Of a stretch of DNA of 64,000 nucleotides, positions 1 to 64,000 are shown piece after piece; positions within the stretch are counted from its first letter, which is position 1; every line of letters starts with the position of its first letter. The notes under the pieces are model-generated. The model was not told where the DNA came from. It made no database searches and was given only the letters and a program-made list of their open reading frames with translations. Origin of the DNA: Ignavibacteriales bacterium. Lineage in GTDB: Bacteria; Bacteroidota; Ignavibacteria; Ignavibacteriales; Melioribacteraceae. The stretch spans positions 62,001 to 126,000 of the forward strand of contig JAPLFG010000001.1 of NCBI GenBank assembly GCA_026390795.1, given 5' to 3'. The position numbers and the translations under genes are program-made.

Positions 1-54
1 GAAGAAGTAGAAAAATTACTTCAGAACGGCGGCTCGGGAAGAGTAGAAAGATAA
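1..54 (+). CDS. 3' end of an unidentified gene
   Basis: An open frame enters from the left edge and stops at TAA (52-54). It gives only 17 residues, polar and charged, ending GGSGRVER. That is too little to assign a family. It is on the same strand as the pectin operon but is separated from it by a terminator hairpin and the opposing uxaE, so it belongs to a different transcription unit. Confidence 0.5.
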   Translation, partial: EEVEKLLQNGGSGRVER

Positions 55-84
55 ATAATATTGCAAGTAAGAAGTTGATAATAT

Positions 85-125
85 AAAAGCTCGAGATCGG
101 TAGATTGATTTCGAGCTTTTAGTTT
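85..125. terminator. Bidirectional intrinsic terminator
   Basis: A perfect 10-bp inverted repeat, AAAAGCTCGA (85-94) and TCGAGCTTTT (111-120), has A-rich and T-rich flanks on both sides. It lies between the stop of the left-edge gene and the stop of the convergent uxaE, so it can end transcripts from both. Confidence 0.8.
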
Positions 126-146
126 TACTAAAAAGCAAAATAACTT

Positions 147-1391
147 TTATAAGAAAATCGGTTTAATGTGTCTTTCAAAAAGATTTTCAGTCACACATCT
201 ATTTATTGATGTTCTTGCTTCATCCATTGCATCGTAATAAATGATTCCTTTCTCCGCTGCAATTCTGAATGAGATATGAAGAAGCTGACGTAAATTTACG
301 TTTAATGTTTTACTCAATGGTTCGTGTCTTAATGCTGCAATTAGTTTTTCCTGGTCCCAGGTATTTACTTCAGCCGGTGTTGGCAGTTTGTACTTTTGAA
401 TTTCAACCGAATGCAGATACGGCTGCAATAGTTCGTCGTATCTTTGATAGCCTTCAGTATAAATATCTTTTACGAGCGATAAACCTCTATCTCCGGATAA
501 GGCAAGCCCGATCAATTCTTCCAGCCAGGTCGTTCCGGCGGTCTTTACATGAATTCCGGTATTATGTTTTTTAATGATCTTTTTTATTATTGGATAAATG
601 GAAAATTTATCACTGCCGGAATGAACGCTTAATTTTAAATTTTGAGGTAGATCAAAAATCTTTTTACTCTGTTCAATAATTAAAATTATCTCTTTGAATT
701 CATTTTCAAATTCGGTCAGATCTCCAATGTAGTCGATTCCTTTAAGAAACTTTCCCACAAATTTTGGCGCAATTGTCTGAATTGGTATTTTTTCCTGCGC
801 TACAGCTGCAAGTATAAAGAAGAGATCAATCGGGGATTGCGCCTGATCGACCTCATCGAATGAAACTTCGACGACAAAATCTCCATCTGATTTCTTTGAA
901 AGAATATGTCTATAAATTTTTCCTGCCTCTTTGATCGCCGCAAGATATTTCTCTGCAACCATTAACAAAAGAGAACCGTCTACATCATACATTTTTTCCA
1001 AACCGTCAATTTTAACTTTACCTTTAAATGAAGAGACTATTTTCAGAAAGGAATTGATCTCTTCATCACTCGCTCTTTTATTAATAAACTCTCCCACATC
1101 AAGAGTAAAGAAATTAGAATAATCGAGAAAATGATCGACAGACTTGAGAGTAATATGATCGGCGTCTAAGTAAAATGATTTATTCCATTTAAATTCTTTG
1201 ACCGCCGATTGAATTATCTTCTGAGTATTTGAAGGGTTGCTTCCTATGATTGAATGTTCTCGGTACGATTTATTCCATACGGGAACAAGGTCAATTCCAT
1301 TTTGGTTAGCAAGTTGAATCGCCTCTAGCTGGGGTATGCATTCCTTGCCAAACCTGTCACCGATTCCAATTGAATATTTTTCTAATTTCAC
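147..1391 (-). CDS. uxaE: Tagaturonate epimerase UxaE
   Basis: Likely tagaturonate epimerase, which interconverts D-tagaturonate and D-fructuronate at C3. Galacturonate can thereby enter the fructuronate/mannonate branch without UxaA/UxaB. The family match rests on overall resemblance to the Thermotoga-type UxaE: an N-terminal SIGIGDRFG stretch, a HSGSDKFSIYP segment and HVKTAGTTWLEE near the middle. I place the start at a GTG (1391), seven codons inside the longest frame, because GGAG sits six bases upstream; this gives 414 aa. The gene diverges from uxuB, and uxaC (which makes tagaturonate) and uxuB (which consumes fructuronate) are both in the facing operon. That context supports the assignment strongly. 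Confidence 0.85.
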   Translation of the reverse strand: MKLEKYSIGIGDRFGKECIPQLEAIQLANQNGIDLVPVWNKSYREHSIIGSNPSNTQKIIQSAVKEFKWNKSFYLDADHITLKSVDHFLDYSNFFTLDVGEFINKRASDEEINSFLKIVSSFKGKVKIDGLEKMYDVDGSLLLMVAEKYLAAIKEAGKIYRHILSKKSDGDFVVEVSFDEVDQAQSPIDLFFILAAVAQEKIPIQTIAPKFVGKFLKGIDYIGDLTEFENEFKEIILIIEQSKKIFDLPQNLKLSVHSGSDKFSIYPIIKKIIKKHNTGIHVKTAGTTWLEELIGLALSGDRGLSLVKDIYTEGYQRYDELLQPYLHSVEIQKYKLPTPAEVNTWDQEKLIAALRHEPLSKTLNVNLRQLLHISFRIAAEKGIIYYDAMDEARTSINRCVTENLFERHIKPIFL

Positions 1392-1716
1392 AGTTTCTCC
1401 AGTTATTAACAATCTTCCACCTAATTCAAGATTAAATTCATATTTATACTAAAAACTGATTGACAAAATTACTTTCTTTATTTAAGTTCGTTCATGAATT
1501 TTACTTTAACGATAACTTTAAGGATGAAAATAATTCAAATGCAACAAATTCACAAATTATTTTTAATACGGAGAGCCAGATATTGATATTATTAGCTTCA
1601 TTCAAAAACTAAAATCGATACGCTTTTTTATGATTGGATGAATCTTAAATTTGAATATTGGATATTTTTTGTCTGATGGAAGATCATTCTGAAAATAAAT
1701 AAATGGAGTAATTTTA
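1392..1716. promoter_or_regulatory. Divergent control region between uxaE and uxuB
   Basis: About 325 non-coding bases separate the two divergent transcription units and must hold both promoters. I see TTGACA at 1460-1465 without a good -10, and a TAAATTTG resembling the Bacteroidetes -7 element near 1646. TTAACGATAA (1506-1515) resembles sequences upstream of the TonB receptor and is a possible operator for the LacI regulator encoded at 10020. None of these sites is certain. Confidence 0.4.
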
Positions 1717-2565
1717 ATGGAATCAAATTCTTTTACGGATTTAAAAGAGAAAGTATGTGTAATTACGGGTGGCTGCGGTGTCTTTGGAAGTGTGTTTTCT
1801 ATGGCAATGGTTAATGCCGGGGCAACAGTTGTTATTCTGGATTATAAAAAAGGTAGATGTGAACAATGCGCACTTGGAATTGCAAAAGAAGCGGGTGCAA
1901 AAGTTCTTTGCGCTGTTGGTAATGTTTTAGATAAACAGAGTTTGAAAGATGCTAAGAAAGAGATTAACGATAAGTTTGGAAAAATTGACATCCTAATCAA
2001 TGGGGCTGGAGGAAATGCACCGACTGCAACCGCAAAAGAAGAATTTATTACTAACGATAATATTGCTGACCTATCCAGATCCTTCTTCGGTTTAGACCTT
2101 GATGGCTTTAGAAGTGTCTTTGATTTGAATTTTCTCGGAACGGTTCTCCCTACAATGGTTTTTTCTGAAGATATGCTTCAGCGCGGCGGTTCGGTTATAA
2201 ATATTTCTTCTATGAATTCTTTCAGGCCGCTTACAAAAATCCCGGCTTATTCAGCTGCCAAAGCTTCTGTAAATAATTTCACTCAGTGGTTAGCCGTTCA
2301 TTTTGCAAAAGTTAATGTAAGAGTAAATGCAATTGCACCGGGATTCTTTCTTACTAATCAAAATCGGTTTTTGATGACAGATGAAAAGACTGGTGAACTA
2401 ACCGCACGTGCTCATAAAATTTTGGCCGGTACTCCAATGGGAAGATTTGGTGAACCCGAAGAACTTATTGGTACTCTGCTTTATTTAGCTTCGGATGTAT
2501 CAAAATTTGTTACTGGAATTGTAATTCCAGTTGATGGCGGATTCAGCGCTTATTCAGGTGTTTAA
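1717..2565 (+). CDS. uxuB: SDR-family fructuronate reductase (D-mannonate oxidoreductase)
   Basis: A 282-aa short-chain dehydrogenase that probably reduces D-fructuronate to D-mannonate with NAD(P)H in the cytoplasm. The Rossmann start is TGGCGVFG (about residues 18-25), the NGAGG motif follows near residue 96, and the catalytic pair is Tyr178 and Lys182 (YSAAK). The insertion around GGNAPTAT and the C-terminal VDGGFSAYSG are typical of the Bacillus YjmF/UxuB-like SDR group rather than the larger E. coli UxuB family. It is first in the + strand operon, 49 bp ahead of kdgK. It could act on another sugar acid, but UxaC and UxaE next door make fructuronate the best substrate. Confidence 0.8.
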   Translation: MESNSFTDLKEKVCVITGGCGVFGSVFSMAMVNAGATVVILDYKKGRCEQCALGIAKEAGAKVLCAVGNVLDKQSLKDAKKEINDKFGKIDILINGAGGNAPTATAKEEFITNDNIADLSRSFFGLDLDGFRSVFDLNFLGTVLPTMVFSEDMLQRGGSVINISSMNSFRPLTKIPAYSAAKASVNNFTQWLAVHFAKVNVRVNAIAPGFFLTNQNRFLMTDEKTGELTARAHKILAGTPMGRFGEPEELIGTLLYLASDVSKFVTGIVIPVDGGFSAYSGV

Positions 2566-2614
2566 GAATTAATCAAAAATAAATTTAGTATTCTAAAGAT
2601 AAGGATTATGAATA

Positions 2615-3697
2615 ATGAATAATGGTCTCAATATTAAATCAAATTGTGCACTCGATTTTGTTTCACTCGGCGCTTTAGTAAATCGACTAGATCCCGGTAT
2701 TATCCCATTCAGAAAAGCAATGGAATGTAAAATTCATGTTAGCGGCGGAGAATTTAATGTAGCCGCAAATCTTGCAGATTGTTTCCGTATGAATAGTGCA
2801 ATTGTCTCGGCAATTGTAAATTATCCAATCGGCGATCTTATTTCTGAACGTGTAAGAGCAATGGGTGTAAAACCTTATTTCAAAAATTTTAAACATAACG
2901 GCGTAAACGGTCCGAACATGGCAACAGTTTATAGTGATCAAGGTTTGGGATTACGCCCGCCGGTTGTGTTCTATAATAGAGCTAATGAAGCCGCTGCTCT
3001 GTTGAAACCTGGAGATATTAATTGGAAAGAGATATTTGCAAACGGCGTAAAATGGTTTCATAGCGGTGGAATTTTTGCTTCGCTCTCTGAGACTACGGGT
3101 GAATTGATAATTGAAGCAATGAAAGCTGCAAAAGAAGCCGGTGCCGTAACAAGTTTCGATCTAAACTTCAGAGCAAAATTGTGGAATATATGGGGTGGTG
3201 AAAAGAAAGCCGCCGAAGTGATCGATCGTATAGTTAAACATGTAGATGTATTGGTAGGTAACGAAGAAGATTTGCAAAAAGGTTTGGGAATAGCCGGGCC
3301 TGAAGTTGCAGCTAAATCGAAACTCGATCCCAGTACATTCTTCGGAATGATCGATAAAGTTGTTGCAAAATATCCGCAGGTAAAAATTGTAGCTACAACT
3401 CTCCGTGAAGTCCATTCGACTAATCATCATAGCTGGAGCGCTGTTGCATGGATCAACGGAAAAACTTATTCCGCTCCGACTTGTGAACTTGCTGTGTTTG
3501 ATCGTGTTGGCGGCGGTGACGGTTTTGCAGCAGGATTCATATACGGTTTGCTTGAAAATGAAAGCCCTGAGACTGCAGTTAAACTTGGCTGGGCGCACGG
3601 AGCATTGCTAACTACATTTCCAGGTGATACAACAATGGCAACGGTTGAAGATGTTCGCGCATTCGCCGAAGGCGGGTCAGCACGTATTCAAAGGTAA
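2615..3697 (+). CDS. kdgK: 2-keto-3-deoxygluconate kinase (PfkB family)
   Basis: A 360-aa PfkB/ribokinase-family sugar kinase, most likely phosphorylating 2-keto-3-deoxygluconate (KDG) to KDPG. The N-terminal GGEFNVAANLA stretch (about residues 45-55) is the PfkB substrate side. The C-terminal signature VGGGDGFAAGF contains the catalytic base Asp302. KDG is the meeting point of the mannonate branch (UxuB) and the unsaturated-uronate branch (KduI/KduD), both in this locus, and the KDPG aldolase is three genes downstream. A fructokinase or other PfkB specificity cannot be excluded from sequence alone. Confidence 0.82.
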   Translation: MNNGLNIKSNCALDFVSLGALVNRLDPGIIPFRKAMECKIHVSGGEFNVAANLADCFRMNSAIVSAIVNYPIGDLISERVRAMGVKPYFKNFKHNGVNGPNMATVYSDQGLGLRPPVVFYNRANEAAALLKPGDINWKEIFANGVKWFHSGGIFASLSETTGELIIEAMKAAKEAGAVTSFDLNFRAKLWNIWGGEKKAAEVIDRIVKHVDVLVGNEEDLQKGLGIAGPEVAAKSKLDPSTFFGMIDKVVAKYPQVKIVATTLREVHSTNHHSWSAVAWINGKTYSAPTCELAVFDRVGGGDGFAAGFIYGLLENESPETAVKLGWAHGALLTTFPGDTTMATVEDVRAFAEGGSARIQR

Positions 3698-3735
3698 AAT
3701 TAAATCACAATAAAATTTTAGAATGGAAATATTAA

Positions 3736-5010
3736 ATGTTATTATTTGACAGAGGCAGTGAAACTGATGTACTGGATGAGAATGTGCTGCGAGAAGCAAT
3801 CTTTTCAACATTAGCAAAACTGGGACAGAAGAAAAAAGTACTTGCAATACCGCCTGATTTTACACGGTACCATTCTCAAGCCGGAATCTTGACAACTTAT
3901 ATTTATCAATATTATAAAGAAGCTCTTTCCGATATTCTTCCCGCACTCGGTACTCACACAGCAATGACAGAAAAACAAATTGAGAAAATGTATAAAGGTG
4001 TGCCTCACAATTTATTCAGAGTGCATGATTGGAAAAATGATTTATCTACTCTCGGAGAAGTTCCTGCCGAATTCATAAATAAAGTCTCAGAAGAAAAACT
4101 GAATTACAGTTGGCCCGCGCAGGTTAATAAATTACTTGTGGAAGGAAAACACGATTTGATTTTATCGGTTGGTCAAGTTGTCCCTCATGAAGTAGTTGGA
4201 ATGGCAAATTATAATAAAAATATTTTTGTCGGAACGGGCGGTCAAGAAGGCATTAATAAAAGTCATTTTCTCGGTGCAGTATATGGAATGGAAAGAATGA
4301 TGGGACGCGCAGATACTCCCGTTCGAAAAGTCTTGAACTACGCTTCCGAGAATTTCGCCAATCATTTACCAATTATTTATGTGTTGACGGTTGTTGGAAA
4401 AGACGATTCCGGAAAATTGGTTGTGCGCGGTCTTTTCATCGGAAATAATAATGAAACATTTGAAAAAGCGGCTGCACTCTCACTTAAAGTTAATTTCGAA
4501 CTGCTTGATGAACCTCTGAAAAAAGTGGTTGTTTATCTGGATTCATCTGAATACAAAAGTACGTGGCTCGGTAATAAAAGTATTTATAGAACAAGAATGG
4601 CAATTGCCGATGGCGGAGAGCTAATTGTATTGGCTCCGGGTCTAAAAGAATTTGGTGAAGATAAAACGATTGATTTGCTGATTCGCAAATACGGATATGT
4701 AACTACACCTGAAGTTCTAAAATTTGTAGAAGAGAATGATGATCTAAAAAATAATTTGAGCGCTGCCGCTCATTTAATTCACGGTTCTTCCGAGAACAGA
4801 TTCAAAATTACATATTGTCCAGGGAATCTAAATCGTGAGGAAATCGAAAGCGTGAATTTTAATTATGCCGATCTGAATGAAATGTTGAAAAAATACAATC
4901 CCGCAATTTTAAAAGATGGAATTAATATTCTTCCGGACGGTGAAGAGATATTTTATATCTCTAACCCGGCATTAGGATTGTGGGCATTCAAAGAAAAATT
5001 TAATAATTAA
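3736..5010 (+). CDS. LarA-family nickel-pincer racemase/epimerase
   Basis: A 424-aa protein of the lactate racemase (LarA, DUF2088) superfamily, which uses a nickel-pincer nucleotide cofactor for racemisation or epimerisation of 2-hydroxyacids. The key residues appear conserved: His74 (GTHTAM), His151 (VVPHE), Lys161 (the expected cofactor-tethering lysine) and His177 (NKSHF). From memory, one LarA group is a D-gluconate 2-epimerase, interconverting D-gluconate and D-mannonate. Placed between kdgK and gnd and downstream of the mannonate-forming reductase, a sugar-acid substrate is more plausible than lactate. The larBCE cofactor genes are not in the window. Confidence 0.75.
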   Translation: MLLFDRGSETDVLDENVLREAIFSTLAKLGQKKKVLAIPPDFTRYHSQAGILTTYIYQYYKEALSDILPALGTHTAMTEKQIEKMYKGVPHNLFRVHDWKNDLSTLGEVPAEFINKVSEEKLNYSWPAQVNKLLVEGKHDLILSVGQVVPHEVVGMANYNKNIFVGTGGQEGINKSHFLGAVYGMERMMGRADTPVRKVLNYASENFANHLPIIYVLTVVGKDDSGKLVVRGLFIGNNNETFEKAAALSLKVNFELLDEPLKKVVVYLDSSEYKSTWLGNKSIYRTRMAIADGGELIVLAPGLKEFGEDKTIDLLIRKYGYVTTPEVLKFVEENDDLKNNLSAAAHLIHGSSENRFKITYCPGNLNREEIESVNFNYADLNEMLKKYNPAILKDGINILPDGEEIFYISNPALGLWAFKEKFNN

Positions 5011-5031
5011 AGAAAATAGGAGTAGTAGATA

Positions 5032-6483
5032 ATGAGTAAAGCAGATATTGGTCTGGTTGGTCTCGCGGTTATGGGCGAGAATCTTGTTTTGAATATGGAA
5101 AGTCATGGATTTACAGTCGCGGTCTACAATCGAACAGTTGAAAAAGTAAATGCATTTGTTAACGGACGCGGTAAAGGAAAAAAAATTATTGGTACAAGTT
5201 CAATAGAAGATTTAGTCGCGAACTTAAGTTCACCAAGAAAGATTATGTTAATGGTAAAAGCCGGAAAACCGGTTGATGATTTCATTGAATTATTAATTCC
5301 TCATCTTGATAAAGGTGATATAATTATTGATGGCGGTAATTCTCACTTTCCCGATTCAATTAGAAGAACCAAATACTTGGAAGATAAAGGTTTTCTTTTT
5401 ATCGGAACCGGTGTTTCTGGCGGCGAAGAAGGCGCACTCAAAGGTCCATCCATTATGCCCGGTGGTTCTCCAAAAGCTTGGCCGTTTGTAAAACCGATTT
5501 TTCAATCAATTGCTGCAAAAGTAGAAGATGGTACTCCATGTTGCGATTGGGTCGGTGAAAACGGTGCAGGTCATTTTGTGAAAATGGTTCATAATGGTAT
5601 TGAATATGGCGATATGCAGCTCATCTGCGAAGCTTATCAAATTATGAAAGACTTGCTTGGAATGACTTACGATGAAATGTATCAAGTATTCAAAGAATGG
5701 AATGAAGGAGAACTTAACAGTTATCTTATTGAAATTACGCGAGATATTCTTGCATATAAAGATGAAGACGGTAATCCTTTGGTTGAAAAAATCCTTGATA
5801 CCGCAGGTCAAAAGGGAACAGGCAAATGGACTGTACTGGCATCGTTAGATTACGGCGCACCGCTAACATTAATTGGTGAAGCAGTCTATGGAAGAACTTT
5901 ATCATCACAAAAAGATGATAGAGTTGAAGCTTCAAAAATCTTATCTGGTCCGAAGCCGAAGTTTGAAGGTGATAAAAAACAATTTGTTAATGATTTGATG
6001 CAGGCACTCTATGCCTCGAAACTTGTTTCCTATGCTCAGGGCTATGTTTTAATGAAATATGCTGCTCAAGAATTTGGCTGGAAATTAAATAATGGTGGAA
6101 TTGCTCTGATGTGGAGAGGTGGTTGTATCATCCGTTCCATTTTTCTTGGCAAGATCAAAGATGCATTCGATGGAAATGCCGATCTAACAAATCTTCTGCT
6201 TGATCCTTTCTTCAAAGAGAAAATTGAATCATCTCAAAATAGCTGGAGAAAAGTTGTTTCAGCCGCTGCATTAAACGGAATATGGATTCCGGCATTATCA
6301 ACAGCATTAAATTATTTTGACGGATTTAGAAATGGCAGATTGCCTGCTAATTTATTGCAGGCTCAACGGGATTACTTTGGTGCACATACTTATGAAAGAA
6401 CAGATAAACCGCGCGGAGAATTCTTTCATACTAACTGGACCGGACGTGGCGGTGCTACAGCTTCATCAACTTATTCCGTTTAA
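5032..6483 (+). CDS. gnd: 6-phosphogluconate dehydrogenase, decarboxylating
   Basis: A full-length 483-aa enzyme that oxidises and decarboxylates 6-phosphogluconate to ribulose-5-phosphate. The N-terminal [13 protein letters not shown] is the NADP Rossmann motif. The active-site stretch has Lys184, His187 and Asn188 (KMVHN). The C-terminal substrate-binding tail [14 protein letters not shown] is intact. It sits 21 bp after the LarA-like gene and 17 bp before eda, within a uronate operon. This is an unusual position, because the uronate route itself does not need it. It suggests that gluconate or 6-phosphogluconate is also produced or consumed here. Confidence 0.95.
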
Positions 6484-6500
6484 AAATTTGAGATTCAGAT

Positions 6501-7139
6501 ATGGACAAAATATTAGAAGAGATTGGTAGTTACAGAATTGTTCCGGTAATTGTGATCGACGATTCGGATAATGCAGTTCCGTTAGCCAATGCATTAATGG
6601 AAGGGGGGCTTCCGGTGGCTGAAGTGACATTTAGAACTAAAGCAGCAAAGGAATCTATAAGACTGATTGCGAATTCATTCCCGGAAATATTAATCGGCGC
6701 CGGCACCGTTCTCTCAATTGATCAAGTAAAGAGCGCCATGGGTTCTGGAGCGAGATATATTGTCTCTCCCGGATTAAACCCGAAAGTTGTCGAGTATTGT
6801 GTTGAAAATAAAATACCGATAGTACCGGGTATCGCAACTCCTTCCGAAATAGAAAGAGCTCTGGAATTTAATTTAGAGGTTGTAAAATTTTTTCCGGCAG
6901 AAGCGCTTGGGGGTTTGAATTACCTTAAAGCTATCTCTGCTCCATACGGCAATCTTAAATTTATTCCAACCGGAGGGATTGATGGAAAAAATCTTCTCAG
7001 CTATATACAATTTTCAAAGGTATTGGCGTGCGGCGGAAGCTGGATGGTAAAGAGCGATTTAATCTCCGGTAAAAAATTCGATGAAATAAAAACGATCTCT
7101 TCTTCTGCATTAAGTATTACAAAATTTCATAATAATTGA
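6501..7139 (+). CDS. eda: KDPG aldolase
   Basis: A 212-aa class I aldolase that cleaves 2-keto-3-deoxy-6-phosphogluconate to pyruvate and glyceraldehyde-3-phosphate. It shows the family blocks EVTFRTKAA, GAGTVLS, VKFFPAEALGG and PTGGI; Lys129 in the KFFPAE block is the Schiff-base lysine. Its length is normal for Eda. It takes the KdgK product, closing the uronate pathway, and may also serve an Entner-Doudoroff route. Confidence 0.93.
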   Translation: MDKILEEIGSYRIVPVIVIDDSDNAVPLANALMEGGLPVAEVTFRTKAAKESIRLIANSFPEILIGAGTVLSIDQVKSAMGSGARYIVSPGLNPKVVEYCVENKIPIVPGIATPSEIERALEFNLEVVKFFPAEALGGLNYLKAISAPYGNLKFIPTGGIDGKNLLSYIQFSKVLACGGSWMVKSDLISGKKFDEIKTISSSALSITKFHNN

Positions 7140-7204
7140 GTAGCGAGTTAACTGAAAGGAATCTAATTCTAAAAAAAAATTTTCCATTTTAAAAAGGATC
7201 TCAT

Positions 7205-8488
7205 ATGAGTGAAGTTATTGATAAAAATGAGAAGCAAGTAAAAGTCGGTCATTACAGGTGGTCAATTGTTGCGCTTATCTTTTTTGCGACAACAATTAAT
7301 TATATCGACCGTCAGGTATTAGGAATATTGGCTCCCGTACTTCAAAAAGAGATAGGTTGGAATGAAGTTGATTATGGTTACATAGTTACAGCGTTTCAAG
7401 CAGCATATGCAATTGGACTTGTTTTTGTGGGCAGATTGATTGATAGATTCGGGACGAAAATTGGATATGCGCTTGCCATCTTTGGTTGGAGTATCGCTGC
7501 GATGTTTCATGCGGCAGCAAGTAGCGTTACCGGTTTTGCAGCAGCCAGGTTTGGATTAGGATTAAGTGAAGCCGGAAATTTTCCCGCCGCTATTAAAACT
7601 GTAGCTGAATGGTTTCCCAAAAAAGAGAGAGCTTTTGCTACGGGTATTTTTAATTCAGGTTCAAACATCGGCGCTATTATCGCACCTTTGGTTGTCCCGT
7701 GGATTACAATTACATACGGCTGGCAGGAAGCATTTATTGCTACAGGTGCATTGGGATTTATCTGGTTAGTTCTTTGGTGGATATTTTATGAGAAACCTGA
7801 AGAGCATAAAAAATTATCAAAATTGGAATTAGATTATATTCTTTCCGATCCCGCTGAAACCAGTGTCAAAATTCCGTGGTTACAATTGATTAAATACAAA
7901 CAGACATGGGCTTTCGCAATTGCAAAGTTTCTAACCGATCCGATTTGGTGGTTTTACCTTTATTGGATTCCGAAATTCTTATTTAAAAGTTACGGTATTA
8001 CACTCGACGCAATTGGTCTTCCGTTGATTATTATTTATGTCATGGCAGATGTCGGAAGCATCGGTGGCGGATGGCTCTCTTCATTTTTTATAAAACATGG
8101 TTTCTCCGTAAACAAAGGAAGAAAAGCGGCGATGTTAGTGATGGCGCTTTGCGTCGTACCAATTGTATTCGCTTCACAGGCATCCAATGTGTGGATTGCC
8201 GTTGCGTTGCTGAGCATAGCTACTGCGGCTCATCAAGGATGGTCTGCAAATTTATTTACAACTGTTTCCGATTTATTCCCGAAAAAAGCAGTTGCGTCGG
8301 TTGTTGGGTTCGGCGGTATGGCAGGTGCTGTGGGTGGAATGTTAATTGCCACATTTGCCGGTTTTATCCTTCAACTGACAGGCAGTTATGTATGGTTGTT
8401 CATCATCTCCGGTTCTGTTTATTTGATCGCTTTATTTATTTTTAATTTGTTAGCGCCAAAATTGGAACCGATTAAAGAAACAATTTAA
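7205..8488 (+). CDS. exuT: Hexuronate transporter, MFS (ExuT-like)
   Basis: A 427-aa major facilitator protein of the anion:cation symporter type, the group of E. coli ExuT. Marks are INYIDRQVLGILAP in the first membrane segment, GRLIDRFGTKIG in the loop 2-3 motif and EWFPKKERAFATG in the central loop. Twelve hydrophobic segments fit the length. It most likely imports galacturonate or glucuronate across the inner membrane. It lies immediately before uxaC, the first enzyme of hexuronate breakdown. Exact substrate range cannot be read from sequence. Confidence 0.85.
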   Translation: MSEVIDKNEKQVKVGHYRWSIVALIFFATTINYIDRQVLGILAPVLQKEIGWNEVDYGYIVTAFQAAYAIGLVFVGRLIDRFGTKIGYALAIFGWSIAAMFHAAASSVTGFAAARFGLGLSEAGNFPAAIKTVAEWFPKKERAFATGIFNSGSNIGAIIAPLVVPWITITYGWQEAFIATGALGFIWLVLWWIFYEKPEEHKKLSKLELDYILSDPAETSVKIPWLQLIKYKQTWAFAIAKFLTDPIWWFYLYWIPKFLFKSYGITLDAIGLPLIIIYVMADVGSIGGGWLSSFFIKHGFSVNKGRKAAMLVMALCVVPIVFASQASNVWIAVALLSIATAAHQGWSANLFTTVSDLFPKKAVASVVGFGGMAGAVGGMLIATFAGFILQLTGSYVWLFIISGSVYLIALFIFNLLAPKLEPIKETI

Positions 8489-8536
8489 TTATGAATAACT
8501 GATTGTTTTAATTAACTGAATAATTTTGGATAGACT

Positions 8537-9958
8537 ATGAAAGAAGCATTTATTAAAAAGAATTTTCTCCTGTTGAATAAAACTGCCGAGAAGCTCTTTT
8601 TCGATTATGCGGAAAAACAACCGATAATTGATTATCACTGCCATTTGCCGGTCAAGGAGATTGCTGAGAACAGAAAGTTCGAAAATATTACAAGAGCCTG
8701 GCTTGACGGTGACCATTATAAATGGAGGGCTATGCGTGCAAATGGTGTTGATGAAAAATTTATTACCGGCGATGCAAGCGATAAAGAGAAATTTTTTAAG
8801 TGGGCGGAAACCGTACCCTTTACAATTAAGAATCCATTGTATCATTGGACACATATGGAATTAAAGAAGCCGTTCGGTGTAACGGATAAATTATTGAATG
8901 GCAATACTGCAGAAGAGATTTGGAACCGCTGCAATGAATTATTCCTTGAGGAGAAATTTTCAACACAGGGTTTGATAAAACAATTCAATGTTGAAATCGT
9001 TTGTACTACCGATGATCCCGTCGATTCTTTGGAATATCATCAAAAGATAAAACAAAATCCGTTCGGTGTTAAAGTCATTCCCGCATTCCGTCCCGATAGC
9101 GCAATGGCAATTGAAGATCTGGACCAATTTCATTTATGGCTTGCTCAATTGGAAAGCGCTTCAAATATTTCGATAACCGATTATAAATTATTTCTTGATG
9201 CGATCAAAAATCGGCACAATTATTTTCATTCCAACGGTTGCCGTTTATCCGACCATGGATTGGAAACTGCTTACGCGGAAGATTATACAGTTCAAGAAAT
9301 TAATTCAATATTCTCAAAAATATTATCGAAAAAAGATTTGAATCCTACAGATATTCTCAAATTCAAATCGGCAATGATGTTCGAGTTTGGAGTGATGGAT
9401 TACGAAAGAGGTTGGGTACAGCAATTTCATCTTGGCGCGTTGCGAAATACAAATTCCAGAAAATACCGTCAGTTGGGTGCCGATACTGGAGCTGATTCAA
9501 TAGGTGATTTTGAAATTGCCAGACCGCTTGCAAAATTTTTGAACCGGCTTGATGATCTGAATCAATTAACAAAAACAATTCTGTACAATAACAATCCCGC
9601 TGATAATGAATTGATTGCATCCATGATAGGCAGTTTTCAGGACGGAACTATTGCCGGTAAACTGCAATTTGGAAGCGCGTGGTGGTTTCAGGATCAAAAA
9701 AGCGGGATGGAAAAACAGATTGATGCTCTCTCCAATATCGGGCTGTTGAGTCGTTTTGTTGGAATGTTGACAGACTCAAGAAGCTTTTTATCTTACCCGC
9801 GGCATGAGTATTTCCGAAGAATTCTGTGCAACTTATTAGGTGATGAACTTGAAAAAGGATTAATACCTAACGATCTTGAACTTGTTGGAAATATGGTAAA
9901 AGATATAAGCTACAACAACGCTAGAAATTATTTTAATTTCTGGGATGACACTCTCTGA
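8537..9958 (+). CDS. uxaC: Glucuronate/galacturonate isomerase
   Basis: A 473-aa uronate isomerase of the amidohydrolase superfamily that converts D-glucuronate to D-fructuronate and D-galacturonate to D-tagaturonate. The metal-site motif IDYHCHL is near residue 35. The family blocks ARAWLDGDHYKWR-like, TDDPVDSLEYH, GLRNTNSRKYRQLG-like and GSAWWFQDQKSGMEKQ are all recognisable, and the length matches UxaC. Its products feed UxaE (tagaturonate) and UxuB (fructuronate) in this locus. Confidence 0.95.
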   Translation: MKEAFIKKNFLLLNKTAEKLFFDYAEKQPIIDYHCHLPVKEIAENRKFENITRAWLDGDHYKWRAMRANGVDEKFITGDASDKEKFFKWAETVPFTIKNPLYHWTHMELKKPFGVTDKLLNGNTAEEIWNRCNELFLEEKFSTQGLIKQFNVEIVCTTDDPVDSLEYHQKIKQNPFGVKVIPAFRPDSAMAIEDLDQFHLWLAQLESASNISITDYKLFLDAIKNRHNYFHSNGCRLSDHGLETAYAEDYTVQEINSIFSKILSKKDLNPTDILKFKSAMMFEFGVMDYERGWVQQFHLGALRNTNSRKYRQLGADTGADSIGDFEIARPLAKFLNRLDDLNQLTKTILYNNNPADNELIASMIGSFQDGTIAGKLQFGSAWWFQDQKSGMEKQIDALSNIGLLSRFVGMLTDSRSFLSYPRHEYFRRILCNLLGDELEKGLIPNDLELVGNMVKDISYNNARNYFNFWDDTL

Positions 9959-10019
9959 TTTGAACACGATATTATTTTTTGGGCAGTATATTTTATAATG
10001 ATTGGGATTGAAAATAATT

Positions 10020-11048
10020 ATGCGAGCAAAACACATCACTCTGGAAGACATTGCAAAACGGCTCAATGTATCTTCAGTAACTGTCTCCAAAGCTTTACGC
10101 GGTCATCCGGATATTTCAAGAGAAACCACAAAGCTTGTTAAAAAAGTTGCTAATGAACTCGGATATTCCCCGAATTTTATGGCGAGAAATCTATCAGCGA
10201 GAAAATCGAATGCAATTGGTGTTGTTGTTCCGAAAATCGCCCACCACTTTTTCAGTTCAATAATCGAACATATTTATGATTATGCGTTTGAAAATAATTA
10301 TGAAATAATTCTTACGGTATCGCAAGAAGATTGTGAAAGAGAAAGAAAACATCTTCAAACTCTTCTTTCAATGAGGGTAGACGGTATCATAATTTCAATT
10401 GCTCAAAACACAACGAATTTTGAAATATTCAAAACCGCCATGAACCGGGATGTACCGATTGTATTTATGGATCGTATTCCCGACTTAACTGATTGCAATA
10501 CTGTTATTGTAAATGATAGAGCTGGTGCTTATAACGTAATTACTCATGCAGTAAATCTCGGTTACAAAAGGATTGCTCATTTTGCGGGTCATCCAAATAT
10601 TAATATTGCCAGAGAGAGAATCATCGGTTTCAAACAAGCAATGATTGATCGCGGAATTGAAGTTAATCCTGAATGGATACTTGAAGGCGGGTTTGGAGAA
10701 AAGAGCGGTTATGATTCATTCATGAAATTATACCATCAGAAAAATCTTCCCGATCTGATATTTGCAGTTACTTATCCGGTTGCACTTGGTGTTTATATGG
10801 CTGCAAGAGAAGTTGGATTGAGAATACCGGATGATATAGATGTAATCTGCTTTGGAAATTCACAAGTACAAAGTTTCTTATCTCCTCCGCTAAGTTGCGT
10901 CAATCAGCCAACGGATCAGCTTGCAATTAGATCAATGGAACTCCTATTGGAAAACATTGACAACAAAGAAGAGTTTGAACCAAAGCAAATAGTTTTAGAT
11001 ACTAACATGATATTGCGCGGAACATGCATAAAATATAACAAAGGCTGA
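10020..11048 (+). CDS. LacI-family transcriptional regulator
   Basis: A 342-aa regulator with an N-terminal helix-turn-helix (LEDIAKRLNVSSVTVSKALRG, about residues 6-26 with the hinge region after it) and a periplasmic-binding-protein-like sugar sensor domain. I chose the ATG at 10020 over a TTG at 10002 because the protein then begins six residues before the HTH, as usual for the family. It lies between the uronate catabolic genes and the secreted pectinases, so it probably controls the locus in response to a uronate or KDG. Candidate operators are described at 1506 and 21446. Confidence 0.88.
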   Translation: MRAKHITLEDIAKRLNVSSVTVSKALRGHPDISRETTKLVKKVANELGYSPNFMARNLSARKSNAIGVVVPKIAHHFFSSIIEHIYDYAFENNYEIILTVSQEDCERERKHLQTLLSMRVDGIIISIAQNTTNFEIFKTAMNRDVPIVFMDRIPDLTDCNTVIVNDRAGAYNVITHAVNLGYKRIAHFAGHPNINIARERIIGFKQAMIDRGIEVNPEWILEGGFGEKSGYDSFMKLYHQKNLPDLIFAVTYPVALGVYMAAREVGLRIPDDIDVICFGNSQVQSFLSPPLSCVNQPTDQLAIRSMELLLENIDNKEEFEPKQIVLDTNMILRGTCIKYNKG

Positions 11049-11083
11049 TTTCAAAACCAGTAAAAATTTTATGGAGCTGCACA

Positions 11084-12529
11084 ATGCAAAGCAAGTCATT
11101 ATGTAAAAACAGATCAACAGTTATTCGGATTTTTCTCGTAATATTCCTTTCTTCAATTTTTATCAATAGCATTTATTGTAATGATCTGCCAAAGAATAAT
11201 TCCACCGGTTGGAAACAACTTCCTAAAATATTAAGTAATATAAAAAAACCGGTCTTTCCAAAAAAAGATTATAGAATTCAGCTAACCTCAGAGGCTGATG
11301 CCAGAGCAATAATTCAAGAATCAATTGACAAGTGTTCTGCTTCCGGCGGCGGAAGGGTCATTATTCAAAAAGGGAATTATTTTGTGAATGGGCCGATCAA
11401 TTTGAAGAGTAATGTGAATCTTCATTTTGAGGACGGTGTGTTATTAAAATTCAGTACGAACCCGGATGACTACCTACCTATAGTCAAGACTAGATGGGAA
11501 GGAATTGAGTGTTATAATTATTCAGCACTCATTTATGCTTATGATCAGAAAAATATTGCAATAACAGGAAAAGGTATCCTTGACGGACAAGCTACAAATG
11601 AAAACTGGTGGAGATGGAAGGGAAATAAAGAATTCGGATGGACAAAAGATTCTCCATCTCAAAACGATAGTTTGGGCAGACCTTTACTTGTAAAAATGAA
11701 CTTAGAACAGGTACGCGTTGAACAGAGAATTTTCGGGAAAGGGCATTATCTACGTCCAAATTTTATCCAATTATGTAAATGTAAAAATATTCTTATCGAG
11801 GGAGTTACTTTTTTAAATTCTCCTATGTGGGTAATTCACCCGCTCCTTTCGCAGAATATTACAATTCAAGAAGTTTCGACAATTGGTTCAGGTCCAAACA
11901 CGGATGGATGCGATCCTGAATCATGCAAAGATGTTTTGATAAAAGATTGTTTTTTTAAAAATGGTGATGATAACATTGCAATAAAATCCGGAAGAAATAA
12001 TGACGGAAGAAGAATTAACGTTTCAAGCGAGAATATTGTTATACAAAATTGCAAAATGAAAGATGGACACGGCGGAGTAACTATCGGCAGCGAAATATCC
12101 GGTGGATGCAGAAATGTTTTTGCTGAGAACTGCGAAATGGACAGCCCAAATCTAGACCGGGCGATACGGATTAAAGCAAATACTTTCCGCGGCGGTATTG
12201 TTGAAAATATTTTTATTAGAAATATTAAAGTTGGTGAAGTAGGAGACGCGGTAATTCATTTTGATATGAAATACGAACCGAAGGAAGGGGAGGATGGCGG
12301 ATTTCTGCCTGTCTGGCGTAATATTGATATTCGAAACATAACGAGTTCTAAAAGTAAATTTGCGATGTTCCTAATAGGTTTGAAAAATTCGCCTATAAAA
12401 AATTTGGTAATTGAGAACTGCGAATTCAATCAAGCTGCTGAAAAATCTGTTTTAGAAAATGTTGAAAATCCCATGCTGAAAAATTTGTTTATTAATAGTA
12501 AACCTTATGCAAAAGGTGTTAACCAGTAA
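11084..12529 (+). CDS. Secreted GH28 polygalacturonase
   Basis: A 481-aa glycoside hydrolase family 28 enzyme with an N-terminal signal peptide (hydrophobic residues about 13-29). The right-handed beta-helix carries the family active-site motifs in order: NTDGCDPE (about 272), NGDDNIAIKSG (about 293), GHGGVTIGSE (about 328) and RAIRIKAN (about 360). These supply the three catalytic Asp residues, the His and the Arg-Ile-Lys substrate site. It should hydrolyse homogalacturonan or oligogalacturonides, probably exo-acting given its bacterial type, outside the cytoplasm. No T9SS tail is present, so it may stay in the periplasm. Confidence 0.92.
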   Translation: MQSKSLCKNRSTVIRIFLVIFLSSIFINSIYCNDLPKNNSTGWKQLPKILSNIKKPVFPKKDYRIQLTSEADARAIIQESIDKCSASGGGRVIIQKGNYFVNGPINLKSNVNLHFEDGVLLKFSTNPDDYLPIVKTRWEGIECYNYSALIYAYDQKNIAITGKGILDGQATNENWWRWKGNKEFGWTKDSPSQNDSLGRPLLVKMNLEQVRVEQRIFGKGHYLRPNFIQLCKCKNILIEGVTFLNSPMWVIHPLLSQNITIQEVSTIGSGPNTDGCDPESCKDVLIKDCFFKNGDDNIAIKSGRNNDGRRINVSSENIVIQNCKMKDGHGGVTIGSEISGGCRNVFAENCEMDSPNLDRAIRIKANTFRGGIVENIFIRNIKVGEVGDAVIHFDMKYEPKEGEDGGFLPVWRNIDIRNITSSKSKFAMFLIGLKNSPIKNLVIENCEFNQAAEKSVLENVENPMLKNLFINSKPYAKGVNQ

Positions 12530-12543
12530 TTTCAATGAAAAAG

Positions 12544-12599
12544 TAATCGTCTAAAAAGATAGAAGAAATGTGGGTTACTAAATATTTTTTTGACGATTA
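12544..12599. repeat. Inverted repeat between GH28 and DUF4861 genes
   Basis: TAATCGTC (12544-12551) pairs with GACGATTA (12592-12599), with A-rich and T-rich inner flanks that extend the stem. It begins 14 bp after the polygalacturonase stop. There is no terminal T-run after the distal arm, so it is not a classic terminator. Each arm also resembles the CGATTA-type operator candidates elsewhere in the locus. Confidence 0.45.
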
Positions 12600-12714
12600 A
12601 AGTTATCGGTTAAGTAATCGAGATGAGAAATTTTTCTATCTCAATGATTTTAAGTCGCACTGATTTTTTTGCAAAATCTTTTTTAAAAACTCCATGGTGC
12701 CTCCATTAGGAGTT

Positions 12715-12761
12715 GCGCACTCATTTTCTTATTCAGCTATTGTTCTACGGAAAGAGTGCGC
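12715..12761. repeat. Inverted repeat in the leader of the DUF4861 gene
   Basis: A perfect 8-bp GC-rich pair, GCGCACTC (12715-12722) and GAGTGCGC (12754-12761), stands out in an AT-rich 260-bp gap and ends 30 bp before the DUF4861 start codon. It could be a 5'-UTR stem, a regulator site or a processing signal. The function is unknown. Confidence 0.45.
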
Positions 12762-12791
12762 TTAATTATTTTAAGAGAAGGAGAAGAGATA

Positions 12792-14102
12792 ATGAAATTG
12801 AATTTCCATTTTAAGAGATTTATGAAGATTAGATTAATTCTGTGTTTGCTAATTGTATTCGGATTTCAAATACAAACGATCTCTGCATCGGAGAACCAAA
12901 ATGGGGAAGGAAAGGCACTTCCAAATTTCTATATAAAAGCTCAGAATAATCTTGATCGTGAACAGCAGAATGTTCTCATCTCTATTCCGCTCGACAAAAT
13001 TAAAATTAAGTACAACGATTTTAACGAGAATGCATTTATAGCGTTCGATGGCAATACACAAATTCCTACTCAGACCGAAGATCTCGATGGCGACAAAATT
13101 CCCGATAACATTCTTCTGCTTTTAGATTTTAAAGCGAATGAGAAAAAAACGATCACTGTCCAATATGATAAAATGGCAGTGCTTAAAAAAGAATTCAAAA
13201 AGAGAACACAGGCAATTCTTGCTGCTAAAGTTGATTATACATTGAAAGACGGATTTTATACCGGTGGAAAATTTGTGAATGTGCCGGAATTAAAAATGCC
13301 GCAGAATCATTTTGCGCATGACGCATTAATAAAATTTGAAGGACCCGGATGGGAATCGGATAAAGTAGCTTACCGGTTTTATCTTGATTCGAGAAACCGT
13401 AACGACATTTTTGCGAAAAAGATTGACGATGTAGTTCTTGATCGTGTTGGTAACAATGATCTTGTCTCCGACAGCAAAGAATCTTATACCGTAATGTGCG
13501 ATTGGGGAATGGACGTTTTCAAAGTAGGTGAATCGTTGGGAATCGGTTCAATAGGAATGTGGTATGATGGAAAAGTCAATACAATATCTAAAACGGAGAA
13601 AGTTGTTTGCAAAATTTTAACCGACGGAATTATCAAGTCAAATATTCTCACTCAATATTCCGGCTGGCAGGTTGGACAGAAAAAATTTGATCTCAATTCG
13701 TTAATATCAATTTCAGCCGGAAGCAGATTGACAAAAGAGGAAATTACATTAACCGGCAATGCTGAAAATATTTGTACCGGTTTAGCAAAACATGAAGGAT
13801 GTTCATTAATCAATGATGAAAATAATCTTGAATGGAGTTATATAGCCTCGTACGGCAAGCAAAGTTTAGCCGGTGATAATCTCGGCCTTGCTCTTTTCTT
13901 CAAACGAACAGATCTATTAAAAATTACAGAAGATCCGGCAAGTTTTATTACAATTTTAAAACCGGCAGATGGGAAGCTCACTTACTATTTTGCTGCGGCT
14001 CCGGAGATGGAACTAAACGGGATAAAGTTCAAAGAAGAGTTCATTAATTATTTGAACGATACAATACTGGAACTGGGCAATCCGGTAAATGTTGAGTATT
14101 GA
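12792..14102 (+). CDS. Secreted DUF4861-family protein of pectin loci
   Basis: A 436-aa exported protein with a signal peptide (about residues 8-33, ending before SENQNG). The body matches what I recall of DUF4861: a beta-rich first third with KDGFYTGGKF, then an acidic KFEGPGWESDKVAYRFYLDSRN block and DWGMDVFKVGESLGIGS-like motifs. No catalytic residues are established to my knowledge. The start is the ATG at 12792, preceded by AAGGAGAAGAG, rather than a GTG at 12756. Its position among polygalacturonase, pectate lyase and GH105 genes suggests a role on pectin fragments. Confidence 0.75.
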   Translation: MKLNFHFKRFMKIRLILCLLIVFGFQIQTISASENQNGEGKALPNFYIKAQNNLDREQQNVLISIPLDKIKIKYNDFNENAFIAFDGNTQIPTQTEDLDGDKIPDNILLLLDFKANEKKTITVQYDKMAVLKKEFKKRTQAILAAKVDYTLKDGFYTGGKFVNVPELKMPQNHFAHDALIKFEGPGWESDKVAYRFYLDSRNRNDIFAKKIDDVVLDRVGNNDLVSDSKESYTVMCDWGMDVFKVGESLGIGSIGMWYDGKVNTISKTEKVVCKILTDGIIKSNILTQYSGWQVGQKKFDLNSLISISAGSRLTKEEITLTGNAENICTGLAKHEGCSLINDENNLEWSYIASYGKQSLAGDNLGLALFFKRTDLLKITEDPASFITILKPADGKLTYYFAAAPEMELNGIKFKEEFINYLNDTILELGNPVNVEY

Positions 14103-14104
14103 AC

Positions 14105-14128
14105 TTCTCATGATGAGAAAATATTTTT
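14105..14128 (+). terminator. Weak hairpin after the DUF4861 gene
   Basis: TTCTCA (14105-14110) pairs with TGAGAA (14114-14119) around a 3-base loop and is followed by AATATTTTT. The stem is short and AT-rich, so it would be at best a partial terminator or an mRNA end-protecting hairpin inside the operon. Confidence 0.35.
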
Positions 14129-14148
14129 AATATAAAATGGAATTAATT

Positions 14149-15690
14149 ATGGCCTGGTTAATAAGAAGATGCTTTATTGTTTCATTCTTATTTTTCTCTG
14201 TTAATTTGTGGGCTCAATCCTCAACATTTTATGTAGATCCAGCTTCAGGTAACGATTTAAACATCGGATCAATCGAAGCACCATTTAAAACAATAAACAA
14301 AGGAATTAGCGCACTTACTTCCAGCGGGACAATTTATTTACGCGGTGGAACTTATCTATTATCCGTTACAGTTAGACCAACGCTTAGCGGTTCCGCATCA
14401 GGTTATTTTAATCTTTGGGCATATCCTGGAGAATTACCGATTCTTGATTTTTCTACACAACCTTTCGGTAACAGTTCAAGAGGACTCAATATAGCAGTAA
14501 ATTATTGGCACGTTAAAGGGCTTGAAGTTAAGAATGCCGGAGATAATGGAATTTATATTACAGGCGGATTCAACATTATTGAAAATTGCGCGATACATGA
14601 TAACAAAGACACAGGATTACAAATCAGCGAGAATGGGCATGACAACAGGATCATCAACTGTGATTCATACAATAATGCTGATCCATCGCAAGCTAATGCA
14701 GATGGCTTCGCTCCAAAGTTGGGTGTCGGTGACAATAATTATTTCTATGGTTGTCGAGCCTGGCAGAACTCTGATGATGGATGGGATGGATATTTGGATA
14801 CAGCGATTGATGTTACAACGGTTTTAGAAAATTGCTGGTGCTTCAAGAATGGTTACCTTAAAGATGGAAGTGCGAGTTCCGGAAATGGAAATGGATTTAA
14901 GATGGGAGGAAGCACTGGTCAAAACTTAGCGCACAATTTTATTCTAAAAAATTGTCTCGTTTTTGATAATCGTGTAAAAGGTTTCGATCAGAATCATAAC
15001 CGTGGTTCAATGACATTATATAATTGTTCCGCATTAAACAACGGCTCTTATAATTTTTCAATAAATGAAACTTTAAACGAAGGGAAAATTTTAACAATTA
15101 AAAACAGTATCTCACTTGGTTCATCAGGCGTCCGTCTTCTAAGTACGGTGATTGAACAATGCAACACTTGGTCAGCTGGGTTTTCTGTTTCCGGTGCTGA
15201 TTTTAAAAGTATAAATACCGCCGCTGCGTATGGTCCAAGAAAATCTGACGGGAGTCTGCCGGAAATAGATCTTATGCACCTTCAATCCGGCAGCAAACTA
15301 ATTGACGCGGGTGTTGATGTTGGAATTCCATTTTTAGGATTGGCTCCTGATCTCGGTGCATTTGAATTTGTTCCGGGACCGACAAAAGTTGAATCCAGTA
15401 TTATTATTTCAAATAAATTTTCACTATTGCAGAATTATCCAAATCCGTTTAATCCCGAAACGACGATCCAATATTTAATTCCAGCTTCCGGATTAGTTGA
15501 AATAAAAATTTATGATGTCAACGGAAGATTAGTAAAAGAATTATTCAATGGTTTTAATGAAGCAGGAATTCATGAAATTAACTGGAAAGGAATGAGCCAA
15601 GCAGGAAGCAAAGTTGCTTCCGGAAACTATTTCTGCACTGTTAAATTTAAGAATCAGTTCAGATCACTGAAATTAGTTTTGTTAAAATAA
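14149..15690 (+). CDS. Secreted PL9 pectate lyase with T9SS sorting domain
   Basis: A 513-aa polysaccharide lyase family 9 enzyme. After a signal peptide ending in WAQ comes a DUF1565-like start (FYVDPASGND) and a parallel beta-helix. The calcium site is Asp185, Asp209, Asp210 and Asp213 (NADGF, then NSDDGWDGY), with the same spacing as in the known Dickeya Pel9A. Lys251 (NGFKMGG) is the likely catalytic base. The last 80 residues are a T9SS type A sorting domain beginning QNYPNPFNPETTI and ending LKLVLLK. I prefer ATG 14149 to 14137 because GGAATTAATT precedes it. It should cleave polygalacturonate by beta-elimination outside the cell, giving unsaturated products handled by GH105 and KduI/KduD. 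Confidence 0.92.
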   Translation: MAWLIRRCFIVSFLFFSVNLWAQSSTFYVDPASGNDLNIGSIEAPFKTINKGISALTSSGTIYLRGGTYLLSVTVRPTLSGSASGYFNLWAYPGELPILDFSTQPFGNSSRGLNIAVNYWHVKGLEVKNAGDNGIYITGGFNIIENCAIHDNKDTGLQISENGHDNRIINCDSYNNADPSQANADGFAPKLGVGDNNYFYGCRAWQNSDDGWDGYLDTAIDVTTVLENCWCFKNGYLKDGSASSGNGNGFKMGGSTGQNLAHNFILKNCLVFDNRVKGFDQNHNRGSMTLYNCSALNNGSYNFSINETLNEGKILTIKNSISLGSSGVRLLSTVIEQCNTWSAGFSVSGADFKSINTAAAYGPRKSDGSLPEIDLMHLQSGSKLIDAGVDVGIPFLGLAPDLGAFEFVPGPTKVESSIIISNKFSLLQNYPNPFNPETTIQYLIPASGLVEIKIYDVNGRLVKELFNGFNEAGIHEINWKGMSQAGSKVASGNYFCTVKFKNQFRSLKLVLLK

Positions 15691-15738
15691 TCTGGATTGT
15701 TTATAAATACTCTTTGAACTATTAGGAGACTATCTGAA

Positions 15739-16962
15739 ATGAATAAAAAAAGATTTTCTTTCCTTAAAAAAATATTTTTTCTGATCTGTCTTCCCGCATT
15801 TTCTATTAACTCACAAACAGTTCAAGATATTAAAATTGATACTGGCAAACCATGGTCGGTTAGAATTGCCGACTCATTTATCTTGCGTCACCCGGCTGAT
15901 GTTATTAATGACACGAGTACATTCAACGGAAAGTGGACTTACGATCAGGGCGTATTGCTGGAAGGATTGCACCAATTAGGAAAACTCACCAAAGACGAAA
16001 AATATTTTAATTATATCAAAACCAATATAGATCAGTTCGTAACTGATGACGGTAAAATAAAAACATATAAGTACCTGGACTTTAATATTGACAATATTAA
16101 TACAGGACGAGAACTTTTATATCTATATACAAGGACCAATCAGCAGAAATATAAAATTGCGGCTGACTCTCTGCGCAAACAGTTGGCTAATCAACCCAGA
16201 ACTAAAAGCAACGGATTCTGGCATAAGAAAATTTATCCTTATCAAATGTGGCTTGACGGTTTGTATATGGGAGAACCATTTTATGCCGAATATTCCAAAT
16301 TGTTTAACGAGCCTCAAAATTTTGATGACATAGTACATCAATTTGTCTGGATCGAAAAACAAACTCGCGATAAAAGAACCGGGCTTCTCTATCATGCATG
16401 GGATGAGAGCAAAGAGCAGAAATGGGCAAACCCGGTAACAGGCAGATCACCTCATTTCTGGTCGCGTGCGATGGGATGGTATGTCATGGCTCTTGTTGAT
16501 GTTCTCGATTTTCTTCCTGAAATACATAAAGGAAGAACTGAACTAATTAAAATCTTACAACGACTTTGCACTTCTTTGCTAAAATACCGGGACCCAAAAA
16601 CTAATTTGTGGTATCAGGTTACCGATCTGCCGGAAAGGAAAGGAAATTATCTTGAAGCTTCTGCTTCATGTATGTTTACATACGCATTCACCAAAGGCGC
16701 CAATAACGGCTATCTGCCTAAAAAGTTTTTAGCTCAAGCTAAAAAATCTTTTGATGGAGTAATTAAAAATCTTGTAACAATTGATAAAGACGGCTTTATA
16801 AATCTTCATAAAACATGCAAAGGTGCGGGATTGGGCGGCAAGCCGTACCGCGGCGGTAGTTTTGAATATTATATCAGCGAGCCGACGCGAACGAACGATC
16901 TTAAAGGACTCGGACCATTTATAAATGCGGCAGTAGAATTGGAAAAAGGAAAAGCTTTTTAA
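15739..16962 (+). CDS. GH105 unsaturated rhamnogalacturonyl/galacturonyl hydrolase
   Basis: A 407-aa glycoside hydrolase family 105 protein (YteR/YesR-like, an alpha6/alpha6 barrel) with a signal peptide ending INSQ. The conserved WTYDQGVLLEG block (about residue 57) and QMWLDGLYMGEP, with catalytic Asp173, are present, followed by GRSPHFWSRAMGW. It removes the unsaturated uronic acid from lyase products and so links the PL9 lyase to KduI/KduD. It is predicted to be periplasmic. Confidence 0.92.
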   Translation: MNKKRFSFLKKIFFLICLPAFSINSQTVQDIKIDTGKPWSVRIADSFILRHPADVINDTSTFNGKWTYDQGVLLEGLHQLGKLTKDEKYFNYIKTNIDQFVTDDGKIKTYKYLDFNIDNINTGRELLYLYTRTNQQKYKIAADSLRKQLANQPRTKSNGFWHKKIYPYQMWLDGLYMGEPFYAEYSKLFNEPQNFDDIVHQFVWIEKQTRDKRTGLLYHAWDESKEQKWANPVTGRSPHFWSRAMGWYVMALVDVLDFLPEIHKGRTELIKILQRLCTSLLKYRDPKTNLWYQVTDLPERKGNYLEASASCMFTYAFTKGANNGYLPKKFLAQAKKSFDGVIKNLVTIDKDGFINLHKTCKGAGLGGKPYRGGSFEYYISEPTRTNDLKGLGPFINAAVELEKGKAF

Positions 16963-16978
16963 TTTGAGGAGTGGTTTA

Positions 16979-18511
16979 ATGAAAAAGATAATTTTTTTGA
17001 AAAAAATATTTATTGTAAGTGCTTTAGTAGTCACGGTTTTTTTGTTTTATAATTTTTTAATCGAGAACAAACCAACTATTTATCTAATCGGCGATTCAAC
17101 CATGGCGGATAAACCGCTTGATGATAATCCGGAAAGAGGATGGGGACAATTATTTCCTAACTTCTTTAATGATGATGTTGCAATAGATAATCATGCAATG
17201 AACGGACGGAGTACAAAAAGTTTTATTGATCAAGGATTATGGAAAGCGGTTTATGATAAGCTAAAACCGGGCGATTATGTTTTCATTCAGTTTGGACATA
17301 ATGATTCAAAAATTACCGATACAACACGGTATGCCGAACCGCATACGGCATATAAACAGAATCTGATCCGTTATGTAAACGATGCACGAGCCAAAGGCGC
17401 TTTCCCAGTTCTAATTACTCCGGTTAACAGAAGAAAGTTTGATGATGCTGGAAAATTTGTTGATCAGCACGGAGATTATCCCGGGGTTGTTCGTGAGGTT
17501 GCCGCATTATTAAATGTTCCGTTAATTGATCTTCATGCAAAAAGTTTGGAGCTGTTTTCAAAACTTGGCGCCGAAGGAACAAAAAATTTATTTCTCCTTA
17601 GCGTTCCACCAAAAACTTACAAGGCATTACCGGATGGAAAATTTGACAACACGCATTTCACTCGTATTGGTGCGATCGTAATAGCACAGATGGTTGTTGA
17701 CGGAATCAAAGAATTGAAATTACCGATAGTGAAAATGCTAAAATCAAATTATGATCATTCTGAAATAGCAAAAGGTAAAGTTGTATCACTCGATTATTTC
17801 TTTAATCATGAATTGAAAAAAGATGCTGCCGGGAATGAATATCAATTCCATTATACTTGGGAAGATAAAGAAAACTCCGGTTTTTCGAAGCTGGGCAACA
17901 TAATAGAAAATTTTGGAGCTACTCTGTATGAAATTCATAACGCCCCGGTTAAAGATGAATTAAAAAATGCAAGTATTTACATTATTGTTGATCCCGATAC
18001 TCCTCTTGAAACATCCAATCCAAATTATTTACTTAATAATTCAATTGATGAAATTGTTAGTTGGGTAAAAGATGGAGGTGTACTTCTGTTAATGGGCAAT
18101 GATAAAGGCAATTCGGAATTTGAACATTTCAATAATCTTTCTGAAAAATTCGGAATTCATTTCAATGAAGTTAGCTTGAATAAAGTTGACGGTAAAAATT
18201 ATGATATGGGAAAGTTTGATCTATTCCCAAACCATCCACTCTTCGAAGGAATTAAAAAAATATATCTGAAAGAAATCAGTACTTTCTCTTTAAAAGAGCC
18301 CGCTCAACCTGTTTTAGTCAGAGGTGATGAAATAATCATGACGACTTCAAATTTTGGAAAGGGATTTGTTTTTGCGGTCGGTGATCCGTGGTTATATAAC
18401 GAATATATTGATCACCGCAAACTTCCAGAAGATTTCCAGAACTATAAAGCGGCGGAAAATTTATTTAAGTGGCTTCTCTCTAAAGCAATTATTGTTAAAA
18501 ATGAAAATTGA
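16979..18511 (+). CDS. CE12-type acetylesterase fused to a GATase-like domain
   Basis: A 510-aa protein with an N-terminal membrane or signal segment (about residues 9-28). Residues 32-245 are an SGNH hydrolase of the rhamnogalacturonan acetylesterase type: IGDSTMAD with Ser40, NHAMNGRSTKSF, FGHNDS and the Asp223/His226 pair (DNTHF). It should remove acetyl groups from pectin backbones. The remaining 250 residues resemble a DUF4350/GATase-like fold (YIIVDPDTPLE, WVKDGGVLLLMGND, FGKGFVFAVGDPW), with no catalytic role that I can name. The start is the ATG after GAGGAG, not the upstream TTG at 16964. The stop lies 2 bp before the next start codon. Confidence 0.85.
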   Translation: MKKIIFLKKIFIVSALVVTVFLFYNFLIENKPTIYLIGDSTMADKPLDDNPERGWGQLFPNFFNDDVAIDNHAMNGRSTKSFIDQGLWKAVYDKLKPGDYVFIQFGHNDSKITDTTRYAEPHTAYKQNLIRYVNDARAKGAFPVLITPVNRRKFDDAGKFVDQHGDYPGVVREVAALLNVPLIDLHAKSLELFSKLGAEGTKNLFLLSVPPKTYKALPDGKFDNTHFTRIGAIVIAQMVVDGIKELKLPIVKMLKSNYDHSEIAKGKVVSLDYFFNHELKKDAAGNEYQFHYTWEDKENSGFSKLGNIIENFGATLYEIHNAPVKDELKNASIYIIVDPDTPLETSNPNYLLNNSIDEIVSWVKDGGVLLLMGNDKGNSEFEHFNNLSEKFGIHFNEVSLNKVDGKNYDMGKFDLFPNHPLFEGIKKIYLKEISTFSLKEPAQPVLVRGDEIIMTTSNFGKGFVFAVGDPWLYNEYIDHRKLPEDFQNYKAAENLFKWLLSKAIIVKNEN

Positions 18512-18513
18512 AG

Positions 18514-19563
18514 ATGAAAAGTTTTGTTAAAATATTTCTAATAATATTTCTATTATTTTTAACGCAATCATCATGCTTTACGGAAGTCGGCGTAGATCTT
18601 ATAGTTGCTAAAAACGGTAGCGGAAATTACACAACAATTCAAGAAGCAGTAAACGCTGCCCCGTTGAAATCTGAAAAACCGTTTGTTATTTATATTAAGG
18701 ATGGCGTCTACAATGAAAAAATCTTTATCGAGAAGAATTTTATTACACTCATTGGTGAAGATAGAGACAGTACAATAATAATTTATGCGGAACTTCGCAG
18801 AAATTGGATTGCAGAACATCCGGGTAATGATTGGGGATCTGCTGTAATCAACATTGCGAACGGAGTAACCAATCTTTCTATAATAAATCTTACTGTGTAT
18901 AATAATTACGGTTCAACGCATTCGATGGAAGAAAAACCGAATGATCACCAATTCGCTATTCGCGGTGGCGGAACAAAGGTCGTAATTCTTAATTGTAATG
19001 TTAAAGCCGATGGGGGTGATACGCTCAGTCTTTGGAATACAGTAGACGGAATGTATTATCACGCGAATTGTTACTTCGAAGGCTGGGTGGATTATGTTTG
19101 TCCGCGCGGATGGTGTTACATAACAGATTCGAAATTCTACGGACATAACCTAACCGCGAGCATTTGGCATGACGGCAGCAATAATCCCGATCAGAAATTT
19201 GTAATTAGAAATTCTACATTTGATGGAGTAAAGGATTTTCCACTTGGAAGAAATCACCGTGACGGACAATTTTATCTTCTTGATTGTAAATTTTCTTCTA
19301 ACATGGCAGACAAACCGATTTATCTTGCTCAACCTGCTTCTTCTTACAAATGGGGAGAGAGATATTTCTATTTTAATTGTCATCGCGATGGCGGAGATTA
19401 CAATTGGTTTGCTAATAATCTAAACAAAGCGCCGGGCTCACCATCACCAAAAGAAATCACTGCTGAATGGACGTTTGCCGGAAAATGGAATCCCGAAAAA
19501 AATATCGAGTATTGTAATGCATTATTAAATAGTATTTCTAAGAAAAAGGAAAAAATAAAATGA
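18514..19563 (+). CDS. CE8-like pectin methylesterase, divergent active site
   Basis: A 349-aa beta-helix protein of the pectinesterase family with an N-terminal signal sequence (residues 1-21). GNYTTIQEAVNAAP and DGVYNEK are standard family openings. The nucleophile Asp193 (VDYVC) and Arg246 (LGRNH) are present. The usual QDTL glutamine is Gly168 (GGDTL), and the tryptophan of LGRPW is replaced (LGRNHRDG). The substrate or reaction may therefore differ from plain homogalacturonan demethylation. It overlaps kduD by ATGA, so the two are co-translated. Confidence 0.8.
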   Translation: MKSFVKIFLIIFLLFLTQSSCFTEVGVDLIVAKNGSGNYTTIQEAVNAAPLKSEKPFVIYIKDGVYNEKIFIEKNFITLIGEDRDSTIIIYAELRRNWIAEHPGNDWGSAVINIANGVTNLSIINLTVYNNYGSTHSMEEKPNDHQFAIRGGGTKVVILNCNVKADGGDTLSLWNTVDGMYYHANCYFEGWVDYVCPRGWCYITDSKFYGHNLTASIWHDGSNNPDQKFVIRNSTFDGVKDFPLGRNHRDGQFYLLDCKFSSNMADKPIYLAQPASSYKWGERYFYFNCHRDGGDYNWFANNLNKAPGSPSPKEITAEWTFAGKWNPEKNIEYCNALLNSISKKKEKIK

Positions 19564-20315
19564 CTAATCTGTTTGATCTTACTGGAAAAACTGCAATCGT
19601 TACCGGCGCGAGTACAGGACTTGGTCAGGGCATGACCTTGGGTTTAGCTTCCGCTGGCGCTGATATATTATTGGTCGATCATGTCTCTTCTGAAGAAACT
19701 TTAAAAGAGGTTAATGACCTTGGCAGAAAAGCAGAACAGCTCGTTATCAACCTAATGGAAGATGGCGCTGTTCAAAAAACTGTAGATAAAGCATTAGATG
19801 TTTTCGGAAAGGTTGATATTCTTATTAATAATGCAGGCATAATAAGAAGAACTCCTGCAATCGACTTCTCTGAAAAAGATTGGGACGAAGTTATGAATCT
19901 TAATTCGCGTGTTGTGTTTTTTCTTAGCCAGGCAGTAGCAAAAGATATGATGAAACGGAAATACGGAAAGATAATTAGTGTTGCATCGCTTCTCAGTTTT
20001 CAAGGCGGCATTACTGTTCCATCATATTCAGCGAGTAAAGGTGCGGTTGCTCAGGTAACAAAAGCACTTGCAAATGAATGGGCAAAATTTGGGCTTAATA
20101 TAAATGCAATTGCCCCCGGGTATTTTGCTACTAATAATACAAAAGCGCTCCGCGAAGATCCTATCCGTTCAAAAGCTATTCTGGATAGAATCCCAGCCGA
20201 ACGCTGGGGAACTCCAAATGATTTGCAAGGTGCGGCAATATATCTTGCATCAAAAGCTTCAGATTATGTTAATGGCCATGTTTTGGTTGTTGACGGCGGC
20301 TGGATGGCTAGATAA
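19560..20315 (+). CDS. kduD: 2-keto-3-deoxygluconate 5-dehydrogenase KduD
   Basis: A 251-aa SDR enzyme that reduces 3-deoxy-D-glycero-2,5-hexodiulosonate (DKII) to 2-keto-3-deoxygluconate. It has TGASTGLGQGM for the dinucleotide, NNAG, the Tyr156/Lys160 pair (YSASK) and the C-terminal VNGHVLVVDGGWMAR typical of KduD. It overlaps the CE8-like gene by 4 bp and is 21 bp ahead of kduI, its pathway partner. Confidence 0.92.
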   Translation: MTNLFDLTGKTAIVTGASTGLGQGMTLGLASAGADILLVDHVSSEETLKEVNDLGRKAEQLVINLMEDGAVQKTVDKALDVFGKVDILINNAGIIRRTPAIDFSEKDWDEVMNLNSRVVFFLSQAVAKDMMKRKYGKIISVASLLSFQGGITVPSYSASKGAVAQVTKALANEWAKFGLNINAIAPGYFATNNTKALREDPIRSKAILDRIPAERWGTPNDLQGAAIYLASKASDYVNGHVLVVDGGWMAR

Positions 20316-20336
20316 ATTAACTAGAGGAAAATAAAT

Positions 20337-21170
20337 ATGGAAACGCGATATTTACCAAATCAAACGGGCTTTGCTCGCTTAACAACGGATGAGCTCCGCC
20401 CGGCTTTTGTTTTTGAAAATCTATTCGAGCATAATAAAATTTCTTTAACTTATCTTGATACTGACCGCGCAATAATTGGTTCGGCAGTTCCAACTGATAA
20501 ACCATTGAAATTAGAAAGCAGCAAGAAAGAAATGGCAGCTGATTTCTTCTGCGAACGCCGCGAAGTAGGGATAATTAATATTGGGAATGCTGGTTCTGTT
20601 TCGGTTGACGGAAAAGAATTTACTTTAGAAAACAAGGAGTTGCTCTACATTGGCAGAGGATCTAAGGAAGTTTTTTTCTCCAGTAAGAATTCTTCTCAAC
20701 CAGCATTATTTTATATTGTTAGTTATCCCGCGCATAAAGAATATCCAACTGTACAAATGACGAAAGAGAATGCCGATTCGCGTCAGCTCGGCACACAAGC
20801 TCAAGCCAATGTTCGGAAACTATCCAGATATATTCATAAAGATGGTGTTCAGAGTTGCCAGCTGGTAATGGGATTTACAGAACTTGCTGAAGGAAATGTC
20901 TGGAATACAATGCCTCCGCATACTCATCCTCGCCGCTCTGAGATATATCTTTATTTTAATCTCAAAGATGATAATATTGTTGTGCATTTGATGGGCGAGC
21001 CGCATGCAACAAGGAGTGTAATCATGAGAAATCGGCAGGCAATTGTCTCTCCTGCATGGTCGGTCCACAGTGCAGCCGGGACAAGTAATTATACTTTTGT
21101 CTGGGCAATGGGTGGAGAAAATCAGGCATTCGATGATATGGATGCAGTTTCTATGACTGAAATACTGTAG
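20337..21170 (+). CDS. kduI: 5-keto-4-deoxyuronate isomerase KduI
   Basis: A 277-aa cupin isomerase that converts 5-keto-4-deoxyuronate (from unsaturated uronates released by GH105 and lyases) to DKII. Metal ligands sit where they do in the E. coli enzyme: His195, His197 and Glu202 (PPHTHPRRSE) and His244 (WSVHSA). The N-terminal RYLPNQTGFARLTTDELR is a typical family opening. This is the last gene of the long + strand run; 530 bp of non-coding DNA follow. Confidence 0.95.
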   Translation: METRYLPNQTGFARLTTDELRPAFVFENLFEHNKISLTYLDTDRAIIGSAVPTDKPLKLESSKKEMAADFFCERREVGIINIGNAGSVSVDGKEFTLENKELLYIGRGSKEVFFSSKNSSQPALFYIVSYPAHKEYPTVQMTKENADSRQLGTQAQANVRKLSRYIHKDGVQSCQLVMGFTELAEGNVWNTMPPHTHPRRSEIYLYFNLKDDNIVVHLMGEPHATRSVIMRNRQAIVSPAWSVHSAAGTSNYTFVWAMGGENQAFDDMDAVSMTEIL

Positions 21171-21700
21171 AGGCATTAATATCTCCAGAAATTTTGATTT
21201 TAATGAAATTAAGTGAGATGTATTATTGGATAGACGTATTATATCGGTGATACTTGGCAAATTTGTAATTTTTGTATCTAAGTTGTTCTAAGAAAGAGGG
21301 AGAAGAGTAGATGTGGATCAGGTCTTGAACACAATTAGAATTTTTGAACTTATTGGTATTTTATAAAACATTAACGAGAATAATTTTTTTTAGGCGGTAT
21401 ATTTATTTTAATTCTTGACAATGATTAAAAAACTTATGAAATTACGTAAGCGATAAAGTAAACGATTAATTCAGAGCGATTATTCAAATTAATTTTATTA
21501 TTTGGTTATTAGTTGCAAAAATTTAAAAGCTATTCATCTCGATTTTTTGCACTTAATAGTGGTTCCTAAATTTTTTTCAGTCTTTACATAGAAAAATTTT
21601 TATTTGTTTTAGTATCGAATTATTACTCATTTCGGTGAGCACATAAATTAAGGCTACAATCAAATGAATCTTTAGAAAAGAACTACAAGGAATTAAATCT
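21171..21700 (+). promoter_or_regulatory. 530-bp control region ahead of the TonB receptor
   Basis: No gene is seen here. The stretch holds TTGACA at 21415-21420 without a convincing -10, a tandem pair of 12-base repeats (21446-21469), and an imperfect inverted repeat, TTAGTTGCAAAAA (21509-21521) against TTTTTGCACTTAA (21544-21556). Its length implies separate regulation of the outer-membrane receptor unit. I see no clear terminator after kduI. Confidence 0.5.
21446..21469. promoter_or_regulatory. Tandem operator-like repeats
   Basis: GTAAGCGATAAA (21446-21457) and GTAAACGATTAA (21458-21469) are direct repeats agreeing at 10 of 12 bases. GTAAACG is a familiar half-site shape for LacI/GalR-family proteins, and TAAACGATTA (21459-21468) is partly palindromic. 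A similar decamer lies between uxaE and uxuB. Binding by the LacI regulator of this locus is inference. Confidence 0.35.
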
Positions 21701-24700
21701 ATGAAACCAAAATTTACCAGTCTAATATTAATTCTCTTCTCATTTATAATATCAACAAATCTTTTTGGACAAAGTACACTACATGGAGTTGTAGTTGATT
21801 CTTTAACTCAAGAAGCATTAATAGGTGCCAGTGTTTCGATTGTTGGTACGGCACTTGGAAGTGCTACCAACATAGAAGGGGAATACAGAATTGTAAAAAT
21901 CCCCGCAGGTAATTACAATTTGAGAATCTCTTACGTTGGTTATAAGAGTAAGCAAATCCTGATTACTATTGGTAAAGAAAGCGTCATTAAATTATCGATC
22001 CAATTGCAGACTGATGTTATAATGGGAAAAGAACTTGTTATATCCGCACAAGCACTTGGCCAGGCCGCAGCTATCAATCAACAAATTAATTCTAATACAA
22101 TAATGAATGTTGTATCTGAACAGAAGATTCAAGAATTACCGGATGTTAATGCTGCTGAAGCAATTGGTAGATTACCTGGTGTCTCGATTATAAGATCCGG
22201 CGGAGAGGCAAATAGAATTATTTTACGCGGACTGAGTGATAAGTTTACAAGTTTTACTATTGACGGAATAAAAATTGCCTCAACAGATGCTACAAGTAGA
22301 GGATTAGACTTATCTACAATATCGCAAAGTTCTTTAGCCGGAATTGAGCTATATAAAGCATTAACGCCAGATAAAGACGCTGAAGCGATTGCCGGAAGTG
22401 TAAACCTTGTTACAAAAAAAGCTCCGTCTGAAAGAGAACTTACCGTGATTGCTAAAGGTAATTACAATGATTTAATGAACTCATTTAAACAATATGATTT
22501 TTCAGTTAAGTATGGTGAAAGATTTTTTGATAATTTACTTGGTGTTCAAGTTAATGGTAATCTTGAGCAAAAAATTCGAAGTAGTGAAAAAATAGACCTT
22601 GATTATGACCAAACTATAGTTAATCAAACAGATTACGTAATTAACAATTTTACTCTTGAATTTACAGACGAATTAAGAACAAGAAAAGGATTCAGTTTTT
22701 TGTTTGATTATGACACTCCCGATAATGGGACTATTAAATTGAATACTGTTTTCAATAGTACAAAAAGAGATTTTATGCTGCATTCCAGAGATTATCCTAC
22801 AGGTGGCGGTACAGGCGGATCAGTCACATATTCTTACAGGGATAGAGAACAAGAAATGAGCACTTTTAATACCGCGTTAACCGGGGATAATAATCTGTTC
22901 GATTTAAAAGTAAATTGGGGATTATCTTTTGCGCAATCAGTTGCAAAATTCCCGTATGATTATGAACTCGATTTTCTTGAAGCATCAACAAATACTTCGG
23001 GAATGAAGGCTAACTACCCGCGAGTAAAAACCAATCCGGAGGTTATTATTCCATTCGCTTGGAACAATTTTGCCAGCTCTACCTTATACAATGCTTATTA
23101 CCGTACACAGAATAATCTGGATAAAGATAAATCTGCATTTCTAAATCTAGCTTCTAATTATTCTTTTGATACTTGGTTAACGGGCGAATTAAAAGGCGGT
23201 TTAAATTACAAAGCTAAAACCAGAACAAATGCCAATTCTGAACGATACGCACCTTATTATTTGGGTTATTGGAGACCTTATGAACAATTAGATGATGGTA
23301 CCATTAGAGCCAAGGATCTAAATAATACTTATTTTGAAGATTTCTTCAAGAGATATCAAGCTAATCCCTTAATCAATACATTATCCTTGAGTGAATTTTT
23401 AGATTCTACGCCTCAATCGAGAAATATGTATGATCTCTATAATCTGTACCCCTTAATTGATAAGGATAAATTGCGTCAGTGGTATGAAATTAATAAAAAT
23501 GGTGTTGACAAAAATGGTAATGGAAAAGAATATTATAATGATCCTTCGGTAAACGCCAATTCTTATGATATAACTGAATCTGTAACATCCACTTACTTAA
23601 TGAATACTCTAAACATTGGTCAATCAGTAATTTTCATTGCTGGAGTAAGAATAGAGTCAGAAAACAATAATTATAAAAACAAATACTCAAAAGTTGACTT
23701 TACCGGATTCCCGGTTCCACTCGATGATACAAGAGACACTACATCATCCTACACTCAAACAATTGTACTTCCAAATTTTCACGTTAACATAAAAGCAACT
23801 GATTTTTTAAACATACGCCTCGCAGCTTATAAATCATTAGCAAGACCGGATTTCACAATGAGATTGAATTCATTTTTTGCTTGGCGGCCATCATTAGTAG
23901 GATCTGACAGACAACTTATTTTGGGTAATCCATTATTGAAAACAGCTGAAGCGTGGAATTTTGAAATTAATACTTCTTTTTATGGTAATGATATCGGTTT
24001 ATTCTCTATATCGGCATTTTATAAAGAGATTGACAATATGTATCACATGCTGACTCAGTTTAACACTTCTGGTAATACTATGATTGAAAGTCTTGGCTTA
24101 AATTGGAAAACTATTTTTCCATTAACTCAAACTTATCAATTAACGGCGCCTTATAATTCACCGAACCCTACTAAGGTTTGGGGATTTGAAATTGAACATC
24201 AGATTAATTTTTCTTTTTTGCCAGGGCTTCTAAAAAATATTGTGTTGAGTTATAATGCATCCCTGGTAAAATCCGAAACATGGCTTATAGGGGCTGTAAC
24301 TGATACAGTATTTGTACAGGTTCTACCTCCTCCATTTCCCAAAACACCTACTTATGTGCAGAGACCAGTTCAATTAAAACAACAACTGGAAAATCAGCCG
24401 AAGTTTTATGGAAACATTTCACTTGGGTATGATATCGGTGGTTTTTCCGGAAGAATCTCTATGTACACTCAGGCTGAATACAACAGTTCGTATTCGCCTA
24501 CAGGACGTGGAGATGCGGTTGTAAGCGGTTATACAAGGTATGATTTAGCTCTCAAACAAGTTCTTTCTGATAACTTATCTCTAATTCTTAATTTAAGTAA
24601 TCTATCTAATATTAAAGAAGATAGGTATATAAACAATCGTGTCAATGGTTACAAAATATTAAATACAAGTGAATTGTACGGACTAACTGCTGACTTTGGA

Positions 24701-24718
24701 GTCAAAATAACTTTATGA
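21701..24718 (+). CDS. TonB-dependent outer-membrane receptor, pectin locus
   Basis: A 1005-aa outer-membrane transporter. A signal peptide ending LFGQ is followed by a CarboxypepD-reg-like beta-sandwich (about residues 27-110, GVVVDSLTQEALIGASV), a plug domain (about 125-240, LPDVNAAEAIGRLPGVSI, ILRGLSDKFT) and a C-terminal beta-barrel. The plug resembles the Xanthomonas/Caulobacter carbohydrate-receptor type rather than SusC, and no SusD gene accompanies it. It probably imports oligogalacturonides or related fragments, powered by TonB. The following gene encodes a T9SS-secreted beta-helix protein and may be a functional partner. Confidence 0.85.
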   Translation: MKPKFTSLILILFSFIISTNLFGQSTLHGVVVDSLTQEALIGASVSIVGTALGSATNIEGEYRIVKIPAGNYNLRISYVGYKSKQILITIGKESVIKLSIQLQTDVIMGKELVISAQALGQAAAINQQINSNTIMNVVSEQKIQELPDVNAAEAIGRLPGVSIIRSGGEANRIILRGLSDKFTSFTIDGIKIASTDATSRGLDLSTISQSSLAGIELYKALTPDKDAEAIAGSVNLVTKKAPSERELTVIAKGNYNDLMNSFKQYDFSVKYGERFFDNLLGVQVNGNLEQKIRSSEKIDLDYDQTIVNQTDYVINNFTLEFTDELRTRKGFSFLFDYDTPDNGTIKLNTVFNSTKRDFMLHSRDYPTGGGTGGSVTYSYRDREQEMSTFNTALTGDNNLFDLKVNWGLSFAQSVAKFPYDYELDFLEASTNTSGMKANYPRVKTNPEVIIPFAWNNFASSTLYNAYYRTQNNLDKDKSAFLNLASNYSFDTWLTGELKGGLNYKAKTRTNANSERYAPYYLGYWRPYEQLDDGTIRAKDLNNTYFEDFFKRYQANPLINTLSLSEFLDSTPQSRNMYDLYNLYPLIDKDKLRQWYEINKNGVDKNGNGKEYYNDPSVNANSYDITESVTSTYLMNTLNIGQSVIFIAGVRIESENNNYKNKYSKVDFTGFPVPLDDTRDTTSSYTQTIVLPNFHVNIKATDFLNIRLAAYKSLARPDFTMRLNSFFAWRPSLVGSDRQLILGNPLLKTAEAWNFEINTSFYGNDIGLFSISAFYKEIDNMYHMLTQFNTSGNTMIESLGLNWKTIFPLTQTYQLTAPYNSPNPTKVWGFEIEHQINFSFLPGLLKNIVLSYNASLVKSETWLIGAVTDTVFVQVLPPPFPKTPTYVQRPVQLKQQLENQPKFYGNISLGYDIGGFSGRISMYTQAEYNSSYSPTGRGDAVVSGYTRYDLALKQVLSDNLSLILNLSNLSNIKEDRYINNRVNGYKILNTSELYGLTADFGVKITL

Positions 24719-24801
24719 AACTAATGGATAAAATTTTTCTTTAAAGGTATTATCTCATAAGCGAGAAATATTAATTAACTTTCATTAATCAGGAGGCAGT
24801 A

Positions 24802-26484
24802 ATGAACAAAAAGAAACTATCATTTATTTTTATCCTCATGTTGTTTGTGTCATCGTTGGCTTTCGGTCAAGTATTACAACTTAGACCATTTGATGGTACT
24901 CCGAGTTCATACATAATTGCTCAAATTAGAGCAGACACAACAGCAAACCATGGTATTCTTCCCACAAGAATTTACGAATTAACAAACGGAGGGGTTTATC
25001 TTTCAACTGAAATTCTTACACTTAACGGGACCAGTGTGAAACTACGATTAAGAGCACCGGCTGGACCCAAACCAATTATTTATTTATATCCAACAGGCAC
25101 CGGTGCAAATCCACAAAGACCTCCAGGAAATTTTGTTGTATTGAACGGCGCTAGTATTGAATTTACAAATATTGCTATTGCCGGAATCTTTGAACCAACA
25201 CCGACAGAAATAAACAATATGCAAGGTGGATTAATTAATACTACAGGAGTTGGCAGCAGAATTATTTTAGATGACTGCATACTTACAAACACTAATGGTA
25301 ACCACGTTAGAACCGGAAGCAGTACAAAATTAATAAAAGTAACCAATTGTATTTTCGCAAACATGGGTTCTTTAACAACATCAAACTTTGGAGCTGGAAA
25401 GGGATTTGATCTACGCGAACAAGCATGCGATTCATTGATTTTAGTTAATAACACTTTTACAAATTACCAAGACCGGGTAGTCCGTCATCTTAATCTTGCT
25501 ACTGGTAATACAGTGACAGGAATCTTAGGCTATGCTCTTATAGATCATAACACATTTTTAAATGGTATGGGATTCCATGGATTACTCTCATTAGGAAATG
25601 TTGGGAAAAAAGTACAGATAACAAATAATTTATTTGTAGATGCATTTGCCTTAGGTGCGGATTCACTCGATGTAACCCGCAACGTTGAGTTTAATAATAC
25701 AGGTGAAAAATATCCTAATGGACAAAATACAATGCCTTGGATATTTACGGCCCCTAACGATACTACTGTTTGGAAAGTCGAGAAAAATTACTACAGTACT
25801 TCAAATGCAGGTTTGGCTTTTTTCGCTGCTCATCCACGTCATTTTGAAGGTGCACAACTTACAAACCATATTTTATCTCGTTTAGGCAGCGGGGCAGCAA
25901 CAGCTTTTACAAAAATGACCAACTTCAGTTTAGTAAAAACTCCTAAGCTAATGATAAATTTGATGAACTATTATATTAGTCCAACCGGCGGTAATTACAC
26001 AAAGAATGTACCGGGGTATAATTATTTAGTTAATGATATGGATCGTAGAACAATTCAATATTATCGTGATACATTAAACTGTACATATGAAATTGCATAC
26101 CCGGCTTATCGAGGTGGAATAGGCGGCTATCCTGTTGGCGATCTAAACTGGTTTCCAACTCAAAAAATAGATTGGGAAAATGGTATTGGATTAGGAGTAG
26201 AAAAAACCGATGCATTGCCCACTACATATTCACTTTCTCAAAACTATCCTAATCCGTTCAACCCGACAACAATGATTGAATTCTCAATTCTTAAATCCGG
26301 TTTTTATTCATTGAAAGTGTACAACTTGCTTGGTCAAGAAATTGCAAGTTTAATGAATGGAGAATTAACTGCGGGCACTTACAAAACCGATTTCGATGCA
26401 AGCAAACTCTCTTCCGGTGTTTATGTTTATAAATTGAGTGGTCCAAATGTAAGTATCGCTAAAAAGATGGTATTGATGAAATAA
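24802..26484 (+). CDS. Secreted beta-helix protein with T9SS sorting domain
   Basis: A 560-aa exported protein (signal peptide ending AFGQ). Residues about 30-350 are beta-helix-like with repeated ILVNN/VTNCIF-type turns, resembling the DUF4957/DUF5123 group of pectin-locus proteins; this family call is tentative. The last 80 residues are a T9SS sorting domain starting QNYPNPFNPTT and ending KKMVLMK. It lacks recognisable polygalacturonase or lyase catalytic motifs, so it may bind polysaccharide at the cell surface for the receptor encoded 83 bp upstream, or be an uncharacterised enzyme. Confidence 0.7.
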   Translation: MNKKKLSFIFILMLFVSSLAFGQVLQLRPFDGTPSSYIIAQIRADTTANHGILPTRIYELTNGGVYLSTEILTLNGTSVKLRLRAPAGPKPIIYLYPTGTGANPQRPPGNFVVLNGASIEFTNIAIAGIFEPTPTEINNMQGGLINTTGVGSRIILDDCILTNTNGNHVRTGSSTKLIKVTNCIFANMGSLTTSNFGAGKGFDLREQACDSLILVNNTFTNYQDRVVRHLNLATGNTVTGILGYALIDHNTFLNGMGFHGLLSLGNVGKKVQITNNLFVDAFALGADSLDVTRNVEFNNTGEKYPNGQNTMPWIFTAPNDTTVWKVEKNYYSTSNAGLAFFAAHPRHFEGAQLTNHILSRLGSGAATAFTKMTNFSLVKTPKLMINLMNYYISPTGGNYTKNVPGYNYLVNDMDRRTIQYYRDTLNCTYEIAYPAYRGGIGGYPVGDLNWFPTQKIDWENGIGLGVEKTDALPTTYSLSQNYPNPFNPTTMIEFSILKSGFYSLKVYNLLGQEIASLMNGELTAGTYKTDFDASKLSSGVYVYKLSGPNVSIAKKMVLMK

Positions 26485-26505
26485 ATTAATTCCAATTATC
26501 AAAAG

Positions 26506-26532
26506 GCCCGACTTTCAGAAGTCGGGCTTTTT
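26506..26532 (+). terminator. Strong intrinsic terminator
   Basis: A perfect 9-bp GC-rich stem, GCCCGACTT (26506-26514) and AAGTCGGGC (26519-26527), with a 4-base loop is followed by TTTTT. It ends the TonB receptor/beta-helix unit, 33 bp before the next gene. Confidence 0.95.
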
Positions 26533-26564
26533 AAATTTATCTTTTCTGCATTAACGCGCCCAAA

Positions 26565-27635
26565 ATGAAACTAAAAATTCTTTTATTAATTTTAGTCACT
26601 TCACCGCTTTTAACCGCTCAAGAAATAAAGATTAAAAAGGAAGTACCAACTGATACTTCATTCACACTTATTGGTACCGCTCAAAAAATCGCAAAGGATT
26701 TCCCATTCGCTAGACTTGTTAAACAAGAATTACAGAACGGAGTAATTGAGAAAAAAAATGTTGTCTACTGTTCTTTAGGAGACAGAAAACTTCATCTTGA
26801 TATCTATTCACCTAAACAAAAAGATAATAAAAAATTCCCGGGCGTAATATTAATTCATGGCGGAGGTTGGAGATCAGGTGACCGTTCAATGGAAGCTCCG
26901 ATGGCTCAGCAGCTGGCACTTCACGGTTATATAGCTGCGACTGTTGAATACCGTCTTTCACCGGAGGCAAAATATCCGGCTGCAATTTATGACTTGAAAT
27001 CTGCGGTTAGATGGATGCGCTCGAACGCAAATAAATTTAATATTGATTCGAGTAAGATCGCTGTTTATGGATCTTCTTCCGGAGGTCATTTAGCAGCGTT
27101 TCTTGGTGCTACAAATGGTTTGAAAAAATTTGAAGGAACCTATGGTAATCTCAATCATTCGAGTAATGTACAAGCAATAATCAATATTGACGGTATACTT
27201 GATTTTACTGATCCGGCTGAAAGCGGTAAAGATAATGATCCCGAAAAACCTTCTGTTGGAAAACTCTGGCTTAGTTATTCATTCAAAGAGAGACCCGCAC
27301 TTTGGAATGAAGCATCCCCGTTAAACTATGTTGGTAATAAAACACCGCCAATTATTTTCATTAACAGTTCAATTGAAAGATTCCATGCTGGGAGAGAGAC
27401 ATTTATTGAAAAACTGAAGATTTACAATATATATTATGAAGTTCACACAATACCGGATACTCCGCATACATTCTGGTTGTTCCATCCATGGTTCGAGCAA
27501 ACCTATAAATTAATCTGTGCATTTTTAGATAAAGCTTTTAAGGGTAATAAGCTCACTAATAGTGTCAATTTGAAAACTCTATCATATTCCACTTTTAATA
27601 AAATGGTTTTATTATTATATAATTCGAGAAAGTGA
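26565..27635 (+). CDS. Secreted alpha/beta-hydrolase, acetyl-esterase-like
   Basis: A 356-aa serine hydrolase of the esterase/lipase (BD-FAE or acetyl-xylan esterase-like) type with a signal peptide ending LTAQ. The oxyanion motif HGGGWRSGDR and nucleophile elbow GSSSGGHLAA are clear; the catalytic His is probably in DTPHTFWLFHPW. It is likely periplasmic and may deacetylate pectin or xylan fragments, given the preceding locus, although a strong terminator separates it. The C-terminal 30 residues beyond AFKGN are not part of the fold I recognise. Confidence 0.78.
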   Translation: MKLKILLLILVTSPLLTAQEIKIKKEVPTDTSFTLIGTAQKIAKDFPFARLVKQELQNGVIEKKNVVYCSLGDRKLHLDIYSPKQKDNKKFPGVILIHGGGWRSGDRSMEAPMAQQLALHGYIAATVEYRLSPEAKYPAAIYDLKSAVRWMRSNANKFNIDSSKIAVYGSSSGGHLAAFLGATNGLKKFEGTYGNLNHSSNVQAIINIDGILDFTDPAESGKDNDPEKPSVGKLWLSYSFKERPALWNEASPLNYVGNKTPPIIFINSSIERFHAGRETFIEKLKIYNIYYEVHTIPDTPHTFWLFHPWFEQTYKLICAFLDKAFKGNKLTNSVNLKTLSYSTFNKMVLLLYNSRK

Positions 27636-27718
27636 ATCTCACTTCTTTTCAATTACTTACTGTAGTTCATCATTTAAAAATATTATTTTGCTTACAGATA
27701 ATTTTAAGTATAGAACTT

Positions 27719-28528
27719 ATGGGAAAAATTTACTTATCGACATTTATTCTTCTTCTTTGGGTGCAATCTTTGCCCGCTCAAAACGGAATTGTAAAAAGTT
27801 ATTATGCCGATGGAACAGTCCAAACCGAAGCATCATATGTAAACGACGTTCTTGACGGGGCTGTAATAACATATTTTTCAAACGGGAAAATTGAAACCGA
27901 GAAGAACTACAGCCAGGGAGTTCTTGACGGATATATAAGAGAATATTATTCGAGTGGATTAATGAAAGAAGAATATTTTATTAATAAGGGAGTAAAAGAT
28001 GGTTCTTATAGGAAATTTTTAGAAAACGGAGATTTGAAAGAACTTTCTGATTATTCCAGCGGAAAACTTGTGAGCCGTAAAATATTCGAAACCGTTTCAG
28101 ATTATAAAACTAACAGTGACAAAACAATTGCTGCCAAAGCTGATACAACTGTTGTTAGTATACCCGAATATGAAATTGCTAAAAAAGAAGAAGAAAAAGT
28201 TATACCTGAATTTGAGCCTGAAATATTATGTGATGTACAAATCTGCCCCGTACCTATTGGCGGAATGAAAGGTATTCAAAATATTCTCATCTATCCGGAA
28301 CATGCATTGCGCTACGGCATACAGGGAACGGTTACAATTATTGCGACTATTAATAGTTCCGGGGATGTGATTAAAACGCAAGTTCTAAAAGGTCTTGGAT
28401 ACGGATGCGATGAAGCCGCTCAAGAAGCGCTTCGAAAAACAAAATTTGTTCCGGGTATCAACGACAATAAAGCAAGTGAATGTAATGCAACAATTCTTGT
28501 CGAATTTAAGATCATTGATAAAAAATAA
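27719..28528 (+). CDS. YwqK/MORN-like repeat protein with TonB C-terminal domain
   Basis: A 269-aa exported protein. I chose ATG 27719 because it begins directly with a signal peptide (to LPAQ), whereas the GTG 87 bp upstream overlaps the preceding gene and adds no domain. Residues about 25-110 carry repeats of the form YY(A/S)(D/N)G....E..Y..G..DG seen in YwqK-type antitoxin-like proteins. A linker follows, and residues about 180-269 form a TonB C-terminal domain (YPEHALRYGIQGTVTI, ALRKTKFVPG). With no membrane anchor after signal cleavage, it is unlikely to energise receptors as TonB does. Its role is unknown. Confidence 0.7.
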   Translation: MGKIYLSTFILLLWVQSLPAQNGIVKSYYADGTVQTEASYVNDVLDGAVITYFSNGKIETEKNYSQGVLDGYIREYYSSGLMKEEYFINKGVKDGSYRKFLENGDLKELSDYSSGKLVSRKIFETVSDYKTNSDKTIAAKADTTVVSIPEYEIAKKEEEKVIPEFEPEILCDVQICPVPIGGMKGIQNILIYPEHALRYGIQGTVTIIATINSSGDVIKTQVLKGLGYGCDEAAQEALRKTKFVPGINDNKASECNATILVEFKIIDKK

Positions 28529-28535
28529 AGATTAA

Positions 28536-29162
28536 TTATTTACTTATTAGCAATTTGCTGCTCTGTTCAAAAAGCGTTTTTAATTCACTCTCTAATGTTC
28601 TTCCACGGTCTCTACCATACCAGAGATGAAGTTCTTCAAGAAATTTTTCTTTTTCCATCCCTTCATTTTTAAGTCGGGTTACAAGTTTCTGCGCTTCTTT
28701 TGGACGCGCTCCCCACTGGAATAATTCATTGCCATCTTCATCAAAAACAACAAGTTTCGGAATGCTTCGAGACATATTATCAGACAGATAGAGATCCATA
28801 ATATCTAAGTTAGAATCTCGCAAAATTATTCTAAGATTTATTAAAGGGTTACTCTCGGCAATTTTAGCAATGTAAGGAAGGTTTTGTGCTGAATCTCCGC
28901 ACCATGATTCAGAAATAACCATCCATATCTGCGGAGTAGAAATTTCTTTTATTAACCCGAGAAGTTCTTCATTCATTTTATATGTTCTTAAAATTCTAGA
29001 TACTCTCTGATAATTTAGTTTTACCATATGGAGATCTTCTTTCTCCTTGACTGTAAGGTTAGATAGATCTGATACTTCTGAATCTAATCTCATCTGCTCA
29101 AAATATTTAGAAAATGTTAAAGAATTATGCACTCTTTTATCTATAAAAAATTGATGAATCAT
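28536..29162 (-). CDS. Thioredoxin-like protein with single active-site cysteine
   Basis: A 208-aa cytoplasmic protein of the thioredoxin-like 'Thioredoxin_9' kind. The active site reads ESWCGDSAQNLP, so only one cysteine of the usual CxxC remains. SIPKLVVFDEDGNELFQWG supplies the cis-proline region. The N-terminal 70 residues are helical and the tail is charged. It faces the YwqK/TonB-C gene tail-to-tail, 7 bp apart. Likely a redox or bacillithiol/glutathione-linked function; the substrate is unknown. Confidence 0.7.
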   Translation of the reverse strand: MIHQFFIDKRVHNSLTFSKYFEQMRLDSEVSDLSNLTVKEKEDLHMVKLNYQRVSRILRTYKMNEELLGLIKEISTPQIWMVISESWCGDSAQNLPYIAKIAESNPLINLRIILRDSNLDIMDLYLSDNMSRSIPKLVVFDEDGNELFQWGARPKEAQKLVTRLKNEGMEKEKFLEELHLWYGRDRGRTLESELKTLFEQSSKLLISK

Positions 29163-29328
29163 TTTATCTCCGTTTAGTTTATTCCGTTATGAAAATTAAT
29201 CAAGAATGTTGTAGTAATTATAAATTTTATGCGCCAAAATTGTATTCAAAACAATAATTAATGTCTTCTTCAGTGAACAATTCTTTCGGTAATTGGTTTA
29301 TTTTCGTTTATTTTCAGCATTATTTTAA

Positions 29329-29343
29329 TGGCACATTCCTTGT
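29329..29343 (+). promoter_or_regulatory. Candidate sigma-54 (-24/-12) promoter
   Basis: TGGCAC-ATTCC-TTGT matches the sigma-54 consensus TGGCAC-N5-TTGC except for the last base. It lies 35 bp ahead of the DUF6600 gene's start codon, a suitable distance. A sigma-54 activator is encoded at 36507, although it need not be the one acting here. Confidence 0.5.
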
Positions 29344-29377
29344 CTTTAAAAGTCTGTATTAAACATTGAGGTACGTC

Positions 29378-30643
29378 ATGAAAAAGACAATATTAATAAC
29401 AACCGCACTCTTAATTTTTATGAGTATGAAGTTAGATGCAAAACCTGACGTAGGGATTTCATTTAATTTCTTTTATTCTTCACTTCGACCGTACGGTGAT
29501 TGGATTCAATTGGATAATGATCTAGTTGTATGGCATCCAAACAGAATAGATAATCAATGGCGCCCTTATTCGAGAGGGCGCTGGAGTTGGACTTCAGATG
29601 GCTGGTATTGGGATTCGTATGAACCATTTGGATGGGCTACATATCATTACGGAAGATGGTTCAATGACGATTATTACGGGTGGATCTGGATTCCTGATTA
29701 CGATTGGGGACCTTCGTGGGTAGAATGGAGATATGATGATGATTATATTGGCTGGGCGCCTCTTCCTCCATATGCAAGTTTTAATATCAATTTTGGAATT
29801 CATTTTTCGATCGGCTGGCACTCACATTACAATTATTGGAATTTTGTCGGGTACAGCAGATTCTACGACCGCAGAGTCTACAATTATTTCTTGGATGAAA
29901 GAGGTTGCGCAAGAATTTTTGAACGAACTAAATATCGAACAAATTATTATTCCAACCGTGATAGGATTGTAAACGGTGGAGTAGATCGGTCACTAATAGA
30001 ACGAAAAGGTGGTTACCGGATAGCTCAAAGAGAAATTTCTTCAGTAGATAACTATCGTGACTTTGAAAGGAATCGTGAAGTACGGAGTGATAGAGTTACT
30101 GCTTACAGACCATCAGAAAGAGAAGTAGAAAAGAGCCGAAGTATGGATCGATTCGATTTCAAACGCGGCGAAAATCGTTCTTCAATTGAGAGAGACAAAA
30201 TAAGAATTCCTATCACTCGTGAAGAAGGTAGAAGTGTTATCAACGACCGCACCAGAGATAGAAACAGCGACGTAAATATTGAACGTGATACTAAAAACGA
30301 TGAGAAACGTATTCGTGAAGAAACTAATCGTATTCAATCAAATGATCAATTAAAAAGAAACGCTGAACGCGATCGTATCAGAATCGATGCTGAAAATCAG
30401 AGAATAGAAAAGGATCGCAATCAAAAGAGGGATGAGAGTATTAACCAAGAATCAACACGGGAACGCCAACCGGTTTTTGATCAGCCGAAAAGAACCGAAC
30501 GACAGTCTAATCCCGAAAGAAGAGTTGAACCGAGACGTGAACAATCCTATGAAAGACCTGAACCAAGAATGGAAAGGGGAAATGATAGAGGCTCAAACAA
30601 AAGCGAACGAGAATCGAAAAAATCTACTGAACGAAAAAGGTAG
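29378..30643 (+). CDS. Exported DUF6600-like W-rich protein with Arg/Glu tail
   Basis: A 421-aa exported protein; the ATG at 29378 (after GAGG) starts a signal peptide ending LDA. Residues about 25-150 hold repeated W/Y-rich units (YGDWIQ, GRWSWTSDGWYW, FGWATYHYGRW, GWIWIPDYDWGP, GWAPLPP), the DUF6600-type pattern. From about residue 190 the sequence is a low-complexity Arg/Glu/Asp/Asn tail of some 230 residues, probably disordered. It has its own sigma-54-like promoter and a strong terminator, so it is a single-gene unit. An envelope-stress or surface role is possible, but the function is unknown. Confidence 0.7.
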   Translation: MKKTILITTALLIFMSMKLDAKPDVGISFNFFYSSLRPYGDWIQLDNDLVVWHPNRIDNQWRPYSRGRWSWTSDGWYWDSYEPFGWATYHYGRWFNDDYYGWIWIPDYDWGPSWVEWRYDDDYIGWAPLPPYASFNINFGIHFSIGWHSHYNYWNFVGYSRFYDRRVYNYFLDERGCARIFERTKYRTNYYSNRDRIVNGGVDRSLIERKGGYRIAQREISSVDNYRDFERNREVRSDRVTAYRPSEREVEKSRSMDRFDFKRGENRSSIERDKIRIPITREEGRSVINDRTRDRNSDVNIERDTKNDEKRIREETNRIQSNDQLKRNAERDRIRIDAENQRIEKDRNQKRDESINQESTRERQPVFDQPKRTERQSNPERRVEPRREQSYERPEPRMERGNDRGSNKSERESKKSTERKR

Positions 30644-30649
30644 AAATAT

Positions 30650-30674
30650 TGAGTCGTCCTAAAATAGGTTGACT
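30650..30674 (+). repeat. Copy 1 of the TGAGTCGTCCTAAAAT repeat
   Basis: Lies 7 bp after the DUF6600 stop codon. Its first 16 bases, TGAGTCGTCCTAAAAT, recur exactly but inverted at 38514-38529. A related direct copy starting GTCTCGTCCTGAAATAAG is at 30721-30744, agreeing at 20 of 24 bases over the compared stretch. Confidence 0.6.
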
Positions 30675-30685
30675 GTTATTTAATG

Positions 30686-30717
30686 AACCTCTCTACGTAG
30701 TAGAGAGGTTTTTTTTA
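30686..30717 (+). terminator. Intrinsic terminator after the DUF6600 gene
   Basis: A perfect 10-bp stem, AACCTCTCTA (30686-30695) and TAGAGAGGTT (30701-30710), has a 5-base loop and continues into a run of eight T. Confidence 0.92.
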
Positions 30718-30720
30718 TTT

Positions 30721-30744
30721 GTCTCGTCCTGAAATAAGTTGACT
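30721..30744 (+). repeat. Copy 2 (diverged) of the TCGTCCT repeat
   Basis: GTCTCGTCCTGAAATAAG followed by TTGACT is a direct, imperfect copy of the repeat at 30651, 70 bp away. The direct orientation means the two are not opposite ends of one element. Confidence 0.5.
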
Positions 30745-31021
30745 ACGCCCAACAAAAAATAAAAGAGAGCCAAAATGAGCAAAGACTACTACAAATCTTA
30801 AAAGCTCTTTTATATTAAGTAAGAAAGTCCAAAGTAATTTATAGTATGGATATGGTCACAACAAAGTAGCAGTCTCCATTGAAGAGTGATGTAAATATCA
30901 ACAGCACACTGTTGTATATACTTACACTTTTCTCTTATCTCATCGTTTAATAATTCGACACCAATCTCATAACTCTATATTTATCAAGAACATATAAAGA
31001 CATTTACAAAAATAAAATTCA

Positions 31022-31038
31022 TGGTATGGTTATTGGGT
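31022..31038 (+). promoter_or_regulatory. Weak sigma-54-like promoter candidate
   Basis: TGGTATGGTTATTGGG has GG pairs ten bases apart, as in -24/-12 promoters (31023-31024 and 31035-31036), but the -12 GC is GG. It lies 38 bp ahead of the first gene of the HybAB-like cluster, whose own regulator is a sigma-54 activator. That context is the main reason to list it. Confidence 0.25.
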
Positions 31039-31075
31039 ATTAATAGCTACAATTAAATGTTACAAGGAGATCATC

Positions 31076-31327
31076 ATGATTGCATTTTTAGTCATACTCA
31101 TTTTAGTTTTTGTTGCTGTTGATTTACTCGTTCGATTTGTAATCGACCCGTTAATTATAGCATCAAATAAGAAAAACAAAGTTGCAAAATCATTCACTCC
31201 GAGATTCGACCCGTCGGTTAAACTTGCAATCGAGACAATGTATGACGGCGGTAAACCGCATAAAGAAGGAGAATCGGGAAGCGCAACTACGGATGAGAAA
31301 AATCCAAATGATGCAGAGAAAGTTTAA
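31076..31327 (+). CDS. Small single-span membrane protein with TMYDGG motif
   Basis: An 83-aa protein I do not recognise, with a good ribosome site (AAGGAG) before the ATG. Residues 2-26 are a membrane segment, followed by basic residues (NKKNKVAK). By the positive-inside rule the C-terminal part should face the cytoplasm. Residues 53-59 read ETMYDGG; the rest is charged and probably flexible. The next gene has a similar N-terminal span (VAVDLLV against LSVDLIV) and the same motif near its end. This protein therefore looks like that one without its central domain. First gene of the HybAB-like cluster. Confidence 0.75.
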   Translation: MIAFLVILILVFVAVDLLVRFVIDPLIIASNKKNKVAKSFTPRFDPSVKLAIETMYDGGKPHKEGESGSATTDEKNPNDAEKV

Positions 31328-31370
31328 AACAATTAAAATAATGAAATGACTTATACCAAAAGGATTCTAT

Positions 31371-32042
31371 ATGGTCGCAATTTTTGTTCTGACAGCGTTT
31401 TTATTTATCCTCTCAGTTGATCTGATTGTATTAAAAATCCAGAGGAAAAATCATCCGGCATTTGTTCCGCCATTGACTTTGCATGATGTAGAAATATTTA
31501 ATGGAAATATTTTTGCTATTCCCGCGAATATAATTATTTCGAAAGGGCATACTTGGCTTAAGAAGAATACAGACGGGATAATTGATATCGGAATTGATGC
31601 CTTTGGAACGACGGCATTGGGGACGTTATCAATTCTAAAATGCGCGGAGGTAGGCAAAGAGCTAAAACGTGGAGAAATGATATTCGAAGGCGCTTACGGA
31701 AATAAAATCATAAAATTCCAGTCTCCTGTTAATGGAATTGTAAAATCTCTTAACGCAAATATAATTGGAAATAAAATCTCCGAGCCATATGAGACATGGG
31801 GCGTTCAGTTAATATCAAAGGATTTTCCTGAAAATCGGGAACTGTTTTTTTCGGGAAGAGAAGCCTTAAACTGGATGAAAAAAGAATTTATCAAATTAAA
31901 TAATTTTATTGATAGTCATTTGCCGAACGTAGAGATGGTCGGAACAACTATGTATGATGGAGGATCTTTAACGAACGAGACTGCCTCTTTATTAGTTGAC
32001 CAAAGTGCATATGATTTTGAAAAAGAATTTCTCTCATTATAA
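31371..32042 (+). CDS. Membrane-anchored GcvH-like protein with TMYDGG motif
   Basis: A 223-aa protein. Residues 2-21 are a membrane anchor followed by KIQRKNH, so the domain should be cytoplasmic. Residues about 45-150 resemble the glycine cleavage H protein fold: GHTWLKK, IGIDAFGTTALGTL, EVGKELKRGE and FQSPVNGIV. The hammerhead turn reads YGNKIIKF, one residue shorter than the usual ESVKAVSD-type site, so lipoylation is doubtful. The C-terminus carries GTTMYDGG (residues 191-198). No other glycine cleavage genes are present. It sits 15 bp before the ferredoxin gene and is probably a subunit or regulator of that complex. Confidence 0.75.
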   Translation: MVAIFVLTAFLFILSVDLIVLKIQRKNHPAFVPPLTLHDVEIFNGNIFAIPANIIISKGHTWLKKNTDGIIDIGIDAFGTTALGTLSILKCAEVGKELKRGEMIFEGAYGNKIIKFQSPVNGIVKSLNANIIGNKISEPYETWGVQLISKDFPENRELFFSGREALNWMKKEFIKLNNFIDSHLPNVEMVGTTMYDGGSLTNETASLLVDQSAYDFEKEFLSL

Positions 32043-32056
32043 AAACCGGAAATTAT

Positions 32057-32818
32057 ATGTCACAAGAAAACGGAATACTCTTTGATGTTACGCTTTGTGT
32101 CGGATGCGGTTCCTGCTATCAGGGGTGCAAAGAGGTAAATAATCTGCCCCAAACAAATGAAGATTTTTTAAAAGATCATCTCTCAGATAAAACTTTTACA
32201 GTAGTTGAAGAATACGGTGAAAATTATGCTAGAAAACTGTGCATGCATTGTAATGAACCGGCTTGTGTTTCTGTATGTCTGGTTGGTGCAATAAAAAAGA
32301 GCCCTACCGGCGCAGTAGTTTATGATGCTGATAAATGTATCGGATGCAGATATTGTATGCAGGCTTGTCCTCATAAAATTCCCCGCTATGAATGGGGAAC
32401 GACGAAACCCCGCGTACGCAAATGCAATCTTTGCGATGAACGAGTTAAAGCCGGTCAGTTGCCCGGTTGTGTCGAAGCATGTCCAAATGAAGCCACGCTG
32501 TATGGCGATATTAATCAACTTGTTGCAGTGGCCAAAAATAGATTGAAATACAATCCCGAGAAATATTATCAGCATATATACGGTCTTGAAGAAGCGGGCG
32601 GTGGTCATGTCCTGATCATCTCGCCTATACCATTCGAGCAGCTGGGGTATACTCCGAAATTGCCAAAAGAATCAATGCCTGAATTTTCAATGAGGGCAAT
32701 GAAACAGATTCCATCGGTTGTATTAGGTGGAGGAGTATTCCTGAGTGCGATGTATTGGCTTACAAAAAGAAAAAATCAAATTGCAATTGAAGAAAAAAAT
32801 ACTACTAATGGAAATTAA
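32057..32818 (+). CDS. HybA-like ferredoxin subunit, four 4Fe-4S clusters
   Basis: A 253-aa electron-transfer protein of the HybA/NrfC/DmsB group. Four cysteine sets are visible: CVGCGSC...C, CMHCNEPAC...C, CIGCRYCMQAC and CNLCDERV...CVEAC. A C-terminal membrane segment (about residues 223-240, VVLGGGVFLSAMYW) resembles that of HybA. There is no Tat signal peptide, which HybA has, so the Fe-S domain probably faces the cytoplasm. The gene is 6 bp before the HybB-like gene. No hydrogenase, molybdoenzyme or cytochrome catalytic subunit is encoded nearby. Confidence 0.88.
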   Translation: MSQENGILFDVTLCVGCGSCYQGCKEVNNLPQTNEDFLKDHLSDKTFTVVEEYGENYARKLCMHCNEPACVSVCLVGAIKKSPTGAVVYDADKCIGCRYCMQACPHKIPRYEWGTTKPRVRKCNLCDERVKAGQLPGCVEACPNEATLYGDINQLVAVAKNRLKYNPEKYYQHIYGLEEAGGGHVLIISPIPFEQLGYTPKLPKESMPEFSMRAMKQIPSVVLGGGVFLSAMYWLTKRKNQIAIEEKNTTNGN

Positions 32819-32823
32819 AGCAT

Positions 32824-33996
32824 ATGAAAGTCAACGATATTTTAAAACCTACATTTTGGAAAGTGGTTTCAGTTATAATCGTAACAATGGGTTTATTTTC
32901 AACTTATTATAGATTTTCTCGAGGACTAGGTGCAACAACTAATCTTCATGATGCCGCACCATGGGGTTTGTGGATAGGGTTTGATTTTCTAGGAGTCGGA
33001 CTCGCCGCTGCAGGATTCACAATCGCAGCTACGGTACACATATTTCACATCCATAAATATGAGCCGTTGGTTAGACCTGCAATCCTGACAGCTTTCCTCG
33101 GATATTCAGTTGTGGTTTGCCTTCTAGTAGTAGATCTAGGGAGACCGGAAAATTTTTGGCATCCGCTTATAATGTGGAATATTCATTCAGTAATGTTTGA
33201 AATAACATGGTGCTTAATTTGTTATACAACGGTACTAATTTTAGAGTTTGCCCCGGTTGTCCTTGAAAAATACAATCTCAAAGCGCCAATAAAATTTCTG
33301 AAAATAATCTCCATACCTGTTGTGATTGCCGGTGTTTTATTTTCGACTCTTCATCAATCATCTTTCGGTTCATTATATTTGATAGTTCCTGGAAGACTGC
33401 ATCCGCTATGGTATTCAGCATTGCTCCCTGTGCATTTTTATATTTCATGTATTGCTTCAGGCTTGTCTATGATAATCTTTGAGTCATATCTAATTGCCAG
33501 AGCTTTTAAGAAAGAAGATCAATTTAATAATCCCGAATTAAATATGAATATTTTATCAGGGGCGGCTTATGCTGTTTTTATAGCTTTAATAGCCTGCTTT
33601 TTGTTGAAGATTTATGATTTTGTTGAAAACGGAAAACTAATTTATTTGACGATACCTTCAACTGAAACATCACTTTTCTATTTGGAAATTTTGATTGGAA
33701 CCATTGTCCCGATCTGTTTGCTCAGCAACAAAAAGTTTAGAGAAGATAAAAAATGGCTCTACCTAATTTCGATCTTTGTTATTTCCGGATTAATTCTTAA
33801 CAGATTCAACGTGAGTATTACCGGTTTAACTGCCTCTTCGGGAGTAAATTATTTCCCATCATTTGACGAAATAAGCATTACTTCAATGCTTGTAGTATTC
33901 GCACTATTTGCTTTCAGACTGATCGCTAAAAACTTTAAAGTTTTTATTATAGAAGAATCCAAAGACTTGATAAAGGAAAGAGTGCCAATAAATTAG
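32824..33996 (+). CDS. HybB/NrfD-family membrane quinone subunit
   Basis: A 390-aa integral membrane protein with about ten hydrophobic segments, of the HybB branch of the NrfD/PsrC superfamily. It carries typical HybB blocks: GATTNLHDAAPWGLWIG, VDLGRPENFWHP, STLHQSSFGSLYLI and LHPLWYSALLPVHF. Proteins of this family exchange electrons between Fe-S partners and menaquinone or ubiquinone. Directly downstream of its ferredoxin partner, it forms the core of a membrane redox complex whose other half is unknown. Confidence 0.9.
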   Translation: MKVNDILKPTFWKVVSVIIVTMGLFSTYYRFSRGLGATTNLHDAAPWGLWIGFDFLGVGLAAAGFTIAATVHIFHIHKYEPLVRPAILTAFLGYSVVVCLLVVDLGRPENFWHPLIMWNIHSVMFEITWCLICYTTVLILEFAPVVLEKYNLKAPIKFLKIISIPVVIAGVLFSTLHQSSFGSLYLIVPGRLHPLWYSALLPVHFYISCIASGLSMIIFESYLIARAFKKEDQFNNPELNMNILSGAAYAVFIALIACFLLKIYDFVENGKLIYLTIPSTETSLFYLEILIGTIVPICLLSNKKFREDKKWLYLISIFVISGLILNRFNVSITGLTASSGVNYFPSFDEISITSMLVVFALFAFRLIAKNFKVFIIEESKDLIKERVPIN

Positions 33997-34020
33997 AACT
34001 AATAATTTTGAGTAAATGAT

Positions 34021-34737
34021 ATGAAAAATGAAAATGGAATCAAGAGCAATTATGAGATGCTGAAGTGCATCTGGATGGCATCTCATGTTATCGAGTATAA
34101 ATTATGCGATAACCAATTTGACTGTGAAAAATGCCTGTTTGATAAAGTTATGCGCAATTTATTGAATGAAAAAGAATCACTGTCTACCGGTATATCGAGT
34201 GTTGTAAATATTATCTCCGACAAATTGCAAAGCATCGAATACGATAATCAAGTTATTTATCTAAAAAATAATTTTGTCGCTAAGGAAATCTGCCCTAATA
34301 CATTTTATCTCGGCATTAATCCTGTCTTAATTTGCTTTCTTGATTCATTAAGCTCACTTATATTGTTTGGGTGCGGGGAAAATATTTTTGCTGGTCAACA
34401 ATTAATTCAAATTTTTGGTCCGTGGGGTGAGATTAATCTATCAGCACCTAAGAATTTTTTAATTCACGATAAAGTCGGCGATTCAAATGACATTCCCTGG
34501 AAGTCTCAATGGTTTGCGATAATTGGTTGCGATAACCACGATATTAAAAACGGCAGCTTATCCAAAGAGGAATGGGGTAGAACACATAGTAGAGCTATTG
34601 ATATTATCGAGGAGATTAAATTGAAGGTGCCTACAGTCGGAGAAACAATGCATGACGGTGGAACCCAAATCAAATCTCTTCACCAACTTCTCGGTAGTAA
34701 AAAATATGCAGCTATATTAAATTCTTTTAACCCTTAA
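34021..34737 (+). CDS. Soluble GcvH-like protein with N-terminal Cys motif
   Basis: A 238-aa protein without a membrane segment. The first 50 residues contain IWMASHVIEYKLCDNQFDC and a following CEKC-type pair, giving Cys16, Cys29, Cys35 and Cys38, a likely metal or Fe-S site. Residues about 75-150 look like a second, more diverged H-protein-like barrel (FYLGINPVLICFLDS, GENIFAGQQLIQIFGPWG). They lack a lysine at the lipoyl position. Near the C-terminus is GETMHDGG (residues 207-214), the motif shared with the two small genes at the start of the cluster. The same motif on three adjacent genes argues that all act in one complex. Confidence 0.7.
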   Translation: MKNENGIKSNYEMLKCIWMASHVIEYKLCDNQFDCEKCLFDKVMRNLLNEKESLSTGISSVVNIISDKLQSIEYDNQVIYLKNNFVAKEICPNTFYLGINPVLICFLDSLSSLILFGCGENIFAGQQLIQIFGPWGEINLSAPKNFLIHDKVGDSNDIPWKSQWFAIIGCDNHDIKNGSLSKEEWGRTHSRAIDIIEEIKLKVPTVGETMHDGGTQIKSLHQLLGSKKYAAILNSFNP

Positions 34738-34902
34738 GAAGAAATTGTTTGAACACCGACCCACCGTCCACTTTTATGATGCTCATTATGAGTTCTTGAC
34801 CCCATAATTTACCAGTTTCATTCATTATAAAAATAATAAATCTATCTAATTGAGTGAAAGTATCTAAAGTATTATCTAATTTTAAAATAGGAATTAGAGG
34901 TT

Positions 34903-36495
34903 ATGAAAACAAAAGTTCTAAATAAGCTAAGCGTTCGACTTATAATATCTATTTCATTTATCCTGATTAGTATTCTTTCGGTTTATACCTACTTTATTAT
35001 TAAAAATCTTGATAGTTATTTAACTGATACAAGATTCCAAAGCGCGTATAGTATAAGTGACCTGATAAAAAAATCAACCCGATATAGTATGCTTCTGAAC
35101 AGACGTGAAGATGTTCATGAAATTATTAAAACATTGCGTACTGAAATTGGTGTTAAAGAAATCCGCATTTACAACAAACAAGGTTTAATAATTTTTTCCA
35201 CAAACCCTGATGAGATCCTAAAAAAAGTTAATATGAAGGACGAAGCTTGCATTGCCTGCCACAACAGTTCAGTTCCGCTAAAAAGTTTAACAAACCAAGA
35301 TAAAATTAGAATTTATAAAAATTCAGAAAATACACGAGTTCTTGGCCTAATTAATCCAATTCAAAATGATCCAGATTGTTCAAACGCGGACTGTCATGCC
35401 CACTCGCCCAAAGTTAATATTCTCGGTGTTCTCGACGTTGTTGTTTCGCTTGAGCAGCTTGATTCAATAATCCAAAACAGTACGAGGAAGGTAATTTTAG
35501 GTTCGGTTTTTATTGTCGTTGTTATTTCATTTTTTTCCGGTTTGTTCATAACAATTTTAGTTAACAAACCAATTAAAAAAATAAGAGTAGGCATTGAAGA
35601 ATTAGGAAACGGAAATTTGGATTATAAAATTGGAATTAATTCTAAAAACGAACTAGGACAAATGGCACGCCGGTTTAATGAGATGTCAACAAAACTTGAT
35701 GAGGCTTATAAGGAAATAAAAAATTGGTCGGAAACTTTGAATGACAAAGTAAATGAAAAGACGGAAGAACTCAAAAATATTTACAACCAGGTTAATCAAA
35801 TTGAGAAGTTGGCTTCACTCGGAAAATTATCAGCAACTGTAGCGCATGAGTTGAATAATCCGCTTGCAGGAATTTTAACTTACAGCAAATTGATAACAAA
35901 AAAGTTACAAGCTTCACAGAAAGACTCTGAGCATTCAAAAATTATTGAATATTTAGAATTGATTTCGCATGAATCTGCCCGCTGCGGACAAATTGTAAAA
36001 GACTTACTGATTTTTTCGCACTCTGAATTGGATGAATATGCAAAAGAAAACTTTGTAAAAATAATCGATAATAGTGTGGCTGTTATAAACCATCATCTTG
36101 AAATAAACCGCATAACTATAATCAAAGAATTCCCTGAACTACCAATTGAAATTTACTGCAACGCATACAAAATACAACAGGCTCTGATGTCGCTTCTGAT
36201 CAATTCAATTGAAGCAATGCCTAATGGTGGAAAAATCACACTTAACTTAACACTTGAAAAAAATAATATTGTTCTTAGGATAATAGACGAAGGCATAGGA
36301 ATAGCCGATAAAGATTTGCCTCATATCTTCGAACCGTTTTATTCAACAAAAGAAGCTTCTACAGGTACCGGGCTTGGACTGGCTGTTGTCTACGGAATTG
36401 TTACTAATCATAAAGGGAAAGTAGAAGTAGAAAAAAGTTCAAATCAAGGTACTACGTTTAAAATAGTATTGCCACAAAACGAACAACTTGCTTAG
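34903..36495 (+). CDS. Sensor histidine kinase with di-haem periplasmic domain
   Basis: A 530-aa membrane kinase: membrane segments at about residues 9-30 and 198-220, then a HAMP domain, coiled linker, a dimerisation/phosphoacceptor domain with His315 (VAHELNNPLAG) and an HATPase (NSIEAMPNGG, DEGIGIADKD, TGLGLAVVYG). The periplasmic domain has two c-type haem motifs, CIACH (116-120) and a CX4CH (159-165). It likely senses redox state or a gas ligand. It is followed 12 bp later by its response regulator and sits after the HybAB-like genes, whose expression it probably controls. Confidence 0.88.
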   Translation: MKTKVLNKLSVRLIISISFILISILSVYTYFIIKNLDSYLTDTRFQSAYSISDLIKKSTRYSMLLNRREDVHEIIKTLRTEIGVKEIRIYNKQGLIIFSTNPDEILKKVNMKDEACIACHNSSVPLKSLTNQDKIRIYKNSENTRVLGLINPIQNDPDCSNADCHAHSPKVNILGVLDVVVSLEQLDSIIQNSTRKVILGSVFIVVVISFFSGLFITILVNKPIKKIRVGIEELGNGNLDYKIGINSKNELGQMARRFNEMSTKLDEAYKEIKNWSETLNDKVNEKTEELKNIYNQVNQIEKLASLGKLSATVAHELNNPLAGILTYSKLITKKLQASQKDSEHSKIIEYLELISHESARCGQIVKDLLIFSHSELDEYAKENFVKIIDNSVAVINHHLEINRITIIKEFPELPIEIYCNAYKIQQALMSLLINSIEAMPNGGKITLNLTLEKNNIVLRIIDEGIGIADKDLPHIFEPFYSTKEASTGTGLGLAVVYGIVTNHKGKVEVEKSSNQGTTFKIVLPQNEQLA

Positions 36496-36506
36496 CAGGA
36501 AGGTCT

Positions 36507-37862
36507 ATGAATAATAACGAAAGAATTTTAATAGTCGATGATGAAAAAATTGTAAGGGAATCTCTTTATCACTGGTTTGAAGAGGAAAATTATATAGTTG
36601 ATACCGCCGAGGATGGTGAAACTGCCTTAAAAAAATATGCAAAGGAAAAATTTGATCTCCTTCTTGTCGACATGAAAATGCCGGGAATGAGTGGCCTGGA
36701 TTTGTTATCTAAAATTAAGGCAATCGATAAAGATGCTCTTATTATCCTCATAACGGCTTTTGCTTCGGTACCAACCGCAATTACGGCTTTGAAAACCGGG
36801 GCATACGATTATGTAACAAAACCTGTTGATCCTGACGAACTAGCGCATCTTGTCAAAAAAGCACTTGAACAACGGGCGCTAAAGATTGAAAACACTCAGT
36901 TGAAAGAAAATATAGATGAAATAATTAAACCTGATAATTTGATTGGCGATAGCAATCAGATGAAGAAAATTTATGAGCTTGTGCATTCTGTTGCCCGCAC
37001 AGATACTACTGTTATGATAAGAGGTGAGAGTGGTACTGGAAAAGAGTTGGTTGCAAAAGCCATCCACATTAATAGCGGTAGAAAATATTCTCCGATTATT
37101 ACTGTGAACTGCGGCGCTTTAGCCGAATCACTTCTTGAGAGCGAATTGTTCGGACACGAAAAGGGTTCATTTACAGGCGCTCAATTTAAAAGAAAAGGGA
37201 AATTTGAAATGGCTAACGGAGGAACAATTTTTCTTGATGAGATTGGCTCGATTTCCTTAAGGATGCAGATTGAGATGTTAAGAGTTATCGAAACAAAACA
37301 GTTTAACCGGGTTGGCGGAAATGAATTAATAAAAAGTGATTTTAGGGTAATTACTGCAACAAATGAACTTCTGGAAGAACTCGTTAAAGCAGGCAAGTTT
37401 AGAGAAGATCTTTATTACAGGTTAAATGTATTCACAGTTGTTATTCCACCCCTGCGTGAAAGAAGGGATGATATTCCTCTGCTTGTAAATTTCTTTATTA
37501 ATAAATTTTCAACTGTTATGAATAAAAAGATAAAAAACGTTTCAAAAGAAGCAATGGAATTTCTCATGAACTATGATTGGCCGGGGAATGTTCGTGAATT
37601 GGAGAATGCTATAGAAAGAGCGATGGTGGTTGGTAAATCTGATTCTATTATTGTTGATGACCTCCCATTTCATGTTTCGAAGAATAATTTTGATTTGGAT
37701 GGTGATTCGAAGAGCCTTTCTTCAATGGAAAAAAAATATATTCTCAAAACTTTACTTGAGAATAGCTGGAATATTTCTAAATCAGCTCAGTTACTTGAGA
37801 TTGACAGGGTCACACTTTACAATAAAATAAATAAGTACGAACTCCGCAAAGAAGAATTTTGA
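36507..37862 (+). CDS. Sigma-54-dependent response regulator (NtrC family)
   Basis: A 451-aa activator: receiver domain with phosphoacceptor Asp55 (LLVDMKMPG), AAA+ domain with Walker A GESGTGKE (about residue 173) and the sigma-54 contact loop reading GSFTGA (220-225; GAFTGA is usual), and a C-terminal Fis-type helix-turn-helix (WNISKSAQLLEIDRVTLYNKI). It pairs with the haem kinase upstream and should activate -24/-12 promoters; candidates are at 31022 and 29329. Its stop codon shares a base with the next gene's ATG. Confidence 0.93.
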   Translation: MNNNERILIVDDEKIVRESLYHWFEEENYIVDTAEDGETALKKYAKEKFDLLLVDMKMPGMSGLDLLSKIKAIDKDALIILITAFASVPTAITALKTGAYDYVTKPVDPDELAHLVKKALEQRALKIENTQLKENIDEIIKPDNLIGDSNQMKKIYELVHSVARTDTTVMIRGESGTGKELVAKAIHINSGRKYSPIITVNCGALAESLLESELFGHEKGSFTGAQFKRKGKFEMANGGTIFLDEIGSISLRMQIEMLRVIETKQFNRVGGNELIKSDFRVITATNELLEELVKAGKFREDLYYRLNVFTVVIPPLRERRDDIPLLVNFFINKFSTVMNKKIKNVSKEAMEFLMNYDWPGNVRELENAIERAMVVGKSDSIIVDDLPFHVSKNNFDLDGDSKSLSSMEKKYILKTLLENSWNISKSAQLLEIDRVTLYNKINKYELRKEEF

Positions 37863-38392
37863 TGGATATCTTTATAGCACCCATTAAATTTCACAACAAT
37901 TTACTACTGCAAAACCTTATTACTGAATTATCGAAAAGATTTCTTTGCAAAATTCATGTCATTATCCTAAATGTAAATCTAGATGATTTCTTCTCAATAG
38001 AGCGCAAACAATATTTTTCTACACAGATACTTGCCGAAGCAATAAAGCTAACCGATATATATAACGGTAAAATAATTATGGTGACCGATGTTGATATTTT
38101 TGTGCCAGCATTAACTTTTGTTTTTGGAGAAGCGCAGCTTAATGGAAAACATTCCATTCTTTCTGTCTGCCGCTTGCACGAAGAATTTTATTCCGGCATA
38201 TCGAACGATGATCTTTTATTGGAACGTACAATTAAAGAAACTCTTCACGAACTTGGCCATAATTATGGTCTCCGTCATTGCGCGGACTGGGATTGTGTTA
38301 TGCATGCATCAAATGGGATTGAAGAAGTAGATATAAAAGGAAACACTTTCTGCAGTAAATGCATTTCTAATGTTGAAGTCTATAAATACTAA
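37862..38392 (+). CDS. amzA: Archaemetzincin-type zinc metalloprotease
   Basis: A 176-aa cytoplasmic M54 protease. The signature is complete: HELGHNYGLRHC from His129, then CVM and a CSKC pair about 16 residues later. This corresponds to the archaemetzincin HExxHxxGx3Cx4CxM...CxxC pattern that binds a catalytic zinc and a second structural zinc. ATG at 37862 overlaps the response regulator stop (TGATG), so the two are translationally coupled. The family is best known from archaea and animals; the cellular substrate is unknown. A role in turning over the two-component system or redox complex is speculation. Confidence 0.9.
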   Translation: MDIFIAPIKFHNNLLLQNLITELSKRFLCKIHVIILNVNLDDFFSIERKQYFSTQILAEAIKLTDIYNGKIIMVTDVDIFVPALTFVFGEAQLNGKHSILSVCRLHEEFYSGISNDDLLLERTIKETLHELGHNYGLRHCADWDCVMHASNGIEEVDIKGNTFCSKCISNVEVYKY

Positions 38393-38513
38393 TTTTGTAT
38401 TCGAACAATTGATCTTAAATCTATAATCTAAATTGTTTGATTCATTTGAGAAAATTCACTTTACTGAAATAAACAAAATATGGTTTTGCAACCAATTTGT
38501 GTTTCTTCACATC

Positions 38514-38529
38514 ATTTTAGGACGACTCA
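38514..38529 (-). repeat. Inverted copy of the TGAGTCGTCCTAAAAT repeat
   Basis: On the - strand this reads TGAGTCGTCCTAAAAT, identical to 30650-30665. It overlaps the stop codon (TGA) of the M28 peptidase gene. Together the two copies bracket the HybAB-like, two-component and archaemetzincin genes. Confidence 0.6.
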
Positions 38530-39936
38530 TAAACCTTCTTCACTCAATAACAAACTCATAATAGCAATTGCTGCAGATCCAAGTTCCATTTCTCTCGGAT
38601 TAACTGCCGAAAAAACATCATTGTCCGAATGATGTAAATCCATGTAGCGCTGATCATCCGGGACATACCCCAAAAGGGCTTTTGCATTTTTAATTTGTCC
38701 AACATCGCCGCCGCTTCCGCCATTCCTAACCCAATCGATATCTGCTAAGTTTAAAACCGGTAACCAGCTTTGCATTTTTTTGAATGATAAAGAATCAGTT
38801 GTAACATTAAATCCGCGAGGAGTAAATGCACCTCGGTCCGATTCAATAGCTGCTAAATGTTTATCATTAGATGATTCAGAAAATTTTCCATATTCAATTC
38901 CGCCTCGCAATCCATTCTCTTCATTGATGAAAAGTACACACCGGATTGTTCGTTTCGGTTTTACACCATTACGCTTTAATAGATCGAGAGCTTCCATAGT
39001 TTGAAGAGATGGGGCACCATCATCGTGAGCACCGCAACCTTTATCCCAGCTATCAAAATGTCCTCCAACAACAATTACTTCGTTCGGTTTTTCAGAACCA
39101 GTTAATTGCCCGATAACATTATACGACTGTACTTCCGGAAAATTTTCGCAACTCATCTTGATGGTAATTTCTAATTTTGGTTCTTCCTTTATTGCCTTGC
39201 TCAAGTAATCAGCATCAATTACACTAATTGCGGCACAAGGAATTTTTTGAATACCATCCTGATAATTCATTACGCCGGTGTGCGGAATGTTATCATAACT
39301 GGATTGCACCGAACGAACGATTGCGCCAATCGCTCCAACTTTAGCCGCTTCAATAGCACCATTAATTCTTTGATCAACGGCTTTACCATATCCTTCAAAA
39401 GTATTAAGTAACCCGTTATCGAATGGGCGGTTGTAGAAAATTATTTTCCCCTTAGCTTTTTCTCCGAGAGATTTCGCTTCATCAAGACTTTTTACTTCTA
39501 TTAATTGAGCTGTAATTCCTTTTGGGGATGTTCCAACGCTGCCGCCAAATGAAACAATTGTAAGTTTTTTATTTCGGAAGTTTTTAGAATTAGAGACGAA
39601 AGCTTTTTCAATTTTACCGCGTTCCCATTTTGGAACCATAACGGGCTGCAACCAGACAGAATCGAAACCAAGTGATTTCATTTTCTGTTCCGCCCAATGA
39701 ATTGCACGTAAGGATTTATCGGAACCGCTTAATCTGGGACCTATAGTGCAGAGTTCTTTAAGCCAATCATATCCTCGCTTTTCAGTTAATGCATTTCGGA
39801 CAATTGTTCGAGCAATTTGATTATAACTTTGTAATTTATTTTTTTCTAATTGTTGTGCGTTAATTGTTGTAAACAAGTAAAAAGAAATGAGAAGAATCGA
39901 GAATAAATTTTTAGGAGTAATTTTTATGAAGATCAA
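38527..39936 (-). CDS. Secreted M28-family metallopeptidase
   Basis: A 469-aa zinc aminopeptidase or carboxypeptidase Q-like enzyme with a signal peptide ending INAQ. A PA-domain insert (GKIIFYNRPFDNG, about 160-270) precedes or interrupts the M28 domain with metal-site motifs VVGGHFDSWD, GAHDDGA, FINEENGLRGG and LHHSDND. There is no ATG start in frame. I prefer the TTG at 39936, with GAGG six bases upstream, over the TTG at 39966, because it directly precedes the signal peptide. It probably degrades peptides in the periplasm. Confidence 0.85.
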   Translation of the reverse strand: MIFIKITPKNLFSILLISFYLFTTINAQQLEKNKLQSYNQIARTIVRNALTEKRGYDWLKELCTIGPRLSGSDKSLRAIHWAEQKMKSLGFDSVWLQPVMVPKWERGKIEKAFVSNSKNFRNKKLTIVSFGGSVGTSPKGITAQLIEVKSLDEAKSLGEKAKGKIIFYNRPFDNGLLNTFEGYGKAVDQRINGAIEAAKVGAIGAIVRSVQSSYDNIPHTGVMNYQDGIQKIPCAAISVIDADYLSKAIKEEPKLEITIKMSCENFPEVQSYNVIGQLTGSEKPNEVIVVGGHFDSWDKGCGAHDDGAPSLQTMEALDLLKRNGVKPKRTIRCVLFINEENGLRGGIEYGKFSESSNDKHLAAIESDRGAFTPRGFNVTTDSLSFKKMQSWLPVLNLADIDWVRNGGSGGDVGQIKNAKALLGYVPDDQRYMDLHHSDNDVFSAVNPREMELGSAAIAIMSLLLSEEGL

Positions 39937-40009
39937 AACATGCCTCGTAAAATTATTTGCGGGCAAAGTTATACTCGGTACAAATCAAAATCAAACGCAA
40001 TTTAAAACA

Positions 40010-40037
40010 AAAAACCCCCGGCAGAGCCGAGGGTTTT
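40010..40037 (-). terminator. Terminator downstream of rpmB
   Basis: Read on the - strand, AAAACCCTCGGC and GCCGGGGGTTTT pair around TCT, with one T-G pair, followed by a T-run. It follows the L28 stop codon by 16 bp. Confidence 0.85.
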
Positions 40038-40052
40038 CACAAATGCAAAATC

Positions 40053-40292
40053 TTATCTAGCTTTAACTTTTTTCTCAATAACGAGTTTAGCAAGATCAGC
40101 GGTTCCGTTTTTCGAGACAGTTCTCAAAGCGGCAGCAGTAACTCTAACGGTAACGAATTTATTCAATTCTTTAACCCATATTCTTTTCTTTTGAAGATTT
40201 GGTAAAAATCTTCTTTTGCTTTTATTGTGTGCATGAGAAATGCTATGACCACTCACCGGACCAACGCCAGATAGCTGACATTTTCTAGCCAT
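40053..40292 (-). CDS. rpmB: 50S ribosomal protein L28
   Basis: A 79-aa ribosomal protein with the family opening MARKCQLSG, GNSISHAHN-like GHSISHAHNKSKRRF and VTAAALRTVSKNG. Length and basic composition are normal. It is transcribed alone with its own terminator. Confidence 0.96.
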   Translation of the reverse strand: MARKCQLSGVGPVSGHSISHAHNKSKRRFLPNLQKKRIWVKELNKFVTVRVTAAALRTVSKNGTADLAKLVIEKKVKAR

Positions 40293-40370
40293 TTAAAAAC
40301 CTCTTTGTTTCAATTTTTGGTGGCGAAAAATAGTAAAAAATATATTACCGAAAAAATATTTTTTAAAAAT

Positions 40371-40397
40371 AAAAAGCGGCTATTAAACCGCCTTTTA
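40371..40397 (-). terminator. Terminator downstream of ferritin
   Basis: On the - strand AAGGCGG pairs with CCGCTTT (four GC pairs, one G-T, two A-T) around a short AT loop and is followed by T residues. It lies 14 bp past the ferritin stop. Confidence 0.75.
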
Positions 40398-40410
40398 GAC
40401 AGACTTGAAC

Positions 40411-40902
40411 TTATTTAGCCCGCATTCCAAGTTCACGGTCAAGTAAAAAGAGGGAAGTCTTGTTATCGCCAAGCATATTGAATTTATTAACAATCTGAGT
40501 TGAAGTAGAAACTTCTTCAACCTGTTCGGTTACAAAATAATTTAAGAAAATGTTCGTCGCGTAGTCGCTCTCCTGGAGTGCAAGAGCTACAAGTTTGTTG
40601 ATCCGATCGGTAATATAAAGTTCATGTTTTAGTGCTTCTTCAAATGCCTGGAGCGGGGATTTCCACGTTGATTTCGGCTTTTCGATTGCAGTAAGTGTAA
40701 CTTTTCCTTCAACATCGTGAACATATTTATAAAATTTCATTGCGTGACCGTATTCTTCACCGGATTGAATTTTCATCCAGGCAGCCATTCCGTTCCAATT
40801 TTCACTTTCCAAATGAGCAGCCATAGCTAAATATAGGTAGGAAGAAAAAATCTCTGCATTAATTTGATCATTTAGTGCTTTTTGCATTTTGTCAGAAATC
40901 AT
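40411..40902 (-). CDS. ftnA: Ferritin iron-storage protein
   Basis: A 163-aa bacterial non-haem ferritin forming a 24-subunit iron-storage shell in the cytoplasm. It has the four-helix bundle ligands Glu17 (INAEIFSSYLYLAM), SGEEYGHAMKF with its ExxH pair, and QVEEVST near residue 130. Length is standard. It is a single-gene unit, divergent from mtgA. Confidence 0.95.
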   Translation of the reverse strand: MISDKMQKALNDQINAEIFSSYLYLAMAAHLESENWNGMAAWMKIQSGEEYGHAMKFYKYVHDVEGKVTLTAIEKPKSTWKSPLQAFEEALKHELYITDRINKLVALALQESDYATNIFLNYFVTEQVEEVSTSTQIVNKFNMLGDNKTSLFLLDRELGMRAK

Positions 40903-41088
40903 ATTTACCTCTCAGATTTTTAATAATTAGTTGATTTTATTTTGGAACAATTTATTCATTTGCAGTTAATAATTCAAATTCTTATTTAAGCAACACCAAA
41001 TGGTTATATATAGTTCTGTTTGGTAAATGAGTTCGATCTTACCATTGCAGCTTTAAAATATTGGCAAAATCTTTATACCCGAGGAGTA

Positions 41089-41811
41089 ATGAAGTTTATC
41101 TGGCGTACAATCAAATTCTTATTATCATTCTTTTTATTATATACAGCATTTTCAGTTTTTGTGATATTATTTTTCAGAATAATTGACCCGCCTGTTACTG
41201 CATTTATAAATTCAAAAACTGAACCGTTATTAGGATTATTCTCCTTTTCGGATGTGAATCAAAAATCCGTAAAGATTCAAAACGTATCTAAATATGCGGC
41301 ACTCGCAGTGATTGCATCGGAGGACCAAAAATTTTTTGAACATTTCGGATTCGATTTTGAACAGATTGAAAAAGCTATGAAAGAGAATGAGATGAAAAAA
41401 AACTTAAAAAAGAAACGAGTGCGAGGTGCAAGCACGGTTTCAATGCAAGTAGCTAAAAATATGTTTCTTTTCTCGGGTAAAAATCTAATCCGCAAAGGAG
41501 TGGAAGCTTATTATACTCTTCTTCTTGAGCTACTATGGAGTAAAGAAAGGATTATAGAAGTTTACTTGAACGTGGCTGAGATGGGGAACGGAATTTATGG
41601 GATCGAAGCAGCATCAAAAACATATTACGGTAAACCATCAATTAAATTGAATCCTTCGGAAGCCGCAACAATCATTGCTATTCTACCCAATCCGGAAAAA
41701 CGCGATCCAAGAAAACCAACTTCATATTTAATTAATAGAAGGGATAATATTCTACAGCAAATGAATTCAATTGGCGGAGTGGAAATTCTAAAAGAAGATA
41801 TTGATTATTAG
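41089..41811 (+). CDS. mtgA: Monofunctional peptidoglycan glycosyltransferase
   Basis: A 240-aa GT51 enzyme that polymerises lipid II glycan strands. It has one N-terminal membrane anchor (about residues 8-28) and the five family motifs: SEDQKFFEHFGFD with the catalytic Glu, RGASTVSMQVAKN, KNLIRKG, KERIIEVYLN and NGIYGIEAASKTYYGK. The start is ATG 41089 because GAGGAG precedes it; the longer frame adds no recognisable sequence. Confidence 0.93.
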   Translation: MKFIWRTIKFLLSFFLLYTAFSVFVILFFRIIDPPVTAFINSKTEPLLGLFSFSDVNQKSVKIQNVSKYAALAVIASEDQKFFEHFGFDFEQIEKAMKENEMKKNLKKKRVRGASTVSMQVAKNMFLFSGKNLIRKGVEAYYTLLLELLWSKERIIEVYLNVAEMGNGIYGIEAASKTYYGKPSIKLNPSEAATIIAILPNPEKRDPRKPTSYLINRRDNILQQMNSIGGVEILKEDIDY

Positions 41812-41813
41812 AT

Positions 41814-42260
41814 TTATTTCTTTTCTACACCTGGATTTAAATATTCGAAACTTTTCAACAATATTTTAGCAACATCGGAATTGTTTGTTATAGGATAGTT
41901 AAATATAAATTCTGGTTTGTTAACATTATGCTCATAACTGTATTGTTTTATAACGTTGTTCTGTCTATCATAATAGATAATTTGTAATATGCTGTAACGC
42001 ATCATCTCTTTATTAATATGGTAGTAAGTTTTTATTTTGTAAATATCTCCATCCACTCCTTCCATTGTCATTGGCGATTTCAATTCCTGCAAAGACCAAA
42101 CAAAAAATTCGTCACCCTTGTAGGTGGATAGTCCGGTAATATTGATAAAAAGAGATTCATCTTGTTCGATAACTATTGGTACCCAATTCTCGGTGGATGA
42201 TTGAGCATGCAATAAACCTATTGTGATGAAGAGTAAAAGGACTATGAATATTCTTCTCAT
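41814..42260 (-). CDS. Exported hypothetical protein
   Basis: A 148-aa protein with a clear signal peptide ending LHAQ. I do not recognise the rest: a beta-rich soluble body with aromatic residues (FFVWSLQEL, DIYKIKTYYHINKE, IIYYDRQNN) and an alpha-helical C-terminus. It converges on mtgA with 2 bp between the stops. A periplasmic location is expected; the function is unknown. Confidence 0.65.
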   Translation of the reverse strand: MRRIFIVLLLFITIGLLHAQSSTENWVPIVIEQDESLFINITGLSTYKGDEFFVWSLQELKSPMTMEGVDGDIYKIKTYYHINKEMMRYSILQIIYYDRQNNVIKQYSYEHNVNKPEFIFNYPITNNSDVAKILLKSFEYLNPGVEKK

Positions 42261-42282
42261 AATTTAGATGATTTTATTTTAG

Positions 42283-42369
42283 AGGAGAGAGAGGGATTCG
42301 AACCCTCGGTACCCTTGCAGGTACACTACCTTTCCAGGGTAGCCAGATAAACCACTCCTGCACCTCTCC
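42283..42369 (-). tRNA. tRNA-Ser(GGA)
   Basis: An 87-nt cloverleaf on the - strand: acceptor GGAGAGG against TCTCTCC (one G-T pair), anticodon loop CTGGAAA giving GGA, a long variable arm as in class II tRNAs, and T-loop GGTTCGAATCC. The anticodon is at 42333-42335. The CCA end is not encoded. Confidence 0.93.
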
Positions 42370-42433
42370 TTGTATTTCGGGCGCAAATATATTAAGAATT
42401 GGGAACAGAAAAAAATTGGAAATTAAACTACGG

Positions 42434-43666
42434 TCATAAAAAGGCAACTAAAAATTCAGATCCCACATTTTTCTCGCTCTTTACAGAGATAGAAAGATTG
42501 TTTAATTCTGCATACTTCTTAATAAGAGCAAGCGCCAATCCATTTCCTTCGAACTTTCTGGAGTAACCGGTATCTTCTTGTGAAAATGGTTCAAAGATAT
42601 GCTCAAGATAATCGGGCGAAATTCCTATTCCAGTGTCACTTATGCTAACGCACAATTTATCTTCTTCATTCTTGAATTGTTTAACGTACACACTCCCATG
42701 TGTTGTGAATTTCAAAGCGTTATCAATAATTTCTTGAAATATCTGATATGTCATAAATTTATCACATTGGACTTCGTTCAGATCGGTGGTCTTTTCAAAG
42801 AAAAATTGAAGACCTTTCATTTCTGCGTTCAGCTTATAACTATTAATAACATGACTTAAAATGTCTTCTTCAAGTTTAATCTTTTCAATATGGATTTCAT
42901 AATTGCCAGATCTAACTTTCGACATTTCCATTATTTCGTCGACTGTTCTAATTATTCTGTTGCTGCCGTGTTCCAGCATTTCAAATATTTCTTTCATTTC
43001 GTTGGATTTTAGAAATAACTTTTCATTCTTGAGGACTTCAATACTTCCTAAAATAATGTTAAATGGAGTTCTGATTTCATGAGACATTTGCAAGAGAAAA
43101 TGATTTTTCAACATTTCAAATTTTTCCGCTTCCTGCTTTGCCAATTCTAATTTTTGATTGATAATTACTTGTTCTTGATGCATCAATGCATTATTAATAG
43201 CGATTGCAGAATGGATTGAAAGCGCATTCAGAAAATCTTCGTCGCGCTGAGAAAATTTTCCAAATTGATTGTTGATTAATTGTAATACCCCGATTATTTC
43301 GTGTTTACTATCTCTAATGGGAAAACAAATTACACTTTGAGTTTTGTAACCGCTTAATAGATCATATTCTGAATTAAAACGGGAATCATCTTGAGCATTT
43401 TCAATATTTATTGTCTCACCGCTTTTAGCCACATAGCCGGCAAGACCATGCCCAATCTTCAACCGGATTTCCTGTGTCTCTACTCCAACCGCAATGAGAG
43501 ACCATAACTCATTTTTTTCTGCATCCAGAAGGTATAGAGTGCCTCGGTCGGCATTGGTAAGTTCAACTGCGACTTTAACAATATTATTTAAAACTTCTTT
43601 AACACTGAGATTGGAGTTAACCAATTCTGCTGCTTTAATTATTTTTTGTAATTCGTCGCTTTTCAT
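42434..43666 (-). CDS. GAF-domain sensor histidine kinase
   Basis: A 410-aa soluble kinase: GAF domain (about residues 10-160, with GRGTLY-like ADRGTLYLLD, GHGLAGYVAKSGE, ICFPI), phosphoacceptor His196 (MSHEIRTPFN) and HATPase (EIIDNALKFT, DTGIGISPDYL, GNGLALALIKKY). No membrane segment or response regulator is adjacent, so its partner is unknown. It is flanked by two tRNA-Ser genes. Confidence 0.9.
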   Translation of the reverse strand: MKSDELQKIIKAAELVNSNLSVKEVLNNIVKVAVELTNADRGTLYLLDAEKNELWSLIAVGVETQEIRLKIGHGLAGYVAKSGETINIENAQDDSRFNSEYDLLSGYKTQSVICFPIRDSKHEIIGVLQLINNQFGKFSQRDEDFLNALSIHSAIAINNALMHQEQVIINQKLELAKQEAEKFEMLKNHFLLQMSHEIRTPFNIILGSIEVLKNEKLFLKSNEMKEIFEMLEHGSNRIIRTVDEIMEMSKVRSGNYEIHIEKIKLEEDILSHVINSYKLNAEMKGLQFFFEKTTDLNEVQCDKFMTYQIFQEIIDNALKFTTHGSVYVKQFKNEEDKLCVSISDTGIGISPDYLEHIFEPFSQEDTGYSRKFEGNGLALALIKKYAELNNLSISVKSEKNVGSEFLVAFL

Positions 43667-43848
43667 AGGGAGTTTTAAAAAATTATTTCAGTTAGTGCCT
43701 ATCTTAATTTAATAATTGAGTAGAATTAATCCAATCGTACAATAAGAATAATGAATCAAATAGAATGTAAATCACAAATTTCTGTATTTCGATTCAGTTT
43801 TGTAAGTTGCGATTCGTAAATAAGGAAGTAGATGTGAAGTAACAGTTT

Positions 43849-43938
43849 GGAAAGGTGGCAGAGTGGTTGAATGCGGCAGTCTCGAAAACTGTTGTACCGG
43901 TAACGGTATCGGGGGTTCGAATCCCCCCCTTTCCGCCA
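43849..43938 (+). tRNA. tRNA-Ser(CGA)
   Basis: A 90-nt class II cloverleaf: acceptor GGAAAGG against CCTTTCC, anticodon stem-loop GCAGT-CTCGAAA-ACTGT giving CGA, long variable arm around GTACCGGTAACGGTATC, T-loop GGTTCGAATCC, and an encoded CCA (43936-43938). Confidence 0.95.
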
Positions 43939-43945
43939 CGTAATA

Positions 43946-43994
43946 AATAAGCTTAAAGACAGATTGCGATCACTGCCTTTGGGCTTATTTTTTT
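43946..43994 (+). terminator. Terminator after tRNA-Ser(CGA)
   Basis: AATAAGC (43946-43952) pairs with GCTTATT (43983-43989), with further inner pairing (AAAG and CAG against CTG and CTTT), and is followed by eight or more T. Confidence 0.8.
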
Positions 43995-44055
43995 TATTTA
44001 CTTTTTACTATGAATATTTTTTTATCTTCAATATGTATAATAGAAAGTAATTGAA

Positions 44056-45315
44056 ATGAAAAAAATAATCCTTTCAATATTTATTTTATTTGCACTCAGA
44101 ACAAATGCCCAAAATATAAATTCCATTTACCCAGATCTGGAAAAACTTTGCAAGGATTTGCATTCCGATCCTGAACTTTCACTAAAAGAGGAAAGAACTT
44201 CCGCTCGAATTGCTCAAGAATTAAAAAACCTCGGATTTGAAGTAACAGAAAGATTCGGCGGATATGGTGTAGTAGGAATTCTAAAAAACGGTGAGGGGAA
44301 AAAAATACTGATTAGAACAGATCTTGATGCCTTGCCAGTAAAAGAGAATACCTCTCTTCTTTTCACCAGCAAAAATAATGGTGTTATGCACGCGTGCGGA
44401 CATGACGTTCACATGTCTGTTTTTATTGGAACCGCAAGAATGCTTGCTGAAAATAAAAATAAATGGAAAGGGACAATCATGATGATTGGCCAACCCGCCG
44501 AAGAAATCGGAAAAGGTGCCAGGATGATGTTGGATGCAGGTCTATATGAAAAATTCGGCGTTCCGGATTATGCATTGGCTATTCATGTTTCTCCAGCGGC
44601 TAAAGTTGGAACGGATTTATATTGTCCGGGTTATGCAATGTCTGATGCAACCAGTATTACGATAAAAGTAAAAGGAATCGGCGGGCATGGTGCAAGTCCT
44701 CAATTAGCCGTTGATCCGATTGTGATGACAGCTCAAATGATTTTAAGTTATCAAACAATCATCAGCAGAGAAACTTCGCCGTTTGATCCTGCTGTAATAA
44801 CGGTCGGATATATTAAAGGAGGAACTAAACATAACATCATACCGGATGAAGTTGAGATGGGGCTTACAGTACGAACTTTTAATGATGATGTTAAAAAGAA
44901 AATTCTCAATTCAATAAAAACCAAAACAGAGAAGATTGCGGAAAGTTTTGGATTGAGCAGTGATAAATTGCCGGAAATAATTATTTCAGAACAAACTCCT
45001 GCAGTTTACAATAATCATGAACTGGTTAACAGGTTAGTACCTATACTTAAAAAGGAATTTGGTGAGAGTAATATAATTCAATCGCAACCATGGTCAGCAT
45101 CGGAAGATTTTTCTCAATATGGAAGAACTAAAGAAAAAGTACCTTCATTTATGATTTGGGTTGGTTCCGCATCTGCTGAAGACTGGGCTAAGAAGCAAGG
45201 TGGCTGGAATATTCCTTTTGTACATTCGCCAAATTTCAAACCAGATTTTGAGAATACAATTAAATCCGGAGTAAGAACTGTTTTAACATCCACAATGGAA
45301 TTGTTGACTAACTAA
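44056..45315 (+). CDS. M20-family amidohydrolase/peptidase, exported
   Basis: A 419-aa zinc amidohydrolase of the M20D group (N-acyl-amino acid or IAA-amino acid hydrolase-like). A short signal peptide ends TNAQ. Key motifs are LHSDPELSLKE, RTDLDALPV with a metal Asp, HACGHDVHMS and GQPAEEIGKGA with the catalytic Glu pair, then the dimerisation domain (GHGASP). The probable role is periplasmic hydrolysis of N-acylated amino acids or peptides; the substrate is not determined. Confidence 0.85.
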   Translation: MKKIILSIFILFALRTNAQNINSIYPDLEKLCKDLHSDPELSLKEERTSARIAQELKNLGFEVTERFGGYGVVGILKNGEGKKILIRTDLDALPVKENTSLLFTSKNNGVMHACGHDVHMSVFIGTARMLAENKNKWKGTIMMIGQPAEEIGKGARMMLDAGLYEKFGVPDYALAIHVSPAAKVGTDLYCPGYAMSDATSITIKVKGIGGHGASPQLAVDPIVMTAQMILSYQTIISRETSPFDPAVITVGYIKGGTKHNIIPDEVEMGLTVRTFNDDVKKKILNSIKTKTEKIAESFGLSSDKLPEIIISEQTPAVYNNHELVNRLVPILKKEFGESNIIQSQPWSASEDFSQYGRTKEKVPSFMIWVGSASAEDWAKKQGGWNIPFVHSPNFKPDFENTIKSGVRTVLTSTMELLTN

Positions 45316-45470
45316 TATTCTAATTTGATATAGCTTTACGGATTTATCGGTAAACTTTAAACTGAATTCATACTAATATTTTAAACAAAAGAAGTTATTA
45401 CTATCTAGCTTTTTAAGACTCATCTTTTCTTATCTTCAAGGACAAAAACTCAAATCTTTTTGGAGTTAGT

Positions 45471-47045
45471 ATGCAAAAGCAATCAGAATCGTTCAACCCT
45501 GCAACAGGAGAAACAATTGGTTTTTCCAAATTGCATTCTGTCGAAGATCTAAAAGAGATGATCTTACAAGCACGATTGTCTCAAAAACTTTGGGAACAAT
45601 TCTCTGTTGATGAAAGAGTTAAGCGTGTACTAAAGATTAGAGATTTTCTAGTTGAAAATGCCGACCGAATTGCCGAAACAATTTCAAGAGATAACGGCAA
45701 AACCCGAATTGACGCAATGGCAACGGAAGTGTTACCGGCATCCATGGCGGTTAGTTATTACTGCAAAAATGCTAAACGGTTTTTATCTGATAAAAAAAAT
45801 TCCGACGGAAATATTATTCTCATCAATAAACGAAGTAAGGTCATACGCGTTCCATTCGGTGTTGTAGGAATTATCTCCCCGTGGAATTATCCGTTCTCAA
45901 TTCCATTTTCTGAAGTCGTAATGGGATTACTTGCCGGAAACGCGGTGATATTAAAAACCGCTTCAGAAACACAAATGGTTGGACTGATACTTAAAGAAGT
46001 AATCGAATACGCTAAACTTCCGAAAGGGATTTTCAATTTTGTGAATCTTCCGGGCAAAATAGCAGGCGATGCTTTTATTGTTTGCGGATTAGATAAAATA
46101 TATTTCACCGGATCAGTATCAGTTGGAAAATACATGATGGGAAAAGCCGCACAAACTTTAACCCCGATTGTGCTTGAACTTGGCGGTAATGATGCAATGA
46201 TTGTTTGTGAAGATGCTGATCCTTACCGGGCTGCCGTGGGGGCACTTTGGGGAGGATTTCAGAATGCGGGACAAACATGCTGCGGCATCGAACGTATTTA
46301 TGTTCACGAAAAAATTTATAACAGTTTCATGAGCATATTAAAAGAGAAAATAGAAAAGCTGCGCGTTGATTATGATAAAGACTTTAATTGCGATGTCGGA
46401 TGTATGACAACCGAACGGCAGATAGAAACTGTTAATAAGCACGTAGAAGACGCGTTGAGTAAAGGAGCTAAAATATTTGCTCAATCTAAAGTACCGGAAA
46501 ATGTTAAACTCAAAAATTTCCTTCCGGCAACTGTTCTTACAAATGTTAATCACGAAATGCTGGTTATGTGCGATGAAACCTTCGGTCCTGTTGTCGGAGT
46601 AATGAAATTTTCCGATTACAATGAAGCGATTAAATTAGCCAATGATTCACAACTCGGACTCACGGGCTCCGTGTGGACAACAAATTCAAAACGTGGGGAA
46701 GAAATAGCAAGACAGATTAAAGCAGGAGTTGTAACAATAAATGATCATTCTGTAAGCCACGGCATGGCAGAATCAACATGGGGTGGATTCAAGAATTCGG
46801 GAATCGGAAGGACCCATGGAAGAATCGGCTTCGAAGGAATGACTCAGCCATTAACAATCGTCCGTGATATTCTACCATTTGTTAAGAAAGATTTGTGGTG
46901 GCATCCATTCAACAAAAGTATTTATGATGGATTGAAAGGCGCTATGAATATGCTCTACAATAAGAAACTCTCTTTACGGATGAGAGGAGCGATTTCGCTC
47001 TTGAAAATTGTTCCCCGTATATTTCGAAAAAATTTAAAAAAATGA
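45471..47045 (+). CDS. NAD(P)-dependent aldehyde dehydrogenase
   Basis: A 524-aa ALDH-superfamily enzyme. It shows ISPWNYPFSIPF, the NAD-site FTGSVSVGKYM, the general base Glu in LELGGNDAM, catalytic Cys270 in GQTCCG, and FGPVVGVMKF. The C-terminal 40 residues after VKKDLWWHP are longer than usual and rich in basic residues (MRMRGAISLL-like), perhaps a membrane-associating tail. The substrate is unknown; such long-tailed ALDHs often act on fatty or aromatic aldehydes. Confidence 0.88.
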   Translation: MQKQSESFNPATGETIGFSKLHSVEDLKEMILQARLSQKLWEQFSVDERVKRVLKIRDFLVENADRIAETISRDNGKTRIDAMATEVLPASMAVSYYCKNAKRFLSDKKNSDGNIILINKRSKVIRVPFGVVGIISPWNYPFSIPFSEVVMGLLAGNAVILKTASETQMVGLILKEVIEYAKLPKGIFNFVNLPGKIAGDAFIVCGLDKIYFTGSVSVGKYMMGKAAQTLTPIVLELGGNDAMIVCEDADPYRAAVGALWGGFQNAGQTCCGIERIYVHEKIYNSFMSILKEKIEKLRVDYDKDFNCDVGCMTTERQIETVNKHVEDALSKGAKIFAQSKVPENVKLKNFLPATVLTNVNHEMLVMCDETFGPVVGVMKFSDYNEAIKLANDSQLGLTGSVWTTNSKRGEEIARQIKAGVVTINDHSVSHGMAESTWGGFKNSGIGRTHGRIGFEGMTQPLTIVRDILPFVKKDLWWHPFNKSIYDGLKGAMNMLYNKKLSLRMRGAISLLKIVPRIFRKNLKK

Positions 47046-47069
47046 GACGATTCTATGAACCGTCTCATT
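47041..47069. terminator. Bidirectional terminator hairpin overlapping an ALDH stop codon
   Basis: AATGAGACG (47041-47049) pairs perfectly with CGTCTCATT (47061-47069). The ALDH stop codon TGA is inside the first arm. Placed between convergent genes, it can serve both, although T-runs are short. Confidence 0.65.
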
Positions 47070-47103
47070 AAAATATAATTTGGCTCTTCGAGCTGGCAAT
47101 TCA

Positions 47104-49215
47104 TCAAAACTTCGGTGTAAGTCCAATATTGTAAAACATGAATGAGTAAAGATCAGTTACCAAATCAATTGATTTTGATGTGCTTGTTCCTGCGCCATGC
47201 CCAACCTTGGTTTCGATACGTATCAAAGTTGGATTTTTCCCGTCGCTCATTTCTTGAAGTGTGGCAATATATTTAAACGAATGTGCAGGAAAAACACGGT
47301 CGTCGTGATCTGCTGTTGTTACCATTGTAGCCGGATAAGTCTCACCTTTTTTAATATTGTGAAGAGGTGAATACTTAATTAAATATTTGAATTGGTCGGG
47401 ATCATCGCTCGAACCATATTCCGAAACCCACGCCCAGCCGATTGTAAATTTATGAAAGCGCAGCATATCCATTACACCGACTTGCGGAAATGCCACTTTG
47501 AACAAATCCGGTCTTTGATTAATTACAGCGCCAATTAGTAATCCGCCGTTTGAGCCGCCCTGAACTGCGAGTTTGCTTGGACTTGTATATTTATCTTTAA
47601 TTAAATATTCTGCCGCCGAAATAAAATCATCAAATACATTTTGTTTCTTCTCGAACATTCCTGCTTTGTGCCATTCCTCTCCGTACTCGCTTCCGCCGCG
47701 TAAACATGCTAGAGCATAAACAACTCCATTTTCGAGTAATGGAATTCTTGCAACGCTAAATCCCGGTTGCTGCGAAATATTGAATCCGCCGTAAGCATAC
47801 AAAAGGGTAGGATTGTTTCCGTTAAGTTTCAACCCCTTTTTGTGAACAATGAACATTGGCACTTTTGTACCATCTTTGCTCTTGTAAAAAACTTCTTTGG
47901 TCTCATAACCAACCGGATTAAATTTTACTGCTGCTTTTCTAAATAATTCCGATTTATTGTTTTTAATATCATACTTATAAATTGTAGGAGGATAAGTGAA
48001 TGAGGTGAATGTGTAGAATGTTTCATACTCATTTTTTTTGCCGCCAAATCCTCCGCAAGTTCCCACACCGGGTAATTTTACATCGTATAAATATTTCCCA
48101 CCCACATCATAAACAGAAACTTTACTTGTTGCATCTTTTAAATATGTAACAAACAATTTACCGCCGACAAAAGAGACGCTTTGCATTACATTTTTTGATT
48201 CGGGAATTATAGTTTTCCAATTTTCTTTTGCCGGATTCTTAGGATCAACCAAGATCAATTTATTATTTGGTGCTTGGTAATTTGTCGATATTAAGAATTT
48301 ATCATCAAGATTATCAATTAAATTATATTCCGCCTCAAATTTTGTGAAAACCGGAGTGATCGGCATATTGGAATTTAGATCTTTGTAATAAAGAAGATTT
48401 TCCGGGGCTGTTCCTTGTGAGACATAAATTATCAGAAATCTTTCATCATCAGTTACGCCGGCACCAAATCCGTATCTTGGATTTTGTTTATCCTCCATGA
48501 CAAGCAAGTCCTCTGACTGTGGAGTACCCAGTTTATGGTAATAAAGTTTTTGAAATTCGACTTTTTGTTTTAACTCTTCGCCCGGTTTTGGTTCATCATA
48601 TCGTCCGTAATAAAAACCATCTTTATACCAGGCAGTGCCGCTGAACTTAGACCATTTAATTACATCGTCTGTAAGTTTTTTTGTTTCAACATTCATAACA
48701 TAAAATTCACGCCAGTCCGACCCGCCGCGTGAAATGCCATAAGCCACATATTTGTCATCATTTGAATATGCCAGTCCGCCAAGACTGATAGAACCGTCAT
48801 TGGAGAGTTTATTAGGATCAAGTAATACTTCCGGAGTCTCGTTTAATCCCTTTTGAATATAGATTACACTTTGTTCCTGTAAGCCATCGTTCTTGGAAAA
48901 CGTGTAATAACTTCCGTGTTTGGAAGGAGCGGAATATTTTTCATAATTCCATAGTTCGGTTAATCTCTTTTTCATCGCATCGCGGAAAGTAATTTGTGCT
49001 AGATAATCTTGCGTAACTTTGTTTTGCGCTTCAACCCATTCGGCAGTTTCTTTTGAATTATTGTCTTCTAACCAACGGTACGGATCCGGAACCTTAACGC
49101 CATGATAATCATCAACATGGTCAACTTTTTTTGTCTCGGGATATTTAATTTTTTGTGCGTTTGTAAATGTAAACGCAAACAGTATCAATAATAAAATCAT
49201 TGATAATTTTTTCAT
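47104..49215 (-). CDS. Prolyl oligopeptidase (S9A), exported
   Basis: A 703-aa serine peptidase that cleaves short peptides after proline. A signal peptide (to TNAQ) is followed by VPDPYRWLED, the seven-bladed propeller, and the alpha/beta-hydrolase domain with Ser555 (GGSNGG), the Asp in DHDDRVFPAH and the catalytic His in KVGHGAG. Length is typical. It is presumably periplasmic and part of the protein-degrading set with the M28 and M20 enzymes. Confidence 0.94.
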   Translation of the reverse strand: MKKLSMILLLILFAFTFTNAQKIKYPETKKVDHVDDYHGVKVPDPYRWLEDNNSKETAEWVEAQNKVTQDYLAQITFRDAMKKRLTELWNYEKYSAPSKHGSYYTFSKNDGLQEQSVIYIQKGLNETPEVLLDPNKLSNDGSISLGGLAYSNDDKYVAYGISRGGSDWREFYVMNVETKKLTDDVIKWSKFSGTAWYKDGFYYGRYDEPKPGEELKQKVEFQKLYYHKLGTPQSEDLLVMEDKQNPRYGFGAGVTDDERFLIIYVSQGTAPENLLYYKDLNSNMPITPVFTKFEAEYNLIDNLDDKFLISTNYQAPNNKLILVDPKNPAKENWKTIIPESKNVMQSVSFVGGKLFVTYLKDATSKVSVYDVGGKYLYDVKLPGVGTCGGFGGKKNEYETFYTFTSFTYPPTIYKYDIKNNKSELFRKAAVKFNPVGYETKEVFYKSKDGTKVPMFIVHKKGLKLNGNNPTLLYAYGGFNISQQPGFSVARIPLLENGVVYALACLRGGSEYGEEWHKAGMFEKKQNVFDDFISAAEYLIKDKYTSPSKLAVQGGSNGGLLIGAVINQRPDLFKVAFPQVGVMDMLRFHKFTIGWAWVSEYGSSDDPDQFKYLIKYSPLHNIKKGETYPATMVTTADHDDRVFPAHSFKYIATLQEMSDGKNPTLIRIETKVGHGAGTSTSKSIDLVTDLYSFMFYNIGLTPKF

Positions 49216-49313
49216 TTCTTTGCTCCTTACTTATCTTTGAACTGATCTTTTGGTTGCTTAATTTTAAAATAGAATTCCTTTGCATCAAAACCAATAGAGA
49301 AAAATATAATCTA

Positions 49314-50363
49314 ATGTTTGATATCGAAAACAGAACACACAAACGTTACAATATTCTCACTGATGAATGGATATTAGTCTCATCTCACAGATCAAAAAGA
49401 CCCTGGCAGGGCAAGATTGAACAGTTTGCAAAAGCAAATTTACTCACCTACGACCCCGAGTGTTATCTCTGTCCTAAAAACTCTCGGGCAGGAGGAGTCA
49501 TAAATCCCGATTATAAAAACACATTTGTATTCGAAAATGATTTCAGCGCTCTTACACCCGAATCGAATTCTGGAACAATAAACCATAATGGATTAATCCG
49601 TGCGGAAGTTGAATCCGGTATTTGCAAGGTAGTTTGTTTCTCTCCCCGTCATGATCTTTCTCTTGCCGAAATGGATCAAGAAAATTTATTGAAGATAATT
49701 GATACTTGGATTAATGAATACCGGGCTCTTTCTTTGATCGATGGGATAAACTACGTCACAATATTCGAGAACAAGGGTGAATTGATGGGATGTAGCAACA
49801 GACATCCGCATGGGCAAATCTGGGCGCAATTTTCAATTCCAAATGAGCCGTTAAAAGAATCGGTTCAACAAAAAAAATATTTTGATGAAAAGAAAAGTTG
49901 TTTGCTTTGTGATTATCTGAAGAAAGAATCTGAACTTAATCAACGTATTATTTTTCAGAATGAACATTTTGCTCTACTTGTTCCTTTCTGGGCAATCTGG
50001 CCGTATGAAACCTTTGTCATTCCAAAAAATCATTCGCAAAATATTTTGTCTCTATCTGATGAATTGAAAAAATCATTAGCAGAAATTTTAAGCGTGGTGA
50101 CAGTTAAATATGATAATTTGTTCGAAACATCCTTCCCATATTCAATGGGATTTCATCAATCACCAACGGACTCAAATGAACATCCTGAATGGCACTGGCA
50201 TATTCATTTCTATCCGCCCCTTTTACGTTCTGCAAGTGTAAAGAAATTCATGGTTGGTTATGAAATGCTCGCGATGGCTCAAAGAGACTTAACACCGGAA
50301 TTAGCCGCCGAAATCCTCAAAAATCTATCAAATAAGCACTTTTCTAGGAATTCTTCTCTTTAA
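49314..50363 (+). CDS. galT: Galactose-1-phosphate uridylyltransferase
   Basis: A 349-aa HIT-superfamily enzyme of the Leloir pathway. The N-terminus MFDIENRTHKRYNILTDEW is the natural family start, so I begin at ATG 49314 and not 114 bp upstream, where the frame would overlap the opposing gene. The zinc/Cys site is CYLCP, the ENDFSAL block follows, and the nucleophile is in SNRHPHGQIW (His164-Pro-His166). A second CLLCDYL and a C-terminal HWHIHFYPP are also typical. No galK or galE is adjacent. Confidence 0.93.
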   Translation: MFDIENRTHKRYNILTDEWILVSSHRSKRPWQGKIEQFAKANLLTYDPECYLCPKNSRAGGVINPDYKNTFVFENDFSALTPESNSGTINHNGLIRAEVESGICKVVCFSPRHDLSLAEMDQENLLKIIDTWINEYRALSLIDGINYVTIFENKGELMGCSNRHPHGQIWAQFSIPNEPLKESVQQKKYFDEKKSCLLCDYLKKESELNQRIIFQNEHFALLVPFWAIWPYETFVIPKNHSQNILSLSDELKKSLAEILSVVTVKYDNLFETSFPYSMGFHQSPTDSNEHPEWHWHIHFYPPLLRSASVKKFMVGYEMLAMAQRDLTPELAAEILKNLSNKHFSRNSSL

Positions 50364-50573
50364 AGGAGAATTGCATTATCAATTCCTTGCATCACAAGTC
50401 AAACGTGTCTATTTTTCTTTAGTAAAATTTTCGTAAAAGAAAATTTAGCCGTTGATTAGAAAGTTTTTAATTATTCGACTTATAGATTCATTCAATATAA
50501 TAATTCTGTAAAAACTTCCTTCTTTTTTCGGCATCCAACAATCAAAATATCAATTCTTATTTGAGGTTAATTT

Positions 50574-51863
50574 ATGAGTAGCAACAAAGCTTTTAATCCT
50601 TTCGAGATGGCTCAAGCCCAGTTCGATAACGTTGCGGAAATCTTAAATCTTGATGATGCAACGAGACAATTATTAAGAAATCCATTAAGAGAATTTCATT
50701 TTAGTATTCCAGTCAAAATGGATGACGGTACAACAAAAGTATTTCGTGGTTTTAGAGTTCAGCATAACGATGCTCGTGGTCCAGCTAAAGGCGGAATCCG
50801 GTTTCATCCACAAGAAACTATTGATACGGTTCGTGCCCTTGGCATGTGGATGACTTGGAAATGTTCTGTTGTAAATATTCCTTTAGGCGGTGGTAAAGGA
50901 GGAGTTATATGCGATCCTCATAATCTTAGTATGAAAGAACAAGAACAGATATGCCGCGGCTGGGTTCGTCAAATGGCAAAAAATGTTGGTCCATTGAATG
51001 ATGTTCCTGCACCTGATGTTATGACAAATGCACAACATATGTTATGGATGCTAGATGAATTTGAAGTAATTCATGGCGCTAAATTCCCAGGCTTTATTAC
51101 CGGCAAACCGGTTGGAATGGGTGGTTCCTTAGGCAGAGCAGAAGCAACCGGCTACGGTGTTGTATTCACCCTTCGCGAAGCATTGAAAGAATTGGGAATT
51201 CGTACACAAGATACAACTGCAGCGGTACAAGGATTCGGAAATGTTTCTCAATACGCAATAGAATTATATCAACAGCTCGGCGGTAAAGTTATTTGTGTTT
51301 CCAGCTGGGATCAGAATGATAAATGCTCTTACACATTCAAAAAAGCTAGCGGTGTTGATTTACAGGAACTCCTGAAAATTACAGACAAGTTCGGCGGTAT
51401 TGATAAGACTAAAGCAAAAGGACTTGGTTATGAAGTTCTTGACGGTGGTGCATGGATTGAACAAGAAGTTGATATTTTAATTCCTGCAGCTATGGAAAAC
51501 CAAATCAATAGCGATAATGTTAACAAGATGAGTAAGAAAGTTAAAATTATTGCTGAAGGCGCCAATGGTCCTACTACTCCTGATGCTGATAAAGTTATTC
51601 AAGAGAGAGGAATATTTGTTATACCGGATTTCTTAGCTAATGCCGGCGGTGTTACATGCAGTTATTTTGAACAAGTTCAGAGCAACATGAATTATTTCTG
51701 GGAAAAAGATGAAGTGCTTGGGAAATTAGATGTTAAGATGACTGCTGCATTCCATGCAGTTAGCGATCTTGCAAAGAAAAGAAAACTTTATATGAGGGAT
51801 GCTGCTTATGTAATTTCTATAAGCAGAGTTGCTCAAGCATGCAAAGACCGCGGATGGGTTTGA
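50574..51863 (+). CDS. gdhA: Glutamate dehydrogenase
   Basis: A 429-aa Glu/Leu/Phe/Val dehydrogenase converting glutamate and 2-oxoglutarate. The substrate-binding lysines are in GPAKGGIRFHP and NIPLGGGKGGV; PAPDVMTNAQHMLWM, the Rossmann motif QGFGNVSQY and AEGANGPTTPDADK follow. The length fits the 420-430 aa hexameric class. It forms a monocistronic unit ended by a strong terminator. Confidence 0.95.
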   Translation: MSSNKAFNPFEMAQAQFDNVAEILNLDDATRQLLRNPLREFHFSIPVKMDDGTTKVFRGFRVQHNDARGPAKGGIRFHPQETIDTVRALGMWMTWKCSVVNIPLGGGKGGVICDPHNLSMKEQEQICRGWVRQMAKNVGPLNDVPAPDVMTNAQHMLWMLDEFEVIHGAKFPGFITGKPVGMGGSLGRAEATGYGVVFTLREALKELGIRTQDTTAAVQGFGNVSQYAIELYQQLGGKVICVSSWDQNDKCSYTFKKASGVDLQELLKITDKFGGIDKTKAKGLGYEVLDGGAWIEQEVDILIPAAMENQINSDNVNKMSKKVKIIAEGANGPTTPDADKVIQERGIFVIPDFLANAGGVTCSYFEQVQSNMNYFWEKDEVLGKLDVKMTAAFHAVSDLAKKRKLYMRDAAYVISISRVAQACKDRGWV

Positions 51864-51887
51864 GATATTGATTTAGTTCTTTAAATT

Positions 51888-51932
51888 AAGCCGGAAATTG
51901 TGCGACTTGTTCAAACAGTTTCCGGCTTTTTA
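51888..51932 (+). terminator. Terminator after gdhA
   Basis: AAGCCGGAAA (51888-51897) pairs perfectly with TTTCCGGCTT (51919-51928) around a 21-base loop and runs into T residues. Confidence 0.88.
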
Positions 51933-51947
51933 ATTAATTAAAATTCT

Positions 51948-53693
51948 ATGGATGACTTGGAAAAGAAAAGTATTTTTACTTCTCGCTCGGATGAAATGAT
52001 TTTTGAATCGGACGAACACTTTACCTGGATCGGCGAAGGGTCACCCGGCGGTAAGGCAAGCGGTCTAGCTTTTGCCAATAAAATTCTTCAACAGAAAATT
52101 GATCATGCCGAATTTCCGGATATAATTCTCAATATACCACGTATGGTTGTTCTGCGAACTCAAGTCTTCGATTGGTTCATGGAAAGAAATAAACTTTATG
52201 AGATTGCTTATTCGGACAAAACCGATGATCAGATCATTCTTGCATTTCTTCAATCAGATTTACCTACCGAAATTCTTGGCGACTTATTCCGATTAATCGA
52301 AAATATTCATCTCCCATTGGCAGTACGTTCTTCGAGTATGCTGGAAGATGCAAAGTTCGATCCGTTTGCCGGCATTTTTGCCACCAAGATGATTCCAAAT
52401 AATCTTCCAAGTACCGATGATAGATTCAAAAAATTAACGGAAGCAATTAAATTTGTTTTTGCGTCAACATTTTTCAAAGCATCGAAGGATTATTTTAAAA
52501 TTTCATCGCACTCAATTAAAGAAGAAAAAATGGCGGTGATAATTCAGGAAGTGGTTGGTCAAAGGTACAATGAACGTTTTTACCCAAACTTTTCCGGTGT
52601 GGCACGTTCGTTTAATTTTTATCCTAGCGGTATGGCTAAACCTGAACAAGGTGTTGTTAACCTTGCTCTTGGTCTCGGTAAGACAATTGTTGACGGCGGA
52701 ATAGTGTGGAGTTATTCACCGGCACATCCAAAATCTCCGGCTCCATTTGGAGATCCAACCGATATCATGAAAAATACTCAGACAAATTTTTGGGCTGTAA
52801 ATATGAGCTCCTTTACAGAGTATGATCCTACCAAAGAAGCTGAGTTTATGGTTCAAGCAAATTTGAGCGAAGCCGATTATGATGATACACTTAAATATAT
52901 TGCTTCCACTTATGATATTTCTTCCCAGCGGATTGTTATGGGAACCGGAAATGCGGGACCGCGAGTATTAAATTTTTCTCAATTGCTGTGGATGAATGAA
53001 TTCCGTTTCAATGATTTGATAAAGAAACTTTTAATCGTTTGCAAAGATGCTCTCTCCAGCCCTGTTGAAATTGAATTTGCAGTAACCATAACTAATGAAC
53101 CACGCAAACTTCGATTTGGATTTCTTCAAGTACGCCCTATGGTTGTTTCTGATGAAACAATCGAACTTGATGAGAACGAATTATATGGTGAAGATATTTT
53201 GATCGCTTCGGACCGTGTAATGGGTAACGGAATAATCGAAAATATTTTTGATGTTGTTTATGTCAAACCGGAAATGTTTGATAAGAAAGACACGACAAAA
53301 ATTGCAGCCGAGATTGATTCAATCAATAGGGAATTGGTTAAATCAAATAATAAGTATGTTCTGATCGGTTTTGGAAGATGGGGCAGTTCCGATCCATGGC
53401 TCGGAATTCCTGTAGAATGGGGACAAATTGCAGGCGTGAAAGTAATTGTTGAATCAACATTATTCGGAATAAACGTAGAACTCAGTCAAGGCTCACATTT
53501 CTTTCATAATCTTACCAGTTTTAACGTAAGCTATTTTTCGATAACTTATGACAGTGACTTTAAGATTGATTGGGATTGGCTTAACAGTCAGCAGATAGTT
53601 CACGAAACGAATTTTGTTAAGCACATTAAACTAATAAAGCCGTTAACTATTAAAGTTGACGGGAGAAAGAGCCGCGGAGTTATTAAAAAATGA
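51948..53693 (+). CDS. PEP-synthase-like ATP-grasp protein A (truncated architecture)
   Basis: A 581-aa protein related to the N-terminal ATP-binding domain of PEP synthase and pyruvate phosphate dikinase: GSPGGKASGL (about 32), LAVRSSSMLEDA (about 125), AGIFATKM, then VEIEFAV...LQVRPM (about 373-400). The phosphohistidine swivelling domain (GGxTSHxA) and the PEP/pyruvate barrel are absent. A C-terminal module with VLIGFGRWGSSDPWLG (about 471) and SHFFHNLTSF (about 516) recurs in the next gene. It overlaps that gene by 4 bp. Its reaction is unknown; a plain PEP synthase is ruled out by the missing domains. Confidence 0.8.
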   Translation: MDDLEKKSIFTSRSDEMIFESDEHFTWIGEGSPGGKASGLAFANKILQQKIDHAEFPDIILNIPRMVVLRTQVFDWFMERNKLYEIAYSDKTDDQIILAFLQSDLPTEILGDLFRLIENIHLPLAVRSSSMLEDAKFDPFAGIFATKMIPNNLPSTDDRFKKLTEAIKFVFASTFFKASKDYFKISSHSIKEEKMAVIIQEVVGQRYNERFYPNFSGVARSFNFYPSGMAKPEQGVVNLALGLGKTIVDGGIVWSYSPAHPKSPAPFGDPTDIMKNTQTNFWAVNMSSFTEYDPTKEAEFMVQANLSEADYDDTLKYIASTYDISSQRIVMGTGNAGPRVLNFSQLLWMNEFRFNDLIKKLLIVCKDALSSPVEIEFAVTITNEPRKLRFGFLQVRPMVVSDETIELDENELYGEDILIASDRVMGNGIIENIFDVVYVKPEMFDKKDTTKIAAEIDSINRELVKSNNKYVLIGFGRWGSSDPWLGIPVEWGQIAGVKVIVESTLFGINVELSQGSHFFHNLTSFNVSYFSITYDSDFKIDWDWLNSQQIVHETNFVKHIKLIKPLTIKVDGRKSRGVIKK

Positions 53694-56600
53694 TAAATGA
53701 ACATAAACCGATAGATAATTTAGTTTTTGAACTTCAGGAGCGTGCGAAGGAATTAAATTGTCTTTACACAATAGAAGATAGTCTTAACCGTTCAGAAATT
53801 TCGCTGCGTCAAGCTTTTCACACTGTTATCAACTCAATACCACCGGCTTGGCAATTTCCCAAAGAATGTAAAGCTAAACTAGTTTATGGCGATATCGTTT
53901 ATCAGACCAGTGACTTCGAAGAAACAAAATGGTTTATACAATCTGATATTATTGTGCAGGACAAATTAGTAGGACAGATATCCGTTTTCTATTTGGCAGA
54001 ATTTCCTCAAGCCAATAATGGTCATGGTCCATTTTTGAAAGAAGAAAAAAAATTACTCAACACAATAGCTGACCGGCTCGGTCATTTTATACTTCACCAT
54101 AAATTAAAAAACGTTTTTAATGAACTCAGAAATGTACGTGAACAAGTTGACGGACGTACAAAAGGTGAGTGGCGGATTGTACTGGATATGATTCGCAAAA
54201 CTGATCCCGGTTTATTTATGAGTCTGCTGCGCAAAACTCTTCACCTTCTTTGCTGGAAAGGTGTTGAAGAAGCGGAAATGTTGATGAAGCATGCGAATGT
54301 CTCTAGACGCGGTACAAAAGAAGATGAATCGGTTTATGATGATAATAAACCGATGAAGCTTACCAAGATTATTAATTATGATCAGTATGTAGATACTATT
54401 TTAAAACTTGCTGATGAAAATTTATCGGACGAGATAATACTTGGCAGAATTCAAAAATGGATACAAGAAGATAAATCCAGTTCTCTAATTAAGGTAGTTG
54501 ATAACCAGGATACATCTCTTTCTGAGATTGCAGACGCGATCCGGAAATTTGTTCATTTAACTCCGGAAAAATTTGAACTTCCTCCTTCAACTGTTAAGGG
54601 TTTACGCGTTTCCTTATTAAGAAGATTTTTTACAGATCATCTCGATTATATAAGCGTTGCCAAAGAATACGTAATGCTGAGTGATTTCTATTCATTGATT
54701 GACAAAATGATTTTTCCCGGTGGAAGTCACGGAAAATTAGGGGGTAAGAGCGCCGGATTATTTTTAGCGGTTCATATCTTGAATAAAGAAGCCGAACAAA
54801 ATGAACTTCTGCAGAATATCAAAACACCAAAAACATGGTACTTAACTTCCGACAGTATTCTTTACTTCATGCGGCATAATAGTCTTGAAGAAGTGCTGGA
54901 ACAAAAATATAAAGAGATTGATGAAGTGCGTATTGAATATCCGCATATCGTTCAATTATTTAAAAATTCCGAATTCCCATCAGACATTCTAAAAGGATTA
55001 TCTGTTGCACTCGATGATCTTGGTGAGCGTCCCTTAGTTGTTCGAAGTTCAAGTTTGCTTGAAGATCAAATCGGTGCAACCTTTTCCGGTAAATACAAAA
55101 GTTTATTCCTCGCAAACCAAGGAACAAAACAAGAGAGATTAATTGCATTGATGGATGCAATTTCTGAAGTGTACGCTTCCACTTTTAGCCCGGATCCTAT
55201 TGAATACCGTGCAGAACGTGGCTTGCTCGATTTCAATGAAGAAATGGGTGTAATGATTCAAGAAGTTGTTGGTACAAAAATCGGAAATTATTTTTTACCC
55301 GCACTTGCCGGCGTTGCTTTCAGCAATAACGAATTCCGCTGGTCGCCGCGTATTAAGCGGGAGGATGGTTTATTACGTCTTGTTCCGGGACTTGGAACTC
55401 GCGCAGTTGACCGTTTAGGAGATGATTACCCTGTATTGATTTCACCGGGTCAACCAAATTTGAAAGTTAATGTATCACCGGAAGAAATATTGCGCTACTC
55501 ACCGAAAAAAGTGGATTTGATAAACTTAACAACGAATGAATTTGAGTCTATAGCAATAAACGATCTTCTTAAAGAACACGGTGCCGAATACCCGCTGTTC
55601 ACACAGATTTTTTCAGTTATGGACGGAACAATGATCCGGCAGCCAAATGATTGGGATGCGGGCGATCCGTTCAAAGAATTTTTTGTAACGTTTAATGGAT
55701 TGATTACACAAACGAACTTTTTAAAAAGAATTGCTTCAATTCTTAAAACTCTTCAGCAAAAAATTAAATCACCTGTTGATATCGAATTCGCTTCCGACGG
55801 TAAAGATTTTTATATGCTTCAATGCCGTCCTCAAAGTTTTGCCGGAGATTCCAATTCGGATACAATTCCTAAAGATGTTCCTTTGGAAAAAATTATTTTC
55901 ACAGCGAGGCGTTTTGTTTCAAATGGCAGAATGCCCGATGTTACTCATATAGTTTATGTTGATCCGCAAAAGTATTCAGATATAACAGATAGAGATAAAA
56001 TGCTCCATGTGGGGCGTGCTGTGAGTCGGCTGAACAAAACACTTCCTAAAAGAAAATTTATTCTAATTGGTCCCGGCAGATGGGGAAGCAGGGGTGATAT
56101 TAAACTTGGGGTAAATGTAACTTACTCCGATATCAACAATACAGCGATGTTGATTGAGGTTGCGCGTAAGAAAGGAAATTACGTTCCGGATCTTTCTTTC
56201 GGCACTCATTTCTTTCAAGATCTGGTTGAAGCGAACATTAGATATCTTCCGCTTTATCCTGATGATGCCGGTATAATTTTCAATGAGAGATTTTTTAATG
56301 AATCGAAAAATATTTTTTCGGAAATAGTTCCGGAATACGCTTCTCTTTCGGATCTAATAAAAGTTATTGATGTTCCTAATTCAACCGGAGGATTAATTCT
56401 AAAAGTATTGATGAATGCAGATCAAGAACAAGCAGTTGGTATTTTCACTACTCCTACAGGCGAAATTATACAGGAACAAGAATACAAAGAAACATTTGAT
56501 TATCATCCCAGCGACCATTGGCGATGGAGAATGAAGATGGCGGAAAAACTTGCGTCCGAAATTGATGGTGATCGTTTCGGAATAGTTGGTCTCTATATTT

Positions 56601-56887
56601 TCGGAAGTACAAAAAATGCTGATTCAGGTCCAGGGAGTGATATTGATTTAATAGTTCATATAGATGATGAGAAGTGCAACCTTCAAGAACTAAATCTTTG
56701 GTTCGAAGGATGGAGTTTGGCTTTAAGTGAAATGAATTATTTGCGCTCGGGATACAAATCTCAAGGATTGCTTGATATTCATTATGTAACCGATGCAGAT
56801 ATTAAAGCAAGATCAAGTTATGCTTCAAAAATAGGCGCAATAACAGATGCTGCAAGACCGTTAAAGATGAAGCAAAAAAATAATTAA
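53690..56887 (+). CDS. GAF-like/ATP-grasp protein B fused to a nucleotidyltransferase
   Basis: A 1065-aa multidomain protein. Residues about 14-140 form a GAF-like sensor often seen in signalling proteins (ELNCLYTIEDSL, IPPAWQFP, GPFLKEEKKLL). Residues about 345-720 are a PEP-synthase-type ATP-grasp region (GGSHGKLGGKSAGL, PLVVRSSSLLEDQIGATFSG, VDIEFASDGKDFYMLQCRPQ). Residues about 785-860 repeat the module of protein A (LIGPGRWGSRGDIKLGV, GTHFFQDLVEANI). The last 100 residues are a minimal nucleotidyltransferase with FGS (971-973) and the metal pair Asp984/Asp986 (GSDIDLIV). No phosphohistidine domain is present. Co-translated with A and likely in one complex. Confidence 0.8.
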   Translation: MINEHKPIDNLVFELQERAKELNCLYTIEDSLNRSEISLRQAFHTVINSIPPAWQFPKECKAKLVYGDIVYQTSDFEETKWFIQSDIIVQDKLVGQISVFYLAEFPQANNGHGPFLKEEKKLLNTIADRLGHFILHHKLKNVFNELRNVREQVDGRTKGEWRIVLDMIRKTDPGLFMSLLRKTLHLLCWKGVEEAEMLMKHANVSRRGTKEDESVYDDNKPMKLTKIINYDQYVDTILKLADENLSDEIILGRIQKWIQEDKSSSLIKVVDNQDTSLSEIADAIRKFVHLTPEKFELPPSTVKGLRVSLLRRFFTDHLDYISVAKEYVMLSDFYSLIDKMIFPGGSHGKLGGKSAGLFLAVHILNKEAEQNELLQNIKTPKTWYLTSDSILYFMRHNSLEEVLEQKYKEIDEVRIEYPHIVQLFKNSEFPSDILKGLSVALDDLGERPLVVRSSSLLEDQIGATFSGKYKSLFLANQGTKQERLIALMDAISEVYASTFSPDPIEYRAERGLLDFNEEMGVMIQEVVGTKIGNYFLPALAGVAFSNNEFRWSPRIKREDGLLRLVPGLGTRAVDRLGDDYPVLISPGQPNLKVNVSPEEILRYSPKKVDLINLTTNEFESIAINDLLKEHGAEYPLFTQIFSVMDGTMIRQPNDWDAGDPFKEFFVTFNGLITQTNFLKRIASILKTLQQKIKSPVDIEFASDGKDFYMLQCRPQSFAGDSNSDTIPKDVPLEKIIFTARRFVSNGRMPDVTHIVYVDPQKYSDITDRDKMLHVGRAVSRLNKTLPKRKFILIGPGRWGSRGDIKLGVNVTYSDINNTAMLIEVARKKGNYVPDLSFGTHFFQDLVEANIRYLPLYPDDAGIIFNERFFNESKNIFSEIVPEYASLSDLIKVIDVPNSTGGLILKVLMNADQEQAVGIFTTPTGEIIQEQEYKETFDYHPSDHWRWRMKMAEKLASEIDGDRFGIVGLYIFGSTKNADSGPGSDIDLIVHIDDEKCNLQELNLWFEGWSLALSEMNYLRSGYKSQGLLDIHYVTDADIKARSSYASKIGAITDAARPLKMKQKNN

Positions 56888-57723
56888 ATCAAAACCCTTT
56901 CGGCTTCTTCAGGTTTGGTGGGATTGAACTTAACGACGGCTAACTCTTTGCCATCGTGAGCGGCGCTCAAACAAAATGTCTTTCCGATCCTATCTTTCCA
57001 ACTTCCTGTTATTCTAGCCGATTCGTGGATATGTCCGTGTAAAGTAATTTTTGGTTCTCTCTTTTCGATAAATTTACGTATTGCAATACTTCCAACATGA
57101 AGATCAACTTGAGTATGGTCAATCATTTTACCATCGAGCGCGGCTCTATCTAAATTGGTTTTATAGGGTGGTCCGTGAAAGAGAATTATATCTTCTGAAA
57201 GATTTTCCGATCCGGTCAATAATTCCAGATCATCTTTAATTGTTGAATATTTTATCTCATCAATTGGGATTTCAACTGTCCGCTTTCCTTCTTCCGGAGA
57301 AATTGAACCGAATTCTGTATACCGTGAAAGATCATATTTTTCCCAATCTTTTAATAGAAATGGAGACGGAGGAGTGAATGAGTAACCAAATATTTTTCTT
57401 CCGCAAAATTCTGCAGAGCGCATATGTAAATATTCAAATAATTTTTTCTGCTCGGCGGTTATGATTGCGTGTTCTTCCGAGCGTGCATCATCATTACCTA
57501 GAATTAAAAATACTTTTGGATAAAAATTATTCAACTTTTCTTTGAGGGATGTTAGACGAACTGTTAGAAATTCATCTATAAAATTTGCATTTATATTACT
57601 ATGCGGAAGCAAATCTCCGCCGAGTAATACTGCAATTGGCTTTTCGTTCAAAATGGTATTGAACAATTTTTCGTAACGCTCGGTTTTACCATGGAGGTCG
57701 GAAACGAAAAAATAATTATTCAT
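56884..57723 (-). CDS. Calcineurin-like metallophosphoesterase
   Basis: A 279-aa phosphoesterase with the complete two-metal site: SDLHGK, GGDLLPHS, LGNDDA, FHGPPYKT and HGHIHESARITG. It is predicted to be cytoplasmic. Its stop codon interlocks with that of the ATP-grasp/nucleotidyltransferase gene on the other strand (4-base overlap), and there is no room for a terminator. The substrate is unknown; nucleotide or phosphoester cleavage is expected. Confidence 0.88.
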   Translation of the reverse strand: MNNYFFVSDLHGKTERYEKLFNTILNEKPIAVLLGGDLLPHSNINANFIDEFLTVRLTSLKEKLNNFYPKVFLILGNDDARSEEHAIITAEQKKLFEYLHMRSAEFCGRKIFGYSFTPPSPFLLKDWEKYDLSRYTEFGSISPEEGKRTVEIPIDEIKYSTIKDDLELLTGSENLSEDIILFHGPPYKTNLDRAALDGKMIDHTQVDLHVGSIAIRKFIEKREPKITLHGHIHESARITGSWKDRIGKTFCLSAAHDGKELAVVKFNPTKPEEAERVLI

Positions 57724-57816
57724 TTTATACTCGCCTAAAAGCGTAACTCAATATATGAATCGTCTCTTAAAGATGAACTAATCTTATTCATTAACCGTTT
57801 ATTAAGAAAAATTAAT

Positions 57817-57846
57817 TTGACAATCCTTTTTAATAGGATATATTTG
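57817..57846 (+). promoter_or_regulatory. Promoter of the histidine operon
   Basis: TTGACA (57817-57822), a 16-base spacer and TATATT (57839-57844) form a good housekeeping promoter. The -10 continues as TATATTTG, which matches the Bacteroidetes TAnnTTTG element. It lies just ahead of the leader peptide gene, as attenuation requires. Confidence 0.65.
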
Positions 57847-57872
57847 CACTAGAAATTAAACGAAGAAAAAAA

Positions 57873-57938
57873 ATGCTTTTAGTTTTCAATCACCACCACC
57901 ACCATTCAATCCTGATAACGGAATCCGGAGTATTTTAA
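57873..57938 (+). CDS. hisL: Histidine operon leader peptide
   Basis: A 21-codon frame reading MLLVFNHHHHHSILITESGVF, here given as its parts: MLLVFN, five consecutive His codons (57891-57905), then a 10-residue tail and TAA. Runs of His codons directly upstream of a his operon are the hallmark of transcription attenuation. It stands between the operon promoter and a terminator hairpin 28 bp past its stop codon. The ribosome site is weak (GAAGAAA). Confidence 0.88.
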   Translation: MLLVFNHHHHHSILITESGVF

Positions 57939-57971
57939 AAATTATTATAAATTAATTTGAATCGTACCCCG
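57926..57971 (+). promoter_or_regulatory. Candidate antiterminator pairing
   Basis: CGGAGTA (57926-57932), within the end of the leader peptide gene, can pair with TACCCCG (57965-57971) at six of seven positions (one A-C mismatch). That second segment is also the 5' arm of the terminator, so the two structures exclude each other. A ribosome stalled on the His codons would leave CGGAGTA free; one that reaches the stop codon would cover it. Confidence 0.5.
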
Positions 57972-57989
57972 CTTGCAACGGGGTTTTTT
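57966..57989 (+). terminator. Attenuator terminator of the his operon
   Basis: ACCCCG (57966-57971) pairs with CGGGGT (57979-57984) around a 7-base loop, followed by TTTTTT. It lies 17 bp before the hisG start codon, so it must be bypassed for hisG expression. Confidence 0.88.
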
Positions 57990-58006
57990 GTTTTAAAGGA
58001 GAAATT

Positions 58007-58873
58007 ATGAACGGAAATTTGAAACTTGCCATTCAAAAAAGCGGGCGGCTTACAGAGAAGTCGTTGCAGCTTTTACGGACTTGCGGATTGGATATAGAAA
58101 ATTATTCAAATCGTCTTATAGTTTCCGCACGTAATTACGAATTGGATCTACTTTTCCTCCGAGATGACGATATTCCCGAATATGTTCAGGATGGTGTTGC
58201 GGATATAGGAATTGTGGGAGAAGATGTTGTGTTAGAGAAAGAAGCCGATGTCGAAATAATCAAAAGGCTATCTTATGGTAAATGCAGATTAATGCTTGCC
58301 GGTCCGGAGGATAGAGAGATTCCCGAGATTGATCAACTTAACGGAAAACGTGTTGCCACATCTTATCCGAAAATTCTTTCCAATTTTTTCCGGAATAATA
58401 AAATAAATGCGAAGATAATTCAGATCAGCGGTTCGGTTGAAATAGCACCGTCATTAGGAATAGCGGATTATATCTGTGATATTGTTTCTACCGGCAACAC
58501 GCTGAAATTGAATAAGCTCAAAAAATTTATTACTGTTTTTGATTCCGAAGCAGTGTTGATAGGAAGTAAAAATATAGCAAGCTATCCTGAAAAATTTATG
58601 AAGTTAAATAACCTAATACTACGAATTGAATCAGCTTTGAATGCAAAAAATTCTAAGTACTTGATGATGAACATTCCGAAATCCGCTCTTCAAAATATTC
58701 GCGAAATTCTTCCTTCGCTTAAAAGTCCTACTGTACTTCCTCTTGCCGACGAATCGATGCTTGCTGTACATGCTGTAATACCATCAGAAATGTTTTGGGA
58801 AATCCAAGAAAAATTACATTTTGCGGGCGCGTCCGGATTACTTTTAATACCAATCGAGAATATGATATTATGA
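58007..58873 (+). CDS. hisG: ATP phosphoribosyltransferase, long form
   Basis: A 288-aa HisG catalysing the first, feedback-controlled step of histidine synthesis, from PRPP and ATP to phosphoribosyl-ATP. It shows LAIQKSGRL, GVADIGIVGEDV and ADYICDIVSTGNTL. The C-terminal 70 residues form the regulatory HisG-C domain, so no HisZ is required. AAAGGAG precedes the ATG. It overlaps hisD by ATGA. Confidence 0.96.
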   Translation: MNGNLKLAIQKSGRLTEKSLQLLRTCGLDIENYSNRLIVSARNYELDLLFLRDDDIPEYVQDGVADIGIVGEDVVLEKEADVEIIKRLSYGKCRLMLAGPEDREIPEIDQLNGKRVATSYPKILSNFFRNNKINAKIIQISGSVEIAPSLGIADYICDIVSTGNTLKLNKLKKFITVFDSEAVLIGSKNIASYPEKFMKLNNLILRIESALNAKNSKYLMMNIPKSALQNIREILPSLKSPTVLPLADESMLAVHAVIPSEMFWEIQEKLHFAGASGLLLIPIENMIL

Positions 58874-60159
58874 AAATCTATTCAACAAAAAACCTCTCCG
58901 AAATTGAGCTGGAAAATCTTTTCAAACGCCACGCTATTAATTCGGAATCTATTTTCAAGATAGTAAAACCGATAGTGGAAGATGTTAAAAGAAACAGTAT
59001 AAATGTTGCGCTCAAGTATGCGAAAAAATTTGACGGTTACGACGCCGATAAAATATTGGTTTCAAAAAAAGAATATGAAGAATCTGAAAAATTACTGGAT
59101 AGCGAAGCAAAAAAAGCATTGCTCACTGCTGCAAAAAATATCAAAAAGTTTCATCGCAAACAGATCCCTGTTGGTTATGAGATAGAAACGTTGGATGGTG
59201 TAAAATGTTCAAGGGAATTTCGAGCGATTGAAAATGTTGCTCTATATGTACCCGGCGGCACGGCTGTTCTTCCGTCTACTTTATTAATGCTTGGAATTCC
59301 TGCGCAACTTGCCGGATGTAAAAGAGTTGTTGCTTTATCGCCTACAAATAATAAAATTAATCCCGCAGTTCTCTTTGCTGCAAAGATTTGCGGAATTAAT
59401 GAATTTTATAAAATTGGCGGCGCACAAGGAATTTCCTTGCTTGCTTATGGCGATAGTCAAATCAATAAAGTTGATAAAATATTTGGCCCGGGAAATCAAT
59501 TTGTAACTGCCGCCAAAACTTTAATTAGCATTGATCCACAAGGATCTGCAATTGATATGCCTGCCGGTCCGAGCGAACTATTGATTATTGCCGATGGAAA
59601 AGCAAATCCATCTTACATCGCTTCAGATTTGCTTTCGCAGGCAGAGCATGGAAAAGATTCGCAAGTAATTTTGTTAACAACAAACAGAAAGTTGGCATGT
59701 GATGTTCAAAATGAAATTAAGCGACAAAAAAAATATTTGTCAAGAGGAGAATATATCAGCGGATCGTTGAAAAATTCATTCATTCTTATCGCTGATTCGA
59801 TAGATGAAGCAATTAAACTTAGCAATCAATACGCGCCCGAACATTTGATACTAAATATAGAACATGCCGACAAAATCAAAGATAAAATTACAAATGCTGG
59901 TTCGGTATTCTTAGGTAAATACTCGGCGGAAAGTATAGGTGATTACGCCTCCGGAACAAATCATTCTCTACCAACATACGGCTACGCAAAATCGTTTGGA
60001 GGAATTTCGGTCGAATCATTTATGAAAACAATTACATTTCAGAAAGTGAGTAAAAAAGGATTTAATAAAATTGCATCTACAGTAATAAAATTAGCATCAC
60101 TTGAGAAACTTGACGCACACGCAAATTCAGTTAAAGTAAGAGCAAAAAATGAAAATTGA
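58870..60159 (+). CDS. hisD: Histidinol dehydrogenase
   Basis: A 429-aa zinc enzyme oxidising histidinol to histidine in two steps. Markers are YVPGGTAVLPSTLLM, GGAQGISLLAYG, FGPGNQFV, DMPAGPSELLI, SQAEHG and NHSLPT. I start at ATG 58870, within the hisG stop (ATGA); the longer frame runs 75 bp into hisG. Length is standard. Confidence 0.96.
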   Translation: MKIYSTKNLSEIELENLFKRHAINSESIFKIVKPIVEDVKRNSINVALKYAKKFDGYDADKILVSKKEYEESEKLLDSEAKKALLTAAKNIKKFHRKQIPVGYEIETLDGVKCSREFRAIENVALYVPGGTAVLPSTLLMLGIPAQLAGCKRVVALSPTNNKINPAVLFAAKICGINEFYKIGGAQGISLLAYGDSQINKVDKIFGPGNQFVTAAKTLISIDPQGSAIDMPAGPSELLIIADGKANPSYIASDLLSQAEHGKDSQVILLTTNRKLACDVQNEIKRQKKYLSRGEYISGSLKNSFILIADSIDEAIKLSNQYAPEHLILNIEHADKIKDKITNAGSVFLGKYSAESIGDYASGTNHSLPTYGYAKSFGGISVESFMKTITFQKVSKKGFNKIASTVIKLASLEKLDAHANSVKVRAKNEN

Positions 60160-61192
60160 ATCGTTAGTTAGAGAGAATATTCTCAAATTAAAGCCGTATA
60201 CATCTGCGCGCGGTGAATTCTTAACCGGAATTCTTATGGATGCAAATGAAAACAGCATCGGTTCGGTTGTAAATGATGAATTGCATCTTGAACTGAACCG
60301 TTATCCCGACCCGTTCCATAATCAGTTAAGAAATGAACTTGGCTCTTATCTGAATGTTGGAAAAGATAAATTATTTATTGGAGTTGGATCGGATGAAATA
60401 ATTGATCTGCTAGTAAGAATATTCTGTGAACCGAAAATAGACAATGCAGTTATACTTGAACCGACTTACGGAATGTATAAAGTTGCTTGCGATGTTAATG
60501 ATGTATCTACAATTCCGGTAATGCTGGACGAGTCATTCCAGCCGAACTTGGATAAAATTTATTCTGCAATTAACAAGAACACAAAACTAATTTTTATCTG
60601 CTCACCTAATAACCCGACCGGAAATGTTATCAATTCCGAAAGCATTTTAGATTTAGCAAAAAATTTTAACGGAATTATTATTATTGATGAAGCTTATGCC
60701 GAATTTAGCGGCAAACCCTCGATGATAAATTTTGTTGATGAATTCTCAAATATCGTTGTGCTTAGAACATTTTCAAAAGCATGGGGACTTGCCGGAGTGC
60801 GTTGCGGTTACTGTATAACTTCACCGGAAATTATAAATTTGCTTTATAAAATCAAACTCCCGTATAATATCAATAAGCTGACCTCGCAATTTGTGATAGA
60901 TGCACTAAAAAATCTCGCACAAAAAGATAAATTTGTTACTATAATTAATTCCGAGAAGGAATTTCTAATAAAAGAATTAAAAATGATTCCGAAAATTAAA
61001 AAGGTATTTACTTCCGACAGCAATTTTATTTTGTTTGAATGTGAGAATCCGACGAACATTTATCATAAATTAACAGAGAAAGGAATAATCATACGCGACA
61101 GAAGCAATCAAGTTAAGGATTGTCTCAGAGTTTCTGTCGGCACGCGGGATCAGAATGAAAAATTCTTGAATGAACTCCGGAATGTATTATGA
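60149..61192 (+). CDS. hisC: Histidinol-phosphate aminotransferase
   Basis: A 347-aa PLP enzyme making histidinol phosphate from imidazole-acetol phosphate. It shows NENSIG, LNRYPDP, SPNNPTGN, IDEAYAEFSG and RTFSKAWGLAGVRCGY with the PLP lysine. It overlaps hisD by 11 bp and hisB by 4 bp. Confidence 0.95.
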   Translation: MKIESLVRENILKLKPYTSARGEFLTGILMDANENSIGSVVNDELHLELNRYPDPFHNQLRNELGSYLNVGKDKLFIGVGSDEIIDLLVRIFCEPKIDNAVILEPTYGMYKVACDVNDVSTIPVMLDESFQPNLDKIYSAINKNTKLIFICSPNNPTGNVINSESILDLAKNFNGIIIIDEAYAEFSGKPSMINFVDEFSNIVVLRTFSKAWGLAGVRCGYCITSPEIINLLYKIKLPYNINKLTSQFVIDALKNLAQKDKFVTIINSEKEFLIKELKMIPKIKKVFTSDSNFILFECENPTNIYHKLTEKGIIIRDRSNQVKDCLRVSVGTRDQNEKFLNELRNVL

Positions 61193-61800
61193 ATAAAAAT
61201 GCTGCTAAAATAAAAAATGCCCGTAAAGCGGAACATCTAAGAAAGACAAATGAAACAGTTATTAAAATAAAACTGGATTTGGACGGAAAAGGCAAATCTA
61301 AGATTAAAAGCGGAATCGGATTTTTTGATCATATGCTTGAACAATTAGCAAAACATTCGAATATATATATGGAAATTAAGGTTAAGGGCGATTTGCATAT
61401 TGACGAACATCATACGGTTGAAGATGTTGGAATCGCATTAGGAGAAGCAATAAGTAAAGCTCTCGGCGACCGCAAAGGAATTGAACGCTTCGGATTCATG
61501 CTGCCGATGGATGATGCTATAGCTGAATGCGCGATTGATCTCGGCGGGAGAGCTTATCTATCATTCAATTGCAAATTTAAGCGCGAAATGATCGGTGGAT
61601 TTCCTACTGAGCTGTTTAAAGAATTTTTTAGAGGATTATCGACCGGGCTACGTGCGAACATACATATTAAATCAAAAGGGGAGAACGATCATCATAAAGC
61701 GGAAGCAATATTCAAGGCATTGGCAAGGGCCCTCAACAATGCTCTTAAATATGATTCCAGAAATAAAGGCAGTTTGCCGTCAACAAAAGGATTGATATGA
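61189..61800 (+). CDS. hisB: Imidazoleglycerol-phosphate dehydratase
   Basis: A 203-aa monofunctional dehydratase; the N-terminal histidinol phosphatase of enteric HisB is absent, so that step needs a separate enzyme. Metal motifs are FFDHMLEQLAKH, DEHHTVEDVGIALGEA and NDHHKAEAIFKALARAL. The first 20 residues are a lysine-rich extension. It overlaps hisH by 4 bp. Confidence 0.95.
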   Translation: MNKNAAKIKNARKAEHLRKTNETVIKIKLDLDGKGKSKIKSGIGFFDHMLEQLAKHSNIYMEIKVKGDLHIDEHHTVEDVGIALGEAISKALGDRKGIERFGFMLPMDDAIAECAIDLGGRAYLSFNCKFKREMIGGFPTELFKEFFRGLSTGLRANIHIKSKGENDHHKAEAIFKALARALNNALKYDSRNKGSLPSTKGLI

Positions 61801-62384
61801 TTGCACTAATTGATTACGGCGCAGGAAATACTGCTTCTGTCGCAAATGTTCTTGATGAATTAAATTATGAGTACATAATTACGAATAACGAATGTCAAAT
61901 TTCTAAATCAGAGAAAATAATTTTTCCCGGAGTCGGTGAGGCATCCTCCGCAATTAGAAATCTTCATTTGACAAATCTCTTTACGATGCTTCGTGTAACA
62001 AAGAAACCGATGCTTGGTATCTGCCTCGGTATGCAGCTACTTTGCGATAAATCGAAAGAGGGAGACACATCTTGTCTTGGAATTTTTTCTGTAACTACGG
62101 AAAAGTTTGATGAAACAAAAATTAAAGTTCCGAATATGGGCTGGAACCAAATTAAATATGTTAAGAATTCAAAATTATTTACCGGAATTCCTGAAGAAGA
62201 ATATTTCTATTTCGCAAATTCTTATTATGTTCCGGTTAATGAAAATACAACTTCAATTTGTAATTACGGTATTGATTTCTGTTCTTCGATGGAGAAAGAA
62301 AATTTTTACGGAGTTCAATTCCATCCGGAAAAATCGGGCAAAATGGGGATTCAATTAATAAAAAACTTTGTGGAAATATGTTAA
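61797..62384 (+). CDS. hisH: Imidazole glycerol phosphate synthase, glutaminase subunit
   Basis: A 195-aa class I glutamine amidotransferase that feeds ammonia to HisF. It has the nucleophile elbow GICLGMQLL, MGWNQIKY, YFANSYYVPV and the FHPEKSG His/Glu pair. It overlaps hisA by 7 bp. Confidence 0.95.
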   Translation: MIALIDYGAGNTASVANVLDELNYEYIITNNECQISKSEKIIFPGVGEASSAIRNLHLTNLFTMLRVTKKPMLGICLGMQLLCDKSKEGDTSCLGIFSVTTEKFDETKIKVPNMGWNQIKYVKNSKLFTGIPEEEYFYFANSYYVPVNENTTSICNYGIDFCSSMEKENFYGVQFHPEKSGKMGIQLIKNFVEIC

Positions 62385-63094
62385 TAATACCGGCAATTGA
62401 TATCTTGGACGGAAAAGTTGTCCGTCTGCAAAAAGGGGATTTCGCTACTGCGAAAAGTTATTCCGATCATCCGGTTGATCAAGCAAAAATTTATGATGAG
62501 TCCGGCTTTGAATGGATTCATATTGTTGATCTCTCCGGATCAAAAGATGGAATAATTACTTCACTTAAAATTCTTGAAGAGATCAAAAAGAATACAAAAT
62601 TAAAAATTGAATTCGGCGGCGGTATAAGAAACGTTGAAGATATTTCAAAACTGTTTTCTATTGGAGTTGATAAAGTTGTTGTCGGCTCACTTCCGGTTCT
62701 TGATAAACCCGAATTTGAGACAGTAGTTGAAACATTTCCGCCAGATAAAATTATTATCGCTGCCGATACAAAGAAAGGTGAGGTTGTAGTAAAAGGATGG
62801 AGCGAAAATTCATACCTTGAGATTAGTGTTTATATAACTCAATGCAAAGGTTATGGAATTAACAATTATCTTATTACCGATATTGATAAAGACGGAATGC
62901 TTGAAGGGCCGAATTTGCGGCTTTACCATGGTTTGAAAGAACTCTTTCCCGATCTATTTCTGATTGCGTCCGGCGGTATAAGAGGGAAAAAAGATTTGGA
63001 AGATCTTAAAGAGTATAATTGCAATGCCGCTATAGTTGGTAAAGCTATCTATGAGAATAAAATTGATTTAAAGGAATTATCAAAATTTGATTAG
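62378..63094 (+). CDS. hisA: ProFAR isomerase
   Basis: A 238-aa TIM barrel that isomerises ProFAR to PRFAR. The two catalytic aspartates are in IPAIDILDGKVVRLQKG and LITDIDKDGML; GGGIRN and ASGGIRGKKDL are the phosphate loops. It overlaps hisH and hisF. Confidence 0.95.
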   Translation: MLIIPAIDILDGKVVRLQKGDFATAKSYSDHPVDQAKIYDESGFEWIHIVDLSGSKDGIITSLKILEEIKKNTKLKIEFGGGIRNVEDISKLFSIGVDKVVVGSLPVLDKPEFETVVETFPPDKIIIAADTKKGEVVVKGWSENSYLEISVYITQCKGYGINNYLITDIDKDGMLEGPNLRLYHGLKELFPDLFLIASGGIRGKKDLEDLKEYNCNAAIVGKAIYENKIDLKELSKFD

Positions 63095-63839
63095 CAAAAG
63101 AATCATCCCGTGTCTCGATGTTCAAAACGGCATGGTTGTAAAGGGAATAAATTTTGTTGAACTGCGTCATGCCGGATCGGCTGTTGAACTTGCAGAAAGA
63201 TATTACAACGAAGGAGCCGATGAATTAGTTTTTCTTGATATAACAGCTTCAATAGAAAAAAGAAAAACCCTTGTAGAACTTGTTAAGCAAGTTGCCAAAG
63301 TTATAAGGATACCCTTTACAGTAGGCGGCGGAATCTCTGAACTAAAAGATATTGAAGCGTTGCTTGGAGCAGGCGCTGACAAAGTTTCTCTCAACACATC
63401 AATTGTAAAAAATCCTTCTTTAATTTCCGGAGCCGCGAAGAGATTCGGAAGTCAAGCTGTTGTTGCCGCTATTGATGTAAAAAATGTCGGATCGCAAAAA
63501 AAAGTATTTGTTAAAGGCGGAAAAGAAGAAACTGAATTGGATGGTCTTGCGTGGTGCAGAAAAGTTAATGAGCTTGGCGCCGGAGAAATATTACTAACAT
63601 CTATGGATCACGACGGAACCAAGAACGGTTACGATCTTCCATTCTTAAAAGAAGTAATTAAAAATATAACAATTCCGCTGATTGCATCCGGAGGTGCCGG
63701 TACTAAGGAACATTTTCTGGATGTTTTTAATATTGGCGTTGACGCCGCTCTTGCAGCTTCTCTTTTTCATTATGAAGAATTGACGATTTTAGAATTAAAA
63801 AAATATTTACAATCAAACGGAATTAGAGTGCGTTTATGA
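63087..63839 (+). CDS. hisF: Imidazole glycerol phosphate synthase, cyclase subunit
   Basis: A 250-aa TIM barrel partner of HisH. It shows RIIPCLDVQNGMVVKG, DELVFLDITAS, GGGISELKD, LLTSMDHDGTKNGYD and ASGGAGTKEH. There is no ATG at the right place; a TTG at 63087, overlapping the hisA stop by 8 bp, is the only plausible start, because RIIPCLD must be near the N-terminus. Confidence 0.95.
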   Translation: MISKRIIPCLDVQNGMVVKGINFVELRHAGSAVELAERYYNEGADELVFLDITASIEKRKTLVELVKQVAKVIRIPFTVGGGISELKDIEALLGAGADKVSLNTSIVKNPSLISGAAKRFGSQAVVAAIDVKNVGSQKKVFVKGGKEETELDGLAWCRKVNELGAGEILLTSMDHDGTKNGYDLPFLKEVIKNITIPLIASGGAGTKEHFLDVFNIGVDAALAASLFHYEELTILELKKYLQSNGIRVRL

Positions 63840-64000
63840 TAAAAGCAGATGAATTGAATTTTGAAAAACTTGGCGGTTTAATTCCGGCTGTTGTTTCAGA
63901 TTCAGAAACAAATCAAGTTTTAATGCTCGGCTTTATGAATAAAGAAGCAATTGCAAAGACAATCGAAACAAAACAAGTAACTTTTTTCAGCAGAACGAGA
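63836..64000 (+). CDS. hisI: Phosphoribosyl-AMP cyclohydrolase, partial at window edge
   Basis: The first 55 residues are present (KLGGLIPAVVSDSETNQVLMLGFMNKEA, here only cited for MLGFMNKEA), matching HisI. The gene runs off the right edge, so it is unclear whether it is a HisIE fusion. It overlaps hisF by 4 bp and completes the order GDCBHAFI. Confidence 0.9.
   Translation, partial: MIKADELNFEKLGGLIPAVVSDSETNQVLMLGFMNKEAIAKTIETKQVTFFSRTR

Follow-up and report, generated by a model that had tools for sequence, protein, structure and literature searches.

A DGG peptide shared by accessory proteins of NrfD-type quinone complexes as a possible recognition site for an archaemetzincin

Three proteins of different length, encoded in one gene cluster of an Ignavibacteriales bacterium, carry nearly the same short peptide. 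The cluster lies in a stretch of 64,000 nucleotides (the window; contig JAPLFG010000001.1, positions 62,001 to 126,000), and the question it raises is what reads this peptide. An earlier note had taken it for a docking peptide addressed to a common partner, perhaps the HybA-like or HybB-like subunit of the cluster. The evidence assembled here points, tentatively, to a protease encoded further downstream.

The motif and the proteins that carry it

All three (E/T)TM(Y/H)DGG peptides are exactly where the earlier note had seen them on the plus strand: ETMYDGG at 31232..31252 in a protein of 83 residues, TTMYDGG at 31944..31964 in a protein of 223 residues and ETMHDGG at 34642..34662 in a protein of 238 residues, and in the two larger proteins the motif is indeed close to the C-terminus. 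A chance origin is ruled out by pattern counts with reversed controls. The DNA pattern ACNATGYAYGAYGGNGG, which stands for TM[YH]DGG, matches three times in the genome of 4,078,173 bases, each time in the window cluster (reversed pattern, 0); in 198 genomes of the phylum it yields nine matches, seven in clusters of the same type and two elsewhere (reversed pattern, 2). BLASTP pairs the motif regions of the 83- and 223-residue proteins at E = 4e-4 and those of the 223- and 238-residue proteins at E = 0.005. The motif is real, but its first wording was too narrow: the constant part in relatives is DGG, usually after T[M/L]x, and the consensus is xT[M/L]xDGG. Frequent occurrence in unrelated proteins, or absence from orthologues, was to have spoken against the docking interpretation. 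Within the search neither was found, as 13 of 15 TMxDGG DNA matches in five genomes (control, 1) fall within proteins of the motif kinds and most orthologues possess DGG.

The 223-residue protein (31371..32042, plus strand; A-type) is a membrane-anchored GcvH-like protein. Its H-protein fold is indicated by Pfam (GCV_H, 3.5e-10) and by its model, for which a structure search gives H-proteins as best matches (E. coli apo-H-protein 3a7l, E 3.4e-8). The 238-residue protein (34021..34737, plus strand; B-type) has no span and no Pfam match at E ≤ 1, and the earlier note had not recognised it as GcvH-like; iterated profile searches group it with the 223-residue family, and the layout of its model is alike. 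C16, C29, C35 and C38 of its N-terminal four-cysteine motif do not vary in any of the 37 aligned rows, and its DGG is equally constant (37/37). The two large motif proteins are homologues with a common helix-loop-helix tail. Fold and Pfam match (PF01597) are common to GcvH and the 223-residue protein; unlike GcvH, the window proteins possess the motif loop, extra C-terminal helices and, in the 223-residue protein, a membrane anchor, and no glycine cleavage partners are encoded nearby. Neither has the lipoyl-accepting lysine, its column being occupied by Asn in the 223-residue protein and by W in the other; lysine is present there in 6 of 138 GcvH-like rows (two rows gapped). A role as lipoyl carrier is ruled out by the missing lysine. 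The motif occupies a loop following the H-fold of GcvH-like proteins that have no lipoyl lysine, a group present in many phyla, and DGG is absent from 12 of 12 fusions of a receiver domain to GcvH.

Some limits belong to these counts. The motif counts leave out the usual GcvH encoded by the window's own genome as well as three GcvH-like open reading frames of at least 310 residues (L051, L071, L087), and the group without a span takes in fragments and one GcvH-like frame of ordinary length (L024). Because profile A4 also matches ordinary GcvH in all 148 genomes, B-type proteins were read only at E < 1e-25, a cut-off that misses weaker ones (G014, G055).

The 83-residue protein (31076..31327, plus strand) is a small membrane protein that carries the motif but lacks the H-fold. 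Span and motif are kept in 17 small proteins, the window's included (16 distinct, one contig being counted twice as L011 and L014). The similarity of its N-terminal span to that of the 223-residue protein, which the earlier note had pointed out, is weak in pairwise comparison (11 of 51 residues identical, E = 0.021) and fits the family as a whole. The view that the small protein resembles the large one minus its H-domain is upheld by the 17-member family and by G120, in which a tandem of full-length membrane GcvH-like proteins, two in number, takes the place of the pair of 83 and 223 residues. It is plausible that the 83-residue protein derives from a tandem copy by loss of the H-domain; the gene position fits, and the common sequence is too short for proof.

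In the models of the window proteins the motif occupies loops with block-mean pLDDT values of 51 to 66; in the 223-residue protein the loop lies between a long helix and the C-terminal helices (mean pLDDT 51, residues 191-200). A conserved motif in a low-confidence loop that is kept even without the H-fold is fairly read as a recognition or docking peptide, and this part of the earlier proposal stands. The motif might instead be a structural loop inherited by one GcvH-like subfamily through plain common ancestry and devoid of a function of its own. The homology of the two large proteins and their common tail agree with this, but the small proteins retain the motif without the domain and DGG stays invariant in aligned relatives while the flanking loop residues vary, which makes plain ancestry very improbable. 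Nor does it seem probable that the Asp and Gly-Gly form a ligand or cofactor element that binds metal or phosphate for electron transfer or sensing. DGG is the most constant part and the B-type protein also has its invariant four cysteines; arguing against such a role are the single acidic residue, the low-confidence loop, the existence of EGG and DAG variants and the occurrence of the motif in a protein with little but a span.

The quinone complexes and the side of the membrane

Between the genes of the two large motif proteins lie those of a HybA/HmcB-like 4Fe-4S protein (32057..32818, plus strand; NCBIfam HmcB 3.5e-79) and of an NrfD-family membrane subunit of the HybB/HmcC type (32824..33996, plus strand; Pfam NrfD 6.9e-30, HmcC 4.1e-88). 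The NrfD subunit passes the PF03916 cut-off (105.2 vs 25.8 bits). HmcB/HmcC and HybA/HybB are the closest NCBIfam models of the two core subunits; unlike Hmc and Hyb, the window cluster stays under the curated cut-offs (for the Fe-S protein, HmcB 266 of 420 bits and HybA 211 of 263; HmcC likewise below) and has no gene for a cytochrome or hydrogenase subunit, and its HybA-like protein has no Tat signal. Among 80 named loci, a Tat-like RRxF is missing in 77 of 77 plus-strand HybA-like proteins and a Tat signal is present in 8 of 8 on the minus strand, which belong to divergent sister clusters. Reading frames were called mechanically, with some wrong starts and some high-GC genes hidden, so that the HybA counts in the survey of conserved gene order are too low. 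The motif proteins seem to be oriented towards the cytoplasm.

The trios of motif proteins accompany two quinone complexes, the Hmc/Hyb-like one of the window and a Qrc-like one in relatives. The closest known counterpart of this second DGG system is the menaquinone reductase QrcABCD: in L117 QrcA and QrcD exceed their cut-offs, and QrcB and QrcC remain under theirs. Unlike QrcABCD as described, clusters of the L117 type, none of which occurs in the window, adjoin genes for GcvH-like proteins, a small membrane protein, an archaemetzincin (peptidase M54), a kinase and a regulator. The motif proteins there are of the same kinds, and M54 is found in the same stretch in four of five. The molybdopterin partner of the Qrc type bears a Tat-like signal, which leads one to expect a periplasmic Fe-S subunit.

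These data bear on a second reading, in which the motif serves for assembly or docking and fastens the three accessory proteins to the complex, at the cytoplasmic face of NrfD or at the HybA-like subunit, and M54 is a mere member of the operon. The conserved gene order with the HybA-like and NrfD genes between motif genes, the lack of RRxF in 77 of 77 plus-strand proteins, which would put them and the motif on one side of the membrane, and the small protein, which is little beyond span and motif and yet keeps the latter, are what such a peptide would lead one to expect, and three loci retain M54 despite a GcvH-like tail without DGG. However, neither motif nor M54 goes with the HybA/NrfD pairs of L072, of L076 and of the Geothrix loci L054, L065 and L066, the motif is present in the Qrc-type system despite an Fe-S subunit that should lie outside, and M54 and the motif proteins occur together even where their genes are unlinked. 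If the motif served the pair, it should be present wherever the pair stands beside a non-receiver GcvH-like protein; it is absent from L072 and L076 and replaced by variants in L071 and L077, the cases being few and one of them, L076, degenerate. Docking of this kind is doubtful, though it keeps a substantial chance. The HybA/HybB pair as the specific partner of the motif, the more precise part of the earlier proposal, is unsupported: it is weakened by loci in which the pair occurs and the motif does not, and by the Qrc-type system. The kinase and the regulator are weakened as specific partners in the same way, both being present in the motif-less L072 and L076.

Co-occurrence with the archaemetzincin

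Downstream of the B-type gene follow genes for a histidine kinase whose sensor part, a putative heme binder, contains heme-like motifs of the CxxCH/CX4CH type (34903..36495, plus strand; kinase domains by Pfam), for a sigma-54-dependent response regulator (36507..37862, plus strand; domain and NCBIfam matches) and for an archaemetzincin (37859..38392, plus strand; Pfam 1.2e-27). The archaemetzincin gene is the third after the last motif protein and overlaps the regulator gene by four bases as listed. Its product passes the PF07998 cut-off (97.7 vs 24.4 bits) and has an intact signature (HExxHxxGxxHCx4CxM...CxxC; here HExxHxxGxxHC...CVM...CxxC), which is found in 47 of 48 cases (one contig counted twice).

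Of the components of the operon it is the archaemetzincin that tracks the motif best, not HybA/HybB. Among 197 genomes of the class, M54 is present in 77 of 79 with a non-receiver membrane GcvH-like protein and in 9 of 118 without one; 86 genomes have M54, 77 have both and 109 neither (Fisher 1.2e-41, which is not a true probability because the genomes are related). The GcvH-like protein, defined by a best A3 match of E ≤ 1e-47, served as a proxy for the DGG protein, the motif itself having been read in some but not all of the 79. For 63 of these 79 genomes M54 is on the contig of the best GcvH-like match, on the same strand in 63 of 63 and 3.6-8.1 kb downstream in 62. M54 lies within 40 of 57 named DGG loci and, in 15 of the other 17 genomes, outside the examined stretch; a locus test took in 56 of the 80 loci, those with at least 5.2 kb of downstream sequence. 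The 23 named loci without DGG come from genomes of which eight have M54; two of these have a DGG-bearing GcvH-like protein elsewhere and three have EGG or DAG variants. Some assemblies figure both in the class set and among the named loci (M54 coordinates are identical in G200 and G352, for example), and the two tests therefore overlap rather than being independent.

Five named loci have a non-receiver GcvH-like protein that lacks DGG. Three of them keep M54, namely L071 (EGG), L077 (DAG) and L092, whose tail is unlike the motif and whose genome has DGG proteins elsewhere. In the other two, L072 and L076, motif and M54 are missing together: genes for the GcvH-like protein, HybA, NrfD, kinase and regulator are still there, but their genomes yielded no M54. 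L076 is degenerate, with no four-cysteine match and DGG in neither protein. The window genome's own cluster with two receiver-GcvH fusions has no M54 either. Exceptions to the pattern are G252, G289, G206 and G213, which have DGG proteins and in which no M54 was found; they are drafts or consist of short contigs. Conversely, M54 is present with no DGG protein seen in the genomes of L056, L064 and L075 (cut loci or an unread protein) and, together with kinase and regulator, in G184. Outside the class M54 was found in 8 of 112 genomes of the phylum, with weaker E-values and no B-type match. As the motif proteins mostly come and go with M54, the tail may be the recognition target of M54.

In three genomes M54 is present and unlinked to the GcvH-like gene, 81.7 kb away in G055 and on different contigs in G156 and G347, where both sides were read in each; in all three it adjoins kinase and regulator. 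The link between motif and M54 could therefore run through regulation. M54 would then assist the kinase and the regulator in regulation, perhaps without acting as a protease, and the co-occurrence would be that of a regulon with its regulator. The gene overlap, the unlinked genomes and G184 agree with this, and there is a precedent in the Myxococcus homologue CarG, which functions in transcription and no longer has the catalytic Glu, according to the structure paper PMC3427221. Arguing against this possibility are the catalytic motif, intact in 47 of 48 cases, and 15 loci without DGG that keep the sigma-54 regulator, in 10 of whose genomes no M54 was found; nor does it account for L072 and L076 having lost the motif. 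We consider a purely regulatory M54 unlikely.

A possible protease tag

The reading we tentatively prefer, at somewhat less than even chances, is that xT[M/L]xDGG is a recognition or cleavage site of M54. The motif would be a short recognition site, probably a cleavage site, for the operon's own archaemetzincin, placed in flexible cytoplasmic loops of the small membrane protein, the membrane-anchored GcvH-like protein and the four-cysteine GcvH-like protein, all of which accompany an NrfD-type quinone-reactive membrane complex. M54 would shorten or take off the tail that follows the H-fold, or release that of the small protein, and this processing may mature or switch the complex, with kinase and sigma-54 regulator controlling expression. 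Physical recognition and cleavage by M54, the cytoplasmic location of the motif and an effect on electron flow are what we infer from these patterns. The helix C-terminal to the motif is conserved as well, which would be odd for a discarded tail and counts against trimming.

The C-terminal tail of the [NiFe]-hydrogenase large subunit is processed by a dedicated maturation protease of the HybD type, encoded with the respiratory enzyme. Such proteases may be the nearest working analogy for M54, protease family and substrates being different. Archaemetzincins are found in archaea, bacteria and animals. The structure paper of 2012 describes their natural substrates as still unknown and records no activity in standard assays for the enzymes of Methanopyrus and Archaeoglobus (PMC3427221); another archaeal archaemetzincin is reported to cleave casein (PMC4681839). 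The window protein matches archaemetzincins in signature and Pfam score and differs from those described in its place within a respiratory operon and in having a proposed candidate substrate.

LbpA is a GcvH-like protein recruited outside glycine cleavage. PMC6067878 describes lipoate-binding proteins of the LbpA type in the Hdr-like sulfur oxidation system; these bind lipoate, in contrast to the GcvH-like proteins of the window, which have no lipoyl-accepting lysine. Accessory GcvH-like subunits of respiratory quinone complexes were not met with in a partial literature search, nor in a term search of the NrfD review PMC8076601.

A wider proposal, rather less probable than not, is that the motif would be the first natural tag by which a substrate of archaemetzincins can be recognised and that a module of protease and tag trims non-lipoylated, GcvH-derived subunits and so controls two NrfD-type quinone complexes, replacing the phospho-receiver control of the sister complex. 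The motif also directs attention to GcvH-like proteins as accessory subunits of respiratory quinone complexes, and a short tag on proteins that follow M54 across phyla offers a concrete and cheap substrate hypothesis for the archaemetzincins.

The motif and the gene clusters that carry it

The heptapeptides ETMYDGG (31232-31252), TTMYDGG (31944-31964) and ETMHDGG (34642-34662) lie exactly where the earlier note placed them. In a count of TM[YH]DGG as DNA over the organism's whole genome, three matches were found, all inside 3.4 kb, and none for the reversed pattern. Of nine TM[YH]DGG matches in 198 genomes of the phylum, seven belong to clusters of this type and two lie elsewhere (control, 2); in five genomes, 13 of 15 matches of the broader TMxDGG fall in proteins of this kind and two do not (control, 1). 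Proteins with DGG, usually preceded by T[M/L]x, are called DGG proteins below.

The cluster begins with the 83-aa small membrane protein and the 223-aa membrane-anchored GcvH-like protein, both with the motif, and a HybA/HmcB-like Fe-S protein. An NrfD-type membrane subunit and the 238-aa GcvH-like protein follow, the latter with four N-terminal cysteines, the motif and no span; a histidine kinase with CxxCH-type motifs, a sigma-54 response regulator and an archaemetzincin (peptidase M54; 37859..38392, forward strand) complete it. One NrfD-alignment scan of named genomes provided the named loci, the best 80 of at least 529 relatives, whose titles include Ignavibacteria, Acidobacteria, Calditrichota, Zixiibacteriota, KSB1, Gemmatimonadota and others. 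DGG proteins occur on 61 stretches (57 named loci, three others and the window; L011 and L014 are one contig), on which mechanical clustering placed NrfD in 56, the kinase in 52, M54 in 41 and the Fe-S protein in 44, the last an undercount. The HybA-like protein (32057-32818) has no Tat signal and divergently placed sister copies in relatives carry one in eight of eight cases, so that the module seems to be used on opposite membrane faces.

Two different NrfD complexes are accompanied by motif proteins of the same kinds: the Hmc/Hyb-like complex and a Qrc-type one, the latter in genomes G093, G078, G014 and G097. At locus L117, QrcA and QrcD scored above the cut-off and QrcB and QrcC below. 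The Qrc-type motif proteins are two GcvH-DGG proteins, one of them cysteine-rich, and a small membrane protein that contains LG[IV]TMADGG (L117, L118, L120, L121). M54 shares the stretch with them at L117 to L120 but not at L121. QrcABCD has periplasmic substrate and quinone sites, according to PMC6303296.

GcvH-like proteins and their small relative

Iterated local profiles yielded 136 GcvH-like ORFs. DGG stands near the C-terminus in 67 of 74 membrane-anchored proteins and in 47 of 49 other proteins with no predicted span; none of the 12 fusions to receiver domains has it (66/73, 46/48 and 0/12 after identical proteins are collapsed). Conservation of D-G-G is 90% or higher in 62 chosen rows of the membrane-anchored type; in 37 chosen rows of the 238-aa type these three residues are invariant, as are the four cysteines. 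These cysteines belong to a C-IWM-...-Y-x-LC....DC..C.FD pattern (34021-34200), and their invariance in 37 of 37 aligned relatives suggests a metal or Fe-S site. The lipoyl-lysine column holds K in 6 of 138 rows and a gap in two. In the AlphaFold models an H-fold is followed by a long helix, beyond which the motif sits in a low-confidence loop (block means 51-66), with short helices at the C-terminus; Foldseek matched the 223-aa model best to glycine-cleavage H-proteins. At L018:5397-6227, a Ser/Gly/Pro-rich stretch enlarges the tail of a membrane GcvH-like protein beyond ETMFDGG.

The genome also has a sister cluster (L103:4416-11561) that encodes HybA of the Tat type, NrfD, a multiheme cytochrome and a kinase, together with two GcvH-like/receiver fusions, one membrane-anchored. 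DGG is absent from it, and the only M54 found genome-wide is that in the window. Here the GcvH-like domain would be the output of a response regulator, and the presence of a phospho-receiver on this same domain suggests that the domain is a control point.

The small proteins number 17 (16 distinct, the window's counted), are 74-113 aa long as called, and share a span with an acidic residue, then a basic stretch, and the motif. Within Hmc/Hyb-like clusters they were found only in the window, L010, L011, L013-L025 and L027. Two full-length membrane GcvH-like proteins occupy their position in genome G120, and such tandem pairs are also found in several named loci. The small protein would most simply have arisen if the first tandem copy lost its H-domain.

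Co-occurrence with archaemetzincin

Among 148 genomes of the phylum, M54 is present in 11 of the 36 in the window's class, and a DGG protein was read in all 11. Outside the class M54 was found in 8 of 112, with weaker E-values, and the best match of these eight to the 238-aa-type profile was no better than 5.6e-16. In the set of 197 class genomes, a proxy for the membrane GcvH-like protein is present in 79, M54 in 86, both in 77 and neither in 109. Nine have M54 only: G014 and G317 do carry DGG proteins, G348 has a match below the cut-off, with stops, G251 has a distant match, and in G281, G330, G337 and G375 the M54 match lies on a contig below 7 kb. The true exception is G184, in which kinase, regulator and M54 lie together (L197), with no DGG protein within 18.5 kb and no genome-wide match to the membrane GcvH-like profile at E <= 1e-18. 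The membrane protein without M54 was found in two class genomes, G252 (81% complete) and G289 (96%).

Of the 80 named loci, those with enough downstream DNA show M54 in 34 of 38 with DGG but in 3 of 18 without (Fisher 1.4e-7), a test that overlaps with the class set because some assemblies are common to both. Genome-wide the figures are 55 of 57 and 8 of 23. Among these eight genomes, DGG-GcvH lies elsewhere in G236 and G238, EGG is present in G229 and G231 and DAG in G235; the G220 locus (L056) is truncated on its upstream side, in G226 (L064) the contig stops shortly after M54, and the GcvH-like protein of G233 (L075) fell outside the motif reading. Non-receiver GcvH-like proteins without DGG occur at five named loci. 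In two of these genomes (L072, L076) no M54 was found, with kinase, regulator, HybA and NrfD genes all retained; L071, L077 and L092 keep M54. No M54 was found genome-wide for 10 of 15 regulator-keeping loci without DGG. G055, G156 and G347 still have M54 although it is not linked to their motif genes; it adjoins kinase and regulator there.

A candidate reader of the motif

This gene pattern is, in our view, best explained if M54 reads the motif as a recognition or cleavage site, a tentative proposal that may well prove wrong. Charges flanking the spans suggest that the motif tails and M54 would both be cytoplasmic. The active-enzyme signature is present in 47 of 48 M54 sequences, and M54 may cleave at the motif; the motif may instead dock without cleavage, or M54 may be purely regulatory, as is its Myxococcus homologue CarG. 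According to PMC3427221 (2012), archaemetzincins have natural substrates that are still unknown, and the enzymes of Methanopyrus and Archaeoglobus were inactive in standard assays. PMC4681839 reports casein cleavage by a third archaemetzincin and states that many physiological roles are still unknown. A term search of an NrfD review (PMC8076601) found none of 'glycine', 'GcvH' and 'HmcB', and a literature search that covered few subscription papers found no description of this system. Every large protein of the cluster is a member of a known family; the novelty lies in how they are combined, in the tag and in its proposed link to the protease.
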